Source: Acinetobacter tjernbergiae DSM 14971 = CIP 107465
Lineage (GTDB): Bacteria; Pseudomonadota; Gammaproteobacteria; Pseudomonadales; Moraxellaceae
Assembly: GCF_000374425.1 (NCBI RefSeq)
Contig: NZ_KB894368.1
Coordinates: 1-64,000, forward strand
Length of the DNA stretch: 64,000 nt
Direction: 5' to 3'
The stretch's first letter is position 1. Each line of letters starts with the position of its first letter. Below the pieces are notes generated by a model, which ran no database searches, was not told where the DNA came from, and saw only the letters and a program-made list of their open reading frames with translations. The position numbers and the translations under genes were made by a program. Below are positions 1 through 64,000 of the stretch, piece by piece.

Positions 1-110
1 CTAGTTACAATACAGACCAATTATCTAATCCGTTAATAACTCTTTGGTTCGTAAGTAAGGCATACATTATTAAGTAATGTGAATAAGACCCCAAAGCACC
101 ACAACAGTTT

Positions 111-225
111 GCTGGCGACAATAGCAAGAGTGAACCACCTGATCCCTTCCCGAACTCAGAAGTGAAACCTCTTAGCGCTGATGGTAGTGTGGCGTTTGCC
201 ATGTGAGAGTAAGTCATCGCCAGCT
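111..225 (+). rRNA. rrf: 5S ribosomal RNA
   Basis: This is the 5S rRNA of a ribosomal operon whose 16S and 23S genes would lie to the left, outside the window. The ends pair (GCTGGCGACA at the left with the complementary tail around 216-224), and the internal stretch with GAACTCAGAAGTGAAACC is the conserved 5S core. The preceding 110 bases are probably 23S-5S spacer. A strong hairpin terminator follows at once, so this looks like the end of the operon. Confidence 0.93.
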
Positions 226-236
226 TTTAAACTCTA

Positions 237-272
237 ACACCCCCTAACCTAGCGGTTAGGGGGTGTTTTTTA
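237..272 (+). terminator. rRNA operon terminator
   Basis: The stem ACACCCCCTAACC pairs with GGTTAGGGGGTGT and is followed by a T run. It lies directly downstream of the 5S gene and is a typical intrinsic terminator for the rRNA operon. Confidence 0.9.
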
Positions 273-280
273 TTGGGAGA

Positions 281-765
281 ATGAGTGATTTTTATAAGAA
301 GGAAGAAAAGAAATTAAAGAAATTTTTGAGCAACATAGAGAGATATGGGAAGACTGTTATTTGGGATATGTACATACCCCTAATATTTCCAATAAAGTTG
401 ATTATCAGGCTATTGAATTAGTTATTCATGAGGTAAGAGAATATGATTTTTACCCTTGGCTAGGTCATACTGAAAATATAACCTTACCAGAAATGGGATT
501 GCATGAGGTATGTATTAAGGAGTTTAATGAACTCTTTATGAAAATGGCAAATGAAGCTATTAGCTATGGTTCTGATAAAAAATTAGAAAAAGTGGAACTA
601 CAACATATTCTTGATGTGTTTCTTAAGGGGTTTTCTAACCCTAGGTATTATAGTAATTTTATAGGTAATGGATGGAAACCTGTGACGAATCATAGTCAGG
701 ATTATTTTTTATGTGTCATTGATAAGAATACAATTGGCATGTGGTTAGGTTGTAATGATGAATAA
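281..765 (+). pseudogene. Frameshifted small hypothetical gene
   Basis: The long open frame (TTG at 361 to the stop at 765) gives about 134 residues of soluble protein with no family I recognise. It has a KVELQHILDVFLKGF helix and ends in GMWLGCNDE. The frame stays open upstream to 298, encoding a helical stretch ending QHREIWEDCY, but has no good start there. A well-placed ATG with a GGGAGA ribosome site lies at 281 in another frame, which reads MSDFYKKEEKK and stops at 419-421. A single-base indel between about 298 and 320 would join the two parts. I therefore read 281-765 as one gene broken by a frameshift just after the rRNA terminator. It could instead be a real gene starting at TTG 361. 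The function is unknown. Confidence 0.55.
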
Positions 766-917
766 ATAATAGGGTATGATTTAGAGCAGTCTCAGTTAGG
801 ATATAAAATAACAAATACAAAGAAGCTTCGTCATCTAATCATTAAACTCTAAATTATTAAAAAATATAACTTTTCATAAATCTTACGTTTTCTACTTTCC
901 TCTTTGGCTGACAGGCC

Positions 918-937
918 TATAATGATTAAGAATCATT
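918..937 (+). promoter_or_regulatory. cysK -10 box with overlapping palindrome
   Basis: TATAAT at 918-923 is a consensus -10 box about 40 bases before the cysK start. The inverted repeat AATGATT-AAG-AATCATT at 921-937 overlaps it and covers the expected transcription start. The half-sites resemble Fur-box elements, but the 7-3-7 spacing differs from the classical 7-1-7 arrangement. It looks like an operator; the regulator is not identifiable from sequence. Confidence 0.45.
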
Positions 938-959
938 CCAAATCTAATAAGGAAATAAC

Positions 960-1961
960 ATGTCGACCGATCAGCAATTTCCAACGCCTGCCAACTTAGG
1001 TATAGCAGTTTACTCGAATAATGCAGAAGCGATAGGTAATACACCCTTAGTTCGTATCAATCGCTTGATTAAATCAGATGCTACAGTATTGGCAAAAGTA
1101 GAAAGCCGTAACCCTGCATTTTCGGTGAAATGTCGTATTGGCGCAGCGTTGATTGCAGATGCGGAAAAACGTGGTGTACTTAAAACAGGTATGCATATTG
1201 TTGAGCCAACCAGTGGCAATACAGGGATTGCTTTGGCATTCGTGGCAGCAGCAAAAGGTTATCCAATTACTTTAACCATGCCTGCAAGTATGAGCTTAGA
1301 GCGTAGAAAAGTACTGAAAGCTTTAGGCGCAAATCTGGTTCTGACTGACCCAGCCAAAGGTATGAAAGGTGCGGTAGATGAGGCTGTTCGTTTAGCCACT
1401 GAAAATCCAGAACTATATTTCTTGCCACAACAGTTTGAGAATCCAGCCAATCCACAAATTCATACCGACACCACTGGCCCTGAAATTTGGCAGGCAACCA
1501 ATGGTCAAGTGGATATCTTGGTTGCTGGTGTAGGTACAGGTGGTACTATTACGGGTATTTCACGTTATTTTGAGCAAGTTCAAAATAAACCATTGTATTC
1601 AGTTGCAGTTGAACCTGCGGAATCTCCAATCATCACGCAAACCAAACGTGGGGAAAGCATCACACCAGCGCCACATAAAATTCAGGGGATTGGTGCGAAT
1701 TTTATTCCTAAAAACTTAGACCTAGATTTGGTTGATGAAGTTTTACCCGTGAATAGCACTGATGCAATTGAGTGGGCAAGAAAGTGTGCAACCCAAGAAG
1801 GCATTTTAGTCGGTATTTCAAGTGGTGCAGCATTAGCGGCAGCAGCGCAAATTGCTGAACGTCCTGAAAATGCAGGCAAAACCATTGTGGTGATCTTACC
1901 GGATAGCGGTGAGCGTTATTTATCTTCAGTCTTATTTGAAGGTTTGTTTGACGAAGCGTAA
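960..1961 (+). CDS. cysK: Cysteine synthase A (O-acetylserine sulfhydrylase)
   Basis: This fold-type II PLP enzyme makes L-cysteine from O-acetylserine and sulfide in the cytoplasm. The 333-residue protein has the IGNTPLVRI start motif at 25-33, the PLP lysine K57 in SVKCRIG, and the substrate/phosphate loop TSGNTG at 84-89. [10 protein letters not shown] binds the PLP phosphate, and GISSGA lies near the C-terminus. The length is normal for the family. The start is supported by AAGGAAATAAC upstream and a TATAAT box at 918. It is a single-gene unit closed by the terminator at 1979-2010. A CysM-type enzyme is possible, but K57 and the overall pattern favour CysK. Confidence 0.93.
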
Positions 1962-1978
1962 TTTCGTTATTCAGCCCA

Positions 1979-2010
1979 TAAAAAACCATGCTTGAAGCAT
2001 GATTTTTTAT
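1979..2010. terminator. Bidirectional terminator after cysK
   Basis: The hairpin CATGCTT-G-AAGCATG at 1987-2001 is flanked by an A run on the left and a T run on the right. It can therefore end cysK and the convergent transglycosylase gene. Confidence 0.8.
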
Positions 2011-2015
2011 TGATT

Positions 2016-2558
2016 TTAAAGCGCTTTCTTTAAAGTTTTTTCGTGGCGTTTGACCGAGCGAGCATATTTCTTGGCTTTATGCCGTGTCCAGAAACTGCGT
2101 TCGTAGCCTGTTGGTCCAACATTGTAATAAGCCACTGCTTTAGACCAACTGCCAGCAGATCGATAGTAGGTCGAGAGCACATGTGCACCACAGTTAATAT
2201 TGACATTCTCATCATAGAGATTGCCCGGACAAGACTGACGCCAATGGCTGGAAATAATCTGGGTTAAACCGATTGCACCCGTTGGCGAACGGGCTGAACT
2301 GTTGTAATTAGACTCTTGGCGGATCAGGGCCGCAAGTAAAGTCGGGGATATATCATAACGCTCAGCACTTTGAATGATCATTGGCGATAAGCGATTGGCC
2401 GTAGTCGGAGAAACCGAATACGCATTTTGCAAACCTGAGGAAAGCTGATTCGAGCGATTGGCAAAGGATCCGCTTAAACTGCTACAGGCGGATAGACTGA
2501 TTGCAAGCACAACAAGGCTGATCTTTAAAATGATTGCAGCAAACGGTTTAAAAGCCAT
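2016..2558 (-). CDS. Lytic transglycosylase domain lipoprotein (copy 1)
   Basis: This is a predicted outer-membrane-anchored peptidoglycan lytic transglycosylase of the SLT/goose-lysozyme type. Starting at the ATG at 2558, the 180-residue protein begins with a signal peptide and the lipobox LSAC (C25). The SLT domain follows: ALIRQES with catalytic E82, GAIGLTQI, then NVNINCG and AYYNVGPTG. The frame is open further upstream, but that extension would run into the sRNA terminator at about 2700, so the internal ATG is preferred. The ribosome site is weak. It has a closely similar paralogue at 2897-3460, and each copy lies just downstream of an almost identical sRNA element. Two cysteines (in SCPGN and NCG) could form a disulfide. 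Confidence 0.85.
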   Translation of the reverse strand: MAFKPFAAIILKISLVVLAISLSACSSLSGSFANRSNQLSSGLQNAYSVSPTTANRLSPMIIQSAERYDISPTLLAALIRQESNYNSSARSPTGAIGLTQIISSHWRQSCPGNLYDENVNINCGAHVLSTYYRSAGSWSKAVAYYNVGPTGYERSFWTRHKAKKYARSVKRHEKTLKKAL

Positions 2559-2694
2559 ATGTTGATCAGAAGAAGTTGATGTGATGTGCAAAACCAGAAC
2601 CCGATACCAAACAGAAGTATAAGGATGGTATGCACTCAGTTTAGGCGAGTCAATAGTAGTTATTTTGCGGTAATGATTGGACTTGAGTGAGTCA

Positions 2695-2813
2695 TAAAAA
2701 AGCCCCGACATCCTGTCGAGGCTTTCTCATATTTGGTTTCTTGCCGCCAACTCCTGTCAACGACCACATCCTGTGTTTCTTGTTATTCTGAATGAGACAT
2801 CCTGTCTCTCTGT
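2695..2813 (-). ncRNA. Rsm/CsrB-type small RNA, copy 1
   Basis: Read on the minus strand, about 119 nt from 2813 to 2695 contain four ACAGGA motifs. Three are exact ACAGGAUGU (complements at 2797-2805, 2766-2774 and 2708-2716), and the fourth is a GACAGGAGUU variant (2749-2757). The three exact ones sit in hairpin loops: stems GAGAC/GUCUC, CAC/GUG and CUCGAC/GUCGGG. The last hairpin is followed by a U run, so it doubles as an intrinsic terminator. ACAGGAUGU is the known binding consensus of CsrA/RsmA. A GacA-box-like palindrome lies upstream at 2871-2888. The start is inferred from a TAATCT -10-like box at 2821-2826; a TATACT at 2844-2849 would give a longer RNA. I infer an RsmY/RsmZ-like RNA that sequesters RsmA/CsrA. 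Confidence 0.72.
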
Positions 2814-2870
2814 AATGAATAGATTAAGTCAATTCTGTTATTCAGTATATTCGGCAATCACTGCAGTTAT

Positions 2871-2888
2871 TGTAGGCTTTTGCTTACA
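2871..2888 (-). promoter_or_regulatory. GacA-box-like upstream activating sequence, sRNA copy 1
   Basis: On the minus strand this reads TGTAAG-CAAAAG-CCTACA, one mismatch from the GacA consensus TGTAAG-N6-CTTACA known from Pseudomonas rsm genes. Its centre lies about 66 bases upstream of the inferred sRNA start, the same spacing as in copy 2. No good -35 box is present, as expected for an activator-dependent promoter. It lies in the short gap downstream of the second transglycosylase gene. Confidence 0.7.
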
Positions 2889-2896
2889 ATAGGACT

Positions 2897-3460
2897 TTAT
2901 AGCGCTTCTTTTAAGCTTTGTTCATGGCGTTTGACCGAGCTGGCATAGCGTTCAGCTTGCTGGCGCATATAGGGACTTCTTCTGTAACCTGTAGGGCCAA
3001 CATTGTAGTAGCCGAGAGCTTTTGACCAATCACCTGTCGATTGATAGTAGTTTGCCAGAATATAGGCACCACAATTGATGTTGACGTGTTCATCATATAA
3101 ATCACCAGGGCAGAACTGTTGCCAGAATTTTGGGCGTACTTGGGTTAAACCTACGGCATCTGCTGAAGACCGTGCACGAGTTCTATAGCTAGATTCTTGA
3201 CGAATTAGCGCAGCCAATAAATGTGGTGAAATATTATGACGCTCAGCTGTTTGCAGGATGATTGGAGCAACTCGATTTGCGGTTGTTGGTGATACTGAAA
3301 AAGCGTTTTGAATACCAGAAGACAGTTTTTGGGAGTGATTTACTGTAGGTGCTTTGGTTGTCGTACACGCGACAGTGAAGTACGTACTTAAAAAAATGAG
3401 ACTCAATTTAGCAAAAGTAATGTGAAAGCGAGAAAAAGAAAAGTTTTTGTAAATTATCAT
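2897..3460 (-). CDS. Lytic transglycosylase domain lipoprotein (copy 2)
   Basis: This is a paralogue of the gene at 2016-2558, with 187 residues. The signal peptide ends in the lipobox TVAC (C32). The same SLT domain follows: ALIRQES with catalytic E89, AVGLTQV, NVNINCG and YYNVGPTG. The shared segments SSGIQNAFSVSPTTANR and KRHEQSLKEAL match copy 1 closely, while the N-terminus differs. The likely role is local peptidoglycan cleavage or remodelling at the outer membrane. It is preceded at about 100 bp by sRNA copy 2 and followed by the GacA-like box of copy 1, so the unit sRNA plus transglycosylase is tandemly duplicated. A GlcNAc/MurNAc-cleaving function is inferred from the family only. 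Confidence 0.85.
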   Translation of the reverse strand: MIIYKNFSFSRFHITFAKLSLIFLSTYFTVACTTTKAPTVNHSQKLSSGIQNAFSVSPTTANRVAPIILQTAERHNISPHLLAALIRQESSYRTRARSSADAVGLTQVRPKFWQQFCPGDLYDEHVNINCGAYILANYYQSTGDWSKALGYYNVGPTGYRRSPYMRQQAERYASSVKRHEQSLKEAL

Positions 3461-3572
3461 CGTAGAAAAATTTGACCGTCATTTATAAAACATGCGGATG
3501 GTAGGGAGCAAGTCGATGACAGTCAATGCAATCTATAGAGGTAAATCGTTTAGTTTTAGATATTAAGCTGAA

Positions 3573-3691
3573 TAAAAAAGCCCCGACATCCTGTCGAGGC
3601 TTTCTCATATTTGGTTTCTTGCCGCCAACTCCTGTCAACGACCACATCCTGTGTTTCTTGTTGTTCTGAATGAGACATCCTGTCTCTCTAT
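3573..3691 (-). ncRNA. Rsm/CsrB-type small RNA, copy 2
   Basis: This is a near-exact repeat of the element at 2695-2813, with one base difference over about 117 nt. It has the same ACAGGAUGU hairpins (complements at 3675-3683, 3644-3652 and 3586-3594), the ACAGGAGUU variant at 3627-3635 and the GGA-loop terminator. The inferred -10 box is TAATAT at 3699-3704, and a GacA-box-like palindrome lies at 3749-3766. Upstream promoter DNA and the adjacent protein genes have diverged much more than the RNA body. This suggests strong constraint on the RNA or gene conversion between the copies. The function is inferred as titration of RsmA/CsrA. Confidence 0.72.
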
Positions 3692-3748
3692 GCTTGATAT
3701 ATTAGCGAATTAATCTCATCAGGGATATTCGCCAATCACCACAGTCAC

Positions 3749-3766
3749 TGTAGGCTTTTACTTACA
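3749..3766 (-). promoter_or_regulatory. GacA-box-like upstream activating sequence, sRNA copy 2
   Basis: The minus strand reads TGTAAG-TAAAAG-CCTACA, one mismatch from TGTAAG-N6-CTTACA. It is centred about 66 bases upstream of the inferred start of sRNA copy 2, matching copy 1. The half-sites are conserved between the two copies. Confidence 0.7.
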
Positions 3767-3792
3767 AGGTGTAGGTCGTAGATGGGATAAGA

Positions 3793-4011
3793 TTAACGTT
3801 TCTTCAGAATCCAACCGACCAATCTTTGTGCAATTGGCGCGCAGACCAATACGCTAGGAAAGGCAAACATCCACGCCACGATCCATGCAGACATCCACAT
3901 CGCAAAGAAATTATCAATAAACCCCACTGCCTTTAATGTGGTGATGCCCGAGATTAAAAAAGACATCATGCAGGATAAAATCAATGGAAATAAAAGACTT
4001 GCTGCTTTCAC
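3793..4011 (-). CDS. DUF2798 family small membrane protein
   Basis: This 72-residue protein has two hydrophobic segments, roughly 4-24 and 38-60, and a basic tail (GWILKKR). It resembles the DUF2798 family of two-helix inner-membrane proteins, whose function is unknown. Its start overlaps the stop of the flavodoxin gene by four bases (ATGA), so it is probably translationally coupled. It is the last gene of the three-gene operon controlled by the divergent MerR regulator at 5167. Membership of the family is judged by appearance and context. Confidence 0.7.
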   Translation of the reverse strand: MKAASLLFPLILSCMMSFLISGITTLKAVGFIDNFFAMWMSAWIVAWMFAFPSVLVCAPIAQRLVGWILKKR

Positions 4012-4583
4012 GTGTTCATCACTCCTTGATATGCACTTAAGCTCAATGCAAAATTTTGTCCAAACAACTGAGCGGTTTTGATATCGCCAAAATCAAAAGC
4101 ATTTGCCGCACTGGCATGTTCAGCTTGTGCCATAAGACCAGACCATGACCCGAGACGATTGGCCGCTTGCATATACGGAACACCTTGATGTTGCTCAGGT
4201 AAAATAGGATTACCAACCCATATCATACCGTGTTGCATCGAAAAGGTGAAAAGTGAAATCAGTGTAGATTGCTTATCGCCTGCGGGCAGTGAAGAAACGG
4301 TAAATCCTGCAGCTAACTTTCCTTTAAAGCTCTGTTTCTTCCATAAGGGACCTGTAGCATCCATAAGTTGTTTTAATGTTCCAGAGACACCACCGAGGTA
4401 AGTGGGTGTCCCCCAAATTAAACCATCATATTGGGTGAGTAATTCAGGGTGAGACATCAGTTGTTCTGCGGTGAATAAATCAATATCCATATTCTCAACT
4501 TTGGCTGCTCCAATTTGAATTTGTTGAGCAATAAATTGGGTATGTCCTTGACGGCTATGATAGATAATGGCAATTGATTTCAT
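4008..4583 (-). CDS. Flavodoxin / WrbA-like NAD(P)H:quinone oxidoreductase
   Basis: This 191-residue cytoplasmic flavodoxin-fold protein is likely to bind FMN and reduce quinones by two electrons. The N-terminal phosphate loop is SRQGHTQFIA (residues 10-19), YDGLIWGTPTYLGGVSGTLKQL is the second FMN loop around residues 53-74, and GNPILPE lies further on. The pattern matches the WrbA/flavodoxin-2 group. The start has GAGGACT upstream. It lies 10 bp after the DUF2938 gene and overlaps the DUF2798 gene, so one transcript from the MerR-type promoter is likely. The role may be a response to electrophiles or redox stress; this is inferred from the MerR control. Confidence 0.8.
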   Translation of the reverse strand: MKSIAIIYHSRQGHTQFIAQQIQIGAAKVENMDIDLFTAEQLMSHPELLTQYDGLIWGTPTYLGGVSGTLKQLMDATGPLWKKQSFKGKLAAGFTVSSLPAGDKQSTLISLFTFSMQHGMIWVGNPILPEQHQGVPYMQAANRLGSWSGLMAQAEHASAANAFDFGDIKTAQLFGQNFALSLSAYQGVMNT

Positions 4584-4593
4584 GGCTTAGTCC

Positions 4594-5085
4594 TCAGTTA
4601 AATAGATTTAATAATTTAGCGGTGAGGAATAAACCACACCCGAAGAGACTGTGATTGATCAAGCTTTTGATACGATTGATCCATGGTTGTGGTGTTTTGG
4701 ATGCTGCAAAGCCTGAACCCATAGCAGGTTGCATGATGAAGAAAGGGATGAGCACGCTAATGCCCCCAAATAATAAGGCTGAATAAAATTGAGGTTGCAG
4801 TAACCAAGCTTCCCCTGTGATGAAGATGAAACCCAATCCGAATAAGATCCCAACACTGTAATGAGCAATCCAGCCCAATACATATTCATGTTGAATCTCA
4901 GGAGTTCGTGCAATTGATGCGTGGATGATTTTGCCTTGGAAAATCGATCCTACCCACCGACCAAGGAATGCAAAATTTAAGGTTGGAATATTCAGTTTTT
5001 TTAATATGAATAACCCAATATCCATGATGAGTGTTGCACCGATGCCTAGACTCAAAATGTAAAGTAGTAGTTTAGAAATATTCAT
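4594..5085 (-). CDS. DUF2938 family membrane protein
   Basis: Starting at the ATG at 5085 (GGTGATGAA upstream), this is a 163-residue inner-membrane protein with four hydrophobic segments. It carries the HEYVLGWIAHYSVGILFG and QPAMGSGFAASKTP stretches seen in DUF2938 proteins. The frame is open 27 bases further, but the internal start has the better ribosome site. It is the first gene of the operon with the flavodoxin and DUF2798 genes. The function is unknown. The operator and promoter lie between it and the divergent MerR gene. Confidence 0.75.
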   Translation of the reverse strand: MNISKLLLYILSLGIGATLIMDIGLFILKKLNIPTLNFAFLGRWVGSIFQGKIIHASIARTPEIQHEYVLGWIAHYSVGILFGLGFIFITGEAWLLQPQFYSALLFGGISVLIPFFIMQPAMGSGFAASKTPQPWINRIKSLINHSLFGCGLFLTAKLLNLFN

Positions 5086-5126
5086 TTCATCACCCTGACC
5101 TTTTCCAAACAAAACCTGATAGATTG

Positions 5127-5157
5127 ATTGTGCAAGTTCAAGTCAACTTGAAGTCAA
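5127..5157 (-). promoter_or_regulatory. MerR-type promoter with 19-bp spacer
   Basis: On the minus strand, TTGACT (5152-5157) and CACAAT (5127-5132) are separated by exactly 19 bp. The spacer region carries the perfect palindrome TTCAAGT-CA-ACTTGAA (5137-5152), which slightly overlaps the -35 box. This over-long spacer with a central dyad is the hallmark of promoters activated by MerR-family regulators. It would drive the DUF2938-flavodoxin-DUF2798 operon and sits in front of the merR-type gene. Confidence 0.65.
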
Positions 5158-5166
5158 GAGGTATTT

Positions 5167-5571
5167 ATGGATATTGGTGAAGTTGCAAAAAAAGCAAAGG
5201 TTGCGCCATCGACCTTGCGATTTTATGAAGAAAAAGGATTAATCAAATCTATTGGGCGACAGGGCTTACGTCGTCAATATGCAAAACAGGTACTAGATCA
5301 ATTGGCATTGATTGCATTAGGGCGAGCGGCAGGATTTTCTTTGGATGAGATTGTCACGATGTTTGGACAAGATGGTCAACCTAAGCTAGATCGAAAAATG
5401 TTGAATGATAAAGCAGAGCAACTTGAGCAGATGGCACGACGACTCCATTTTATTAGCGAGGGGCTCAGACACGCTGCGGTTTGCCCCGCTGAAAATCATA
5501 TGCAATGCCCAACCTTTCAAAGTTTCCTAACTGCTGCGATTGCAGGCGAATATCAGCCAACTAAACTTTAG
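5167..5571 (+). CDS. MerR family transcriptional regulator
   Basis: The N-terminal winged helix begins MDIGEVAKKAKVAPSTLRFY, with the family motif LRFYEEKGLI, followed by a long dimerisation helix around residues 75-98 of 134. Two cysteines (in VCPAEN and MQCPTF) near the C-terminus might sense metal or oxidants. It is transcribed divergently from the flavodoxin operon. A 19-bp-spacer promoter with a dyad lies in the gap, so it probably activates that operon and may control itself. The inducer cannot be read from the sequence. Confidence 0.85.
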   Translation: MDIGEVAKKAKVAPSTLRFYEEKGLIKSIGRQGLRRQYAKQVLDQLALIALGRAAGFSLDEIVTMFGQDGQPKLDRKMLNDKAEQLEQMARRLHFISEGLRHAAVCPAENHMQCPTFQSFLTAAIAGEYQPTKL

Positions 5572-5705
5572 TGATATTTCTTGGATGAGGTCTAATCCTA
5601 GCTTAGATTGTCATCTTTTCGCCATAAAGACTTCATTTTATTGCAGTAAAAACGTCATCAAAGCTTGTTTAAATTTATTTTAATTTTTACCAAACATATA
5701 AAATT

Positions 5706-6962
5706 ATGAACAAGACAACTTTATTAGCCTTATTCTGCTGTAGCACTTTGGGTTTAACTGCCTGTAATAATGATGACAATAATCAAGATCGGAATACATC
5801 GACGGACAAAGTGACAGAACCAACACTTATTTCTTTTGCAAAACTTCCTGTGGCAACTTATGCGGCAGGTCCTGATTCTGGTAAAGCAGTGAGTGGTGCG
5901 AATGGCATCTATCCACCTTTTAAAGGACAACCTGTACAAGGTTTCTCTGCTGCTTTAAAAAATGAAGATGGCAGCTATATGGCGATGGCGGATAATGGTT
6001 TTGGTACACAAGATAACTCAGCTGATTTCTTGCTTCGGATTTATAAATTAAAACCTGACTTTAAAACCAAAGCGAAAGGTACAGGACAGGTCACTGTACA
6101 AAGCTTTATTCAGTTACGCGATCCAAATAAGTTAATTCCTTTTGAGATTATCAATGGCAATACCTTGGAACGTTTATTGACGGGTGCAGATTTCGATCCT
6201 GAGTCGATGCAACGCGTAGCAGATGGCAGTTATTGGATTGGGGATGAGTTTGGTCCTTATCTGTTACATTTCTCAGCAGAGGGAATATTGTTAGATGCAC
6301 CTATTCCGCTCCCAAGTCCATTGAATCCAGCGCAAGAATTGCGTTCACCACAAAACCAGTTCAATAAAGCCAAGATCAATTATGTCGAGCCTTTGGTTGG
6401 GCGGAGTAGTGGTTTTGAAGGAATGGCGCTTTCACCTGATGGCAAATATTTGTATCCTTTACTGGAAAAACCATTGTTGAATGATTCGACGGGAAAATTG
6501 TTGATTTCCCAGTTCGATCTCCAGAAAAAAGCCTATACGGGACTGTACTATTGGTTTGTGCTTGATAGTAAGGCGACCAACATTGGAGATTTCCAACTTT
6601 TTAATGACAAAGAAGGCATCATTATTGAACGTGATGCCAGCCAAAATAATCTAGGCGGTTATAAGAAATTGATTCGGATTAAATTGAATGAGCCGAAGCA
6701 GGTGGTAGCGCGTGAAGATCTAGTCGATTTAATCAAAATTGCCAATCCGAATGCTTTATTTGGTGCTGTGCGAGAAGGTGATACTGGCACTGGTTCTGTA
6801 TTTGCTTTCCCATTTGAAACCATTGAAGATGTTGTCATTGAAAATGCAACGACCCTGACGGTACTGAATGACAACAATTTCCCAGGATCATCAGGACGTA
6901 ATGCGAAGCAAGCTGATGATAATGAAATCATTCAGATTCGTTTGCCGAAAGCGTTATTTTAA
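5706..6962 (+). CDS. Phytase-like esterase domain lipoprotein
   Basis: This 418-residue exported protein has a signal peptide ending LTAC (C20), then a low-complexity Asn/Asp linker and a beta-propeller of the 'esterase-like activity of phytase' type (PF13449-like). Supporting segments are the GFSAALKNEDGSYMAMADNGFG, SYWIGDEFGPYLLHF and GFEGMALSPDGKYLYPLLE stretches. The propeller probably binds Ca2+ and may hydrolyse phosphoesters; substrate and activity are unproven. The ribosome site is weak. It is a single-gene unit. A second secreted propeller-type lipoprotein occurs at 21390. Confidence 0.78.
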   Translation: MNKTTLLALFCCSTLGLTACNNDDNNQDRNTSTDKVTEPTLISFAKLPVATYAAGPDSGKAVSGANGIYPPFKGQPVQGFSAALKNEDGSYMAMADNGFGTQDNSADFLLRIYKLKPDFKTKAKGTGQVTVQSFIQLRDPNKLIPFEIINGNTLERLLTGADFDPESMQRVADGSYWIGDEFGPYLLHFSAEGILLDAPIPLPSPLNPAQELRSPQNQFNKAKINYVEPLVGRSSGFEGMALSPDGKYLYPLLEKPLLNDSTGKLLISQFDLQKKAYTGLYYWFVLDSKATNIGDFQLFNDKEGIIIERDASQNNLGGYKKLIRIKLNEPKQVVAREDLVDLIKIANPNALFGAVREGDTGTGSVFAFPFETIEDVVIENATTLTVLNDNNFPGSSGRNAKQADDNEIIQIRLPKALF

Positions 6963-7040
6963 GTTGAGGGTAAAAATAGCCGAAATGATCATTCCGCATT
7001 TTGGCTGAAAGCGTATACTGATCAGGCATAAGGAGTCCGA

Positions 7041-8264
7041 ATGTCTGAGTCAGTGCTACGCCCAACCCATATTGAATATGGTTCGAAATCATTTACTGCG
7101 ATTTTATGGTCTTTGTTCTTTGCTGGTTTTGCGTCATTTTCATCGTTGTATTGTGTACAGCCGATGATGCCAATTTTTGCAAAATTCTTTCAGGTCACGC
7201 CGACGCATAGTAGTTTTCCATTATCTTTTTCAACCGTTGCTTTGGCGATAGGACTGCTGTTTACAGGCTTTATTTCTGATCGCTTTGGGCGTAAATCAAT
7301 TATGGTTTGTGCCTTATTCCTCGTTTCGATTTTATTGTTAATGAGTGCCTCATTTCCAATTTGGGAAATTTTTCTTAGCACCCGTATCTTTATTGGTTTA
7401 GCCGTGAGTGGTGTGGCTGCTGTTGCAATGACTTATATCGGGGAAGAAATTGCCCAGAAAGATATTGGTTTTGCGATGGGGCTATATATCTCTGGTACAG
7501 CGATTGGCGGCATGGGTGGACGTTTGATCGCAGGGGTGTTGGTTGATTTTATTTCTTGGCAATCGGCAACGTATATTATTGGCTTGCTGAATTTTATTAT
7601 TGCCTGTTTATTTTATCTGTTATTGCCAAAGTCACAACATTTCAAACCATATCCATTCCGATTTTCCCGTTTTAAAGCGGCATTTGAACAGAATTTAAAA
7701 GATCCCAAATTAAGGATTTTATTTGCCCAAGGTTTTATTTTGATGGGGTGCTTGGTCACCGTGTTTAACTACATTAGTTATCACTTGTTGGAAGCTCCCT
7801 TTCACTTATCACAAACATGGATTGGTTTGATCTCGATTGCTTATCTTGCTGGAATTTATAGTTCACCGAAAGCTGCGCAATGGGGGTATCAATATGGTCG
7901 AGCAAAAGTGCTGCCTTTTTTACTATTTAGCATGATGGTTGGCTTGTTCATTACGCTTATTCCGTCGCTGTGGGCAATTTTACTGGGATTGACGATTTTC
8001 ACGTTTTCATTTTTTGCTGCACATTCAACTGCAAGTAGTTGGGTCTCAGTGCAAGCTGTGCAATATCGGGCAGTTGCTTCTTCGCTGTATTTATTTTGCT
8101 ATTACATCGGCTCAAGTTTGCTTGGCAGTAGTGGTGGTTTGATTTGGGAAAACTTTGGTTGGGTGGGGATTAACTTGAGTGTCGGTATGGTCTTAGTGAT
8201 CGGTTTGGTGCTCGCGATACACTTAATGAAAAAGGAAAATAAAACGACAAATAAAGTCGCATAA
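7041..8264 (+). CDS. MFS transporter (YnfM-like)
   Basis: This 407-residue protein has twelve hydrophobic segments and the MFS signature loop GFISDRFGRKS (around 73-83) between helices 2 and 3. The N-terminal half (FASFSSLYCVQPMMPIFAKFF) resembles the YnfM/arabinose-efflux-type subgroup. It is a secondary transporter of the inner membrane, probably exporting a small molecule; the substrate is unknown. AAGGAG is well placed before the start. A TATACT box at 7014-7019 may serve the gene. It appears to be monocistronic. Confidence 0.85.
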   Translation: MSESVLRPTHIEYGSKSFTAILWSLFFAGFASFSSLYCVQPMMPIFAKFFQVTPTHSSFPLSFSTVALAIGLLFTGFISDRFGRKSIMVCALFLVSILLLMSASFPIWEIFLSTRIFIGLAVSGVAAVAMTYIGEEIAQKDIGFAMGLYISGTAIGGMGGRLIAGVLVDFISWQSATYIIGLLNFIIACLFYLLLPKSQHFKPYPFRFSRFKAAFEQNLKDPKLRILFAQGFILMGCLVTVFNYISYHLLEAPFHLSQTWIGLISIAYLAGIYSSPKAAQWGYQYGRAKVLPFLLFSMMVGLFITLIPSLWAILLGLTIFTFSFFAAHSTASSWVSVQAVQYRAVASSLYLFCYYIGSSLLGSSGGLIWENFGWVGINLSVGMVLVIGLVLAIHLMKKENKTTNKVA

Positions 8265-8348
8265 ACTTGATAAAAGTCCTGAAAATTTAGTAATTTAAAT
8301 AAGCACCTATTTGGGTGTAGAGATAATATTAAAATTGGGGAAAATAAG

Positions 8349-8858
8349 ATGGAATTACATAGCCGTGTTTATTATAAACATCCTGACTCAACAATCATGG
8401 GGCAATTAGAGGTCTTATTTACGACACATCATGGAGATGAAGAAAAGTTCATTCAGACAGCTCTACTCATTAATCCGCAAGCGGATGAGATTACTCAAGA
8501 ACTAGTTGATTTGATTGATTCGATTGAACATGATCTTACACCAGAGACTCTGCACTATGTTGGTGGGTTTGCTGTACTCGATTTTACACATGGCTCAAAT
8601 GGTGATGAAAACATTGAAAATATTTTATTATTTTTAAAAGGATTATTACCTGATATTCATGCTCAAGCTTGGGGCTGTGGTGATGATGATCCATGGGAGT
8701 TTTGGTTCAAATTTGAGGGCGATGAACTGATCCGTGAAGATGATGAGCCATTGAACGATCCTGATGAAGATGAAGAAATTAAAGCCTCTATTTATGCATG
8801 GTGGCATCAAGATTTACCTTCAGAGATTAAAGAAGGTTTCTTAAACGAAGAAGAATAA
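8349..8858 (+). CDS. Acidic hypothetical protein
   Basis: I do not recognise this 169-residue soluble protein. It is very acidic, with a C-terminal run rich in Asp and Glu after residue 130, and contains WGCGDDDPWEFWFKFEGDEL in the middle. It has no signal peptide or membrane segment. The start has GGGGAAAATAAG upstream. It stands alone between the MFS gene and the YgiQ gene. Its style resembles small cytosolic immunity or regulatory proteins, but no function should be assigned. Confidence 0.7.
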   Translation: MELHSRVYYKHPDSTIMGQLEVLFTTHHGDEEKFIQTALLINPQADEITQELVDLIDSIEHDLTPETLHYVGGFAVLDFTHGSNGDENIENILLFLKGLLPDIHAQAWGCGDDDPWEFWFKFEGDELIREDDEPLNDPDEDEEIKASIYAWWHQDLPSEIKEGFLNEEE

Positions 8859-9025
8859 TGATCAACACCTTATGCTTTTATTTCCTCAGATGGTTACAAA
8901 TACCTTTTGGGGAAATGACACTGTTTGTTTTTTAACCTATAAAAATGAGTGGAATTCATGTTAAAATGATCGGCTTTCATCTTTGATGCTATCCCAGCAT
9001 TTCAGCTAGCCGAGATTCGCAAGCC

Positions 9026-11410
9026 ATGTCTACTGCCTATACCATGCAGACCGCGCCCAAAGCGTTGTTTGATTACGACAAATATTGGGCGTCGTGTTTT
9101 GAACCCGCACCATTTTTGCCGATGTCACGAGAAGAGATGGATCAACTCGGTTGGGATGCGTGTGACTTTATTTTGGTTTGTGGTGATGCCTATATCGACC
9201 ATCCATCGTTTGTATCGGGCGTGATCGGTCGCGTACTCGAAGCACAAGGTTTCCGTGTTGGAATTATTGCACAACCAGATTGGACCAATGCTGAAAGTTT
9301 CCGTGTCTTGGGCAAACCAACAATTGCATGGGGAGTTACCGCAGGCAATATGGATTCGATGATTAACCGTTATACGGCAGATCGTAAAATTCGTTCGGAT
9401 GATGCTTATTCGCCAAATAATGAAGCGAATAAACGCCCTGACCGTGCAGCAACGGTTTATTGCCAACGTTGTCGTGAAGCTTTTCCTGATGTGCCTGTCC
9501 TACTCGGTGGGATTGAGGCGAGTTTACGCCGTATTGCTCATTACGATTATTGGTCTGATAAAGTACGCCGTTCGGTTTTAATGGATTCAAAAGCGGATCT
9601 ATTAATGTATGGCAATGGTGAACGTTCGATTATCGAAGTGATGCATCGTTTGGCGAAGGGTGAAAAAGTCCAAGATATTACTGACGTTCGTGGCACGGCA
9701 TTTATTGTGAATAAACATAATAAAAAGTCTAAAGCCAAATTCGTTGAAATTGCGAGTAATGATGTCGATACCATCGGGCGTGTTGATCAGATTATTAACC
9801 CGTATGTGATGACGGAAGATATTGATGGTTGTGAAGTTGAAAAAGAAAAAGGCAACTCACTAGCACAGTATCAGAACTTCCAAAAAGAGATCGTTGCCAA
9901 TCCAATTGTGCGTGAAGGCGATAAGTTAGATCCAGATACGCAAATTGTGCAGTTAAGACCTGCGCCCTCAAAAGCAATTAAGCATAAATTGCCACCACGT
10001 GAATTTGCAGTCATTCGTTTACCTTCATTTGAAGAAGTGGCGAATGATCAAGTACTTTATGCACATGCCAACCGTATTCTGCATTTAGAAACCAACCCCG
10101 GTAATGCCCGTGCATTGGTACAGCGTCATGGTGAACGTGATGTTTGGATTAACCCACCTCCTATTCCTCTCATGACCGAGGAAATGGACTATGTGTTTGA
10201 TTTACCTTATGCACGTTTACCGCATCCAGCGTATGGCGATGCCCGTTTCCCTGCATTTGATATGATCAAGTTCTCGGTCAATATCATGCGTGGTTGTTTT
10301 GGTGGATGTACCTTCTGTTCGATTACCGAGCATGAAGGTCGTATTATTCAAAACCGTTCTGAAGATTCGATTTTGCGTGAAATCGAAAAAATTCGTGATA
10401 CTGCACCTCAATTTACAGGCATTATTTCGGACTTAGGTGGCCCAACTGCAAACATGTATCGTTTGCACTGTAATGATCCTGAGATTGAAAAGAACTGCCG
10501 TAAACCGTCTTGTGTTTATCCAGGTGTTTGCCAAAACTTACATACCGATCATGCACCATTGGTTCAGCTTTATCGTAAAGCACGTGAAATCAAAGGTGTG
10601 AAGAAGATTCTGATTGGTTCAGGTTTGCGTTATGACTTGGCTGTACTCAACCCTGAGTATGTCAAAGAACTGGTACAGCACCATGTGGGTGGTTATTTAA
10701 AAATTGCGCCTGAACATACCGAGCAAGGTCCATTGTCGAAGATGATGAAACCGGGAATTGGGACGTATGATCGTTTTAAACAAATGTTTGAGCGTTTCAG
10801 TAAGGAAGCAGGGAAGGAACAATATTTAATTCCTTACTTTATTGCGGCGCATCCAGGTACGACCGACTATGACATGATGAACTTGGCGATTTGGTTGAAA
10901 AAGAATGGTTTCCGTGCCGATCAGGTACAAACCTTCTATCCATCACCTATGGCAACCGCAACGACGATGTACTACACAGGTAAGAATCCACTCTCTAAAG
11001 TGGCGCGTTATACTGAAAATGTCGATATTGTGAAAGGTGAAAAACGCCGTCGTTTACATAAAGCATTTTTACGTTACCATGATCCAAATAACTGGCCTTT
11101 ATTGCGTGAAGCTTTAAAAGAAATGGGGCGGGTAGATTTAATCGGAAATTCAAAACAACATTTGATTCCGACCTATCAGCCACAAGGTACGGCTGAGGGT
11201 GAATATAAGTCTGCACGTAAGAAAAACTCGACCGTTGCTGGTGATTCGGCAAAACGTTCTGAACAAGGACAATCACGTCCGCAGTCGGGTCAAAAAAGAC
11301 CACAAAAAGGTCAAATACTCACGCAACATACAGGGTTGCCACCGCGTGAAACGGGTGAGAAAAGACCATTTTCAGGGAAGCCAAAGTCGAAGTCTAAAGC
11401 ACCGCGTTAA
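9026..11410 (+). CDS. ygiQ: YgiQ family radical SAM protein
   Basis: This large (794-residue) member of the YgiQ/UPF0313 family has an N-terminal domain followed by a radical SAM core. The [4Fe-4S] cluster motif CX3CX2C is at C424, C428 and C431 ([12 protein letters not shown]). A further cysteine group ([11 protein letters not shown]) lies about 65 residues later. The C-terminal tail from about residue 725 is basic and low-complexity (rich in Lys, Arg, Ser and Gln), typical of this family and possibly nucleic-acid binding. The reaction is not established. The gene is followed by a terminator at 11421-11454. Confidence 0.92.
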
Positions 11411-11420
11411 ACTGAATTTT

Positions 11421-11454
11421 AAGAAGGTATGAGTCATCATGCCTTCTTTTTTAT
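11421..11454 (+). terminator. Terminator after ygiQ
   Basis: The stem AAGAAGGTATGA pairs with TCATGCCTTCTT and is followed by a T run. The next 270 bases, up to the DUF2726 gene, are AT-rich with no recognisable gene. Confidence 0.75.
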
Positions 11455-11726
11455 ACAAAAATGGTGAGATAGTCACAATCTACTCATAAAACTACAATTT
11501 ATAGAAACATATACTGACAATATCAACTTGAATATTTAGCTTGTGATGATTATAAATAAAGGGCAGAAAGCTTTTACGACTTTGGTCGACTAGGATAATA
11601 CGATTAAAAAATTTAAGTTAATACTGCTAAAATGACTTTACTATCGCTCGCTATTGATTAGAAGTTTTGATTAAAAAAATGGCTTAAAGCCAAAATGATT
11701 ATAAAAAATCTAAAGGGATTCATTAG

Positions 11727-12260
11727 ATGTACTATTTCATAACAATAGTTGGATTGCTGTTAATTACAGCACTTTTACTTCGACGTTTGCATGAAAATCG
11801 ACGTCAGGATAGTCCATTAAAGCGTCGTGGTATTCTCAATATTTCTGAGCAAATTACCCTGATGCGTTTACAGGCTGTTTTGCCTCGGCATACTATTCTG
11901 GCACACGTATCTTTTGATGCTTTACTGACAACAAAATATGCGCATACGCGCCGTAAGTATCAGGGTTTAGTTGCTGATTTTGTGGTTCTCGATCAGCAAC
12001 ATCAAGTGCTTGCAATTATTGAAATTGCTGATGAGTCTTATGTCAATCGTTTGCATCAGAAGCATTATCAAGACAGTTTATTAGAGTTGGCGGGTTACAG
12101 AGTATTGCGTTATAGCAGTATTCCAACGGAGCAGGAGTTGCGTGAAAACCTAGTCCCTGATCTATTTGAACCCCTTAGCCCCTACGCGATGACTCCAACT
12201 GCAATACCGCCAGCCGAGCGCGTGATGAAATATAATGTGCTTACAGCAAAATCATCTTAA
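11727..12260 (+). CDS. DUF2726 domain membrane-anchored protein
   Basis: One N-terminal membrane helix (about residues 2-19) is followed by a basic linker and a cytoplasmic DUF2726-like domain, 177 residues in all. The domain shows VADFVVLDQQHQVLAIIEIADESY and a later YRVLRYSSIP, a nuclease-like (restriction-endonuclease-fold) beta pattern common in this family. Catalytic activity is not established. It converges on the RidA gene, with adjacent stop codons and no gap. Confidence 0.75.
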   Translation: MYYFITIVGLLLITALLLRRLHENRRQDSPLKRRGILNISEQITLMRLQAVLPRHTILAHVSFDALLTTKYAHTRRKYQGLVADFVVLDQQHQVLAIIEIADESYVNRLHQKHYQDSLLELAGYRVLRYSSIPTEQELRENLVPDLFEPLSPYAMTPTAIPPAERVMKYNVLTAKSS

Positions 12261-12614
12261 TTAGGGACGTACTGCTGTGACGGTCATTTCGACTAACACA
12301 TCAGGTGTATAGAGTTTAGATTCTACACAAGTGCGTGCAGGAGGGTGTCCTTCAGCAATCCATTGATCCCAAACCGCATTCATCGCGGCATAATCATTTT
12401 CAATATCTTTTAAGAAGATCAGCACAGATAAAATATGCGTTTTATCTGTGCCGGCTTCTGCAAGTAGACGATCAATGTTATCTAAAGTTTGTTGTGTCTG
12501 TGCAGTCACATCAACACTGGTATCATCGGCCAGTTGACCCGCTAAATGAACTAAGTTTCCTGAAATTGCGACTTCGCAATAACGTGAAGTGACATGAAGT
12601 CTTTGCACAGTCAT
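12261..12614 (-). CDS. RidA family protein
   Basis: This 117-residue protein belongs to the RidA/YjgF/UK114 superfamily; some members deaminate reactive enamine/imine intermediates formed by PLP enzymes. It has the ISGNLVHLAGQ start, QTLDNIDRLLAEAGTDKTHI and the conserved end RTCVESKLYTPDVLVEM. The Arg of PPARTCVE corresponds to the substrate-binding arginine. GAGGTAA precedes the start. It looks closer to the YoaB/YjgH-like branch than to RidA itself, so deaminase activity is uncertain. Confidence 0.88.
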   Translation of the reverse strand: MTVQRLHVTSRYCEVAISGNLVHLAGQLADDTSVDVTAQTQQTLDNIDRLLAEAGTDKTHILSVLIFLKDIENDYAAMNAVWDQWIAEGHPPARTCVESKLYTPDVLVEMTVTAVRP

Positions 12615-12689
12615 AAAAAATTACCTCATCAAAGTTAATTGCTAGAATTGTACTTGATGACCTTTTGTCGCTGTGTAATTTTGTTTAAA

Positions 12690-12896
12690 TCAGGCTGAAA
12701 AAGTCTCTATTTCCATTAAATTACGCTGTTGAAAAAATAAAATACAGTGTTGTTGTGGGCAAATAATCATATTACCTAAATTGAGAAACTGGATTTTGGC
12801 TTGGCGTAGTTGATTTAGGCAAGTGGCGATAGAGCTATGCTCAGGGCAAAGCTGTTTTATTTGGCTTAATGCTGAATAAGTGGTTGGGTACATCAT
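12690..12896 (-). CDS. Small hypothetical protein downstream of creD
   Basis: This 68-residue protein starts at the ATG at 12896, preceded by AGGAAG. A longer frame reaches 12986 but would overlap creD and lacks a ribosome site. It has Cys residues at KQLCPEH, ATCLNQ and IICPQQHC and a compact alpha/beta look. I do not recognise the family. It lies 59 bp downstream of creD on the same strand and could be co-transcribed. Confidence 0.55.
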   Translation of the reverse strand: MMYPTTYSALSQIKQLCPEHSSIATCLNQLRQAKIQFLNLGNMIICPQQHCILFFQQRNLMEIETFSA

Positions 12897-12955
12897 TTTC
12901 TTCCTATTAATATGATTCAGTGCTTGGGTGAAATGAGAATTTCGCCTAACTCGAT

Positions 12956-14377
12956 TTATATGGTTTGTTGTTCGGATTGATACCAATTGACATGACGAGT
13001 AATAAACATGACGCAGGCGATCAGGATGAAAGAAAGAATAGAACCGAATAAGAAGGTCTTGCCGCTGGATTGAAGTAGTAAATACATCATGCCGTATAGC
13101 GTGCTCAGCATAAGACCAAATAGCAGGGCAGCTTTAAAGCCTTGAACGACGAAGTACAAATACCATGTAATTAAACTGATACAGGCAATTGCAGCAACGA
13201 GATAAGCCCATGCAAAAGCATAGTATTCGCTGATTGAAAGTAACAATACAAAGAATACGCCTTGTGCCATAGCAACTAACGCATATTGGACAGGGTGAAT
13301 TTTGAGACTTTTTAAAACCTCGAATAAGAAGAAGCAACCAAAGGTAATAATAATGATCATGATGCCGTATTTAATCGCGCGATCAGTTTGGGTATAGATA
13401 TTTACAGGTTCTAAAAATTGAGCAGAAATCCCTGAAATATTGGTTGTAGATGTGTCTTTAGCGGCATAGGCTGCATCTACCGCGCTAACTGAATAGGTTT
13501 GATTATTTAAAAGTTGATAAAAGCACTGACTGTTTTCACACTTCGAAACACTATCTAAATTACGCTTACCTAGAGCGATATTCTTCCAATCAGCTGAGAA
13601 CTGTTGTTTTTTACTGGATTTTTTAAACGGTAAGCTTTGACCATCATATTTGACATCGCCCCAGTTACCTACGGCTTGGTAGGTCATTTCATAACTGGTT
13701 GGAATAAAGCTAAATTCACTCAGTCCTTCTAGCTTGAATTGCAGATTGAATTTAAAACCTTGTTGAAATTTCTGGATTAACTCAGGATATTGTTTTGCGG
13801 TGATATGCATGAGGTCAAAACCTTGCTGACCTTGGCTTTGTTCAGCAAAGTCGAATTTATAGGCTTTACCATCAATATTAAACATGGGTTTGGCATTTAA
13901 CCCACGTGCATCCTGAATCGGGAAGATAATCTCAGCCTGATCCCAGAGATAGTTACGTTGAGATTCATTGCTGACCGCTTTAAATACCCCTTTACCTGAC
14001 ATCGTATTTTGATAGCTGATGGCTTTATAAATATTACGTTTGTAAGTGCTGTCTGATACGTCAAATTGTGCTGTCCAGTCTGCTGTTTCTGCTCCTAAAG
14101 TAACAAAAACGGTTTGAGTACAATCATAGGTCTTCTTTTCTTCATTGGTACATGTGGTTTGCATTTGATAAGGAAGTTTTAAATAAGGTGCAATGACTTG
14201 CTGTGGTCGAATTTGTTCATTGGCAATATCCCGAATCACTTGTTGTTGATAGCTTTGGCGTTCAGTCACCAAATTTGAAATAAAGAAAAGACCAATATAA
14301 AAGACCAAAATAAGAAACAGAATTGCTCCTATTTTGAGATTAATAAAATTACGGTGCATGGTGGAATCCATTGTCAT
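12956..14377 (-). CDS. creD: Cell envelope integrity protein CreD
   Basis: This 473-residue inner-membrane protein has one N-terminal helix (about 12-34), a large periplasmic domain, and a cluster of five to six helices from about residue 325 to the end, the layout of CreD. The segments KYGIMIIIITFGCFFLFEVL and HPVQYALVAMAQGVFFVLLLS are characteristic. In other bacteria CreD is the main output of the CreBC two-component system and affects envelope stress and beta-lactam response. A three-repeat site like the cre tag lies upstream at 14428-14454, and creC is immediately upstream. Confidence 0.9.
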   Translation of the reverse strand: MTMDSTMHRNFINLKIGAILFLILVFYIGLFFISNLVTERQSYQQQVIRDIANEQIRPQQVIAPYLKLPYQMQTTCTNEEKKTYDCTQTVFVTLGAETADWTAQFDVSDSTYKRNIYKAISYQNTMSGKGVFKAVSNESQRNYLWDQAEIIFPIQDARGLNAKPMFNIDGKAYKFDFAEQSQGQQGFDLMHITAKQYPELIQKFQQGFKFNLQFKLEGLSEFSFIPTSYEMTYQAVGNWGDVKYDGQSLPFKKSSKKQQFSADWKNIALGKRNLDSVSKCENSQCFYQLLNNQTYSVSAVDAAYAAKDTSTTNISGISAQFLEPVNIYTQTDRAIKYGIMIIIITFGCFFLFEVLKSLKIHPVQYALVAMAQGVFFVLLLSISEYYAFAWAYLVAAIACISLITWYLYFVVQGFKAALLFGLMLSTLYGMMYLLLQSSGKTFLFGSILSFILIACVMFITRHVNWYQSEQQTI

Positions 14378-14427
14378 TGTGATATGACAAGTATCCTGAA
14401 TCGAGATGCGCTTCGGATGAGTTCCGC

Positions 14428-14454
14428 TTGAAGCTTATGTGAAGTTTGTATGAA
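14428..14454 (-). promoter_or_regulatory. cre-tag-like CreB binding site before creD
   Basis: On the minus strand three pentamers recur at exact 11-bp spacing: TTCAT-N6-TTCAC-N6-TTCAA. The E. coli CreB site is TTCAC-N6-TTCAC. It overlaps the last codons of creC and lies about 50 bases before the creD start, so CreB probably activates creD from here. Confidence 0.6.
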
Positions 14455-15901
14455 GTGTCAGTGTGACTAGTACGCCAGAACTATGATTTCCTAAGAAATC
14501 GAGAGTATTTTCTGAGATATTTTGAATGCTAATTTTGCCCTGATGTTGCTGGATAATTTGCTGCACGATGCTAAGACCAATTCCTGTACTTCGTTGTTGG
14601 TTGTGCGGACGTGGTAGTGAAAAATAAGTCTCAAAGACCCGAGCGAGTGCATAGTCAGGAATCGCTTCAGCTTGGTTAAATAATAAAATTTCAATACTGT
14701 TCATAATGCTATGCTCTTTCACTTGAACTGCAATTAAGCCTTGTTCAGGGCAGAAATCTCTCGCATTATCCAATAGATTATTGAGGGCTTGTTTTAGCCA
14801 AAATGGGTCAGCATAGATTGAGCAATGTTCAGGAAGATCAAGCCGTATCTGTATCTGTTTACGCTGTAATGCGCTTTGTTGTTGCTGAAAACATTGTTGA
14901 ATCAGTGTGCTTAGATCAAGCATTTGAAATTCTAAAACATGCTGATTTTTTTCGAGTCGTGTCAGTAATAGCATACGTTCGATTAAGGATTGTAGACGCT
15001 GACCTTGTTGAACAATATGTGTTGCAAATTGCTGTTGATCTTCTAAGGGTAGATCATCCTGTAACAATTCTGCACTGGCTTGAATGGCAGTCAGTGGGCT
15101 TTTCAGCTCATGAGTGAGTGTATTGACATAGTTTTCAACATAGGCACGATCTTCCAGTTTTTCTCGCATGTCACTGAGGGCTTGAGTCACTTGATTCAGT
15201 TCTTTGGCTGAATAGAAAAACGGTGCTTGATTCACAGGCGCGAGTGCTTGGGCATAGCGCCGCACCCGATCGATACTATGTTTAAGCCAATAAGCCACCA
15301 TACTGGCAAGTAATAAACTAAGAGCCACAATCCACAAGGCTTGATGAATGAGTTGTTGTTCAGCACGTTCAATATAGGGCTGTACCGATTGATTTGGTTT
15401 CCCGATACTCACCACACCGAGCAATTGTTGTTTATAGATAATGGGTGCAGCAATGTGCATGACGCTGCTACTTCGATCATTAGGATCGGTTGCAGTAGAG
15501 CGTGCGCCGTATTTGCCACGTAGCGTTAGGTAAACATCATTCCATTTAGAATAATCTTGCCCAACGGCTTGTCCTTCGGAATCGTAGATGACAATACCCT
15601 GTTGATTAGTAATATATAGTTGTTGGTTAATTTGATCTTTTTTATGTTGCCAAATCGTGGCATCGAGCTGACGTGATAAAGCAGCTTGAATCTTCTGATC
15701 AAACTCAGGGGTATCGACTTGATGCTGAGCGACATCTTCGGCAATCAACTGCGCAATAATATTGGCATTTTCAGCCAGTGTATCTTCAACCACTTGTCGT
15801 ACATTGGGTTTGACTTGTTGGGTCAGGGTATAGGCAATAAAGCTGAGACTCAGTACCACCACCAAGCTAAAGAAAAACCAAATGCGGATAAAGATGGACA
15901 T
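14435..15901 (-). CDS. creC: Sensor histidine kinase CreC
   Basis: This 488-residue membrane sensor kinase has a helix at about 7-27, a periplasmic CreC-like sensing domain to about residue 185, and a second helix at 188-206. A HAMP-like region follows, then the H-box THELKSPLTA with phospho-acceptor H264. The ATPase region follows, with LNNLLDNARDF (N box) and STGIGLSIVQQ (G box). It is partner to CreB and lies directly upstream of creD. Unusually, creB is not adjacent: a plus-strand insertion at about 15910-16800 separates them. Confidence 0.9.
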   Translation of the reverse strand: MSIFIRIWFFFSLVVVLSLSFIAYTLTQQVKPNVRQVVEDTLAENANIIAQLIAEDVAQHQVDTPEFDQKIQAALSRQLDATIWQHKKDQINQQLYITNQQGIVIYDSEGQAVGQDYSKWNDVYLTLRGKYGARSTATDPNDRSSSVMHIAAPIIYKQQLLGVVSIGKPNQSVQPYIERAEQQLIHQALWIVALSLLLASMVAYWLKHSIDRVRRYAQALAPVNQAPFFYSAKELNQVTQALSDMREKLEDRAYVENYVNTLTHELKSPLTAIQASAELLQDDLPLEDQQQFATHIVQQGQRLQSLIERMLLLTRLEKNQHVLEFQMLDLSTLIQQCFQQQQSALQRKQIQIRLDLPEHCSIYADPFWLKQALNNLLDNARDFCPEQGLIAVQVKEHSIMNSIEILLFNQAEAIPDYALARVFETYFSLPRPHNQQRSTGIGLSIVQQIIQQHQGKISIQNISENTLDFLGNHSSGVLVTLTLHTNFT

Positions 15902-15968
15902 GGCTGAATTTTACTTGTCATTATTTATGGATATAATAGCTAAAAGTTATTTTAAATAAAGCTTGTGT

Positions 15969-16337
15969 ATGCAAAGCATTGAAATTATTGCAAAATTATT
16001 GAATGGAATTTGGGTGTCCCCCATTTTTGAAAAGATCATTTTTATGAAAATTGATGTGAATGAGTATCCAGAGCTTAAGTCTAAAATTCCTGATAATATG
16101 ATTTTGATACAAGAGATTTTTCCTAAAGATGAATTAGAGCATATTTTTAGTAATTTTAAGCCTTATTTAGAGGGGCGTAATATATGTCCTTTTCTAGGGA
16201 CTTTAGGAGAAGCAGTAATTTGTATTGGATTTGATCAAAAAAATAAAGGAAAAATATTCTACTTTGATTTAGATTTTGGTTGTTTTCAATTAGGAAATGA
16301 TAATCTTACGGAATTCTTAAGTAAGTTAATTGAATAG
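15969..16337 (+). CDS. SMI1/KNR4 (SUKH)-like protein
   Basis: This protein has about 122 residues, counting from the ATG at 15969; a TTG at 15963 is also possible. The C-terminal half (NICPFLGTLGEAVICIGFD, then GKIFYFDLDFGCFQLG and TEFLSKLIE) resembles SMI1/KNR4 domains, which often act as immunity proteins against contact-dependent or polymorphic toxins. The N-terminal part is short for the family, and no strong ribosome site is seen, so it may be a truncated remnant. It is AT-rich, lies opposite to creB and creC and between them, and is followed by a frameshifted gene. Family assignment is tentative. Confidence 0.5.
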   Translation: MQSIEIIAKLLNGIWVSPIFEKIIFMKIDVNEYPELKSKIPDNMILIQEIFPKDELEHIFSNFKPYLEGRNICPFLGTLGEAVICIGFDQKNKGKIFYFDLDFGCFQLGNDNLTEFLSKLIE

Positions 16338-16374
16338 AGATTAAATAAATATGAAATGTAGGGTTGAGTTCTAA

Positions 16375-16799
16375 GTGAAAGTTATCGAATTACAATTAGA
16401 GCTTAAAAAAAGATTATTAAGAGCTTGTCATCAACATCTTGAATTTCTGAAATCTGATTTATCTGGTAAAACTTTATCCTCTTACACCTTGTTGATGAGT
16501 TTATCGACGAGTTATATCTTGTATTTTATGATGGGTACTTGGAGGATGTTAACTTGGATGGCTTCTCTACTGATGAGTTATGGGGATTTATCAGTAATTT
16601 TTTCGAGCTAACTTTTCTTGAAGTTTTTGAAAAATTGGAAAAATTAAATTTCTTCAACACTTTTGTTTTTAATAATGACGTATTTAAAGGTATTCAACTT
16701 TCTGATCCTGATATCCATATGAAAGCAGCTATCGAACGAATTTCTGTTGTGTTAAATAATCATTCATTGCATATGAAATTACTTGCGAATAGAAAATAA
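16375..16799 (+). pseudogene. Frameshifted hypothetical gene
   Basis: A GTG-started frame (16375) reads a helical protein, VIELQLELKKRLLRACHQHL and onward, as far as LSSYT. It then turns into an implausible Met- and Leu-rich stretch and stops at about 16611. The adjacent frame takes over without a gap at about 16490 with DEFIDELYLVFYDGY and then VNLDGFSTDEL, and runs to the stop at 16799. Loss of one base near 16487-16492 explains this, giving about 141 residues when repaired. The family is unknown. It belongs to the same AT-rich cassette as the SUKH-like gene. Confidence 0.65.
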
Positions 16800-16843
16800 A
16801 AGTGCTGTTTAGTGATTTTAACTATATGATTTAAAGTTAAATA

Positions 16844-17557
16844 TTAAAATCCTACCAAACTATATCCAAACCCTCGATGCGTTCGAATAGGATCATCAGG
16901 GGTAATCTGTTTAAGCTTTTGCCTTAAACTTTTGATATGGGTATCTACCGTCCGTTCTAAACTATGCTCAGGATGTTCCCAAATATGGTCCATGAGTTGC
17001 TGACGGCTAAACACTTGTTCTGGATGTTGAATTAGTAAAAATAACAAACGATATTCATAACGCGTCAGCTGCAGCATTTGCCCATGATATTGAATTTGTA
17101 GAGATTGTGGATTACACATCCAAGTGGCAGAGTGTAGCGTAATTTCTGTTTGAATGATTGGTGGTTGTGGTGGAATATTTTGCGTTTGTACTTCCATTCT
17201 GCGCCATATTGCTTTAATTCTTGCCACAATTTCTCGTGCGCTAAAAGGCTTGGTGCAATAATCATCAGCCCCGATTTCTAAACCGACCACACGATCAATT
17301 TCATCATCGCGAGCGGTTAAAAATAATAAAGGTGTTTGATATTTTTGACGTAGTTGTTTGCAGACTTCGAAACCATTGAGATCAGGTAAACCCACATCTA
17401 AAATAATAAAATCAAAGGATTGTTGCGCAAGTAATTCGAGTGCTTGCATTCCTGTATTTGCCCAACTGACACTCCAACCTTCACGTTCAAGCGCATAACG
17501 AAGGGGTAGCAGAATCGCAGCTTCATCTTCAATACAGAGAATTTGTTTTTGATTCAT
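16844..17557 (-). CDS. creB: Response regulator CreB
   Basis: This 237-residue OmpR/PhoB-type regulator has a receiver domain with the acidic pocket E10-D11 and phospho-acceptor D54 (FIILDVGLPD), and K104 region FLTARDDEID. A winged-helix DNA-binding domain follows from about residue 135, with RTVDTHIKSLRQKL and the RTHRGFGYSL end. It probably binds the repeat site before creD. It lies 940 bp upstream of creC on the same strand. A plus-strand cassette in between probably forces separate transcription. Confidence 0.88.
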   Translation of the reverse strand: MNQKQILCIEDEAAILLPLRYALEREGWSVSWANTGMQALELLAQQSFDFIILDVGLPDLNGFEVCKQLRQKYQTPLLFLTARDDEIDRVVGLEIGADDYCTKPFSAREIVARIKAIWRRMEVQTQNIPPQPPIIQTEITLHSATWMCNPQSLQIQYHGQMLQLTRYEYRLLFLLIQHPEQVFSRQQLMDHIWEHPEHSLERTVDTHIKSLRQKLKQITPDDPIRTHRGFGYSLVGF

Positions 17558-17608
17558 AATGATCAGTAATCAATATTTTCTAATTTTATGATGTCAGTTT
17601 AACTGAAG

Positions 17609-17863
17609 TCAGGAAAGAGGAAAGCCGTATTCAGAATTTTTATAAAAGACAAATAAGAAAAGGACACCTGAAGTGCCCTGTAATATTCGGATTTGATCGT
17701 CACGCCAACCACAGGAGCAAATGCTAAAAGCGAGGATTTCTTTAGCAAGGGCAAGCAACAAGGATAATGTTACTGCGCCGCTTAGAGTACTGAAAACCGA
17801 ATAAAAAGCAAACATAAATTTTAGTCTGAATCGTGCTTTTGTGTAAAAAAACGACACTACCAT
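17609..17863 (-). CDS. Possible small membrane protein after dinB
   Basis: This frame has 84 residues with one long hydrophobic stretch and another near the end (GVLFLFVFY). Its ATG overlaps the dinB stop (ATGGTAG), which would allow translational coupling. I do not recognise it, codon and residue use are unusual, and it may be non-coding gap sequence. If it is not real, 17558-17856 holds no visible gene. Confidence 0.25.
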
Positions 17864-18924
17864 AAAGAAAGCTGTGATTCTTGCTGCAAGGGTTGTAATT
17901 GATAGACGCCTACGCCGACTAAACGGAATTGAAAAGTAGGTTCAATATGCATTTCATTGAGCAATTGCAAAACCACTTGTGCTAAGTCTTGTTGAGATTG
18001 TAATGCCTGCTTGAAGCTTTTACTGTGCTGTAAGACCTGAAAATTTTTTAATTTTAGTTTGACGCTCACACCGCGAGCCGTGAGTTGTTTCTTATTCAAA
18101 CTTCGCCATACTTGTTCAGCTAGTGGCTGCCATGTGTGACGACATTGCTCAAGCGTGTAATCATCGTCAAAGGTAATCTCTTTTGAAATTTGTTGGCGTT
18201 CTCGCTCTGCTTTGACGGGACGATGATCAATCCCTTGAGCATATAAATATAGTTGTTTGCCGTATTTTCCAAAATGATGAATCAGGACATTTTCTTCGAC
18301 CTTTTGTAGATCTCCGAGCGTATGCAAATTCAATTGATGCAATTTTTCGTGTGTGACTTTACCGACTCCTGGGATTTTATTGAGGGCTAAATCCTGAATA
18401 AAATTCAATACTTGATGCGGTTTAATCACAAATAAACCGTTGGGTTTGTTCCAGTCTGAGGCAATTTTTGCCAAAAATTTATTTGGGGCGACCCCTGCGG
18501 AAGCCGTAAGTCCTGTTATTGCAAAAATATCAGCACGAATTTGTGCTGCGACTTCAGTCGCACTGGGAATATTTTTTAGGTTTTCAGTGACATCCAAATA
18601 AGCTTCATCTAAAGATAAGGGTTCAATCAGAGGAGTGTATTGTTGGAAAATCTGATGAATTTGAGCTGAGACTTCACGATATTTTTCAAAATTAGGCTCA
18701 ATCACCACAACCTGAGGGCAGAGTTTTTTAGCTTGCCCCATCGACATGGCCGAGCGCAGACCAAAGACACGAGCGGGGTACGATGCTGCTGCGATTACGG
18801 CACGAGGGTGATGTGAAGAAATCACCACAGGTAAGCCGTTGAGATCAGGGCGTTCTCTGAGTTCAACCGATGCATAAAAGGCATCCATATCAATATGGAT
18901 GATTTTGCGCAGCTCATTTGGCAT
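17857..18924 (-). CDS. dinB: DNA polymerase IV
   Basis: This Y-family translesion polymerase has 355 residues. The catalytic acidic residues are D12 ([10 protein letters not shown]) and D106-E107 (SLDEAYLD), and the HhH region is [14 protein letters not shown]. The C-terminal little-finger domain is present and the length is normal. No clear SOS box is seen in front. The first codons overlap the end of the GH25 gene by 11 bases, so the two genes are probably co-transcribed. Confidence 0.95.
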
Positions 18925-19675
18925 CTACGATGCCTTGTTGTTTTAAAAAGATTCGCCACTGTTTTGGTGATTCTGCATAGACATTCAGATCAACAGGTTT
19001 TGGAATACCCTCTATCTTTCCACTTTGGCTATGTTGCCAAAATAACCATTGTCGTCCATCTTTGAGTTCAGGTTTACCCTCATAATCTCTCACCCATAAT
19101 GGGGTATTGCTAAAACTACCCATGAGTACAATGTGATAAAAAGTCTTGGAAATATAAAAAATAGGTTGTTTGCCATAATGTTTATGGAGTTGATCATTCA
19201 TGATCTGAATTTCTTTGAGTAACTGCTCTTTGGTATAGGTATTAATACAACTACTGTCATATTCAAGATCAATCACAGGCGGTAAGGCATCTGCTTTCTT
19301 TGGCACAGTAGCGATAAAATTTTCAGCCTGAACAGTGCCATCACGGCAGAGACGGTAGAAATGATACGCACCAACATGTAAACCTCTTTCACGTGCTTTG
19401 AGCCAATTCTGCTGAAAGTTACGATCCTTAAAATCACCGCCTTCAGTGGCTTTGAGATACACGAATTGATATTGCATCGGAGAGATTTTTTTCCAGTTAA
19501 TCTCACCTTGATGATGTGAAACATCAAATCCACGGATTGAATAGTCTTGGGCTACGGCTTTTTGTTGATAGAACAGCCCAAAATAACTGACGACACCGAG
19601 CATTATGGCTAAACCGACACTGCTTAGCGTCGGATAATGTTTAGACAGCGGAAATTTTGTCAGTTTCTTGATCAT
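18914..19675 (-). CDS. GH25 family lysozyme-like protein
   Basis: One N-terminal membrane helix (about residues 18-36) is followed by a periplasmic glycoside hydrolase family 25 barrel, 253 residues in all. Typical segments are [34 protein letters not shown] and the catalytic DLEYD. It should cleave the MurNAc-GlcNAc bond of peptidoglycan. The N-terminal helix has no clear cleavage site, so it may remain membrane-anchored. It lies upstream of dinB and overlaps it by 11 bases. Confidence 0.88.
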
Positions 19676-19829
19676 ATCGTTCAGTATTATGCGATGTCTC
19701 AGTGATAACTAGATTTGCAGTATGGATCATACATTGATTGTACTCGGTTTAGCTTTTAGATTGATCATCTGATGGCTCAATTGTTCCACAAATTTACATG
19801 ATGTATTGAGAGTAATCCTAGACATTCTC

Positions 19830-21227
19830 TTATGGAGACTCGTCGGTGGTCTCTTTCGGAATTTGCCAAAAGATCAACGCCGTAATGATGTTCATACAGC
19901 CAAGTGTCATCAAGGTGGCATGGAAAGCGGTCGTGATTGATGTTGTTGGAAAATGCTGACTGAATAGATTAATTAATGTGCCTGCCATTGCGACACCAAT
20001 ACTCATGGACAGCATCATAATCATTGATAGAAAACTGTTGCCACTACTTGCATCGTGTTGTGGCAAATCTTTCAGAGTCAGGGTATTCATGCCCACAAAT
20101 TGTAGTGAGTTCAACGTACCAAAGAGAAACAGATGCAAGACTTTCAGCCAAAGTGGCGTTATTGCGGTCATTAACGAGAAACTGGCGATACACAGTCCGA
20201 CTAAAACGGTATTGGTGAGTAGAAAACGACGATACCCCACACGTTGAATCAAGGGGCGAATAATGGGCTTGGAAAATAATGAACCGAGTACCATCGGAAT
20301 CATCATCAATCCTGTAACGAACGGTTCTAAGCCAAAAGCAACTTGCAGCATGAGGGGTAAAATAAACGGAATTGCATTGCTGCCTAAACGCGCAAAGAAA
20401 TTACCTAATACACCGATCGAGAAGATTTTGTAACGGAATAAACGCCCATGAAATAATGCATTTTGATGGGTATGAGCATGATAGGCATAGCTAACTGTGG
20501 CAATCACGCCAACCAACAATAAGCTGATACTGACAAGATTTGAATATTGTGATGCAGCAATATTTTCAATCCCTAAAGACAGCCCCACCATTGCTATCAT
20601 GAGTAAAATAAAACCGCTTAAATCGAATGCTTTGACCGTTGGCTCTTTCTGATTCGGCATGATTTTCAAGGTCATGATCATACCGAGAATGCCCATTGGG
20701 AGATTAATCAAAAAAATCCAATGCCATGTGGCCACCTCAACCAACCAGCCTCCTAAAGTAGGGCCCATCAGTGGGCCAATGAGACCCGCAAGACTCATGA
20801 GACTCATAGCAGAAAGAAATTGTGAGCGTGGAATTAATTTTAATAATGCCAAGCGGCCCACAGGCATGAGCAATGCACCGCCAATTCCTTGAATGACACG
20901 GAAAAACAGGAGTTGTTCTAGATTTTGAGACAAGCCGCATCCTAATGATGCCAAGCTGAAAATCACCATAGAACTGAGATAAATATTACGAATCCCAAAA
21001 TGATCTGCCAGCCAACCACTTAATGGGATACAAGCGGCTACAGATAATACATAAGCGACAATGACGCTATGCATTTGTAAAGGATTTTCATGAAGCTGAA
21101 TAGCCATCGCTGGAATTGCAGTGTTGACGATGGTGGTGTCTAGGGCTTGCATGAAAAAGCCAATCGAAACGAGGAGTACCAATAGGCGAAATTCAGGTTG
21201 TACCGTTTGATGAGTGGTCGTTGTCAT
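19830..21227 (-). CDS. DHA2-family MFS drug exporter
   Basis: This 465-residue proton-driven exporter has about fourteen hydrophobic segments. Motif C-like LDTTIVNTAIPAMA (about 29-42) is typical of the DHA2 family, and GWLADHFGIRN is the loop between helices 2 and 3. GPLMGPTLGGWLVE is the antiporter motif. It is closest in appearance to MdtD/HsrA. The substrate is unknown. It is divergent from the choice-of-anchor I gene. Confidence 0.88.
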   Translation of the reverse strand: MTTTTHQTVQPEFRLLVLLVSIGFFMQALDTTIVNTAIPAMAIQLHENPLQMHSVIVAYVLSVAACIPLSGWLADHFGIRNIYLSSMVIFSLASLGCGLSQNLEQLLFFRVIQGIGGALLMPVGRLALLKLIPRSQFLSAMSLMSLAGLIGPLMGPTLGGWLVEVATWHWIFLINLPMGILGMIMTLKIMPNQKEPTVKAFDLSGFILLMIAMVGLSLGIENIAASQYSNLVSISLLLVGVIATVSYAYHAHTHQNALFHGRLFRYKIFSIGVLGNFFARLGSNAIPFILPLMLQVAFGLEPFVTGLMMIPMVLGSLFSKPIIRPLIQRVGYRRFLLTNTVLVGLCIASFSLMTAITPLWLKVLHLFLFGTLNSLQFVGMNTLTLKDLPQHDASSGNSFLSMIMMLSMSIGVAMAGTLINLFSQHFPTTSITTAFHATLMTLGCMNIITALIFWQIPKETTDESP

Positions 21228-21389
21228 AGCCGTGGCAAATGAGAAGTCCGTTTTAGTTTAAAGTAACTGTATTTGAAATAAAGACAAAAATTGTCAAAGA
21301 GTGGTCATCGAACTGACATTAAAGTGTCATCGAATTTGAATCTCAAACCAATAGATTAGCCATACACAAGAAATGTATGGAATTTGATC

Positions 21390-23228
21390 ATGAAATTTAA
21401 GATTTCAGTTTTATTGACAGCTTTGCTGTCTGTGGGATTAGTTGCATGTAATGAAAATGATAACGGTACAAGTTCAATAGAAGTTGTAGAAGTAACACCT
21501 GAAACCATTAAGTTAAGTTTGTTGGGACGTTATGAAACTAACGTTTTTGCCCAAAGTGCCGCTGAAATTCCTGCTTATGATGCAGCAAGCAAACGCTTAT
21601 TTGTAGTGAACGCACAGAAAGGTTTGGTGGATGTTTTGGATGCATCTAAACCAGAAAAACCAGTACATATTGCAGAGCTCTCTGCACGAACTTATTTAGC
21701 AAATTCTGATGTAAACAGCGTTGCTGTAAAAAATGGTATCGTTGCGATTGCTGTACAAGCAGGTAATAAGACCGATACAGGTATTGTGGTATTTTTTAAT
21801 GCTAGAGACTTAAGCTTTATCAGTAAAATCAGTGTGGGTGCTTTACCTGATATGCTGACTTTTAGCCCAGATGGAAAGACGGTTTTAGTTGCAAATGAAG
21901 CTGAGCCAAATGATGATTATTCAGTTGATCCTGAGGGTTCTGTCAGTATCATTGATATCAATAATATCCAACAGCCTAAACTGAGTGTGGTCGACTTTAA
22001 AGCATGGAATACTCAAAAAGCAGATTTAATTGCAAAAGGAATCCGTATTTTTGGACCTAATGCTACAGTGGCTCAGGATCTAGAACCTGAATATATTACA
22101 ATTTCAGCAGACAGCAAAACTGCTTGGGTCACGTTGCAAGAAAATAATGCGATTGCGAGAATAGATATCGCGCAACAGAAAGTCACCGATATTTATCCAT
22201 TAGGTTACAAAGACCATAGTTTGGTTGAGAATGCTTTAGATGTGAGTGATCGTGATTGTGATCCAAAAACCGATTGTAATGGTGATGGTGTTATTGATAC
22301 GAAAGATAAAGATAAGGGAATTATCAATATCAAACCATGGGCAGGTTTAGTCGGGATGTATCAACCTGATTCTATTGCCAATTATCAGGTGAATGGTCAA
22401 ACTTATTTAGTCACAGCCAATGAAGGTGATACCCGTGAGTGGTTAAAAGACGCTAATTTGTATTATGCTGGTGATACGAGCAAAGGCTTTGTAGAAAGTA
22501 TTCGTATGAAGCATTTATTTAATAGTAAAGGCTTTAATTTAAATGGAGATTATCCTGCACATCTACAAAAACTGGCAGTAGGTGTGAAAGGTGCAAAATT
22601 GAACCCAGTTATATTTGCATATTGTGGAGCGACAGCAACTACTGTTGGAACTTGCCGTGATGATGCTCAGTTAGGACGTTTAAATATTGCTTGGAATATG
22701 GGTTACCAAACCAACGTCGATGGTTCACCGAAATTGGATACCAATGGATTGTTAACCTATGACAAGCTTTATACCTATGGCGCACGTTCATTCAGTATTT
22801 GGAATACGCAAGGTCAACTACTCTGGGATTCAGGTAGCGAATTTGAAAAGAAAATAGCTGAATTATTTCCGAAATACTTTAATAGTAATCATGAAGCTGT
22901 TGCTTTTGATGATCGTAGTGACAATAAGGGACCTGAGCCAGAAGGTATTACCATAGGTACAATTGGTAAAAAAACCTTTGCCTTTATTGGTTTAGAACGC
23001 ATGAGTGGCATCATGGTTTATGATATCAGTACGCCGAATAAACCAAAATTTATTGAATATTTTACGACACGTAACTTTGTTGAAACTGATACTGCAAAGC
23101 AGGGTGATTTAGGGCCTGAAGGTTTGATCTTCATCTCTGCGAAAGACTCACCAAATGGCAAGCCATTACTGGTAGTGGGTAATGAAGTCAGTGGTTCAAC
23201 GGCTGTTTATCAAATCAATGTGCAATAA
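21390..23228 (+). CDS. Choice-of-anchor I family lipoprotein
   Basis: From the ATG at 21390 (GGA 8 bases upstream) this 612-residue protein starts with a signal peptide ending LVAC (C20). It continues as a beta-propeller of the choice-of-anchor I type, also annotated as alkaline-phosphatase-like. Segments include GALPDMLTFSPDGKTVLVANEAEPNDDY, WVTLQENNAIARIDI and GPEPEGITIGTIGKKTFAFIGLER. A dockerin-like calcium loop, DCNGDGVIDTKDKD, begins at about residue 295. It is exported, probably to the outer membrane. The function is unproven. Confidence 0.82.
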   Translation: MKFKISVLLTALLSVGLVACNENDNGTSSIEVVEVTPETIKLSLLGRYETNVFAQSAAEIPAYDAASKRLFVVNAQKGLVDVLDASKPEKPVHIAELSARTYLANSDVNSVAVKNGIVAIAVQAGNKTDTGIVVFFNARDLSFISKISVGALPDMLTFSPDGKTVLVANEAEPNDDYSVDPEGSVSIIDINNIQQPKLSVVDFKAWNTQKADLIAKGIRIFGPNATVAQDLEPEYITISADSKTAWVTLQENNAIARIDIAQQKVTDIYPLGYKDHSLVENALDVSDRDCDPKTDCNGDGVIDTKDKDKGIINIKPWAGLVGMYQPDSIANYQVNGQTYLVTANEGDTREWLKDANLYYAGDTSKGFVESIRMKHLFNSKGFNLNGDYPAHLQKLAVGVKGAKLNPVIFAYCGATATTVGTCRDDAQLGRLNIAWNMGYQTNVDGSPKLDTNGLLTYDKLYTYGARSFSIWNTQGQLLWDSGSEFEKKIAELFPKYFNSNHEAVAFDDRSDNKGPEPEGITIGTIGKKTFAFIGLERMSGIMVYDISTPNKPKFIEYFTTRNFVETDTAKQGDLGPEGLIFISAKDSPNGKPLLVVGNEVSGSTAVYQINVQ

Positions 23229-23240
23229 ATTCTAGCCATA

Positions 23241-23270
23241 AAAAAAGCGGATCAATTTGATCCGCTTGGT
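23241..23270. terminator. Bidirectional terminator
   Basis: AAGCGGATCAATTTGATCCGCTT (stem AAGCGGATCAA) is preceded by an A run. It serves the choice-of-anchor I gene and the convergent LOG gene. Confidence 0.75.
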
Positions 23271-23279
23271 CTTAGTATT

Positions 23280-23900
23280 TTAAACTTCGATATGCATTGG
23301 GGCATTCAAATTTTTAATGACATTAGTAATGTGCTCAAGCGTCTCACAAATAATCACTTTGGCACGATGTTGTGGTGGTAGGAAACCCTCTTCAACTGCA
23401 TGATCGAGTTGAGCAATTAAGGCATCATAAAAACGATTCACATTATAAATAATCATTGGTTTCTGGTGCTGATTGAGTTGTCCCCATGTCGCAATTTCCA
23501 GAATTTCTTCAAAAGTGCCGAGTCCACCAGGTAATGCAATAAATGCACTAGCACGCTCAGCCATTAAAGCTTTACGTTCATGCATGGTCTCGACAATGTG
23601 CAATTCTGTTAGCTTCTGATGTGCAATTTCATAGTCCAACATAAATTCAGGAATAACACCGACGACTTCACCGCTATGTTCAAGTACGCTATCTGCAACT
23701 TGCCCCATCAAACCGATGCTCGCTCCTCCATATACAATACCAAAACCTTGATTGGCAATATGCTGAGCAAGTTCAATGGCTTTGTTTCTATAAATTGGTT
23801 TGTTGCCTGTCCGAGAACCGCAATATAAAGCAATCAGAGATTGAGTAGTTTTTATGGGAGTAATAGATTTTTTCTCAGACATTCTTAATAAACTATTCAT
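23280..23900 (-). CDS. LOG family protein (TIGR00730)
   Basis: This Rossmann-fold protein is related to cytokinin riboside monophosphate phosphoribohydrolases, which release the base from nucleoside monophosphates. The signature PGGLGTFEE is present, with the partner segment MHERKALM and GVIPEFM. I place the start at the ATG at 23900, which has AAGGTG upstream; a GTG at 23915 and an ATG at 23882 are alternatives. It converges with the choice-of-anchor I gene. The physiological substrate in bacteria is often AMP, but this is unproven here. Confidence 0.88.
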   Translation of the reverse strand: MNSLLRMSEKKSITPIKTTQSLIALYCGSRTGNKPIYRNKAIELAQHIANQGFGIVYGGASIGLMGQVADSVLEHSGEVVGVIPEFMLDYEIAHQKLTELHIVETMHERKALMAERASAFIALPGGLGTFEEILEIATWGQLNQHQKPMIIYNVNRFYDALIAQLDHAVEEGFLPPQHRAKVIICETLEHITNVIKNLNAPMHIEV

Positions 23901-24098
23901 TTGGTTTATTTTCACCTTATCATTTTCATTGTGCTTGTCTAGGCTAAATGAATTTTATGACAGTTTTATGCACATTTTACATACAATACGATTTTGTAAA
24001 CTTTAGAAAGAATTTGAAAAAATCATCCACATAAAAAAGATGAATTTCACTGCAATCTTGCCTATACTAAAAATCCTTTTATTAATTTATGTCCCTCT

Positions 24099-24230
24099 AT
24101 GAGTAGTGGTTGTTGTCGCTCCGCTTTGTTTTTATTATCTAAAAAAAATGTTTTGGCTGTTTGTGCCGACCTTTTAGAATTTCAACTTCATAATGATCTT
24201 GCTGATTTTGCAGAGGAGTCACATCAATGA
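24099..24230 (+). CDS. Short leader ORF overlapping the TerC gene
   Basis: An ATG at 24099 opens a 43-codon frame that runs without interruption to a TGA overlapping the TerC-family start (ATGA, 24227-24230). Its last codons supply the GAGGAG ribosome site of the next gene. The peptide is Cys-rich near the start ([10 protein letters not shown]) and ends [10 protein letters not shown], with helix-like composition. Its own ribosome site is poor. It could be a coupled small protein or a leader controlling the transporter. I know of no family. Confidence 0.4.
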
Positions 24231-25810
24231 TTCTTGAATGGATGTCTGACCCCGCTGCATGGGTGGGTTTAGCGACATTGGTGGTACTTGAAATCGTACT
24301 TGGGATTGATAACCTTGTTTTTATTGCAATTTTGGCAGAGAAACTACCACCAGAACAACGGAATGCTGCTCGTAGAATTGGTTTAGTTCTCGCATTGCTC
24401 ATGCGTTTAGGATTACTGGCAGCTATCGCCTGGGTAGTCACATTAACTGAGCCATTGTTCCATATTTTGGAGCATGCTTTCTCTGGGCGAGATCTGATTT
24501 TACTGTTTGGTGGTGTGTTCTTATTGTTTAAAGGCACAATGGAATTGCATGAACGCATTGAAGGTAAGCAACTGCATAAAGAAGAAAACCTTGTCCATGC
24601 TGCATTTTGGGTTGTTGTAACTCAAATTGTCGTACTCGATGCAGTCTTCTCTTTAGATAGTGTGATTACTGCGGTTGGTATGGTGAAGCACCAAAGTGTC
24701 ATGATGCTGGCAATGATTATCGCTGTTGGTATTATGCTTTGGGCATCAAAACCATTAATGGATTTTGTTAATAAACATCCGACAGTCGTCATTCTGTGTC
24801 TTGGCTTCTTGATGATGATTGGTTTTTCTTTGATCGTCGAAGGTTTTGGCTACCATATTCCAAAAGGTTATTTATATGCAGCCATTGGTTTCTCGGTATT
24901 GGTCGAAATGGTGAATCAAACCATGCGCCGTAACCAAGAAAAATTGGTGACAACAACCGATTTGCGTTACCGTACAGCATCAGCCGTTTTACGTATGCTA
25001 GGCAGTAATGGCAATGGTAATGAAGGTCAAAATAAAGAAGCAGAAGATGTATTGGCAACACAAGCCTACGCCAAAGAAGTCTTTGATGAAGACAATGGGG
25101 TATATCACAGCGTTTTAGTTCAAGGGGTTTTAGGTTTATCGGAACGTCCTGTCAAATCAGTGATGACGCCACGTCCTGAATTAGAGTGGTTAGATTTGGA
25201 TGCTGAGCCAGCAGAATTGAAACAACGTCTAATGGCAATGACCCATTCACGTTTGATTATCGCGCGTGGTGAGTTAGACAATATCGAAGGGATTGTTTTA
25301 ACCCATAAAGTGTTGAATGAATATATTGAAACAGGTGCAATTGATTTTACCAAGCACTTACGCGAACCTGTGATTGTGCATGAAAATGCGCAAGTGTTGA
25401 TGGTCATGGAACAGTTACGTCAGGCACCGCTACAAATGGCGATTGTCCTAAATGAGTATGGTTCAATTGAAGGGATTGCCACACCGATTGATGTGTTAGA
25501 AGCCATCGCAGGTGAATTCCCTGATGAAGATGAATTGGAAGCCGTCGCTGCCAGTTTGGATGATGGATCTATGCTACTCGAAGGTTCAACGGATATTCGC
25601 CATGTTTCGATATTATTGGGTAAAGATTTAGTCGATGAGAGTGAAGAATATTCAACCTTATCGGGTTATATCTTATTCCACTTAGGTCGTTTACCTGAAA
25701 ATGGTGACATGGTTGAAGCGGATGGCTATCGTTTTGAAGTCGTCACAATGGATGGGCACAAAATTGAGAAAGTGCGCATTATTGCCAAAGATAAATCTGT
25801 AGAGAAATAA
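24227..25810 (+). CDS. TerC-CBS-CorC membrane protein (YegH-like)
   Basis: This 527-residue protein begins with a TerC domain of seven membrane helices (about 10-235), including the metal-site segments [12 protein letters not shown] and [22 protein letters not shown] pair follows (about 300-420, starting [13 protein letters not shown]), then a C-terminal CorC/HlyC domain (about 435-520). It belongs to a family linked to metal ion export or homeostasis (Mn, Mg or tellurite). The ion is not known for this member. A 43-codon frame overlaps its start. No yybP-ykoY riboswitch could be recognised upstream. Confidence 0.88.
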
Positions 25811-25897
25811 TTTAGTTATACCCGAATAGCCTTTGAGTTTGACCATTGTTCAACGATGGTTTTTGCTCAGGGCTATTTTTTTTATGTGAGTATTGAG

Positions 25898-26380
25898 ATG
25901 ACATCATCACAACATTGTCCGTGTGGGCATGGGCAATATGCAGCATGCTGTCAGCCCTTACATTTGAAACAACAGTTTGCTCAGAATGCTGAGCAATTGA
26001 TGCGTTCGCGTTATAGTGCTTTTGCGTTACAGCAGATTGATTATATTTTAGAAACCACCGCTTTAGGGCAACAGGCTGCTTTGGATCGAGTCGCGATTGC
26101 TGATTGGAGTCAATCCAATCAGTGGCTAAAATTAGAAGTCGTGCAACATCAACCAAAACTTGATAAAACGCATGCCTTGGTCGAGTTCAAAGCGCATTAC
26201 TGTGATCAAAATCAGGGTGACAAACAGGCGCATATTCATCATGAAATTTCACATTTTGTTTTGCATCAGCAACACTGGTACTTTCTTGATCCAACCTTGG
26301 ATCTGCAAATCACCATGAAACAACCTTGTATTTGCGGTTCAGGGAAAAAATTTAAACAATGTTGTGCACAATTCATCTAA
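25898..26380 (+). CDS. YchJ family SEC-C motif protein
   Basis: From the ATG at 25898 this 160-residue protein carries two zinc-binding SEC-C motifs, one at each end: CPCGHGQYAACC near the start and CICGSGKKFKQCC near the C-terminus. The central YchJ domain shows QLMRSRYSAFALQQIDYIL and HWYFLD. The biochemical role is unknown. The frame is open further upstream, but the SEC-C motif begins at this Met in the family. Confidence 0.85.
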   Translation: MTSSQHCPCGHGQYAACCQPLHLKQQFAQNAEQLMRSRYSAFALQQIDYILETTALGQQAALDRVAIADWSQSNQWLKLEVVQHQPKLDKTHALVEFKAHYCDQNQGDKQAHIHHEISHFVLHQQHWYFLDPTLDLQITMKQPCICGSGKKFKQCCAQFI

Positions 26381-26432
26381 GTTTGCCTTAAAATAGCGCA
26401 CACTTTGATGCCTGATTTAGGGATGTCGGCAG

Positions 26433-27077
26433 ATGTTACTGACTGTGATTTATATTATTGCCATTACTGCGGAAGCAATGACAGGAGCGTTATCTGCAGG
26501 ACGACGTAGTATGGATTGGTTTGGGGTAACGTTAATTGCCTGTGTGACCGCTTTAGGTGGTGGTTCAGTACGCGATGTATTGTTAGGACACTATCCTTTA
26601 ACTTGGGTCAAGCATCCTGAATATTTGGTTCTGACTTGCTGCGCTGCATTTGTCACGATTATTATTGCAAAATGGATGCGTCATTTACGCAGTGTATTCT
26701 TATTGCTCGATGCTATGGGCTTAATTGGTTTTACCATCATCGGCTGTCAAATTGCATTGTCGATGGGTCATGGTTTTGTAGTTTCTGCGGTGGCAGGCGT
26801 GTTAACAGGGGTATCGGGCGGTATTTTGCGTGATATTTTGTGTAACGATGTGCCTTTAGTGTTCCGCCGTGAGTTGTACGCTAGTATTTCTTTTGTTGCA
26901 GTGATCTGCTATTGGGTCTGTTTAGAGATTGGATTGCAGCACGATCTTACCGTGATTTTAACCTTGGTATTTGGTTTTACTTTACGTGTAATTGCAATTT
27001 ATTTTGGTTTGGAAATGCCGAAATTTATTTATAAAGAGGATGATGCTGAGTCTGCTTCTTCAATAGATGAGCATTGA
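26433..27077 (+). CDS. TRIC/UPF0126 family membrane channel protein
   Basis: This 214-residue inner-membrane protein has seven helices arranged as an inverted repeat. The two copies of the signature are GGGSVRDVLLGHYP (around 49-62) and GGILRDILCNDVP (around 134-146). The family includes bacterial trimeric intracellular cation channel homologues. Ion selectivity of this member is unknown. It appears to be monocistronic. Confidence 0.9.
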   Translation: MLLTVIYIIAITAEAMTGALSAGRRSMDWFGVTLIACVTALGGGSVRDVLLGHYPLTWVKHPEYLVLTCCAAFVTIIIAKWMRHLRSVFLLLDAMGLIGFTIIGCQIALSMGHGFVVSAVAGVLTGVSGGILRDILCNDVPLVFRRELYASISFVAVICYWVCLEIGLQHDLTVILTLVFGFTLRVIAIYFGLEMPKFIYKEDDAESASSIDEH

Positions 27078-27103
27078 GATTGTTTATTTTTTTCAATATA
27101 TTA

Positions 27104-27203
27104 GACCTCTTGCGTAAGTGCAATTTTCAATGATTTTAGAATTGAACAAACTTAATAAAATCAATACTTACATCTGATTGTTTTTTGACTTTTGCAAGAC
27201 GTC
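27104..27203. mobile_element. Possible 100-bp MITE or IS remnant
   Basis: Imperfect terminal inverted repeats face each other at the two ends: GACCTCTTGCGTAAGT at the left, and GACGTCTTGCAAAAGT read inward from the right (13 of 16 match). TA dinucleotides flank both ends like a target duplication. It is too short to encode a transposase. The ends look similar to IS5/IS1031-type tips, but this was not checked. Confidence 0.4.
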
Positions 27204-27358
27204 TATTGTTAGATATCTAATTATAAAGAATTTGGATTTATTGGAAGTTATCTTTAGAATTTATTAAAGTTTCGTGATTTGAATAAGAATTACTTAAAAG
27301 CTTGAGATTTTCATCTTAAGAAGATGAGTTAATTAATAATAAGGAAAGGATAAGAAAA

Positions 27359-27931
27359 ATGATTGTAGATAATCAGACTACATTAGCAATTTTTGCTAGT
27401 CGGTATTTAGACACGTTAAGTACCCAAGAACTCATAGATTGGCTTGATGATATAAATCCTGAGGTAAGGACATTAATTGCAAGAAAGTTGCATTGTAAAG
27501 GTACAAGAGAAGTATTTGATTTAGCTAAAGACTGGTCGACTTCTATAGTATGTTATCAAAGAGAGATTGCGGCTTTCCTCTTGGGGCAATTAGGTTGCTT
27601 ATCTGAATGTAAGTACCCATTTCAAACAGAATCAAAGACCATTCTGATAGATCTAATAAATGATGAAAACAGTGAGGTTCGGGTAGCTGCGGTTGCTGCT
27701 TGTGGGCATTTATATAGGGAGGGGTTAGATAGCGATTTAGAGGCTTTAATTTTAGGATATTCTAATGATGACTGTACCGAGGTAAGAATATCTATTGCTG
27801 TAACTTTGGGAAATTCCTCTGGAAGTGAGAAGATAAGGCAAGTTTATGCTAACTATTTAGAAGATGATGAGGTAGCAGAATGGGCAGAAGTTGGTTTGGA
27901 AATTTTAGAGGACAGACTTAACAAGAGCTAA
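27359..27931 (+). CDS. HEAT-repeat domain protein
   Basis: This 190-residue all-helical protein has at least three HEAT-like repeats: INPEVRTLIARKLHCKGT, then NDENSEVRVAAVAACGHLY and NDDCTEVRISIAVTLGNSS. These repeats form a curved protein-binding scaffold. AAGGAAAGGATAAG precedes the start. No catalytic residues are visible. Small HEAT proteins are often immunity or partner-binding factors, but the function here is unknown. It lies between a MITE-like element and parC and is AT-rich, which hints at acquisition. Confidence 0.8.
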   Translation: MIVDNQTTLAIFASRYLDTLSTQELIDWLDDINPEVRTLIARKLHCKGTREVFDLAKDWSTSIVCYQREIAAFLLGQLGCLSECKYPFQTESKTILIDLINDENSEVRVAAVAACGHLYREGLDSDLEALILGYSNDDCTEVRISIAVTLGNSSGSEKIRQVYANYLEDDEVAEWAEVGLEILEDRLNKS

Positions 27932-28092
27932 TATTTAAATACTAGGGGCTTTATTCATATTATTAGAATGATACATTTAATCATTAAGACACCATTTGAC
28001 GTTTAAACAACAACAAGCACTTGTCACAACGCTTTCATCCACATAGCATACAAAACATTGACGATAACAATGATTTTGGATGACTTGCTGAA

Positions 28093-30312
28093 ATGACCAG
28101 CCTTGCACATCATGCAACCGAAAACCGCTCCGTAGCTGAATTCACAGAACAAGCTTATTTAAACTATGCCATGTACGTGATTATGGATCGTGCATTACCG
28201 CATATCAGCGATGGTTTAAAACCTGTACAACGCCGTATTGTGTTTGCAATGAGCGAATTGGGTCTGAAATCGACTGGCAAGCCGAAAAAGTCAGCCCGTA
28301 CCGTTGGTGACGTACTCGGTAAATATCATCCGCATGGTGACTCAGCCTGTTATGAAGCAATGGTGTTGATGGCACAACCATTTAGCTACCGTTATCCATT
28401 AATAGAGGGTCAAGGCAACTGGGGTTCACCTGATGATCCGAAGTCATTTGCGGCAATGCGTTATACCGAAGCCAAACTGTCTGCTTATAGTGAACTATTG
28501 CTGAATGAACTTGGACAAGGGACGAGTGAATGGCAAGATAACTTTGATGGTTCGATGAAAGAACCGATTACTTTGCCTGCCCGTATTCCCAATATTCTGC
28601 TGAATGGTACTACGGGTATTGCGGTGGGAATGGCAACCGATATTCCTCCGCATAACTTACGTGAAGTGGTCAAAGGTACGATTGCGCTGATTCGTAATCC
28701 TGAAACCACTGATGAAAAATTAGCAGAATATATTCCAGCCCCCGATTTACCGACCAAAGCGGAAATCATTACTTCACCTGAAGATCTACTTAAAATCCAA
28801 ACTACAGGGCGTGGTAGTTATCGTGCGCGTGCGGTCTATACGGTAGAAAAAAATGAAATTGTGATTACTGAACTGCCTTATCAAGTTTCAGGCTCAAAAG
28901 TTGTTACGCAAATTGCGGATCAGATGATTGCCAAGAAATTACCTTTGGTCGCAGATATTCGTGATGAATCAGATCATAAAAATCCAACACGTTTAGTCAT
29001 TGTATTACGTTCTAATCGTGTCGATGCCGAAACGGTGATGAGCCATTTATTTGCAACCACCGATTTAGAATCTAGCTATCGTGTCAATCTAAATATGATT
29101 GGTGCAGATGGTCGTCCACAAGTCAAATCGATTCGCCGTATTTTGTTGGAATGGATTGAAATTCGTAAGCAAACCGTAACGCGTCGTTTGCAATACCATT
29201 TAACTAAAATTGAAAAGCGTTTGCATATATTGGCAGGTCTTTTAATTGCCTATTTAGATATTGATACGGTGATTCGGATTATTCGTGAAGAAGATCAGCC
29301 AAAACCTGTTTTGATGCAGCACTTTGCGATTGATGATATTCAGGCTGAAGCGATTTTGGAGCTCAAGCTTCGTCATTTGGCTAAACTTGAAGAGATGGAA
29401 ATTCGCCGTGAACAAGAAGAACTGGAAGCGAAAGCTGCCATTATTCGCGAGCAACTGGCAAATCCTGAATCATTGAAGAATTTAATTATTGGTGAGTTAA
29501 AAGAAGACGCGAAAAAGTTTGGTGATGATCGCCGTTCACCAATTGTTGCACGTGCAGATGCAGTACAAATCAAAGAACAAGATTTAATGCCTGCTGAAAC
29601 TGTGACTGTGGTTTTATCAGAAGCAGGTTGGGTGAGAGCTGCCAAAGGTGCTGATGTTGATGCTGCAAATCTAAATTTCCGTGCGGGTGATCAGTATCTG
29701 AGCCATGCAGTCGGGAAAACCAATCAACGGGTTTACTTCTTAGATGAGACGGGGCGGAGTTATGCGCTGCCGATTAGTAGTCTACCGTCTGCACGTGGTT
29801 TAGGCGAGCCTCTGAGTTCCAAGCTCGCACCAGCGAGTGGTGTATCGTTCATTCAAGTCTTTGTCGATGATGACAATAATGAATTGCTTGCGGTCAGTTC
29901 AAATGGATATGGATTTAAAACGCAAGCAGCACAGTTAGATACCAACGCCAAAGCAGGTAAAGCCTTTTTGACAGTCGCAGATCAAGCAACCGCTTTACCA
30001 TTACTTCCAATTCAGCAAGCCACACATGTTGCAATCCTGAGTTCATCAGGGCGGTTATTGATTATTGACTTGACCGAGCTACCTGTACTGAATAAAGGAA
30101 AAGGTAACAAGTTGATACAACTTGATGAAAAAGAGCAAATTTTATCCATGACAACACTTGGTTTAGATGAAATAATCCAAGTCGCCGCAGGACAACAACA
30201 CCTAAAACTGAAAGGGGATGATCTCCAAAAATATATAGGAAAAAGAGCAACAAAGGGGCAACTTTTACCACGGGGATATCAAAAAGCAAATAGACTCCTC
30301 ATTCAGAGATAA
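28093..30312 (+). CDS. parC: DNA topoisomerase IV subunit A
   Basis: ParC, with ParE, decatenates daughter chromosomes. The 739-residue protein has the breakage-reunion domain with active-site tyrosine Y124 ([11 protein letters not shown]), followed by the coiled-coil gate and a C-terminal beta-pinwheel. The quinolone-determining region reads [12 protein letters not shown], with S84 and E88 both unaltered (the positions often called S80 and E84 in older numbering). The length is typical. It stands alone, with about 160 bp of gap on both sides. Confidence 0.96.
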
Positions 30313-30468
30313 GGCTAGTATTCTGTGATAAAAATACGTTATATATGACAAGGTATTCATATTATTTGAATAGATTGACAGGGCAATTCAAAAAGTTAAA
30401 AAAAAGTTTTGTCATGGAAAGTAACGTCGTTACATTTTTAAGGATTACTACTCGGAGATAATGGCATT

Positions 30469-32148
30469 ATGGAAAAGATTTGGTTTGCAGAATACCAAAA
30501 GACAGGAATTCCAGAAACAGTTGCACTGCCTGCTGAAAACACCTCACTTGTTGATATTTTTGAACGCAATTTCCAAAAATTTGGTACACGTGATGCCTTT
30601 ATCTTCATGGATAAAGTTTTAACGTTTAATGAATTAGAAGTCGCTAGCCGTAAATTTGCAACTTATTTACAAAGTTTAGGCTTAGCAAAAGGAACACGTG
30701 TTGCGGTCATGATGCCGAACGTATTCCAATATCCAGTCGTTGCACTTGGTGTATTCCGTGCTGGTTTAGTGTTAGTCAATGTAAATCCACTTTATACCTC
30801 ACGTGAACTTGAGCATCAATTAAATGACTCTGGTGCAGAAGCATTAGTGATCATTGAAAACTTTGCCAGCGTTTATCAAAGTATTATTGGTAAAACACCT
30901 GTGAAGCACGTTATTGTTGCTTCTGTTGGTGACATGTTGGGTACACTAAAAGGCACACTGGTAAACTTTGTTTTACGCAAAGTACGCAAGCAAATTCCAG
31001 CGTGGAGCATTCCTGGTCATGTTAAATTTAATACGGCTTTAGGAAAAGTAAATCCAAGTAATTATAAACGCCCTAGTTTAACACTCAGTGATACAGCAGT
31101 ACTTCAATATACAGGTGGTACAACAGGCGTATCTAAAGGTGCTGAATTGACACATCGTAATTTGGTTTCTAACCTTTTGCAGTGTGAAGCAATTTTCTCA
31201 AGTAAATTTGGTGCGACTGATAGTGCTAAAGATGATCGTATCGTTTGCGCATTACCGCTTTATCATATCTTTGCATTCATGGTATGTGCGCTTTACGGTA
31301 TGTACAAAGGTCAAGCAAATATCTTGATTCCTAACCCACGTGATTTACCAGCAGTTGTGGGTGAGTTGCGTAAATACAAACCATCATTCTTCCCAGCAGT
31401 GAATACATTGTTTAATGCTTTAGTGAATAACGAAGAATTTAAACAACTCGATCATAGCAATTTGAAGATGGCGATGGGCGGTGGTATGGCTGTGTTGCCA
31501 TCTACGGCAGCAGCTTGGCACAAAGTAACAGGTACAATCATCATTGAAGGTTATGGTTTATCTGAAACTTCACCTGTTGCAACAGCGAATCCTCCAATGA
31601 CAACAGAATTTAGTGGCACAATCGGTATTCCATTGCCATTAACAGAAGTTGTATTGCTTGATGATGATGGTAATGAAGTTGGTCTTGGCGAGCAGGGCGA
31701 AATTTCGATTCGTGGTCCGCAAGTCATGAAAGGCTATTGGAACCGTCCTGATGAAACTGAAAAAGTCATGACCAAAGATGGCTTCTTCCGTACAGGTGAC
31801 GTGGGTGTGATGGACACTCGTGGTTATTTCAAAATTGTAGACCGTAAGAAAGATATGATCTTGGTATCAGGCTTTAACGTTTACCCAAGTGAAATCGAAG
31901 AAGTGATTGCGAAGCATCCAAAAGTATTGGAAGTTGCTGCGATTGGTGTTCCAGATGAAAAATCAGGCGAAGTACCTAAATTATTCATCGTGAAAAAAGA
32001 CCCTTCATTAACAACTGAAGAAGTTATTGCTTATGCAAAACAAAACTTAACAGGCTATAAATGCCCTCGTTATGTTGAGTTTATGGATGATTTACCAAAA
32101 TCAAACGTAGGTAAAATCTTACGTAAAGATTTACGTAAACCAGCTTAA
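30469..32148 (+). CDS. fadD: Long-chain fatty-acid--CoA ligase
   Basis: This AMP-forming acyl-CoA synthetase activates fatty acids for beta-oxidation. The 559-residue protein has the AMP-binding signature YTGGTTGVSKG at 214-224, the motif GYGLSETSP, and the C-terminal KDMILVSGFNVYPSEIEE (fatty-acyl-CoA synthetase signature), with the catalytic lysine in KSNVGKILRK. A GGAGATAATGGC ribosome site lies close by. Strong similarity to FadD is evident, though other chain-length classes cannot be excluded. Confidence 0.92.
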   Translation: MEKIWFAEYQKTGIPETVALPAENTSLVDIFERNFQKFGTRDAFIFMDKVLTFNELEVASRKFATYLQSLGLAKGTRVAVMMPNVFQYPVVALGVFRAGLVLVNVNPLYTSRELEHQLNDSGAEALVIIENFASVYQSIIGKTPVKHVIVASVGDMLGTLKGTLVNFVLRKVRKQIPAWSIPGHVKFNTALGKVNPSNYKRPSLTLSDTAVLQYTGGTTGVSKGAELTHRNLVSNLLQCEAIFSSKFGATDSAKDDRIVCALPLYHIFAFMVCALYGMYKGQANILIPNPRDLPAVVGELRKYKPSFFPAVNTLFNALVNNEEFKQLDHSNLKMAMGGGMAVLPSTAAAWHKVTGTIIIEGYGLSETSPVATANPPMTTEFSGTIGIPLPLTEVVLLDDDGNEVGLGEQGEISIRGPQVMKGYWNRPDETEKVMTKDGFFRTGDVGVMDTRGYFKIVDRKKDMILVSGFNVYPSEIEEVIAKHPKVLEVAAIGVPDEKSGEVPKLFIVKKDPSLTTEEVIAYAKQNLTGYKCPRYVEFMDDLPKSNVGKILRKDLRKPA

Positions 32149-32151
32149 ACG

Positions 32152-32215
32152 CTAGCCTCACTTTGTAAAAGTGAGGTAATAAAAAACGCCGCAATTCAAA
32201 TTGCGGCGTTTTTTA
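32152..32215. terminator. Double hairpin terminator after fadD
   Basis: There are two consecutive hairpins: CCTCACTTT/AAAGTGAGG around 32156-32176, and AACGCCGCAATT/AATTGCGGCGTT at 32185-32210. The second is flanked by A and T runs and can act in both directions, also ending the convergent 32213-32602 gene. Confidence 0.85.
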
Positions 32216-32602
32216 TTTATTTTTAGATTTCATTAACCAATGATCAATATAAGGTCGACCAATTCCAACAATGCCGACAAATACAAGCATGGTCGCAAGT
32301 TGAAAACGTAACCGAATTGGATCAATTCCATTAAAGCTGAAGTAATTGTCCGCAAAAACGTAGAGAACAACAATCGTGAGCCAATGCCAAAGTGTGAGCC
32401 TTTTAATTCCAACTGCATAAAATGCAAGTGTGAGAATCGCGAAAGTCCCTAAAGTTGATTGCCAGTTGAGGTTTGCACAAATCACACTGAGTAGAAATGC
32501 CATAATAGGCAACACCACTTTCAGTACACGATCCACCAAAAGTTGATGTTGTCGTTGTTGAGCAAGAACATCAAACATCTTGTTTTGATCTTGAGATTGC
32601 AT
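32213..32602 (-). CDS. Small inner-membrane hypothetical protein
   Basis: This 129-residue protein has four hydrophobic segments (about 28-44, 49-64, 70-86 and 104-120) after a polar, Gln-rich N-terminus. The family is not recognised. It is convergent with fadD and divergent from the MAPEG gene. The shared terminator overlaps its stop region. Confidence 0.6.
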   Translation of the reverse strand: MQSQDQNKMFDVLAQQRQHQLLVDRVLKVVLPIMAFLLSVICANLNWQSTLGTFAILTLAFYAVGIKRLTLWHWLTIVVLYVFADNYFSFNGIDPIRLRFQLATMLVFVGIVGIGRPYIDHWLMKSKNK

Positions 32603-32738
32603 AACGTGACCTTAGAAAGAGAATGAACAAAAACAATATTTACACAAGCAGAATGTGTAAAAGAAACGCTTGTTGAACAAGCACAAATGAAAGTTCAATA
32701 AATTTTAAGTTATGATAGCATGATCACAAGAACTTCAA

Positions 32739-33152
32739 ATGATGGATATCAGCATGCAAGGTATTAGCGGCATTATATTGATTATTATCGTTGCATGTTT
32801 ATTGCCCTATGTTTTTACTTTGATTGCAAAAGCAAAAGGTGGTTTCAAACCAAAGGATAATCAAAATCCACGTGAGTTTTTAGCTAAAACTACAGGCTTA
32901 GCTGCAAGAGCAAATGCAGTACAGCAGAACAGTTTTGAGAGCTTACCTTTATTTATCGCTGCACTTTTGATGGCGGAATATATGGTTGTGCCTGAAAAGT
33001 TTATTTTGAGCTTAGGTTGGGCGTATGTCGTATTTCGTGTCATTTATGGAATATGCTATTTGGCAAATCTCGCCACTTTGCGTTCAATTATTTGGTTTTT
33101 CTCTATCTTCTGTCCCATTTTACTTTTTGTGATTACGATAAAAATGACCTAA
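32739..33152 (+). CDS. MAPEG family membrane protein
   Basis: This 137-residue protein has four membrane helices, with the MAPEG features RANAVQQNSFESLPLFIAALLMAE and AYVVFRVIYGICYLANLATLRS. The family covers membrane-associated eicosanoid and glutathione metabolism enzymes; bacterial members are often glutathione-dependent or of unknown function. Starts at 32739, 32742 and 32754 are all possible, and the ribosome site is weak. Confidence 0.85.
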   Translation: MMDISMQGISGIILIIIVACLLPYVFTLIAKAKGGFKPKDNQNPREFLAKTTGLAARANAVQQNSFESLPLFIAALLMAEYMVVPEKFILSLGWAYVVFRVIYGICYLANLATLRSIIWFFSIFCPILLFVITIKMT

Positions 33153-33268
33153 AGACAGAGTGAATATAAAATTCATCAACGCTCAGCATATCTAGCATCA
33201 TTTTTACAGTATTCACGTTATAATCTAGCCGATTTACATCTGACTTCACAATATAAACGAGTGTTGAT

Positions 33269-33796
33269 ATGAGTTATAGCAATATTCCTGCGGGCAAAGA
33301 CGCACCAAACGACATTTATGTCATCATCGAAATTCCTGCAAATGCAGCGCCAATCAAATACGAAATCGATAAAGATTCAGATGCGTTATTTGTAGACCGT
33401 TTCATGGGTACAGCAATGTTCTACCCAGCAAACTACGGTTATGTGCCAAATACATTATCTGAAGATGGTGATCCATTAGACGTACTTGTTGTAACTCCAC
33501 ATCCAGTGGCTGCGGGTTCGGTCATTCGTTGCCGTCCTGTAGGCAAACTAAATATGGAAGATGATGGTGGTATCGATGCGAAATTAATCGCAGTTCCACA
33601 TGAGAAATTGTCTCCACTTTACAATGACATTCAAGAATATACTGATCTTCCAAAATTGTTGATCAGCCAAGTTGAACATTTCTTCTTACACTACAAAGAT
33701 TTAGAGCCTGGAAAATGGGTGAAATTGAGTGGTTGGGAAGGTGCTGATGTTGCGAAAGCAGAAGTATTAAAAGCAATCGAAGCTGCTAAGAAGTAA
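33269..33796 (+). CDS. ppa: Inorganic pyrophosphatase
   Basis: This family I soluble PPase hydrolyses pyrophosphate and pulls biosynthetic reactions forward. The 175-residue protein has the signature DGDPLDVLV (around 69-77) with the metal-binding aspartates, plus [15 protein letters not shown] and [12 protein letters not shown]. The length is standard. It is ended by a strong hairpin at 33847-33880. Confidence 0.96.
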
Positions 33797-33846
33797 TTTT
33801 CTGAGTAGATTCAGCTAGATTTTATGATTTAAAGTCTGGTTGATAA

Positions 33847-33880
33847 AAAAACCGCCATTCAATTGAATGGCGGTTTTTTT
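33847..33880. terminator. Bidirectional terminator ppa / oprD
   Basis: The stem ACCGCCATTCAA pairs with TTGAATGGCGGT (33851-33874), with A and T runs on the sides. It lies between two convergent genes. Confidence 0.9.
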
Positions 33881-33900
33881 ATGAGTTGATCTAAATTGAA

Positions 33901-35226
33901 TTAGAACAGTTTCACAGGAATATCAAGGAACAAACGCCATTCATTGGTTGAGCCAATAACATTGCTGACATATTGACCAGAAACATTATTATAGGTATCA
34001 CTTGAACGTAAGTAAGAATAGCGAACACGTAGGCTTGCATCTTTCAATGCACCTGTTTGAACAGTATATTTGACTTGGTTAAACAACTCATGTTCTTCGG
34101 CTTGGTCAATGATTTTTGAGCGATCTGTTATTTTAGCGATATCAATATCCCAGCCATAAACAAATGCAGTTGTCCAGTTTAGACCAGGTAAACCGTGATT
34201 TTTAAAGTTATAGTTATATTGTAGCCCGACAGATTTTTCATCATTACCATTAAAGTCACCTAAATAGGAATTAGGGACATAGATACTTTGTAAACCATCA
34301 GCATTATAGCCATAGTCATACCCAGTATTACCTGTGTTATCTTGATAAGAAAGCATGACGTTATGTACATCTTTGCCATAGCCCACTGAAACAGCCCAAA
34401 TCGAGTTTTTACGGTTTGCTAGATCATCTGTGGTATGTGAATCAGTGAGCGCATCTTTATCCCATTTTGTATGATAACCCATGGCATCAAGTGTTAAGGT
34501 GCTCTTGTCTTTTAAGCTTCGGGTAAAGTTTACATTGGCATAATGACGTTCTAATTTATCTTGAACGTCTAAGCCATAATACGATGAATTGAGTTGATCA
34601 TTAAATTTATATTTAGCACCCCAAACTACTGCACGATCAAGCCCTTGACCTGTCACATCTTTATCGGTACTAATTTGGTTTGACATTTGGTTTTTTGTGA
34701 ACTTACCTGCAACCACATTTAGATTTGGAATTTCATTACTTTCAACGAAAACACCTGTGTAATACTCAGGTACTAAACGGGCTTGATTACTTGCCATGAC
34801 AGGAAGTGTTGATACCTGTGTACCATAAGTCACGGTTGTGTTGGAAATACGTGCTTTCACATTGGCACCACCACGAGCCCAATGATCATAAGCAAATCCA
34901 CGATCATCTACAGGAATCATTTGATTACCCGTATTATTATTCGCACCAAGTTTGAAAGATGCATCACCTACTACGCCAACACCAAAGCCAACAAGACCCT
35001 TTGTAAAGCCTGATTGAAGATCAAAAATGGCAGTTTGCGCTGTTGAGCTTGTATCATTTGTTAAACCGTCTTTTTTATCACGATTTAAAAAGCCTGTGCG
35101 GAACAATACTGAACCATTTGCATCCTCAATAAAACCTTTAGCTTCGCTTTGTTCGCTTGCATATGTTGAGGAGATCAATGCGGCATTAATCAAAACCGCT
35201 AATGTTATTTTCTTTGCCTTTGGCAT
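33901..35226 (-). CDS. OprD-family outer-membrane porin
   Basis: The start at 35226 is chosen because ATGAGGCTACCT provides a GAGG ribosome site and the frame then begins MPKAKK with a signal peptide cleaved after STYA. The 441-residue protein has alternating amphipathic strands and ends WRLFLDIPVKLF, with the terminal Phe of outer-membrane barrels. Similar segments (GFIEDANGSVLFRTGFLNRDKKDG and GGANVKARISNTTVTYGTQ) occur in OprD/OccD-like specific channels for amino acids, aromatics or organic acids. The substrate is unknown. An inverted repeat lies near its promoter at 35266-35277. Confidence 0.85.
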   Translation of the reverse strand: MPKAKKITLAVLINAALISSTYASEQSEAKGFIEDANGSVLFRTGFLNRDKKDGLTNDTSSTAQTAIFDLQSGFTKGLVGFGVGVVGDASFKLGANNNTGNQMIPVDDRGFAYDHWARGGANVKARISNTTVTYGTQVSTLPVMASNQARLVPEYYTGVFVESNEIPNLNVVAGKFTKNQMSNQISTDKDVTGQGLDRAVVWGAKYKFNDQLNSSYYGLDVQDKLERHYANVNFTRSLKDKSTLTLDAMGYHTKWDKDALTDSHTTDDLANRKNSIWAVSVGYGKDVHNVMLSYQDNTGNTGYDYGYNADGLQSIYVPNSYLGDFNGNDEKSVGLQYNYNFKNHGLPGLNWTTAFVYGWDIDIAKITDRSKIIDQAEEHELFNQVKYTVQTGALKDASLRVRYSYLRSSDTYNNVSGQYVSNVIGSTNEWRLFLDIPVKLF

Positions 35227-35265
35227 AGGTAGCCTCATAATAAATAAAATCAATTTCGGTCAGAA

Positions 35266-35277
35266 TCAAAATTTTGA
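35266..35277 (-). promoter_or_regulatory. Palindrome upstream of the OprD gene
   Basis: TCAAAATTTTGA is a perfect 12-base palindrome inside a wider GGTCA-N12-TGACC arrangement. It lies just after a TATACA -10-like box of the oprD-type gene, so it may be an operator. The regulator is unknown. Confidence 0.3.
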
Positions 35278-35880
35278 CCAATTGTATAAGTTATGCATAA
35301 AAAAGATAGATTTTTATTAAAATATTTTAATTAAATTTACACAAAATTAGGATAAGATTTTTTGTTTTTATTCCTGTATAAAAAATAGATAAATTAAAAT
35401 TAAATCAATGATATTTAATAAATAATTAATATCTTATTATTGTAATTAATATCGATTATTTTTTGATTATTTTTATGTAAAATATGTGACGATATTGAAT
35501 AATTATTTTTTAATTTAAATAGTTATTTACTAACTGGTTAAAAAGTGATTAATTTGAGTTTGCAAAAACTAACATCCCGATAAATGGTCGTTATTTTTGT
35601 GTGGAAAACATTCAAATCAGTACCTAAATTGGGTTATGCACTTTTGTTGGGCGGAACTTCTTCGTTCTTTTGATTGTAACTTAAAATAATCTCTGTCGTA
35701 TGATTGTTGATCATTCTATTTGCATTATTCTTGTGCGAAAAAATAATTTATCTAGCTTTGTGCTTAAAAATGGATCATAAATAGAGAGAAAGATGCAATA
35801 AAAAGCATTTTGTAATTATTTTTATTATAACTATGACGATTTTATGACATGAGCACTAGGTTTTATGGTGCTTCAGTTAA
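35278..35880. other. Long AT-rich gap between two porin genes
   Basis: About 600 bases of very AT-rich DNA contain no supported gene on either strand. It holds promoter sequence for the OprD gene at the left end. At the right it leads into the sigma-54 promoter of the TorF-type gene, where activator sites would be expected 80-200 bp upstream. I could not identify an enhancer motif with confidence. Confidence 0.5.
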
Positions 35881-35882
35881 GT

Positions 35883-35898
35883 TGGCATAGCATTTGCT
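35883..35898 (+). promoter_or_regulatory. Sigma-54 promoter of TorF-type porin 1
   Basis: TGGCATAGCATTTGCT matches the RpoN consensus (TGGCAYR-N4-TTGCW), with GG and GC exactly 10 bases apart. The start of transcription would lie near 35909, about 50 bases before the start codon. The same arrangement precedes the second copy. Confidence 0.75.
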
Positions 35899-35961
35899 TG
35901 TTACATTGTGATGCAACTTAAAACATAAATCAGTCGAATATCCATCATGGGGGAGATCAAT

Positions 35962-36774
35962 ATGATGAAATTTGCGTGTAAAGCGATCGCGTTAAGTATT
36001 TTTGCTGTGACTTCGACTTTTGCTATGGCAGAAGATAAACCTTCATTCTATGGCGTTACTGCATCGGGCAACGTATCAGCAGTAACGGATTACCGTTTTC
36101 GTGGTGTGACCCAGTCTTCAAACAACCCTGCGATTCAAGGTGGTTTTACTTTTTCACATACTTCAGGTGCATATTTAGCACTTTGGGGTTCAAGTGTTGA
36201 CTTTGGTGTTCCAGGCGTTTCAACTGAAACGGATGCGACACTCGGATTTACAAATAGCTTTGATTTAACCGATAAAGTTAAACCGACTTATGATGTTGGT
36301 GTAATTCATTATGGCTATATTGGTTCTAAATCTAATGCTGTTAATACATATAATGGTAAAAAGGGTTTAGCATTTACAGAAGTGTTTGGTAAACTTACTT
36401 TCCCTGAAACATTATTAGCTGGTGATGCTCTAAGCGTAGGTGTAAATTATTCACCTGATTATTGGGGCAGAACGGATGATTTTTGGTATTTTAACCTAGG
36501 TTACTCGGCACCTATTGCTAGCACAGGTTTAACAGGTTTAGCATCTGTAGGATACAATAAGCTTAAAAATAAAGACTCTTTAAGTGTTGTTGCTGGCGGT
36601 CCTGGTAAAGATGATAATTATGTCGATTATAAAGTTGGCGTGAACTATAACTTACTTGGTATTCTTGCTGAAGTTGATGTGGTTGGTACAAATGTAAGTA
36701 CTTCAGGTATGAGTGATAATGCGAAGAAACCGTATGACACAGGTGTGTTATTTAGTTTAACGAAAACATTTTAA
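35962..36774 (+). CDS. TorF family putative porin, copy 1
   Basis: The ATG at 35962 is selected because GGGGGAGA lies 6 bases upstream. The 270-residue protein has a signal peptide ending FAMA, then a beta-barrel of the TorF/Gcw_chp type (TIGR02001-like), with VSAVTDYRFRGVTQSSNNPAIQGGFTFSH and a final aromatic LTKTF. It is an outer-membrane channel of unknown substrate. Its paralogue lies immediately downstream. It is under a consensus sigma-54 promoter, so an enhancer-binding activator such as NtrC or a similar protein is expected. Confidence 0.83.
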   Translation: MMKFACKAIALSIFAVTSTFAMAEDKPSFYGVTASGNVSAVTDYRFRGVTQSSNNPAIQGGFTFSHTSGAYLALWGSSVDFGVPGVSTETDATLGFTNSFDLTDKVKPTYDVGVIHYGYIGSKSNAVNTYNGKKGLAFTEVFGKLTFPETLLAGDALSVGVNYSPDYWGRTDDFWYFNLGYSAPIASTGLTGLASVGYNKLKNKDSLSVVAGGPGKDDNYVDYKVGVNYNLLGILAEVDVVGTNVSTSGMSDNAKKPYDTGVLFSLTKTF

Positions 36775-36793
36775 TTCCCAAGCGGAATAGAAA

Positions 36794-36818
36794 AAAGCCA
36801 GCAGACATGCTGGCTTTT
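36794..36818 (+). terminator. Terminator after TorF-type porin 1
   Basis: AAAGCCAGCAGACATGCTGGCTTTTT, a hairpin with stem AAGCCAGCA and a T tail. The gap to the second porin contains only this and the sigma-54 promoter. Confidence 0.8.
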
Positions 36819-37046
36819 TGTTTTTCTATTAAAATAAAGGATGGTTAATAGTATTTTGAGATATCAAAAAATAAATTTTAGGAAAACTGTTTTTATGCCC
36901 CAATATTTTTCTTTTACTTAATTTGGTTGCACTATTAAGATAAATTTATTTTCATAAATATAAATATGAAAAATAAATTCATATTTAAAGTTTCCTATGT
37001 GATTGTTATCCAATGTTTTATTTTAAATTTTTTGTTTTTTTATTAT

Positions 37047-37062
37047 TGGCATGCCATTTGCT
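37047..37062 (+). promoter_or_regulatory. Sigma-54 promoter of TorF-type porin 2
   Basis: TGGCATGCCATTTGCT matches the RpoN consensus with correct -24/-12 spacing. The sequence following it (a TTAAAACATAAA stretch) is shared with the first porin promoter, so the promoter was duplicated with the gene. Confidence 0.75.
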
Positions 37063-37128
37063 AATTATACAATGCTGTAATTTAAAACATAAACCGTTTG
37101 AATATCTAAAATATAGGGGAAGCTCAAT

Positions 37129-37917
37129 ATGGTGAAATCTGTATGTAAAATGATTGTTTTAGGGGCGCTTGCTGTCACATCAACATTTATAATGGCAGAA
37201 GATAATACGCTGCCATTTCCAGGAACGATTACAGGCAATGTAAACGTAGTATCTAGTTATAATCTACGTGGTATGACAAATTCGCCTGAAAGTGATACAC
37301 CTGCAGTTCAAGGTGGACTTGATTATACGCATGATAGTGGATTCTATTTAGGGTATTGGTTTTCAACCTTGACTGCTGCTTATGCAGATTTTAATACGTC
37401 ACCAACAAATATTAAGGAAGATAAAAAATCATTCGAAAATGATTTCTATGCTGGATATAAAGGCAAAATTACGGATGATTTGGGTTATCAGATTGGTGGT
37501 ACAGTTTATTACTATTATCCGGGTTGGGAGTCGACAGGCTATGAAACAATTTTGGGTTTGAATTATAAAGATGTCAGTATTACAGCTCAGACACTATTAA
37601 ATAATGTGACCTTTGGTAATAAAGGTGATACCTATTTTTTAGCAACTTATGCACCTAAATTAGCAGGTGGTTTTACAGGTAAAGTGCAAGTTGCAGCATA
37701 TTATTATGGTGATGATGATGAGTATTTAGCCTACCAAGCAAAAGCTGGTGATGTAACCAAAACAGATTTTGCATTTAGACATGCAACATTAGGTTTATCT
37801 CATCCTTTAGGTGCAACAGGTGCAACTTGGAGTCTAGATTACATTTTTGGGGGGTATACCCGTGATGAAGCAAAGCAAAAAAATAAAGTGGTTCTAGGTT
37901 TAGGTTACGCTTTTTAA
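37129..37917 (+). CDS. TorF family putative porin, copy 2
   Basis: This 262-residue paralogue of the preceding gene has a signal peptide ending IMA and the barrel start GNVNVVSSYNLRGMTNSPES, and ends KVVLGLGYAF. It is probably an outer-membrane channel. GGGGAAG precedes the start. It has its own sigma-54 promoter, so it can be expressed independently of copy 1. The two proteins share the fold but have diverged considerably, suggesting different substrates. Confidence 0.82.
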   Translation: MVKSVCKMIVLGALAVTSTFIMAEDNTLPFPGTITGNVNVVSSYNLRGMTNSPESDTPAVQGGLDYTHDSGFYLGYWFSTLTAAYADFNTSPTNIKEDKKSFENDFYAGYKGKITDDLGYQIGGTVYYYYPGWESTGYETILGLNYKDVSITAQTLLNNVTFGNKGDTYFLATYAPKLAGGFTGKVQVAAYYYGDDDEYLAYQAKAGDVTKTDFAFRHATLGLSHPLGATGATWSLDYIFGGYTRDEAKQKNKVVLGLGYAF

Positions 37918-37937
37918 GTTTAAAATATTTTCTGTAT

Positions 37938-37962
37938 GGCTGAGCAATAGCTCAGCCTTTTA
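37938..37962 (+). terminator. Hairpin after TorF-type porin 2
   Basis: GGCTGAG-CAATAG-CTCAGCC is followed by a short T run and lies between the porin gene and a convergent disrupted gene. Confidence 0.65.
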
Positions 37963-38664
37963 TACTTCTTCTTGAGTGAAAATGAATTTATCACCAAAAT
38001 CATCTTCAATATTTATCAAACTGTATTCTTTACCATTTTTAATTGCACGATAACCTCTTAGAAAAACATCTGTGCCTACACCCCAGCATCGTTTATCAGT
38101 ACTGACCATGATTGCACCATTTGGATACATCTGTTGCACAGGACCATCAAACATAAATCCATACGGAATATAAAGTGCTTTATGTACTTCCTCCTTATGA
38201 ACTTCCATAAAGAACGGATTATTTTGATCAATCGGCTTCGAATCTCGTAATACGCTTGATGCACGTTTATTATAAAAATCAATGAGATTTAGTTCATTCT
38301 TGGCATAAACCAAGAGTGCTTTGATGCTTTGCAAGTTTAAGGTTTTATTCTGCCCCAATAAAGCATTATATTTTTCAAGCAGTAACGAAGCCTGAGATTG
38401 GGTAATGTCATTAATGATAATACAGTCCTCGCCATTTCCAAGCGCAGCTTGTCATGCTGAGTCAACACCATTATAAAAAACGATGCCTCTACCTCGTTTA
38501 ATTTGTTGACCTGCATGTCGACTTTGTTTCGGAAAGATAAGTGCTTCGCCGCCATGTAAGAGTGCAGGGACAAAAATAATAAAACGTTGAGTCCGATTGA
38601 CAACTTTAAGCCCATGTTGAAAGTCACTTGGCTTTAGCTTTAATAAGGGTAATTGCTGATTCAT
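37960..38664 (-). pseudogene. Hypothetical gene with in-frame TGA
   Basis: One frame runs from the ATG at 38664 to the stop at 37960 except for a single TGA at 38452-38454. The N-terminal 70 residues (MNQQLPLLKLKPSDFQHGLK and onward, with FIIFVPALLHGGEALIFPKQ) join without any frame change to an intact C-terminal part containing GPVQQMYPNGAIMVSTDKRC. A TGG-to-TGA change (Trp to stop) would explain it, giving 234 residues when repaired. I do not recognise the family. It is probably a recent pseudogene, though sequencing error or two separate peptides are possible. Confidence 0.65.
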
Positions 38665-38693
38665 CTTATTTTTTCTATTTTTAGTCCGTTAAT

Positions 38694-40172
38694 TTATCCT
38701 CGATAGGATAATGCTTCGGTTAAATGACTGCTCAAAATTGGATCACTTTCGGCTAGATCGGCGATTGTCCGTGCAACGCGTAAGACCCGATGGTAGGCAC
38801 GCGCAGAAAGATTTAAGCGTTGTTGTGCCATTTCAATAATTTTGACTGAATCTTGATCTAAAAGTGCATGCTTTTCCAACAACTTTGGAGAAAGAGCTTG
38901 ATTTAAACACTGCTGTCGTTGGATTTGCTTCTCGTAAGCGCTAATGACACGTTGTCGTACAATTTCAGAGTTTTCAGTAACTGTGTGGTCTTGTAATTCT
39001 TTGGCTTGTAAGGGAGGTACATCAATATGTAAATCAATACGATCCAGTAGCGGCCCAGAGATACGATTTTGATAACGTTGAATACTTTCAGGTGAACATT
39101 GGCAGCGACTATCACGATTAAATGCATAACCACAAGGGCATGGGTTCATTGCAGCAATAAATTGAAAATTTGCAGGAAACGTCATTTGTCTGGCAGCGCG
39201 AGAAATAACAATTTCTTTTGACTCAAGTGGTTGTCTGAGAACCTCAAGTACTTTGCGATCAAACTCAGGGAGCTCATCTAAAAATAAGACGCCTAAATGT
39301 GCAAGCGTAATTTCCCCCGGTTTTGGTTGTGAACCACCTCCAACCAAGGCAATTGCTGATGCTGTATGGTGTGGAGCACGGAAGGGGCGTTGTCCAAAGG
39401 TGTGTTGAGCATTCGCAACCGAATAGATACTAGCAACTTCTAAATTTTCTTGCGCATTTAATGGCGGTAAAATCGAAGGGAGTCGAGACGCAAGTAAGGT
39501 TTTACCTGTACCCGGTGGGCCTTTAAAAAGTAAAGAATGCCCACCAGCCGCCGCAATTTCTAATGCACGACGAGGGCGCAATTGACCTTTGACATCAGCG
39601 AGATCGAATTGATAATAAGAAGATGCTGTATTTTCTCGTTTTGGTGAAGCTTTGATTTGAGAACTGCCCAAAAAGTGTGCGCATACTTCTTGCAAATGTT
39701 GTGCGCCATAAACCTCAAAATTTGGAAGTTGATTTGCTTCCTCTAGATTAGCTGTAGGAACTAATAAGCGATGTTGGGCATGTTGACAAGCCATCGCAAT
39801 TGGTAATATGCCTGAAACAGGGCGTAAATGTCCATCAAGTGCAAGTTCACCAATTAATTCAAACCCTTCAGTGCAGTTTTCAGGTAATTGACCTGATGCA
39901 ATCAAAATCCCAAGTGCAATTGGCAAGTCTAATCTAGAGCCATCTTTGGGAAGATCTGCGGGTGCTAAATTTATCGTTAAACGTTTGGTTGGAAACAAGA
40001 AACCACTATTAATAATTGCAGATCGAACACGATCTTTACTTTCCCTGACGGCAGCCTCTGCTAGACCTACAATGGTTAAGGAGGGGAGACCTGAGCTGAT
40101 GTGAACTTCAACTTCGATTTGGGGAGCATGAAGCCCCAATAAGCCCCTTGTATAAACTTTTGCGAAAGACAT
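38694..40172 (-). CDS. comM: ComM / YifB AAA+ helicase
   Basis: ComM is a hexameric AAA+ helicase that helps integrate incoming DNA during natural transformation. The 492-residue protein has the ChlI/Lon-like N-terminal domain, Walker A GPPGTGKT at 218-225, Walker B LFLDELPEF, and a zinc-like knuckle NPCPCGYAF with CQCSP. The C-terminal domain ends LAESDPILSSHLTEALSYRG. The gene is intact, and no island is inserted; in many A. baumannii strains AbaR-type islands interrupt this gene. It is divergent from the broken gene on its left only in transcript grouping; both lie on the minus strand. Confidence 0.92.
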   Translation of the reverse strand: MSFAKVYTRGLLGLHAPQIEVEVHISSGLPSLTIVGLAEAAVRESKDRVRSAIINSGFLFPTKRLTINLAPADLPKDGSRLDLPIALGILIASGQLPENCTEGFELIGELALDGHLRPVSGILPIAMACQHAQHRLLVPTANLEEANQLPNFEVYGAQHLQEVCAHFLGSSQIKASPKRENTASSYYQFDLADVKGQLRPRRALEIAAAGGHSLLFKGPPGTGKTLLASRLPSILPPLNAQENLEVASIYSVANAQHTFGQRPFRAPHHTASAIALVGGGSQPKPGEITLAHLGVLFLDELPEFDRKVLEVLRQPLESKEIVISRAARQMTFPANFQFIAAMNPCPCGYAFNRDSRCQCSPESIQRYQNRISGPLLDRIDLHIDVPPLQAKELQDHTVTENSEIVRQRVISAYEKQIQRQQCLNQALSPKLLEKHALLDQDSVKIIEMAQQRLNLSARAYHRVLRVARTIADLAESDPILSSHLTEALSYRG

Positions 40173-40240
40173 TTTATTATTGTTCCATCATGGTGCTTTA
40201 TTTTTAATCATTTTTGTTGGTTATTGCGCTAAACTGGTGC

Positions 40241-40468
40241 TTATTTCTGATCTTGCACCATTTTTTCTAGGGTGCTCATTTGTTGTTGTAACGCAGTGAG
40301 GCGTTGGTTGGCTAAGTTGAGTGCAGTTTTTTGGCGTTCCAACTCTTGTTTGGAAACTAAATCTAATTTTTCGATACTTTCATTGAGTAACGCACGTAAG
40401 TTTTTTTCTAAATCTTTTTTAGGTTGGTCAACTTGTTCCAAAATAGCTTGTAAAAGAGTTTCAATCAT
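40241..40468 (-). CDS. ubiK: UbiK-like ubiquinone biosynthesis accessory factor
   Basis: This 75-residue protein is almost entirely alpha-helical, with a BMFP-type coiled coil from about residue 40 to the end. It resembles UbiK/YqiC, which assists the UbiJ-based ubiquinone biosynthesis complex. The start MIETLLQAILEQV and RALLNESIEKLDLVSKQEL match the family well. It lies 68 bp upstream of comM on the same strand. Confidence 0.85.
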   Translation of the reverse strand: MIETLLQAILEQVDQPKKDLEKNLRALLNESIEKLDLVSKQELERQKTALNLANQRLTALQQQMSTLEKMVQDQK

Positions 40469-40685
40469 AAAGCGCTCAATAGGTTATATGTATTTGTTGC
40501 TCAGTGTATCATTGCTTTTAGCAATCCCATAGCCCTGTTCAAAACAACGGCAATCTCAATGTTTAAATTGAGCTAAACCTTAGCAAATGAAACTTATTTT
40601 CGATTGACTATCTACATCTTCAAGCCCAAATAGGTTATAAAGAAAGCTCATTTTGCATATTCAAAAACCCCCAACCTTTGAATAT

Positions 40686-40701
40686 TGGCATGAAAATTGA
40701 A
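40686..40701 (+). promoter_or_regulatory. Weak sigma-54-like site before glnK
   Basis: TGGCATGAAAATTGAA has the -24 half of an RpoN promoter, but the -12 half lacks the near-invariant GC. It lies about 44 bases before the glnK start. I treat it as weak evidence only. Confidence 0.25.
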
Positions 40702-40720
40702 CATAAAACCTTACTGGTGA

Positions 40721-41083
<363 letters not shown>

Positions 41084-41085
41084 AT

Positions 41086-41101
41086 TGGCACAAAGTTTGC
41101 T
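41086..41101 (+). promoter_or_regulatory. Sigma-54 promoter of amtB
   Basis: TGGCACAAAGTTTGCT matches the RpoN consensus TGGCACR-N4-TTGCW exactly, with GG and GC 10 bases apart. It begins 3 bases after the glnK stop. Transcription would start near 41112, about 40 bases before amtB. This gives amtB a promoter independent of glnK. Confidence 0.75.
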
Positions 41102-41150
41102 GAGTTAGAATTAAGAGAAATAGCTCACAAAATAAGGTTGGGGGACACGA

Positions 41151-42569
41151 ATGAAAAAAATGCTTATGGCGCTCAGTCTATCTGGCGCACTCTTAGGTGG
41201 TTCAGCTGTTGTTTGGGCGGAAGACGCTGTTTCAACGCCTGTTGCTGAACAAGCTGTAGCCGTATCTGATACTGTGGTTGCATCAACAGTAGCCGTTGTA
41301 GCAGAAACGCCAGCACCTGCGGAAGCTGCACCAGCTCCTGCAACAGAAGCGAAAGTAGATACAGGTGACACAGCTTGGATTCTCGTTTCAACAGCACTGG
41401 TTTTGTTGATGACCATTCCTGGTCTCGCTTTGTTCTATGGTGGTATGGTTCGTAAGAAAAACGTACTTAGCACCATGATGTTTAGCCTTTCAGCAGCAAT
41501 TCTAGTCAGCTTAATTTGGGTTATCGTTGGTTATTCGCTTGCATTCTCTGGTTCAGGTGCCTATGTAGGTGATTTTGCGAAGGTCATGTTAAATGGCATA
41601 CCGTTTGATGCCATAGTTCCAAATACGACTATTCCAGAAAACCTTTTTGTTATTTTCCAAATGACTTTTGCGATTATCACTGTTGCAATTATTAGCGGTT
41701 CGATTGCGGATCGTATGAAATATTCAGCATTCATGGCGTTTATTGCAGTTTGGGTAATCTTGGTTTATGCACCAATTACTCACTGGGTTTGGGCCGCTGA
41801 TGGTTGGTTATTGAAAGCTGGTGCTTTAGATTTTGCAGGCGGTACAGTTGTACATATCAACGCAGGTGTAGCTGGTTTAGTGGCTGCGTACATGTTGGGT
41901 AAACGTGCTGGTCTAGGTCGCGAATCAATGGCACCACACAACCTTACTCTTACTGTGATTGGCGCAAGCTTAATTTGGGTAGGTTGGTTTGGCTTTAACG
42001 GTGGTAGTGCTTTAGGTGCTGGCGCTCGTGCAAGTATGGCAATTCTTGTAACTCAAGTTGCTGCTGCTGCTGCTGCATTCTCGTGGTTGATTGTTGAACG
42101 TCTCGTTCGTGGTAAAGCGTCTGTTCTTGGTGGTGCATCAGGTGCAGTTGCTGGGCTAGTTGTGATTACACCTGCTGCTGGTTATGTTGGTGTAGGTGGT
42201 GCATTAATCATGGGCTTAATCGGTGGTGTAGTGTGTTTCTGGGGTATTACAGCACTTAAGCGCCTGCTTAAAGCAGATGATGCATTGGATGCTTTCGGTC
42301 TACACGCAGTTGGTGGTATCGTTGGTGCGATTCTTACTGGTGTGTTCTACAGTGATGAAATCATTAAAGCTGCTAACGTTGCGATTGCTCCAACAATGAT
42401 CGAACAACTAAAAGTACAACTTGAAGGTGTACTCGCAACGATCGCATATAGCGCAATTGTGACCTTCATTATCTTGAAAGTGATTGATCTTGTGATTGGT
42501 ATCCGCGTAAGTGCTGATGATGAGCGTATGGGTCTTGACCTGAGCCAACATGGCGAACGTATTGAATAA
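41151..42569 (+). CDS. amtB: Ammonium transporter AmtB
   Basis: This trimeric ammonium channel of the inner membrane is controlled by GlnK. The 472-residue protein has a cleavable-type signal (about 1-23, ending VWA), then an Ala/Val/Pro-rich periplasmic stretch of about 45 residues and eleven helices. The twin pore histidines are H211 (APITHWVW) and H385 (GLHAVGG). The Ala-Pro-rich N-terminal linker is longer than usual. It is probably transcribed from its own sigma-54 promoter at 41086, and ends at a hairpin at 42593-42618. Confidence 0.93.
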   Translation: MKKMLMALSLSGALLGGSAVVWAEDAVSTPVAEQAVAVSDTVVASTVAVVAETPAPAEAAPAPATEAKVDTGDTAWILVSTALVLLMTIPGLALFYGGMVRKKNVLSTMMFSLSAAILVSLIWVIVGYSLAFSGSGAYVGDFAKVMLNGIPFDAIVPNTTIPENLFVIFQMTFAIITVAIISGSIADRMKYSAFMAFIAVWVILVYAPITHWVWAADGWLLKAGALDFAGGTVVHINAGVAGLVAAYMLGKRAGLGRESMAPHNLTLTVIGASLIWVGWFGFNGGSALGAGARASMAILVTQVAAAAAAFSWLIVERLVRGKASVLGGASGAVAGLVVITPAAGYVGVGGALIMGLIGGVVCFWGITALKRLLKADDALDAFGLHAVGGIVGAILTGVFYSDEIIKAANVAIAPTMIEQLKVQLEGVLATIAYSAIVTFIILKVIDLVIGIRVSADDERMGLDLSQHGERIE

Positions 42570-42592
42570 TTGATTGTAATCTCTCGTTGAAA

Positions 42593-42618
42593 AAACAGCC
42601 TAATCAGGCTGTTTTTTT
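42593..42618 (+). terminator. Terminator after amtB
   Basis: AACAGCC-TAATCA-GGCTGTT is followed by a run of seven T residues. Confidence 0.85.
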
Positions 42619-42695
42619 ATGCCTTTTTTATGTTAGTTCAGCAATTGCAGAAACTTTGCTACACTTAAAGCAAGTGAGTAAATAATCGCACAACT

Positions 42696-43160
42696 ATGCA
42701 TTGTCCATTTTGTAACGCTGCTGATAGTAAAGTCATCGACTCTCGCCTAGCTGCTGAGGGTTGCCAAATCCGTCGTCGTCGAGAATGTACGATTTGTGGT
42801 GAGCGTTTTACCACCTTTGAAAGTTATGAAATGGTGATGCCAAGGGTCATCAAATCTGATACAAAGAGTGAGCCATTTGACGAAGCAAAATTACGTCGTT
42901 CATTGATGCATGCCTTACAAAAACGCCCTGTGACTCAAGAGCAAATTGAAACGGTACTCAGTGATATACAATCCCAAATTCGTCGTTTGGGTGAACGTGA
43001 TGTCAAGTCTAGAACAATTGGTGAGGTGGTGATGCAGGCATTATTTGCGCTGGATCATGTGGCTTATGTCCGATTTGCCTCGGTGTATCAAGATTTCCAA
43101 GATGTAGAAGCATTCCGCCGTCAAATTGAGCAGATGCAACAACGTGAAAATGAAGCCTAA
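42696..43160 (+). CDS. nrdR: Transcriptional repressor NrdR
   Basis: NrdR represses ribonucleotide reductase genes in response to dATP/ATP. The 154-residue protein has a zinc ribbon with C3, C6, C31 and C34 (MHCPFC and CTICGE), followed by an ATP-cone domain ([20 protein letters not shown]). The gene lies 12 bp upstream of ribD, a common arrangement, and is probably in the same operon. Confidence 0.95.
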
Positions 43161-43172
43161 GTTAGAGAAATA

Positions 43173-44258
43173 ATGTCTGAATTCACTCAAGATCAGTATT
43201 GGATGCAACGAGCAATTGAATTGGCTCGTCTTGGACAATATTCAACTAAACCCAATCCCAATGTTGGTTGTGTGATTGTCAAACAGGGGCAGTTGATCGG
43301 GGAAGGTTATCACCCTAAAGCGGGTCAACCTCACGCAGAGGTTTTTGCACTTCGCCAAGCGGGCGAACATGCTAAAGGCGCGACAGCTTACGTGACTTTG
43401 GAACCATGCGCACATTATGGTAGAACGCCGCCTTGTGCAGAAGCATTGGTTAAAGCTCAGGTGAAGAAAGTTGTGATAGCTTGTTCAGACCCAAATCCAT
43501 TAGTAGCGGGAAAAGGCGTTCAAATTTTACAAGCAGCGGGTATTGAAGTTGAAACGGGAATTTGTGTAGAAACTGCGAAAACGCTCAATTTGGGCTTTTT
43601 AAAAGCGATGTCTACGGGTTCACCATATGTGCGTTTGAAAATTGCATCAAGTTTAGATGGACGTACTGCAATGGCATCGGGTGAATCAAAGTGGATTACT
43701 GGAACTGTCGCTAGACAAGATGTACAGCATTGGCGTGCAATTTCTGGTGCTGTGATTACAGGGATTCAAACCGTTTTAGCCGATGATTGTGAACTGAATG
43801 TACGTGCATTGAATGGAATTGATCTTGCTACTGTTGTTCAATCCAAACGAATTGTTTTAGATCGCCAAGGACAGTTACCACTTTCAGCAAAGATTTTGAA
43901 AAATCCTGAAACAGTGATGGTGATGACACCATTTCGTCAAGAACTTGCTGATTTAGGCGTGATACAATTAGCGCCGCAACCCTTAAGTCAATTATTGCAA
44001 ACCTTAACTCAACAATATCAAATTTATGATGTATTGGTTGAGGCAGGTGCAACCTTATCAACTGCCTTTTTACAACAAGGTTTGGTTGATGAAATGATCA
44101 GTTATGTTGCACCCACTTTACTTGGTCAATCTGCGCGAGCGATGTTCAATGCTGAATTTAGCGAAATGGCAGAGCAACTGCGTTTTGAGTTGGTCGATGT
44201 CACCCAACTTGGGCAAGATATTCGCCTAAGATTGCTCCCTACCCAAGAGATGATATGA
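43173..44258 (+). CDS. ribD: Bifunctional riboflavin deaminase/reductase RibD
   Basis: RibD catalyses the second and third steps of riboflavin synthesis. The 361-residue protein has an N-terminal deaminase with the zinc ligands H54, C79 and C88 and catalytic E56 (GQPHAEVFAL, EPCAHYGRTPPC), and a C-terminal reductase domain (RLKIASSLDGRTAMASGESKWIT). Its stop overlaps the methylase start by four bases (ATGA). ribE follows at 46903 after the methylase and aquaporin genes. Confidence 0.94.
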   Translation: MSEFTQDQYWMQRAIELARLGQYSTKPNPNVGCVIVKQGQLIGEGYHPKAGQPHAEVFALRQAGEHAKGATAYVTLEPCAHYGRTPPCAEALVKAQVKKVVIACSDPNPLVAGKGVQILQAAGIEVETGICVETAKTLNLGFLKAMSTGSPYVRLKIASSLDGRTAMASGESKWITGTVARQDVQHWRAISGAVITGIQTVLADDCELNVRALNGIDLATVVQSKRIVLDRQGQLPLSAKILKNPETVMVMTPFRQELADLGVIQLAPQPLSQLLQTLTQQYQIYDVLVEAGATLSTAFLQQGLVDEMISYVAPTLLGQSARAMFNAEFSEMAEQLRFELVDVTQLGQDIRLRLLPTQEMI

Positions 44259-45547
44259 ATCCAGAAGCATCGGTTTATCACAAACGTCGTCATGCTGCCC
44301 GTACAACTGACGAATATCTTTTTCATCAGTTAGTACCCTACTTAGGGAATAAGCGGCGATTACTGCATCTCATTTTAGAAGCACTTGAGATTACAGGCAC
44401 ACTGAATAGTAAGAAAAAGAATCCACCGATTTTTGCTGATTTCTTTGCGGGGAGTGGTGTTGTCTCACGTTTAGCACGTCAGAATGGCTATCGTGTGATT
44501 GCCAATGATTGGGAACCGTATAGCCATGCACTGAATAATGCCATTTTAGCTTGTGTGGATGCGCCTGCTTTTAAAGAGTTGGGTGGTTATCAGAAAGCAA
44601 TTGATTACTTGAACCGTTTACCTGAAGTCAAAGGCTGGGTGACACATAATTTATGTCCGCGTAATGATGATGTGTATGACCCTGCACGCGATCGTTTGTT
44701 CTTCAAACGCCGTAATGGGATGCGTATTGATGCGATTCGTCAGCAAATTGCAACGTGGCAAGCACAGGGTGCAATCAATGATGTGGAAATGAGTGCTTTA
44801 TTGGCACCATTACTGTATTCGGCAAGTTTTGTGAGTAATACCAGTGGTGTTTTTAAGAGTTTCCATCAAGGTTGGGGCGGGCGAACACAAACTGCTTTAG
44901 AGCGAATCGAGTCATTATTGTGGCTTACACCAAGCCGTTTCTGTGAGATTGGTGATGCTAAACGACCTGCGGCGGAAATGTGGTGTGTCGATGCACAGCA
45001 TTTAGCCAATCAAATGAGTGGTTTTGAAGTCGATGTGGCTTATCTTGATCCACCTTATAATCAGCATGCCTACAGTAGTAATTATCATGTCCTCAATGCT
45101 TTAACGTTATGGGATCAAGCTGATTTACCGACACCTGATACCAAAGGCTTTAAGAGTGGAATTGATCGCGCATGGCGTAAAGAGCGTCCAAGCCCATATA
45201 ATTCATCCAAGCATGCTAAAGATGCGTATGAGAAGTTGTTGGAAACCATTAATGCTCGTTATATTTTGACCAGTTATTCAACTGATGGAAATATTGAACC
45301 TAAAGATTTGCTTACTGCCAATTTAAAGCGCGGTAAAGTCACGTTGTTAACACAAGATGTGCCACGTTATCGAGTAAGTAAACAACGTCAGTCTGAACGC
45401 GCAAGAGTGCTTGAATTTATTGTAATTACCGATACTCATGCGAAGTCTGGGCCACCGTTGCGGCAGCTTTTGGGGCAGCTATATCACTTCGCTGAATTGG
45501 GCGGCGTGGATACCACAGGCAACAGCACACAGCTCGCACTTTGGTAA
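44255..45547 (+). CDS. D12-class adenine-specific DNA methyltransferase (orphan)
   Basis: This N6-adenine methylase has 430 residues, with SAM-binding motif I FADFFAGSGVVSRLA (about 60-74) and the catalytic DPPY at D265-Y268 (VAYLDPPYNQHAYSSNYH). Motif X-like PYLGNKRRLL lies at 28-37. No restriction endonuclease gene lies beside it, so it is an orphan, possibly regulatory, methylase. It overlaps ribD by four bases. From memory this may correspond to the AamA-type GAATTC methylase reported in A. baumannii, but I could not verify the identity, so I give no symbol. Confidence 0.85.
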   Translation: MNPEASVYHKRRHAARTTDEYLFHQLVPYLGNKRRLLHLILEALEITGTLNSKKKNPPIFADFFAGSGVVSRLARQNGYRVIANDWEPYSHALNNAILACVDAPAFKELGGYQKAIDYLNRLPEVKGWVTHNLCPRNDDVYDPARDRLFFKRRNGMRIDAIRQQIATWQAQGAINDVEMSALLAPLLYSASFVSNTSGVFKSFHQGWGGRTQTALERIESLLWLTPSRFCEIGDAKRPAAEMWCVDAQHLANQMSGFEVDVAYLDPPYNQHAYSSNYHVLNALTLWDQADLPTPDTKGFKSGIDRAWRKERPSPYNSSKHAKDAYEKLLETINARYILTSYSTDGNIEPKDLLTANLKRGKVTLLTQDVPRYRVSKQRQSERARVLEFIVITDTHAKSGPPLRQLLGQLYHFAELGGVDTTGNSTQLALW

Positions 45548-45911
45548 GATCAAACAGACACTACTTTGCTGAATAAGGTGGTGTCTCAATCCAATTTTCT
45601 TTTTTAGCAAATACAAATCAATCCATCAAATCAATGACTATTTCTTGTGAATGATCTAGTCTTTTGAGCAGGATTTTTATCGCCTGTAAATTTAGGCGTC
45701 TCTTTCTTTTCGCTATTTTATTTTAAAAATATAAGTAAAAACAGAAAATCAATAAAATTTAGGGTTGATTTGGTTCTTTTCACTTGAAAAATATTTTACT
45801 GTTTGGTTGAAAAATACCTTAATAATATTGATCCTTTTCAAAAATAAATATATTTTGCCGAGCTTTATTTTAGGTCATGTCTATGCACAGCACTGATCAA
45901 GAGAGGTTGAG
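45548..45911. other. Gap between methylase and aquaporin genes
   Basis: These 364 AT-rich bases have no supported gene. The region probably carries the promoter of the aquaporin gene. I see no clear terminator hairpin with a T run, riboswitch or sigma-54 site here. Confidence 0.4.
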
Positions 45912-46751
45912 ATGAGTCGCTCAGAACCCAGTTTGTTGGGGCAATGTATAGCTGAGTTTTTTGCTACCGCAGTTTTTTTATCCTTTGGTATTGGCGTGGT
46001 GGCTGCGCTCAAACTTGCAGGGGCAAATTTAGGACTGTGGGAAATCAGTCTTGTTTGGGGTTTAGCTGTTGCATTAGCGATCTATTTATCTGCGGGAATT
46101 TCTGGAGCACATCTCAATCCTGCGGTCACGATTGCATTGGCGTTATTCGCTGATTTTGATAAGCGTAAAGTTCCTTTCTATATTATTTCACAAGTTTTTG
46201 GTGCTGCTTTAGGTGCATTGTTGGTCTATAGCTTGTATAGCAATCTATTTATGGATTATGAGCAGAGCCATCATATGCTACGTGGTAGTGTTGAAAGTCT
46301 AGAATTGGCAGGGATTTTTTCAACTTACCCACATCCTTTGCTGTCTATTGGGCAGGCATTTATGGTGGAGATGTTCATCACCATGTTATTGCTCTGGCTC
46401 ATTATGGCGATTGGTGATGACAGCAATGGCTTGCCACGTGGCGCTTTAGCACCGATCTTGGTTGGGTTGTTAGTCGCAGTGATTGGAGCTTCTTTTGGTC
46501 CATTAACAGGTTTTGCAATGAATCCTGCACGTGATTTTGGTCCAAAAATTGTGGCTTATTTCTCAGGTTGGGGCTCGATTGCTTTGACAGGTGGTCGAGA
46601 TATTCCTTACTTTATTGTGCCTATCTTTGCACCGATTGTTGGCGCTTGCTTAGGTGTATTAGGTTATAAATTATTCTTTAGCCATTTCTTGTTGGGCAAG
46701 ACTGTTGCAGTTAAACAAACCACCAAGAAGCATGTGTCTGAAATGCAGTAA
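45912..46751 (+). CDS. MIP-family aquaporin/glycerol facilitator
   Basis: This 279-residue channel has six membrane helices and the two pore NPA motifs at N69-A71 (GAHLNPAVT) and N204-A206 (AMNPARDFGP). The Asp after the second NPA arginine (NPARDFGP) is typical of glycerol-conducting members, and the periplasmic loop PHPLLSIGQAF also suggests a GlpF-like protein. Water and/or small polyols are the likely substrates. It is inserted between ribD/methylase and ribE. AGAGGTTGAG precedes the start. Confidence 0.9.
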   Translation: MSRSEPSLLGQCIAEFFATAVFLSFGIGVVAALKLAGANLGLWEISLVWGLAVALAIYLSAGISGAHLNPAVTIALALFADFDKRKVPFYIISQVFGAALGALLVYSLYSNLFMDYEQSHHMLRGSVESLELAGIFSTYPHPLLSIGQAFMVEMFITMLLLWLIMAIGDDSNGLPRGALAPILVGLLVAVIGASFGPLTGFAMNPARDFGPKIVAYFSGWGSIALTGGRDIPYFIVPIFAPIVGACLGVLGYKLFFSHFLLGKTVAVKQTTKKHVSEMQ

Positions 46752-46773
46752 TTTGAGATTGAAGATGATAAGA

Positions 46774-46800
46774 AAGTGATCAGGTGGTCACTTTTTTTAT
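46774..46800 (+). terminator. Terminator after the aquaporin gene
   Basis: AAGTGATC pairs with GGTCACTT and is followed by a T run. It separates the aquaporin gene from ribE. Confidence 0.7.
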
Positions 46801-46902
46801 TGCAAGCATTTGAATTCGGGATGCCTTGTTATCTCTAGGGCTTTGCTTTAAGGTATCTGATTCGCTATGGTACATACTGCAAAAAAATAGGTTAGAACTC
46901 CC

Positions 46903-47562
46903 ATGTTTACAGGCATTATTGAAAGTTTAGGTAAGGTTGAGAGCTTACAAAGTGTAGGCGGTGATGTTCGTCTACGTATTCAAACTGATTTGGATATGTC
47001 TGATGTACATTTGGGTGATTCGATTGCCACCAATGGCATCTGTCTCACAGTGATCGAGTGGGGGGGCAATTGGTATGCTGCGGATGTGTCTCGTGAGAGT
47101 TTAAATCGAACCACTTTAGGTCAATGGAAAGTGGGTCAATCCGTCAATGTCGAAAAAGCAATGCTACCAACGACTCGTTTTGGTGGGCATATTGTCAGTG
47201 GGCATGTTGATGGGTTAGGGGAAATTACCGTCGTTCGCCAAGATGCACGTTCGTTGTATTTTGAAGTGACAGCACCTGTTGAGTTGGCAAAATATCTAGC
47301 AGAAAAAGGCTCTGTAACTGTCGATGGAATTAGTCTGACCATTAACCATTTGCGTGGCAATATTCTAAGCTTGAATTTAATTCCACATACGGCTGAGCGT
47401 ACTAATATTGGTACATGGCAAGTCGGTACGAAAGTTAATTTAGAAGTCGATGTGCTCGCACGCTATATCGAACGTTTATTGTTAGGTGATAAAGCCGCTG
47501 AGCAAAAAACTGAATCGAATATCAGTATGGCATTTTTGGCAGAGAATGGTTTCTTAAAATAA
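46903..47562 (+). CDS. ribE: Riboflavin synthase alpha subunit
   Basis: This enzyme dismutates two lumazine molecules to riboflavin. The 219-residue protein consists of two similar barrels. The first has MFTGIIESLG and GDSIATNGICLTV, and the second repeats the pattern in VDGISLTINHLRGN. The length is normal. It is also called ribC in some annotations. No FMN riboswitch is apparent upstream. A hairpin at 47575-47604 ends the gene. Confidence 0.94.
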   Translation: MFTGIIESLGKVESLQSVGGDVRLRIQTDLDMSDVHLGDSIATNGICLTVIEWGGNWYAADVSRESLNRTTLGQWKVGQSVNVEKAMLPTTRFGGHIVSGHVDGLGEITVVRQDARSLYFEVTAPVELAKYLAEKGSVTVDGISLTINHLRGNILSLNLIPHTAERTNIGTWQVGTKVNLEVDVLARYIERLLLGDKAAEQKTESNISMAFLAENGFLK

Positions 47563-47574
47563 AAAATGAAACAT

Positions 47575-47604
47575 AAAAAAGCCCAGTTGAAACTGGGCTT
47601 TTTT
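47575..47604. terminator. Bidirectional terminator
   Basis: AAAAAAGCCCAGTT-GA-AACTGGGCTTTTTT lies between ribE and the convergent hypothetical gene. Confidence 0.88.
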
Positions 47605-47605
47605 A

Positions 47606-48232
47606 TTATTTCTCATCTGAAAATTTGCTGTTCTTTAAAATATAATCAATTTCATCTTGTGCAAGTGCATGTAATTTGGCACGGAATACCGTCACAGCCT
47701 GTTCTATTAAGCTTTCCGCTTCTAGCTCCAAACGAACACGTACACTTTCAAGCTCAGATAGGATTTGCTGGTCGTCAATCTGAACACGTTGCCCTTGAGC
47801 ATAATCAATGCTTGGCTGTTCAGGATTCGCTTGATAACGCTCAGTTTGTTGTGCAATTTCTTGATCAATATGATGACGTAGTGCAACGAGGTTTTCAGTT
47901 TGTTGCTCAAATTGATTTAATTCATCTGCTTGCAGTTGAGCAGCATAAGCAGCTTCGGCAGTACGTTTTTCTTCTAGGGCTTTTTCCAAAGCCAATTGTT
48001 TACGAACGCGTGCTTGTTCAATCAACTCAGCTTTTAGATTGGCATAGGCTTGATCAATGCGTTGTTGAGAGTGTTGTTGAGCTTTTTCTTCGTGATGTAC
48101 CCATGTCTGAATTTGTGTTTGTGGTAATAGTAGATCACAGATACGAGCTAAATCTTCCTGATAGGTCTGACGTACCGTTTCAGGTGTATTTAACCAACGC
48201 TTTTTAAAATCCTGTCCTACATTTAATGCCAC
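47606..48232 (-). CDS. Coiled-coil hypothetical protein
   Basis: The GTG at 48232 has AAGGAG 6 bases upstream. The 208-residue protein is nearly all helix, with high Gln, Glu and Ala content from about residue 60 to 200, consistent with an extended coiled coil. It has no signal or membrane segment. I do not recognise the family. It follows holC by 35 bp and belongs to the pepA-holC operon. An antisense open frame of similar length is a shadow. Confidence 0.68.
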   Translation of the reverse strand: MALNVGQDFKKRWLNTPETVRQTYQEDLARICDLLLPQTQIQTWVHHEEKAQQHSQQRIDQAYANLKAELIEQARVRKQLALEKALEEKRTAEAAYAAQLQADELNQFEQQTENLVALRHHIDQEIAQQTERYQANPEQPSIDYAQGQRVQIDDQQILSELESVRVRLELEAESLIEQAVTVFRAKLHALAQDEIDYILKNSKFSDEK

Positions 48233-48267
48233 ACGACACTCCTTACATGATGCTATTGTTTACAGAC

Positions 48268-48675
48268 TTATAATTTAAATGTGCGTGGCTCAATGCCTAA
48301 ACGACGATACATCTTAAATTTCTCTCGCCCGATCTGTTTTGCAGTTTCATTATTTTCAATAATTTCGATAATGTGGCGAAAATCTTGAGTTTGTTCAAGT
48401 GCATGATTGTTAAAATTAAACACAATCCAATCCTTGGATGGCGGTAATTCAGCTGAAATACACACGGGACTATTCAACTGATCAATCCCATGAGGAATAA
48501 AGCTACTGGAATCAAAACTCCATAGCTTGTCATCCAACTCATTTTGTAAATTTGAATCAACACAATACCACCAAATCTGTGGGTGCTGATTCAAAATTTT
48601 TCGACATAAACGGCAAGCACTTTCGACTTGCCGTTCTATGCTATTTTCAAACAGATAAAAACTAACTTGTGTCAT
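48268..48675 (-). CDS. holC: DNA polymerase III subunit chi
   Basis: The chi subunit links the clamp-loader complex to single-strand-binding protein. The 135-residue protein has the family pattern VSFYLFENSIERQVESACRLCRKI, with SFIPHGIDQLNSPVCIS and FRHIIEIIENNETAKQIGREKFKMYRRLG. The length is normal. It lies 3 bp downstream of pepA, an arrangement found in many gammaproteobacteria. Confidence 0.9.
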   Translation of the reverse strand: MTQVSFYLFENSIERQVESACRLCRKILNQHPQIWWYCVDSNLQNELDDKLWSFDSSSFIPHGIDQLNSPVCISAELPPSKDWIVFNFNNHALEQTQDFRHIIEIIENNETAKQIGREKFKMYRRLGIEPRTFKL

Positions 48676-48678
48676 GTG

Positions 48679-50127
48679 TTAGTGATTCGATTCTGTGCGA
48701 TTAGCTAAAAATTGCATGAGTAACGGTACTGGGCGACCTGTTGCACCTTTGGCTGCACCAGATAACCATGCTGTACCAGCCACATCAAGATGTGCCCAAC
48801 GATAATCACGAGTGAAACGCTCAAGGAAACATGCTGCGGTAATTGCACCGCCGTAAGGACCACCAATATTGGCAATATCGGCAAAAGGTGAATCAAGTAA
48901 TTCCTGATATTCTTCCATCACAGGCATACGCCATACACGGTCAAGAGATTGTTCACCTGCTTGTTGTAGCTCTTGCACCAGTTCATCATCTGGTGAGAAT
49001 AGTCCACTCACGACTTTGCCGAGCGCAACGACACAAGCACCTGTCAGTGTCGCAATATCAATGACGAGTGCAGGATTAAAGCGTTTGATATACGTTAATG
49101 TATCACAAAGAACAAGACGCCCTTCCGCATCAGTATTTAAAATTTCAACCGTTTGCCCACTCATGGTAGTGACGATGTCCCCTGGACGGGTTGCATGACT
49201 GGAAGGCATATTTTCTGCTGCAGCAATAGCGCCAACCACACGGATTGGCAGGCGAGCTTCACAAAGTGCTTGCATCGTACCTAACACTGAAGCAGCACCA
49301 CACATGTCGAATTTCATTTCATCCATGCCTAAGCCAGGTTTTAATGAAATACCCCCTGTATCAAAGGTCACACCTTTACCGACCAATACGACAGGTGCTT
49401 GATCAATTTGGGTATTGTATTCAATGGTAATAATTCGACCAGGACGATCAGAACCTTTGCTGACAGCAAGAAAAGCATTCATTCCCAAATCAGCCATTTG
49501 CTGTTCATTGAGGATGGTGACTTTTAATAAATCAGGATATTGTGCTGCAAGCGCAATGGCTTGGTCTGCAAGATATTCAGGAAAACAGATATTGCCGGGA
49601 CGGTTACCTAAATCACGTGCATAGTTCTGTCCAGATTGTACAGCGTGAATTAAATTTAATTGCGCATCATCAAGTGCAGTTTTATCTGAAACCAGATTGA
49701 TAGTTTCTAAGATGAACTCATTTTTTTTTGATTTAAACTCATCATAAGCATAGGCAGCTTGGGTTAAACTTAAGGCAAATAAATAATGTAGATCCGTTGG
49801 TAATGCGCTGAGATCTACAGTGATTTGTCTAAATTTATTTTGTGATGATTTGATAATCGTTTGTGCGAGTTTTGCTAATTTTATTGCCTTTACTTCTTCA
49901 CTTTTGCCTAAACCGAGCAAATGTGCATTGGCTTGCACAGCAATATTGGTAATCAGTGCAATATTTTCATTAAAACCAGCTTTGAACTGTGTGGCACTCA
50001 GAACATCTTCTAGATGATTGATTTGATAAGTCTTTAAGTTCTGTTGTAATTGTTCTGAATCAACCAAAATCCACAAAGATTCACTAGACGACTGTGTTGG
50101 GAATGCGGTATGAAGGGTAAATTTCAT
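48679..50127 (-). CDS. pepA: Leucyl aminopeptidase
   Basis: This M17 cytosolic aminopeptidase uses two metal ions. From the ATG at 50127 it is 482 residues, with the signature NTDAEGRLVL, the metal-binding KGVTFDTGGISLKP, and DMCGAASVLG. The frame extends 27 codons further upstream with an unlikely hydrophobic stretch, so the internal start is preferred. In some bacteria PepA is also a DNA-binding protein in site-specific recombination. It is divergent from lptFG. Confidence 0.93.
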   Translation of the reverse strand: MKFTLHTAFPTQSSSESLWILVDSEQLQQNLKTYQINHLEDVLSATQFKAGFNENIALITNIAVQANAHLLGLGKSEEVKAIKLAKLAQTIIKSSQNKFRQITVDLSALPTDLHYLFALSLTQAAYAYDEFKSKKNEFILETINLVSDKTALDDAQLNLIHAVQSGQNYARDLGNRPGNICFPEYLADQAIALAAQYPDLLKVTILNEQQMADLGMNAFLAVSKGSDRPGRIITIEYNTQIDQAPVVLVGKGVTFDTGGISLKPGLGMDEMKFDMCGAASVLGTMQALCEARLPIRVVGAIAAAENMPSSHATRPGDIVTTMSGQTVEILNTDAEGRLVLCDTLTYIKRFNPALVIDIATLTGACVVALGKVVSGLFSPDDELVQELQQAGEQSLDRVWRMPVMEEYQELLDSPFADIANIGGPYGGAITAACFLERFTRDYRWAHLDVAGTAWLSGAAKGATGRPVPLLMQFLANRTESNH

Positions 50128-50284
50128 TGTTTGTATAGAACCTAAGCAGCAAAAAAGAAAGATAAGTCCATTAAACACTTTCGGATATGAGGTTGCAATC
50201 CGCAACAAGCGATAGGTTTTATATTTTTAACATTCGGGTAAACTAGCACTACCCCTCGATTGGTCTATTTTTGGAAGCATTACT

Positions 50285-51385
50285 TTGATTATTCGGCGTT
50301 ATCTCGTCAAACAAGTGGTATCTACCTCTTTGGTTGTGACGGCCTTGCTCACTTTAATTATTATGGGTGGACAGTTAATCAAGATATTTGGACGAGCTGC
50401 ACAAGGGCGTTTAGATGCTAATGTGTTGCTGAGTATTATTGCTTATCGTTTGCCAGAATTTCTGACCTTAATTTTGCCATTAGGCTTCTTTATTGGACTC
50501 ATGTTGGTTTTCGGTCGTCTATACGTTGACCATGAGATGGCGGTTCTAAATGGTAGTGGTGTTAGCCGTAATCAATTAGCCAAACTTTTATTGCCAATGA
50601 CCTTTGTGTTCTTGATTGTTCAGGCGATATTGATGTTTTGGGGTTCATCATCGGGGATACGTGCTTACGAAAGTTTAATGCAGACACAGGCGGTACGAGC
50701 AGGTTTTGATTTGGTTAGACCCAAAGAGTTTATTTCCTCAGGTCCCTATACTATTTATGCAGGTTCCTTGTCTGAAGACCGTAAAAATTTAAAAGATATT
50801 TTTTATTATCAAAAAGCAGATCGTGAAGATAAACCTGATGTGATGATTTTAGCCAAAGAAGCGACACGTGTTGAAATGGCAAACGATACCGCCAATGTTG
50901 TTGATTTGGTTCAAGGTCGCCGCTACGAAATTTACCCAAATCAACCACGATATACTCAAGCAGAATTTCAATCTTATCGTTTACGTTTGGAAAATGATAA
51001 AGATGTAAAATTTGAAAGTGATGATGTGGAAGCTTTACCCATGTCTAAGCTATGGCAGAAGCGCGATGATGCTGTGATTCGAAGTGAACTTGGTTGGCGT
51101 ATTTTTGGTCCATTTGTAATTATCATTGCATTAATGCTCGCGGTGGCTTTATCAGAGGTCAATCCTCGTCAAGGTCGATATTACCGTTTGCTTCCTGCAA
51201 TCTTTATTTTCGCGAGTTTAATTGTGTTGATGATCGCGATTAAAACGCGAATTAGTAAAGGTGAATTAGATATTTGGGTTTATCCCGTGGCATTACTGGT
51301 TTATGCCATTGCAGCAGCTCTTTTTGCCCGTAAACAAAAATTAGCACCAAAACTTAAGAAAAGTATTCAGCGAGTGGGGTTGTAA
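50285..51385 (+). CDS. lptF: LPS export permease LptF
   Basis: LptF is one of two transmembrane partners of the LptB2FG ABC transporter that extracts lipopolysaccharide or lipooligosaccharide from the inner membrane. The 366-residue protein has six helices around a periplasmic beta-jellyroll region (about 115-265). The start is a TTG, supported by GGAAG 8 bases upstream and the expected MIIRRYLVKQV beginning. The stop overlaps the lptG ATG by one base (TAATG). Confidence 0.92.
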   Translation: MIIRRYLVKQVVSTSLVVTALLTLIIMGGQLIKIFGRAAQGRLDANVLLSIIAYRLPEFLTLILPLGFFIGLMLVFGRLYVDHEMAVLNGSGVSRNQLAKLLLPMTFVFLIVQAILMFWGSSSGIRAYESLMQTQAVRAGFDLVRPKEFISSGPYTIYAGSLSEDRKNLKDIFYYQKADREDKPDVMILAKEATRVEMANDTANVVDLVQGRRYEIYPNQPRYTQAEFQSYRLRLENDKDVKFESDDVEALPMSKLWQKRDDAVIRSELGWRIFGPFVIIIALMLAVALSEVNPRQGRYYRLLPAIFIFASLIVLMIAIKTRISKGELDIWVYPVALLVYAIAAALFARKQKLAPKLKKSIQRVGL

Positions 51386-52455
51386 TGTTAGCACGTCGAA
51401 TAGTCGCCAAACATGTGACAAAAACCACTGTCCTCGCGATGCTAGGTACAACACTTGTGTTGTCTTTTTTACAAGTATTATTCACTTATTTGGGTGAATT
51501 GGGCTCACTCAAGCCAACTTATACTGCGTGGCAAGCATTTCTCTATGTGATGTGGGGTGCACCTCGTTATTTATATGAGATTTTACCTGTGGCAGCACTC
51601 ATTGGTTCTGTTTTAGGTTTAGGTGCACTCGCGTCTAATAGTGAACTCATTGTGATGCGCTCAGTGGGAATCAGTTTATGGCGTATAGTTGGGTGGGTGA
51701 TGCGTTCAGCATTGTTGCTGATTGTTCTATCTTTTGTACTGAGTGAATGGGTGATCCCATATACCAATGAAAAAGCACAAAGTATTAAAAAACAGCGTAG
51801 TGTTGTTGCTTTAGGTGAAGTAAAAGGCTATTGGTCGCGTGAAGGGCAACGGTTTATTTATATTGATTATGCGAATTCACAAGGTCAACTTCGTAATGTT
51901 CAAGCAATTGATTTTGATCAAAACTATCGTTTGCAATCATTTGTAACAGCGGAAAAAGGTCAGTTTGTAAAAGAAGGGCAATGGAGTTTAGAACAAGCTC
52001 ATCAAGTTGATCTACTCGCGCAAGGTAATGCGATTAAAACGGATCATGAGCAACAGGTGCTAGGTTTGGCTCTACAGCCTAAATATGTACATATGGTGAC
52101 TTTAGATCCAGATGATTTGTCTCCAAGCCAACTGATCAGTTTTATGCAGTACTTAGCGGAATATAGTCAAGTTCCAAAAACCTATGAATTGGCTTTTTGG
52201 CAAAAGGTCACAGCACCATTTGCTTTAATTACTTTGGTTCTGATCGCTTGTTCGTTTATTTTCGGCCCACTGCGTCAACAATCGATGGGCTTTAGGCTCG
52301 TGATTGCACTTTTTACGGGGTTAGGATTCTTCTATTTACAAGACTTCTTGGGTTATGCAAGTTTAGTCTATGCACCATCACCTGCTTGGTTTGTACTGTT
52401 ACCCGTTGTGTTGATGTTTATGGTCGGTAGTTACTTGTTGTATCGAGCAAGGTAG
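51385..52455 (+). CDS. lptG: LPS export permease LptG
   Basis: This is the partner of LptF in LPS export, with 356 residues. It starts LARRIVAKHVTKTTVLAM, has three helices in each half with a central periplasmic domain (about 110-260), and has SNSELIVMRSVGIS in the first cytoplasmic loop that touches LptB. It is translationally coupled to lptF. Confidence 0.92.
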   Translation: MLARRIVAKHVTKTTVLAMLGTTLVLSFLQVLFTYLGELGSLKPTYTAWQAFLYVMWGAPRYLYEILPVAALIGSVLGLGALASNSELIVMRSVGISLWRIVGWVMRSALLLIVLSFVLSEWVIPYTNEKAQSIKKQRSVVALGEVKGYWSREGQRFIYIDYANSQGQLRNVQAIDFDQNYRLQSFVTAEKGQFVKEGQWSLEQAHQVDLLAQGNAIKTDHEQQVLGLALQPKYVHMVTLDPDDLSPSQLISFMQYLAEYSQVPKTYELAFWQKVTAPFALITLVLIACSFIFGPLRQQSMGFRLVIALFTGLGFFYLQDFLGYASLVYAPSPAWFVLLPVVLMFMVGSYLLYRAR

Positions 52456-52469
52456 AAAATTGGATTTTT

Positions 52470-52970
52470 ATGCAGATCAAAATTGTTTCTGGTGGGCAAA
52501 CTGGTGTTGATCGAGGTGCATTGGATGCAGCTCTATCTGTTGGGGTTCCATGTGGTGGTTGGTGTCCAGAAGGTCGAATGGCTGATGATGGCATCATCCC
52601 AGACTATTACCCATTAACTGTCTTGGAAAGTAGTGGTTATAGAAAAAGAACCAAGCAGAATGTTCAGGATAGTGATGCTACAGTGATTATTTATTTTGAC
52701 TATATTTTTCCAAATGGAGGGACTGAGCTTACTTTATTAGAATGTATCAAACAAAGAAAACCATATTTGCTTATTGATGGAAATGAGTTTTCTATTGAGC
52801 GTGCAGCTAAAAGGATATATTCATTTTATGAGAAAAATAACATACTCATTTTAAATATTGCTGGACCTAAAGGTTCAAACTTACCACAGGCGCATCATTA
52901 TACACAGCAGGTTATTACCACTATGCTGAATCAAGTCCTAGATCAAAATACAATTAAAAACTCAATATAA
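52470..52970 (+). CDS. Putative molybdenum carrier (SLOG-fold) protein
   Basis: This 166-residue protein has the start VSGGQTGVDRGALDAAL and later GGTELTLLECIKQRKPYLLID, the two nucleotide-binding elements of the putative molybdenum carrier family (PF12694), a Rossmann-like fold in the SLOG group. The true ligand is uncertain: either a molybdenum cofactor derivative or a nucleotide signal. It lies 14 bp after lptG. Confidence 0.8.
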   Translation: MQIKIVSGGQTGVDRGALDAALSVGVPCGGWCPEGRMADDGIIPDYYPLTVLESSGYRKRTKQNVQDSDATVIIYFDYIFPNGGTELTLLECIKQRKPYLLIDGNEFSIERAAKRIYSFYEKNNILILNIAGPKGSNLPQAHHYTQQVITTMLNQVLDQNTIKNSI

Positions 52971-53083
52971 GCATTCATTTTCGATGGTTTTAATTGGTGA
53001 AAGCCATCATTAACGCCATAGAGAATTACTGCAAATTTCGGTAAAATACGCCGATCAAATGATAGACAAATAGAGAATCCATT

Positions 53084-54628
53084 ATGACGGATGCAAATGC
53101 TGGCAAAATTCCTCACGTTCTTGTAATTATGGATGGTGTAGGACATCGTGAAGCCGTTGAAGATAATGCTTATTTAGCAGCAAAAACACCAAATCTCAGC
53201 ACGATGAAAGCGAAGCATCCAAATAGTTTGATTTCTGGTTCGGGCGAAGATGTGGGCTTACCAGATGGTCAAATGGGCAACTCTGAAGTTGGACACATGA
53301 ACCTTGGTGCAGGTCGCGTGTTGTATCAAGATTTTACTCGTATTACCAAAGATATTCGTACTGGCGATTTTTTTGAGCATGAAGTATTAATTGATGCCGT
53401 AGAAAAAGCCAAAGCAGCGCATGGTGCTGTGCATGTGATGGGGCTACTTTCAGAAGGTGGTGTTCACTCGCATGAAGATCATATTGTGGCAATGTGTGAA
53501 TTGGCATTAAAACGTGGTGCAACCGTATATTTACATGCTTTCCTCGATGGTCGTGATACGCCACCACGCAGTGCCAAACCTTCGTTAGAAAAATTGGATG
53601 CTTTATTTGCACAATATCCAAATCAAGGTCGTATTGTGTCGATGATTGGGCGTTATTTTGCAATGGATCGTGATAATCGTTGGGATCGTGTTGAGCAAGC
53701 CTATCGTTTAATGACAGAAGGTGAGGCAGCACGTGTTGTAAACTCAGCGGTTGAGGGCTTGGCGCAAGCCTATGCTGAGAACGAGAATGATGAGTTCGTT
53801 AAAGCAACACGTATTGGTGAAATTGTTAAAGTACAAGATGGTGACAGCATTGTATTTATGAATTTCCGTGCGGATCGCGCTCGTGAGATTACCCGTGCAT
53901 TTGTTGAGAAAGATTTTACTGGGTTTACGCGTAAAGTCGTTCCAAGTTTGTCTAAATTCGTGATGTTAACGCGTTATCAAGCAAGTATTGATGCACCTGT
54001 GGCTTATATGCCTCAAGCGTTAAAAAATTCAATTGGTGAATATTTATCTAGTCTAGGTAAAACCCAATTACGAATTGCTGAAACTGAGAAATATGCACAT
54101 GTGACCTTCTTCTTTAGCGGTGGACGTGAAGATGAGTATGAAGGTGAAAAACGTATTTTGATCCCATCTCCGAATGTCGCAACTTATGATTTGAAGCCTG
54201 AAATGAGTGCTTATGAAGTCACAGATGAGTTGGTGAATGCAATTAATTCAGGTGAGTTCGATCTGTTGGTGGTGAACTTTGCCAATGGTGATATGGTTGG
54301 ACATACAGGCGTATTTGATGCTGCGGTGAAAGCCGTGGAAACCGTTGATACGTGTTTGGGGCGTGTCTATGAGGCAGTGATGGCAAACAAAGGTCATATG
54401 TTAATTACCGCCGATCATGGTAATGTAGAGCAAATGCAAGACTACGACAGTGGGCAAGTTCATACGCAACATACCACTGAATTGGTGCCATTTATCTATG
54501 TTGGCCCAACACAAGCAACCATTGCTGAAGGCGGTGTCTTAGCTGATGTTGCACCAACTTTACTTCATTTGATGCATATTCCTGTACCTTCAGACATGCA
54601 AGGCAAGAACTTAATTACTTTAAAATAA
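53084..54628 (+). CDS. gpmI: Cofactor-independent phosphoglycerate mutase
   Basis: This enzyme interconverts 3- and 2-phosphoglycerate using two manganese ions. The 514-residue protein has LVIMDGVG near the N-terminus and the phosphoserine S67 ([10 protein letters not shown]). [11 protein letters not shown] lies further on, and the second metal site is [12 protein letters not shown]. The length is normal. ctpA follows 9 bp later in the same operon. Confidence 0.95.
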
Positions 54629-54637
54629 GGTGGAAAA

Positions 54638-55813
54638 ATGACCCAACACAACAACATATATCAAGCGATATTTGCAAGTTTGTTGATGTGTTGGGGGAGC
54701 CATGCTTTGGCAGCACCGACACCACATTCATCTGGGTGGAGTGAAGACACAGCCAGTCGTACTGCCGAAGTGCCACTTGAATCTATTCAACAATTTGTAC
54801 AAATCTATGGCATTGTTAAAGATAACTATGTAGATCCAAAGACGGATGATGCGCTATTTCAACAAGCGATAAAGGGTTTGGTGAGTGGTTTAGATCGTTA
54901 TTCCCGTTATTTATCTGCTGAAGAATATCGCCAATTGATTCAATACACGGAAGGTGATCTTGCCTCTGTTGATTTCAATTTAAGTTATGATAATCACGAA
55001 CGTTTATGGCAGATTCAGGATTTAAAAGCAGGATCTGATTCGAGCAAACTCGGTTTAGCAAATGGGCAAGCTATACTGAAAGTGGATAATCAGGAGCTCA
55101 AAAGTTTAAATCAAGACCAAGTGCAAGGACTGCTTTATGGTTCGATTGGGAGTACGGTACAAATACAGCCAGAAAATAATAATAGTACAGTGATTTTGGT
55201 TCGAAATAAAAAAGTGGAAACGGATATTGAACCTGTTTTATTACATAATCAGGTGCTTGTGCTGAAAATTAAGGTTTTTCAACAAGATACAGCCAATGAG
55301 ATTAAACGTCTAATTGAAGAATATAGTTCAACCAAGCTAAAAGCAGTAGTCATTGATCTACGCAATAACCCAGGTGGTTTGTTGTCTGCGGCTGTTGAAT
55401 CAACAGACTTATTCCTAAATCAAGGATTGATTGTGACGACAAAGAGTCGTTCAGAAGGAGATCAACAATTTCAGGCTTTACCCTCAAATGAATTTCAAAA
55501 TATTAGGCTGGGAATCTTAATTAACCATCGCTCTGCTTCGGCTGCCGAGGTTTTTACTGCTGCATTAAAAGAACATAAGCGTGCATGGGTGGTAGGTGAA
55601 AATAGTTATGGTAAAGGTGTGGTACAGAAATTATTTCCATTGCCGAGTGGAGCAGCGCTGCAAATGACGGTGTCACATTACTACACACCGAATGGTAATA
55701 TGATTGAAGGGCAAGGAATTCAACCTAATCAGAGTTATCCATTGCTTCCTGAAATGAAAGAAGATAGCTACTTAGAACATGTCACTGATCTAGTCTTAAA
55801 AAGTAAAATTTAG
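54638..55813 (+). CDS. ctpA: S41-family C-terminal processing peptidase
   Basis: This periplasmic serine protease has a signal peptide (about 1-26, ending ALA), a PDZ domain around residues 100-175, and a tail-specific protease domain. The latter includes VVIDLRNNPGGLLSAAVESTDLFLNQG, catalytic Ser in NHRSASAAEVF, and Lys in GENSYGKGVVQ, in 391 residues. It acts on C-termini of envelope proteins and is relevant to envelope stress in related species. It is coupled to gpmI. Confidence 0.9.
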   Translation: MTQHNNIYQAIFASLLMCWGSHALAAPTPHSSGWSEDTASRTAEVPLESIQQFVQIYGIVKDNYVDPKTDDALFQQAIKGLVSGLDRYSRYLSAEEYRQLIQYTEGDLASVDFNLSYDNHERLWQIQDLKAGSDSSKLGLANGQAILKVDNQELKSLNQDQVQGLLYGSIGSTVQIQPENNNSTVILVRNKKVETDIEPVLLHNQVLVLKIKVFQQDTANEIKRLIEEYSSTKLKAVVIDLRNNPGGLLSAAVESTDLFLNQGLIVTTKSRSEGDQQFQALPSNEFQNIRLGILINHRSASAAEVFTAALKEHKRAWVVGENSYGKGVVQKLFPLPSGAALQMTVSHYYTPNGNMIEGQGIQPNQSYPLLPEMKEDSYLEHVTDLVLKSKI

Positions 55814-55820
55814 TCAAAAT

Positions 55821-55852
55821 AAAACCCCTTATTTCAGGGGTTTTATTTTTAA
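55821..55852. terminator. Terminator between ctpA and pilR
   Basis: AAAACCCCTTATTTCAGGGGTTTT is followed by a T run and lies between two convergent genes. Confidence 0.85.
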
Positions 55853-55855
55853 AGC

Positions 55856-57283
55856 TTATTCATCATCTTCGGTATCTAAACCAAACTTCTTCAAACGATA
55901 GCGTAGAGAACGGAAGGTCATTCCTAATTTTTTAGCTGCTAAAGTTCGATTCCAATGGGTTAAATTCAGTGCATTGAGAAGAATTTCTTTTTCAATATTT
56001 TCTAAATAGAGCTCCAGTCCTTCAGGTGGTAGCTTTTTAGAACCCATAGGGCTAACGCTTGCTACTGTATGATCATTTTCATCTTGTGTTGAAAATGAAA
56101 CCATTGGTGTTGCAATAGGGCTACGTAGTGGAGCAGTTTGAAGATGGGCTAGATCAATGGTTTCATCATCACTGAGCGTAATTGCACGTTCAATAATGTT
56201 GCGAAGCTCACGGACATTACCTGGGAAATACTGCTGTAATAAGAACTGTTCTGCACGAGAAGAGAGGGTTTTAACCGATACTTCCCATTCTTGGCTGATC
56301 CTTTGAATAAAGTGATTTGCGAGCAATAAAATATCTTGTCCACGCTCCCGTAAAGGTGGAAGCACAATATCCATGACGTGGATACGGAAGAATAAATCTT
56401 GTCTGAAGCGACCTTGTTGTACCAGTAACTCAAGATCTTGATGGCTTGCACTAATCACACGGAAATCGACATCAATTTCTTGATCTGAACCCACAGGACG
56501 GATCTTCTTCTCTTGTACTGCACGAAGTAATTTAACTTGCATACTTAAGGGAAGCTCAGCAATTTCATCTAAGAATAAGCTACCACCATGTGCGGAAAGA
56601 ATTAAACCTTGTTTGTCTTGCGTTGCACCAGTGAAGCTCCCTTTTTTATGACCAAAAAGTTCACTTTCCATCAATTCAGTTGGAATGGCACCGCAGTTAA
56701 TTGCGATAAAAGGACCTTCGCTGCGATTACTCAGGCGATGGACTAAATTCGCAACCACTTCTTTCCCTGTCCCTGATTCACCTGTAATAAATACAGGTGC
56801 TTGAGAGCGCGCAATTTTCTTTAGAGCGATTCGCAATTGCTGAATTGGTGTAGAGCGACCAATCAAAAGTTTATTTTCTAAAGCAGTTTCAGCTGCTTCT
56901 TGTTCTGGTTGTGGGCGATTCAATGCTTTTTGAATCAATTGATCCAAATGTGTTTGATTAACAGGTTTACTGACAAAATCAAATGCGCCTGCTTTTAACG
57001 CAGCAATTGCAATATCCATATTGCCATAGGCTGTTAGTACCGCGATTGGTGTATTTGGATAGTTTTGTGTGACATGTTTGACTAAGTCTAATCCATTGCC
57101 ATCTGGAAGATTTAAATCTGTTAAACAAGCATCGTACTGAAACTCGGTAAAGAATTTTTTTGCTTGCTCTACACGATAGGCAAGATGAGTTTTAATGCCC
57201 ATTCGTGCAAGCGTCATTTGCATTAAAAGACATAAGTCTTCTTCATCGTCTACGAGTAAGACGAGTGGTTGTTTAATTGCCAT
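55856..57283 (-). CDS. pilR: Sigma-54 response regulator PilR
   Basis: PilR is an NtrC-type activator of type IV pilus genes such as pilA through sigma-54. The 475-residue protein has a receiver domain with D56, then an AAA+ domain with Walker A GESGTGKE, the GAFTGA-type loop (GSFTGA here) and Walker B GGSLFLDEIAEL. A Fis-type helix-turn-helix lies at the C-terminus (LAAKKLGMTFRSLRYRLKKFG). The start is well supported by GGGGAAATGGC. It is downstream of pilS. Confidence 0.92.
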   Translation of the reverse strand: MAIKQPLVLLVDDEEDLCLLMQMTLARMGIKTHLAYRVEQAKKFFTEFQYDACLTDLNLPDGNGLDLVKHVTQNYPNTPIAVLTAYGNMDIAIAALKAGAFDFVSKPVNQTHLDQLIQKALNRPQPEQEAAETALENKLLIGRSTPIQQLRIALKKIARSQAPVFITGESGTGKEVVANLVHRLSNRSEGPFIAINCGAIPTELMESELFGHKKGSFTGATQDKQGLILSAHGGSLFLDEIAELPLSMQVKLLRAVQEKKIRPVGSDQEIDVDFRVISASHQDLELLVQQGRFRQDLFFRIHVMDIVLPPLRERGQDILLLANHFIQRISQEWEVSVKTLSSRAEQFLLQQYFPGNVRELRNIIERAITLSDDETIDLAHLQTAPLRSPIATPMVSFSTQDENDHTVASVSPMGSKKLPPEGLELYLENIEKEILLNALNLTHWNRTLAAKKLGMTFRSLRYRLKKFGLDTEDDE

Positions 57284-57305
57284 TTCCCCGAGAAACCTAA
57301 TCTAA

Positions 57306-58871
57306 TCAATGAATTTTTGAGCATTCAATCCTGAAACATGCTCCTTGTTGTCGCTCTACATATGTGAGCTTTGCATGATTTGCCTCACAAAATGTATGAG
57401 ACAGATACAATCCTAAACCAGTTCCTTTAATTTCGGTACTAAAAAATGGTTTGAATAGTTGAGAAATATCTCGTTTTGCAACTCCAGTACCAAAATCGAT
57501 CACATCAATACACGTTCGACCATCCTTTAGATCGACATTAATCTCAATATATTGTGCATCTACTGCATTATGTCGCAAGGCATTCCGAATGAGATTAATC
57601 AAGACTTGGCTTAATTGTTTTTGGTCAAACAAAATATTAATACGTTCAGTCAGATTAAGCTTAATCATGTGCTTAGCATCGATTAAATCCTCATTCAACA
57701 AACTTTCAAAAAAATCAGCGAGCTGAATCACTTGAGGATCTGTTGGCTTATTCCGTGCCATGCCTAAGGTATCTTGAACAATATTATCAATACGCTTAGC
57801 TTGTTTACTGATCATACGTGACAGCATTTCTTGTTGATGCGGATCACTGTCCTTGAGTAATTCATTGGCTTGTACAATTGCGGCTAATGGATTGCGAATT
57901 TCATGTGCAATACTTGCAGAGAGTTGCCCAAGCGCGGCTAATTTGAGTTGTTGTACTTGTTGATTGAGTTTTTGCGCATCTTTTAAGATTAAGAGAACTA
58001 ATGCTTGTTCAGGTACGATTAAATGTTTAACGCGGACATTAATGGTATATGGACTTTGTTGTGATTCAAAGCTGAATTCCTCACCATCTTCTAAATCACT
58101 AAACTTGATCAATTCAAATAAATCGGGTTGCCATTTCAGTAAGGGTGTTTTTTCAGGAGAAATAGGAATATGAATACCTAATAATGTATTGGCTGCGGGA
58201 TTAGTGAGTACAATATGATTACTATCGTCTAATACCAAATAGCCATCTTCAATTTGTTCCAAAATATAACGATTAATATTTTGCAATTGATGAATTTCAA
58301 TTGATTGGTGAAAGGTTAATGTTTCTAAAATCTTAAATCTTTGAACTGCGATACGACCAATCGCGTGAACTACAAAAAACAAAAAGGCAAGAAATGCACT
58401 ATTGCCGAGATGGTTGAGGTTGTTGTAATCAAAAAAATTACCAAGAAAGCGTTGGTAAACCACCATGATGACTGCAAACAGTGTCACGATGAGAGAAAGA
58501 TGAGCATTGAGCAGAATTGCAGATGAGAAAATAATAATCACATACAGCAAACTGAGTTGTAGATTTGGTCCCCCAGCTGAAAATGTAATAATACTTAAGC
58601 AAATTACATCTACAATAAAAATAAAAATAAGTTGTTTTGTAACTTGTAGCGGAACGAGTTTTAGTAAAAAAAGTTGGAAAATATTGATACTGATGTAACA
58701 AATCAATGTATAAAAATATAGAAAGGGATAGTCGTAATTAGTAGCAAGTTGCTCCGCAGTAAGTAAGTAAATAAGAACAAGACTGATTGAAATAATCAGT
58801 CGATATCCACTATACCAAATTCCTAACCGATAAACGGTTTGAGATACTGAGGAAGCAATTTTTCCCAACAT
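57306..58871 (-). CDS. pilS: Sensor histidine kinase PilS
   Basis: This inner-membrane kinase has six helices (about 24-175), a PAS-like domain, then the H-box SIAHEIRNPLA with H323. N and G boxes follow (LINLIRNALRH, KGTGLGLYLS) in 521 residues. It phosphorylates PilR. In related bacteria, pilin levels in the membrane are the signal. It lies 22 bp upstream of pilR. Confidence 0.9.
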   Translation of the reverse strand: MLGKIASSVSQTVYRLGIWYSGYRLIISISLVLIYLLTAEQLATNYDYPFLYFYTLICYISINIFQLFLLKLVPLQVTKQLIFIFIVDVICLSIITFSAGGPNLQLSLLYVIIIFSSAILLNAHLSLIVTLFAVIMVVYQRFLGNFFDYNNLNHLGNSAFLAFLFFVVHAIGRIAVQRFKILETLTFHQSIEIHQLQNINRYILEQIEDGYLVLDDSNHIVLTNPAANTLLGIHIPISPEKTPLLKWQPDLFELIKFSDLEDGEEFSFESQQSPYTINVRVKHLIVPEQALVLLILKDAQKLNQQVQQLKLAALGQLSASIAHEIRNPLAAIVQANELLKDSDPHQQEMLSRMISKQAKRIDNIVQDTLGMARNKPTDPQVIQLADFFESLLNEDLIDAKHMIKLNLTERINILFDQKQLSQVLINLIRNALRHNAVDAQYIEINVDLKDGRTCIDVIDFGTGVAKRDISQLFKPFFSTEIKGTGLGLYLSHTFCEANHAKLTYVERQQGACFRIECSKIH

Positions 58872-58895
58872 AGACGATCACTAATACTAATATTG

Positions 58896-59531
58896 TTAAG
58901 GTTTAATGAGCCCATAACGAATGGCGAGATGGGTCAGTTTAACATCACTATCAATCGCTAGTTTTTCAAAAATCCGATAGCGATAGGTATTCACAGTTTT
59001 AACACTCACAAACAATTTATCTGCGATTTCCTGAGCACTTATACAGTTCACGACCATCATCGCTACTTGCATTTCACGTTCTGAAAGTGCATCAAAAGGA
59101 GATTGTTGCGTATCTGAAAGATATGAACTAGCAAGTTGTTCTGCAATATCGGCACTGAAATATTTACCACCTTGCATCACTTTATTAATTGCACGCACCA
59201 TCTCTAAAATCGGTGCGCCTTTGGTAATATAACCTTTTGCACCTGCCTTTAATAACAGCGATGGATAAGGCTCTTCAGCTAAACCACTGACCGCGATTAC
59301 TTTGGTTTCTGGCGCAGTTTGTAATAGGCGGCGTGTTGTTTCTACGCCACCAATCCCAGGCATGTTGACATCGAGTAGTACAACTTGAGGATGTTTTTGG
59401 CGAACTAAAGCAATTGCTTCTTCTCCAGATTCAGCTTGTCCAACGACCTCTACATCTGGGTGGTCTTCCAACATACGACAAATACCTGTACGTACGAGTT
59501 CATGATCATCAACAATGAGAACAGTGATCAA
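58896..59531 (-). CDS. gacA: Response regulator GacA (UvrY)
   Basis: GacA, activated by GacS/BarA, turns on transcription of small RNAs that sequester RsmA/CsrA. I choose the TTG at 59531, preceded by AAGGAGGT 4 bases away, giving a 211-residue protein that begins MITVLIVDDHELVRTGI like known GacA. The receiver domain has D8, D9 and phospho-acceptor D54 (VVLLDVNMPG). A LuxR-type helix-turn-helix lies at about residues 145-205, with LSEREMQVAMMVVN and VSVKTVNTYRYRIFEKL. Its expected targets are the sRNA elements at 2.7 and 3.6 kb. Confidence 0.92.
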   Translation of the reverse strand: MITVLIVDDHELVRTGICRMLEDHPDVEVVGQAESGEEAIALVRQKHPQVVLLDVNMPGIGGVETTRRLLQTAPETKVIAVSGLAEEPYPSLLLKAGAKGYITKGAPILEMVRAINKVMQGGKYFSADIAEQLASSYLSDTQQSPFDALSEREMQVAMMVVNCISAQEIADKLFVSVKTVNTYRYRIFEKLAIDSDVKLTHLAIRYGLIKP

Positions 59532-59742
59532 GAAGACCTCCTTTTTTTTCAAAAAACTGGTTTTTTGTTACATAAAGCAAAATGAGCTTGCAATGAAATG
59601 ACAAAATTAGCAATCCTATTCTTTGTCTTTAGAGAATAGTTGTACACAATTGTGTCTATAAAAGCTTTACCCGATTTGTTTAAATGTAAGGCATAATGGT
59701 GGTAAGCGCAAATGTGCAGCGTGTTGAGTTGAGTATTGTGTC

Positions 59743-60810
59743 GTGAAAAATTCTAAAAAATCTGTCATGCATGCTTTAAGCATGTCTATTTTGTTGGCTT
59801 TTAGTTCAACAAGCTTTGCTGAGTTGGTTGTAAATAACAATCCAGCCGCTTCGAGTGCGAATACTGCGTCTGCTTCATTGAATTGGTCCGCAAATGATGC
59901 GAGCCAACTCATGGAGGATGATGACTCACTAGAGATTAGCCCACAAGGTTCAACTTCTGTTACAACGACTTTGCGTAGTGGTGGTTCTGCAACAATTAGT
60001 TCATCTGCGACTCCACAGAAAAATGTCCAAATTCGTGATACCTCTAATTATAGTAGTCAGCCATCTGTTAATGCACGTGCGGCTTTAGTGATGGATGCTC
60101 AAACGGGTGAAGTGCTTTATAGTAAAAATAGTAATATGCCGGTACCGATAGCATCGATTACTAAATTAATGACGGCTGTAGTGACAGCAGATGCACATCT
60201 CAATATGTCAGATGAAATCACTCTTGAATCGATTGATTTTGCAGGTGCAGGTGGAAAGAATTCAAGCTCGACTTTGCGTGTCGGTGATTCAATGAATCGT
60301 GCAGAGGCATTACTATTTGCTTTGATGAAATCAGAAAATCCTGCTGCTGCAGCGTTAGCACGAACTTATCCTGGTGGTCGATCGGCATTTATTGCTGCGA
60401 TGAATGCGAAAGCAAAACAGTTGGGTATGACTTCAACTCGTTATGCCGAATCAACAGGTTTGGATCCACATAATGTTTCTTCAGCGCGTGATTTAGGAAT
60501 TTTGGTCACTAGTGCATCACAGTATGGCTTAATTCGCCAATTTTCAACCACACCCACCTATGACTTTAATTTAGGCTATCGTGTGCTGAAATCGAATAAT
60601 ACTAATGCTTTAGTTCGTAATGGTGGTTGGAATATCAACTTATCAAAAACAGGTTATATTAATGAAGCTGGTCGTTGTGTAGTAATGCATACCACTGTTA
60701 ATTCACGCCCTGCTGTCGTTGTATTGTTGGGCGCTTCAACGTCTCAAGCACGTACCAATGATGCAACCAACTTATTGACTTGGCTTAGTTCTTTACCTAA
60801 AAGAGTTTAA
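59743..60810 (+). CDS. pbpG: D-alanyl-D-alanine endopeptidase (PBP7/8-type)
   Basis: This S11-family serine endopeptidase cleaves D-Ala-mDAP crosslinks in the periplasm. The 355-residue protein starts at a GTG. It has a signal peptide (about 1-26, ending FAE) and a low-complexity Ser/Thr-rich segment to about residue 100. The active-site motifs follow: SITK at 138-141, SEN at 197-199 and KTG at 302-304. The segment before the catalytic domain is long for the family. It ends at a hairpin terminator at 60828. Confidence 0.9.
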   Translation: MKNSKKSVMHALSMSILLAFSSTSFAELVVNNNPAASSANTASASLNWSANDASQLMEDDDSLEISPQGSTSVTTTLRSGGSATISSSATPQKNVQIRDTSNYSSQPSVNARAALVMDAQTGEVLYSKNSNMPVPIASITKLMTAVVTADAHLNMSDEITLESIDFAGAGGKNSSSTLRVGDSMNRAEALLFALMKSENPAAAALARTYPGGRSAFIAAMNAKAKQLGMTSTRYAESTGLDPHNVSSARDLGILVTSASQYGLIRQFSTTPTYDFNLGYRVLKSNNTNALVRNGGWNINLSKTGYINEAGRCVVMHTTVNSRPAVVVLLGASTSQARTNDATNLLTWLSSLPKRV

Positions 60811-60827
60811 TCAATTAGATTTTTTAG

Positions 60828-60855
60828 AAGCTCCTCTCCATGAGGAGCTTTTTTA
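60828..60855 (+). terminator. Terminator after pbpG
   Basis: AAGCTCCTC-TCCAT-GAGGAGCTT is followed by a T run. Confidence 0.85.
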
Positions 60856-60986
60856 TATGACAGAACGACATTTTAAGACGTGAAATTAACGTTTAGATAT
60901 TCTATTTTGAGCAAATTTTGTTAAATTATAATCTTGTGTATTCAATAATTATTTTGAAATTAATTATTTAAAATGGGGAGTCTAAT

Positions 60987-61757
60987 ATGACAACTTATGT
61001 AATTCGTGAAAAATATTTTGGTTATAATGATGAAGTTTTTTATGCTTCAGGCAATCGAATCGCCAGTATTTTTGATCATAAAGAGCAAGCTGAATCGACC
61101 TATAAGCAACTTGAAATCAATGGAGCACGTAATTTTGCACTTTATGAAGTTGAATCACTATTTGATGCAGATGAAGCACTATTAAAGCAATTAGATGATT
61201 TTGTCTTTTCACGCTGTGGTGAACATATTTACCAAGAGGGGGAGGTCTCTCGTGAAATGCTACCTGAAAGTTTAAGTGATGAAGATACTTTCCAGTTTAT
61301 TCAACTTGCTGATATGCACAAATTTCAATTAGTTAAATTTGAAAATGAAGCGAAATTTTATGCGCTTTGGTCAGTTAAACAGCAGAAGTGGGTGGAAGAG
61401 CATGATGAATTTTTTGCCAGTTTAGCTTATGCAGATCAACCTGAACAATTAAAAACGAATGTCGGAACCATTTTTGCAGATTATGACTATGGTGATATTC
61501 AGCTTAAGGGCTCACTTGAAGAGTTGTCTGATCAGCCGATACTTTTACAAGCTATGATTACTGCTCAATCAAGTTTGAAATACGATCAGAAAAGCCAAAC
61601 TTTAATTATTATGCAAGGCTGGGAAGAAGAGGGTTTATATGCGGTTAATCCTTTATTAAAGCAGCCCTTATTTGAGATTAAAGAGATTGAGCTTGAAGAA
61701 ATCCAAAGAATTGAGAAAGAGTTAGCTGCACAATATAGTTACGATGATTACGAATAA
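60987..61757 (+). CDS. Hypothetical acidic protein
   Basis: This 256-residue soluble protein is rich in Glu and Asp. It begins MTTYVIREKYFGYNDEVFYA and ends with a run of acidic and Tyr residues (YSYDDYE). It has no signal peptide or membrane segment. I do not recognise it. GGGGAGTCTAAT precedes the start. It is flanked by terminators on both sides and is monocistronic. Confidence 0.72.
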   Translation: MTTYVIREKYFGYNDEVFYASGNRIASIFDHKEQAESTYKQLEINGARNFALYEVESLFDADEALLKQLDDFVFSRCGEHIYQEGEVSREMLPESLSDEDTFQFIQLADMHKFQLVKFENEAKFYALWSVKQQKWVEEHDEFFASLAYADQPEQLKTNVGTIFADYDYGDIQLKGSLEELSDQPILLQAMITAQSSLKYDQKSQTLIIMQGWEEEGLYAVNPLLKQPLFEIKEIELEEIQRIEKELAAQYSYDDYE

Positions 61758-61784
61758 CATTTATTTTTATAATTCTGAATAAAA

Positions 61785-61806
61785 AACCAGTTGCAAGCAA
61801 CTGGTT
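61785..61806. terminator. Hairpin between convergent hypothetical genes
   Basis: AACCAGTTGC-AA-GCAACTGGTT is preceded by an A run. It can end the minus-strand lipoprotein gene and the plus-strand hypothetical gene. Confidence 0.7.
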
Positions 61807-61824
61807 CTATTTGTGGTAAATAAT

Positions 61825-62652
61825 TTATAATTTACCTTCATTAAATATATAAACCTGCGGATATTCTATACCAACGGAATCTTTTAATGTTGCTATACAA
61901 CGATCTTGGTCATTATGAATAAAATGAAAGCTGACTTTATTAAAAGTACCAACTTTCCCCCAAGATTTTCCTGAAATTTTTTCACATTTACTTTGTAATG
62001 CAGTGTCTAATTTTTTGATGTCGAGATGATTGTTTAAATCTAATATGAATATATCTATTAACTGGTTAAAAGCATTATCTGAAATTTTAAGGAATTTTTC
62101 TTTATTTATATTTTTCATTTCTGTGAAAGAACGATCTCTATATCTATAAAATTTCACTTTATTTTTAATCTCTGTTGTTAGTGTGAAATCTAAAAAAAAG
62201 TCGTTAGTTGAAGAAGATATAAATACAAATGGTATTATTTTCATATCAGCATTTTGAGAGTCTATAACCTTTAATGGAATATCTTTTTCAGAAAACTGTT
62301 GCCTAATTTTTTCTTCAACTGTTGATGAAAATTTTAGTGTCTTTAGAAAATCAAGTTGATTATTGGTTTTATTATTTGTTCGACTTATATTGGAAAAAAA
62401 TTCTGCAATAATAAGTCCATCTAAAGGACCTCCGATTACCACTCCTGAATTTGTTTGAAGTGGAGATTGTCCAATAAGAATTTGTGCATTTGGAATGGAT
62501 TTATCAATTACTCTTCCATAACGAACCTTATTAACTTCTTCTGAGGATATAGAAATAGTATTTTGTGTAGTAAAGCTAGGATATTTTTTTAAAGGACCTG
62601 TACAACCCAATAGCATACTTGTTAATGATAATATGGTTAATATTTTTAACAT
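61825..62652 (-). CDS. Hypothetical lipoprotein
   Basis: This 275-residue protein has a signal peptide ending LLGC (C17), so it is predicted to be lipid-anchored. The rest is Ile-, Lys- and Asn-rich and AT-rich in codon use, with no family I recognise. The KYPSFTTQNTIS start and the repeated aromatic strands suggest a beta-rich domain. It is convergent with the acidic hypothetical gene and separated from thrC by a hairpin. Confidence 0.68.
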   Translation of the reverse strand: MLKILTILSLTSMLLGCTGPLKKYPSFTTQNTISISSEEVNKVRYGRVIDKSIPNAQILIGQSPLQTNSGVVIGGPLDGLIIAEFFSNISRTNNKTNNQLDFLKTLKFSSTVEEKIRQQFSEKDIPLKVIDSQNADMKIIPFVFISSSTNDFFLDFTLTTEIKNKVKFYRYRDRSFTEMKNINKEKFLKISDNAFNQLIDIFILDLNNHLDIKKLDTALQSKCEKISGKSWGKVGTFNKVSFHFIHNDQDRCIATLKDSVGIEYPQVYIFNEGKL

Positions 62653-62749
62653 TACTTTCTCATAATCTGAATTTATTAGTAAATATTATATTTAATTATT
62701 ATTAAAGTAGAATATGTTTTTGCTAATGATAAAATACTATATAGGGAAT

Positions 62750-62775
62750 CAATCCACTCTACTAGGAGTGGATTG
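62750..62775. repeat. Hairpin downstream of thrC
   Basis: CAATCCACTC-TACTAG-GAGTGGATTG is a strong stem. The T run lies on the plus side (ACTTTTTAA), opposite to the direction of thrC. It may still act for thrC, which enters through the A/T run. Confidence 0.45.
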
Positions 62776-62786
62776 ACTTTTTAATA

Positions 62787-63926
62787 TTACATATTCGAAA
62801 GAATTGAATCTTTCACTTGATCCATTGTTGCATCAATTGACAGCATCACGGCATCAGCGCATTGCTTGATTGCAGTATCTGGATCTTTTAAGCCATTACC
62901 TGTTACTGTGCATACAATTACAGAACCTTCAGCAATTTTACCCGCTTTAATATCGCGAATTGCACCGCCAATAGACGCTGCTGAAGCAGGTTCTACGAAC
63001 ACACCTTCATACATTGAAAGTAAGCGTTGAGCTTCTAAGATTTCAGCATCAGCCAGTTCATCAAACCAACCTTTAGAATCACGTACGACTGCTTTTGCAT
63101 GGTTCCAGCTTTGCGGATTACCAATACGAATGGCTGTTGCAACCGTTTCCGGGTTTTCAACTGGCGCACCACGTAAGAATGGTGCAGCGCCATCGGCTTG
63201 GTAACCAACCATGATTGGCAAGCCTTCTGGTTTAGGACCAGTGAATTGATCTGTTGCAGCATCATAAATCACTTGTTCAAACTGATCAGCAGGTTGATTT
63301 GCAACTGCTTCGGTATAACCCATCCAGTGCGCAGTGATATTTCCTGCATTACCGACTGGTAAGCAGTGATAGTCAGGTGCACGACCGAGTGCTTCTACGA
63401 TTTCATAGGCAATGGTTTTTTGACCTTGCAAACGGTAAGGGTTGATTGAGTTTACAATCGTTACAGGTGCTTGATCAGCGACTTCTTTTACTAAACGCAT
63501 ACCATCATCGAAGTTACCACGAATTTGCATGGTAATCGCACCATACATCATCGCTTGCGCCATTTTACCCATTGCAATTTTGCCTTCTGGGATTAATACG
63601 AACGCTTTGATACCTGCACGTGCTGCATATGCTGCTGCTGCTGCTGATGTATTTCCTGTAGAAGCACAGATGATCGCTTTAGAGCCTTCTTCAACAGCTT
63701 TTGTGACTGCCATCGTCATACCACGGTCTTTAAATGAACCGGTTGGATTCAGACCTTCGTACTTCACATAGATTTCAACATTTTTGCCAATAATACGTGG
63801 AATATTCTCTAACTTAATCAGTGGAGTATTACCTTCACCTAAAGAAATTGCGCGTGTAGTTGCAGACACAGGTAAACGGTCACGATAACGATCTACGAGA
63901 CCGGTATAACGATTGGCATTCGACAT
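62787..63926 (-). CDS. thrC: Threonine synthase
   Basis: This PLP enzyme converts O-phosphohomoserine to threonine. The 379-residue protein has the PLP lysine in GSFKDRGM, the phosphate loop in SIGGAI and CASTGNTSAAAAAYAARAG, and EGNTPLIKL near the start. The length matches the short type found with hom. The upstream hom gene would lie just outside the right edge. The start ATG is at 63926, with CCAT-type spacing but no strong ribosome site visible. Confidence 0.93.
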   Translation of the reverse strand: MSNANRYTGLVDRYRDRLPVSATTRAISLGEGNTPLIKLENIPRIIGKNVEIYVKYEGLNPTGSFKDRGMTMAVTKAVEEGSKAIICASTGNTSAAAAAYAARAGIKAFVLIPEGKIAMGKMAQAMMYGAITMQIRGNFDDGMRLVKEVADQAPVTIVNSINPYRLQGQKTIAYEIVEALGRAPDYHCLPVGNAGNITAHWMGYTEAVANQPADQFEQVIYDAATDQFTGPKPEGLPIMVGYQADGAAPFLRGAPVENPETVATAIRIGNPQSWNHAKAVVRDSKGWFDELADAEILEAQRLLSMYEGVFVEPASAASIGGAIRDIKAGKIAEGSVIVCTVTGNGLKDPDTAIKQCADAVMLSIDATMDQVKDSILSNM

Positions 63927-63956
63927 GATGGTGTTCCAATATGAGGTAGAGAAAAA

Positions 63957-63996
63957 ATCCCTCCCAACCTCCCTTTAAAAAGGAAGGGCTTCCTCT
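63957..63996. repeat. Possible intergenic repeat at the right edge
   Basis: The region contains imperfectly self-complementary CCTCCC/CCTTTAAAAAGG/GGAAGGG blocks of a type I associate with abundant short intergenic repeats in Acinetobacter. It is cut by the window end, so extent and identity are uncertain. Confidence 0.3.
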
Positions 63997-64000
63997 CTTT

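Follow-up and report, generated by a model that had tools for sequence, protein, structure and literature searches.

A putative multicopy CsrA-sponge RNA of Acinetobacter, preceded by a GacA-type box and carried in part on plasmids

CsrA/RsmA binds A(N)GGA presented in hairpin loops, and RNAs of the Rsm and Csr type offer several such sites. A preliminary description of the 64-kb stretch of Acinetobacter DNA analysed here (the window) placed a small RNA gene of this type on its minus strand, which raises the question of whether the locus specifies a sponge for CsrA, a leader of the neighbouring gene or a regulatory RNA of another kind. We assign a probability of about 0.88 to the reading that positions 2696–2812 (minus strand) are a chromosomal non-coding RNA gene of approximately 117–120 nt, encoding a GacA-activated CsrA sponge. 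This reading is drawn from sequence comparisons within the genome and across the genus.

Hairpins and gene neighbourhood of the unit at 2696–2812

The 5′ part of the unit (copy 1) would begin near 2813, and its 3′ end is a T run at 2696. It matches the covariance model of the family, R1, with 134 bits (E 8.9e-20), and is itself a member of the R1 training set. Four hairpins carry GGA in their loops, three with the exact motif ACAGGAUGU, one of these being the terminator, and one with GACAGGAGUU. Hairpin 1 (GAGAC-AGGAT-GTCTC, 2794–2808), hairpin 2 (CAC-AGGAT-GTG, 2765–2775) and hairpin 3 (GTCGTTGAC-AGGA-GTTGGCGGC, 2743–2764), whose loop is the variant motif GACAGGAGTT, are all on the minus strand and were identified by folding and covariation; the intrinsic terminator hairpin (2696–2723, minus strand), with an AGGAT loop and a T run, was identified by sequence, fold and covariation. 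On the minus strand the exact motif ACAGGATGT is found at 2708–2716, in the loop of the terminator, and at 2766–2774 and 2797–2805. Three exact motifs, a variant and a terminator presenting GGA had all been claimed, and all are present, but the terminator loop already figures among the exact motifs, so that there is no separate fifth site and the total is four.

Folding of 2692–2814 placed GGA in all four hairpin loops; the structure has an energy of -42.3 kcal/mol (z = -6.59), and none of 200 shuffled sequences was equally stable. The fold of a sister copy in the window (copy 2) has a z-score of -5.84, and exact ACAGGATGT occurs on its minus strand at 3586, 3644 and 3675. All six exact occurrences in the 64-kb window fall within these two copies, against 0.52 expected by chance, and six were reached in none of 100 shuffles. 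The earlier placing of the motifs in hairpin loops is thus borne out by the fold and by the motif count.

Copy 2 (3574–3690, minus strand; R1 135.4 bits, E 5.0e-20, also within the training set) is 87–88% identical to copy 1 over the RNA and the box and upstream DNA. The two copies belong to a tandem repeat of approximately 880 bp, in the order copy 2, a lytic-transglycosylase-like gene (2897–3460), copy 1 and a gene for a lytic-transglycosylase-like lipoprotein (2016–2558), with both genes also on the minus strand. The two proteins are 57% identical; matches of the gene between the copies are weak and below the family cut-offs, and those of the gene downstream of copy 1 are well below them. 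A 5S rRNA gene (111–225) precedes the sRNA pair by approximately 2.5 kb.

Both window copies therefore lie directly upstream of a lytic-transglycosylase-like gene, in the same direction and within the tandem repeat, an arrangement that would suit a 5′ leader or attenuator acting in cis on that gene, through CsrA binding or early termination. We consider such a role very improbable. It is disfavoured because, on the large contigs C9 and C12 of the same genome, which together hold four copies, the next downstream ORF of at least 110 aa runs towards the RNA in every case; in addition, the terminator stands approximately 140 nt ahead of the lytic-transglycosylase-like start codon, and box, RNA and terminator are conserved across loci as a whole unit. 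Only one listed ORF of at least 60 aa, at 2016–2711, overlaps copy 1, extending into the terminator. We read it as the downstream gene with its start called too early, the true start being at 2558, where a signal-peptide-like sequence is found. The small RNA is a free-standing intergenic non-coding unit with an intrinsic terminator.

Conservation of loops, stems and upstream box

An alignment of 32 sRNA rows (31 distinct) was assembled from six copies of the same genome, two plasmids and Acinetobacter relatives, and the covariance model R1 was built from it. In this alignment 97.5% of cells pair in the proposed structure, compared with 35–48% (maximum 47.8%) when the structure is slid along the rows. 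Changes on both sides of a pair were seen in 11 pairs, against 7.9 in shuffled alignments, with 11 reached in 6 of 500 shuffles; double changes were found in 72 cells against 20.3, and the covariation score was reached by none of 500 shuffles. Further pair types, at 27, did not exceed chance (25.8 in shuffles, with 164 of 500 as high). These shuffles ignore the relatedness of the rows, and the slid controls hence count too. AGGA is invariant or nearly so in all four loops. Covariation across Acinetobacter had been proposed as a check on this RNA, and both it and the conservation of the GGA loops in homologues are found: the stems undergo compensatory change and the GGA loop stays fixed. We favour a CsrA sponge because frozen loops on stems that are free to covary are the pattern of selection predicted by that mechanism.

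The same pattern bears on whether the RNA might be a base-pairing sRNA of the Hfq type, with the GGA loops pairing to mRNAs instead of binding CsrA. A compact sRNA ending in a terminator and T run would fit such a role, and GGA or AGGA could pair with UCC-type sites. What is conserved, however, is the CsrA recognition core, displayed in the loops of hairpins with covarying stems, which is the opposite of an open seed, and a GacA-type box lies upstream; we regard a base-pairing role as highly unlikely.

In the genome of origin R1 identified eight copies with E values of 5e-10 or below, the next best match having E 0.148. They are the two window copies (contig C16), C12:123915, C12:36912, C12:38334, C9:1857, C39:328 and C34:5721. 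Six belong to the training set, with C12:123915 and C9:1857 outside it, and the paralogue C12:38334 has lost the GGA of hairpin 1. Across Acinetobacter, R1 had between 1 and 14 matches in each of 170 genomes out of 175 and none in the other five. When 249 genomes drawn from 16 genera of the family were searched with strict filters, 88 matched, all of them Acinetobacter, and there were no matches in the 15 other genera. A gapped DNA pattern, run against species genomes, matched at least 116 stretches; among the 80 matches listed, 78 bear an Acinetobacter name, the other two names being Stutzerimonas and a Pseudomonas mendocina contig (EF27-219). The Stutzerimonas match (L157) shows neither a T run nor a box in the sequence examined and was rejected as a chance match. 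The contig labelled P. mendocina EF27 (L197, 4057–4107) has an Acinetobacter plasmid-type copy with its box, reflecting either transfer or contamination. Short BLAST matches (query approximately 149–197) cover little beyond the terminator and were not accepted as copies; copy counts were taken from the covariance model and exclude them. The family would thus be a member of the CsrA-sponge class that is unrecognised by Rfam, multicopy and in part plasmid-borne, confined in these searches to Acinetobacter plus one contig labelled Pseudomonas.

The GacA-type box of copy 1, TGTAAGCAAAAGCCTACA, is located at 2871–2888 (minus strand), and that of copy 2, TGTAAGTAAAAGCCTACA, at 3749–3766 (minus strand). 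A probable -10 element, TAATCT (2821–2826, minus strand), is aligned with TAAT/TATC-type elements in the paralogues, and would put the start of copy 1 near 2813 and the centre of the box at about -66. Within the window a single box is close to chance expectation (five sites with two mismatches or fewer, against 3.2 expected, and at least five in 21 shuffles). The case for the box was made on its conservation at a fixed spacing, because a box alone proves nothing within one window. Box conservation inside the 32-row alignment is no evidence, because the rows were selected for a box-like TGT/ACA element together with the CGACAGGA terminator; the model R1 itself excludes upstream DNA.

We therefore examined the DNA upstream of R1 matches. 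From 56 matches in 51 loci, three were dropped (one truncated and two low-scoring overlaps on the opposite strand), leaving 53 copies that were hand-picked and not random: 41 (40 loci) from the listed genus and family matches, six from a further search and six from the same genome. At least seven of the eight letters of the TGTA-N10-TACA core were present in all 53, and all eight in 44, with the best site 73–76 nt before the start of the R1 model in every copy; these copies are mutually related, so that the conservation in part reflects shared descent, and five of them are R1 training rows, for which a box-like element had been a condition of selection; 48 lie outside the training set. Shuffled upstream DNA gave a core of at least seven letters in 1.6% and a perfect core in 0.19% of cases. 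The GacA box that had been proposed upstream of copy 1 is thus upheld, its element being found at fixed spacing in every other copy examined. The strict pattern TGTAMG-N6-CKTACA occurs at nine sites in the genome, and a reversed control at none. Five of these sites precede R1 copies, one heads a second conserved RNA, and three have neither, one of the three being within a coding frame; the strict pattern misses C12:123915 and both window copies, whose half-site is CCTACA.

TGTAAG-N6-CTTACA is a known GacA/UvrY element, and the proteins expected for such a circuit have candidates in this genome. There is one CsrA, of 87 aa (118 bits against a cut-off of 73). A response regulator of the UvrY/SirA/GacA type, the candidate activator, is encoded at 58896–59528 (minus strand); NF007018 is its best match, at 263.8 bits, below the curated cut-off of 280, and the next family scores 162. 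A hybrid kinase of the BarA/GacS type at C4:54056–56407 scores 567.5 bits, below the cut-off of 890, with the next family at 117.4. Judged from sequence, csrA lies between putative aspartokinase and RNase H genes, and the GacA-type gene adjoins those for a putative histidine kinase and an NtrC-type regulator. In A. baumannii gacA is likewise beside another sensor kinase and distant from gacS (passages of PMC5295007).

The GacA-type match just under its cut-off, and the five places in the genome with a GerE domain, four of them above cut-off, would allow the box to be bound by another regulator of the LuxR/NarL type, making the RNA a CsrA sponge outside GacA control. Against this, a GacA-type regulator and a BarA-type kinase are both present and the element is the one known for GacA and UvrY, and we judge control by another regulator to be unlikely. 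Under the preferred reading, phosphorylated GacA would bind the box approximately 66 nt upstream of the start and switch on transcription, which would stop at a terminator that doubles as a CsrA site. The four hairpins would present A(N)GGA in their loops, with room for about two CsrA dimers, and the sRNA would bind and titrate the protein; with eight copies, output could be summed over many loci. The RsmA/CsrA-sequestering role first suggested for this locus, and its assignment to Acinetobacter, gain support from the GGA-loop hairpins, the covarying stems, the presence of CsrA in the genome and the placement in the genus.

Relation to known RNAs and to reported transcripts

In the window Rfam found no Csr/Rsm family at the gathering threshold, the 5S rRNA being the sole match, and the window copies had no match to the Rfam Csr/Rsm families up to E 10. 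The closest Rfam relative, found with just two copies outside the window, was RsmY, at 22.9 bits against a threshold of 57. Thr_leader (33.2 bits against 55), Phe_leader and MicC, which resemble the terminator, were below the Rfam threshold and were rejected.

Like RsmX, RsmY and RsmZ of Pseudomonas, the Acinetobacter RNA is near 120 nt in length, has several GGA-loop hairpins and a terminator, follows a TGTAAG-N6-CTTACA-type box and is encoded by several genes per genome. Unlike them, the family falls below Rfam gathering thresholds, numbers eight copies in the present genome and as many as 14 in another, and includes plasmid-borne members beside pdif sites. With CsrB and CsrC of enterobacteria and vibrios it would share the titration of CsrA through repeated GGA hairpins, but the Acinetobacter RNA is much shorter, with four sites, and the window copies match neither RNA in Rfam. 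RsmY and RsmZ have been described as protein sponges (passages of PMC9928087).

That such RNAs exist in Acinetobacter is not a new proposal: they have been predicted in A. baylyi, and sRNAs seen by RNA-seq in A. baumannii AB5075 agree with the family in position and strand. Two RsmA-regulating sRNAs have been predicted in A. baylyi ADP1, with credit given to Kulkarni 2006 for an earlier prediction (PMC5568370), and a ‘CsrB-like small RNA’ is drawn in a scheme for A. baylyi (PMC12442408). The earlier remark that the RNA had not been described clearly in this genus must therefore be qualified. For A. baumannii, a link of these RNAs to CsrA or GacA was not found in the literature searched, chiefly passages. 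One ADP1 candidate, 119 nt long, maps to approximately 25 kb on the minus strand (PMC5568370, Table 2). It probably belongs to the R1 family, because family members lie at approximately 23–26 kb on the minus strand of contigs elsewhere in the genus (G021, G072, G161 and G003); by position it would be a paralogue other than the window copy. In the passages of that paper the ADP1 predictions come with no sequence, and Acinetobacter is not analysed there for copy number, boxes or plasmids.

Four homologous sRNAs of 128–147 nt make up ‘Group 3’ in RNA-seq of A. baumannii AB5075, and the passages of PMC5320573 assign them neither a function nor a link to CsrA. They are ABUWs005 (+236,876), ABUWs061 (-3,057,837), ABUWs081 (+3,766,134) and ABUWs083 (+3,863,958). 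Genome G062 has seven R1 matches, at +230,981, -2,940,179 and +3,672,009, three clustered between +3,762,896 and +3,764,835, and the last on another contig. The strands agree with Group 3 in four cases out of four, and the spacings are 732 kb and 91–93 kb, compared with 708 kb and 98 kb. R1 matches in G007 also agree in strand and spacing, so that two of the eight genomes compared do so; the other six have no counterpart of ABUWs061, and R1 clusters in the compared genomes hold as many as three copies at places with a single listed sRNA in AB5075. This match of position and strand makes it likely that the R1 family is transcribed in A. baumannii. The four Group 3 sRNAs are not named in the main text of an Hfq RIL-seq study (PMC12802169), a weak absence that also counts against the base-pairing alternative. 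Neither the genus-wide family, nor its link with Group 3, nor plasmid copies approximately 340 nt from pdif were found in the literature searched.

Growth of A. baumannii on rich medium reportedly requires CsrA (PMC12802169), which is also reported to affect amino-acid use and compatible solutes (PMC8567240). The terms sRNA, small RNA, CsrB, CsrC, GacA and BarA, which would point to CsrA antagonists, do not occur in the latter paper's main text. A defined multicopy sponge family makes the Gac–Csr link in Acinetobacter directly testable and gives a likely function to sRNAs that RNA-seq had left without one. In a multicopy family single deletions may show nothing.

The second RNA headed by a strict box is unrelated to the first. 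It is located at C3:122604–122831 on the minus strand (L270, 1005–1232), with a perfect TGTAAG-N6-CTTACA box and a GGA-loop hairpin, and has no confident R1 match and no entry in Rfam. It has a match in all 60 Acinetobacter genomes searched, restricted to approximately the last 40 nt in G014, G026, G031 and G032, and the box is conserved in all 13 aligned top matches (13 of 14 taken, with L284 excluded as short). By rough position in AB5075 it is possibly ABUWs076 or ABUWs077.

Plasmid copies and pdif modules

The plasmid-borne location is the part of these results most worth following. The small contigs C34 and C39 each hold one of the eight copies in this genome, and C34 (6,180 bp) also carries a putative RepM-type initiator and a toxin–antitoxin pair. 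The C34 box and RNA matched 307 PLSDB records, 286 of them Acinetobacter and 95 with query coverage of 80% or more, figures that do not count intact or independent copies, as the records are redundant and include terminator-only matches and at least one chromosome-sized sequence (H93). Among 60 matches listed, 59 had no annotated feature under the match and one record had no annotation; the gene table omits RNA genes and is therefore no evidence that these RNAs lack annotation. Matches to Klebsiella, Raoultella and Enterobacter plasmids were rejected: the three Klebsiella/Enterobacter rows listed cover 21% of the query, corresponding to the terminator, and a fetched record of this group (L144) scored 37.6 bits with R1 and has no box.

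R1 was run on 17 plasmid-type sequences, comprising 15 records and contigs C34 and C39, four of the 17 being training rows. Sixteen scored at least 56 bits, and the remaining one, a Klebsiella record, is a fragment. The box core has at least seven of eight letters at 74–75 nt in 14 of the 16 plasmid copies and six of eight at that distance in one; one copy has none. A pdif-like site (three mismatches or fewer in 22) lies 326–341 nt before the RNA in 13 of 16 plasmid-type sequences, whereas shuffled plasmids had on average 0 to 0.01 such sites. Toxin–antitoxin modules bounded by pdif and containing a family member are found in L007 (905–2324), L008 (6488–7904), L130 (4764–6180) and L287 (3132–4554). 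The cargo behind the RNA varies (RelE/ParE-type, VapBC-type and other genes), and the distance from pdif to RNA is nearly constant.

In pABLAC1, R1 matched 3471–3598 with 48.3 bits, 339 nt after a pdif site (3132) and ahead of a RelE/ParE-type pair. By position this module is the published higBA2-orf69 dif module (PMC13141974); the main text of that paper contains no word beginning with ‘RNA’. The pABLAC1 copy has a perfect box (8/8) and retains AGGA in one hairpin only, and is probably a decayed sponge. GGA sites have also been lost from plasmid copies L143 and L149, and all four are kept in L008, L130, L131, L137 and L145.

These modules suggest, at somewhat short of even odds, that Acinetobacter plasmids carry mobile decoys of the host CsrA: a box and sRNA approximately 340 nt from pdif, often before a toxin–antitoxin pair, would be shuffled from plasmid to plasmid by XerC/D and would loosen CsrA repression upon the host Gac signal. 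We hold this suggestion only tentatively because the pABLAC1, L143 and L149 copies have lost GGA sites. If correct, it would provide an RNA counterpart of RsmQ, the CsrA-family protein of plasmid pQBR103 (passages of PMC9928087), which is similarly a plasmid element plugging into the host Gac–Rsm system. The two would differ in kind, RsmQ being a protein and the Acinetobacter plasmid copies RNAs that would antagonise a host protein. Should the intact plasmid copies be functional, plasmids with dif modules, among them some that bear resistance genes, would also have a means of acting on host physiology.

Some further features of plasmid-type sequences were observed. The L008 record ends in a second, 5′-truncated R1 match (10766–10832, 51.6 bits), and pMSHR_A204 is reported to have a D dif module without a predicted open reading frame (passages of PMC13141974). 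On C39 (L131, 1260–3590) an AAA ATPase with AriA/PtuA-type defence matches lies beside the sRNA copy, and its 365-aa partner has no match in NCBIfam or PADLOC. C34 (L130, 1826–3670) encodes, on the same contig as its sRNA copy, a 614-aa ATPase with AriA and Old/GajA-type defence matches.
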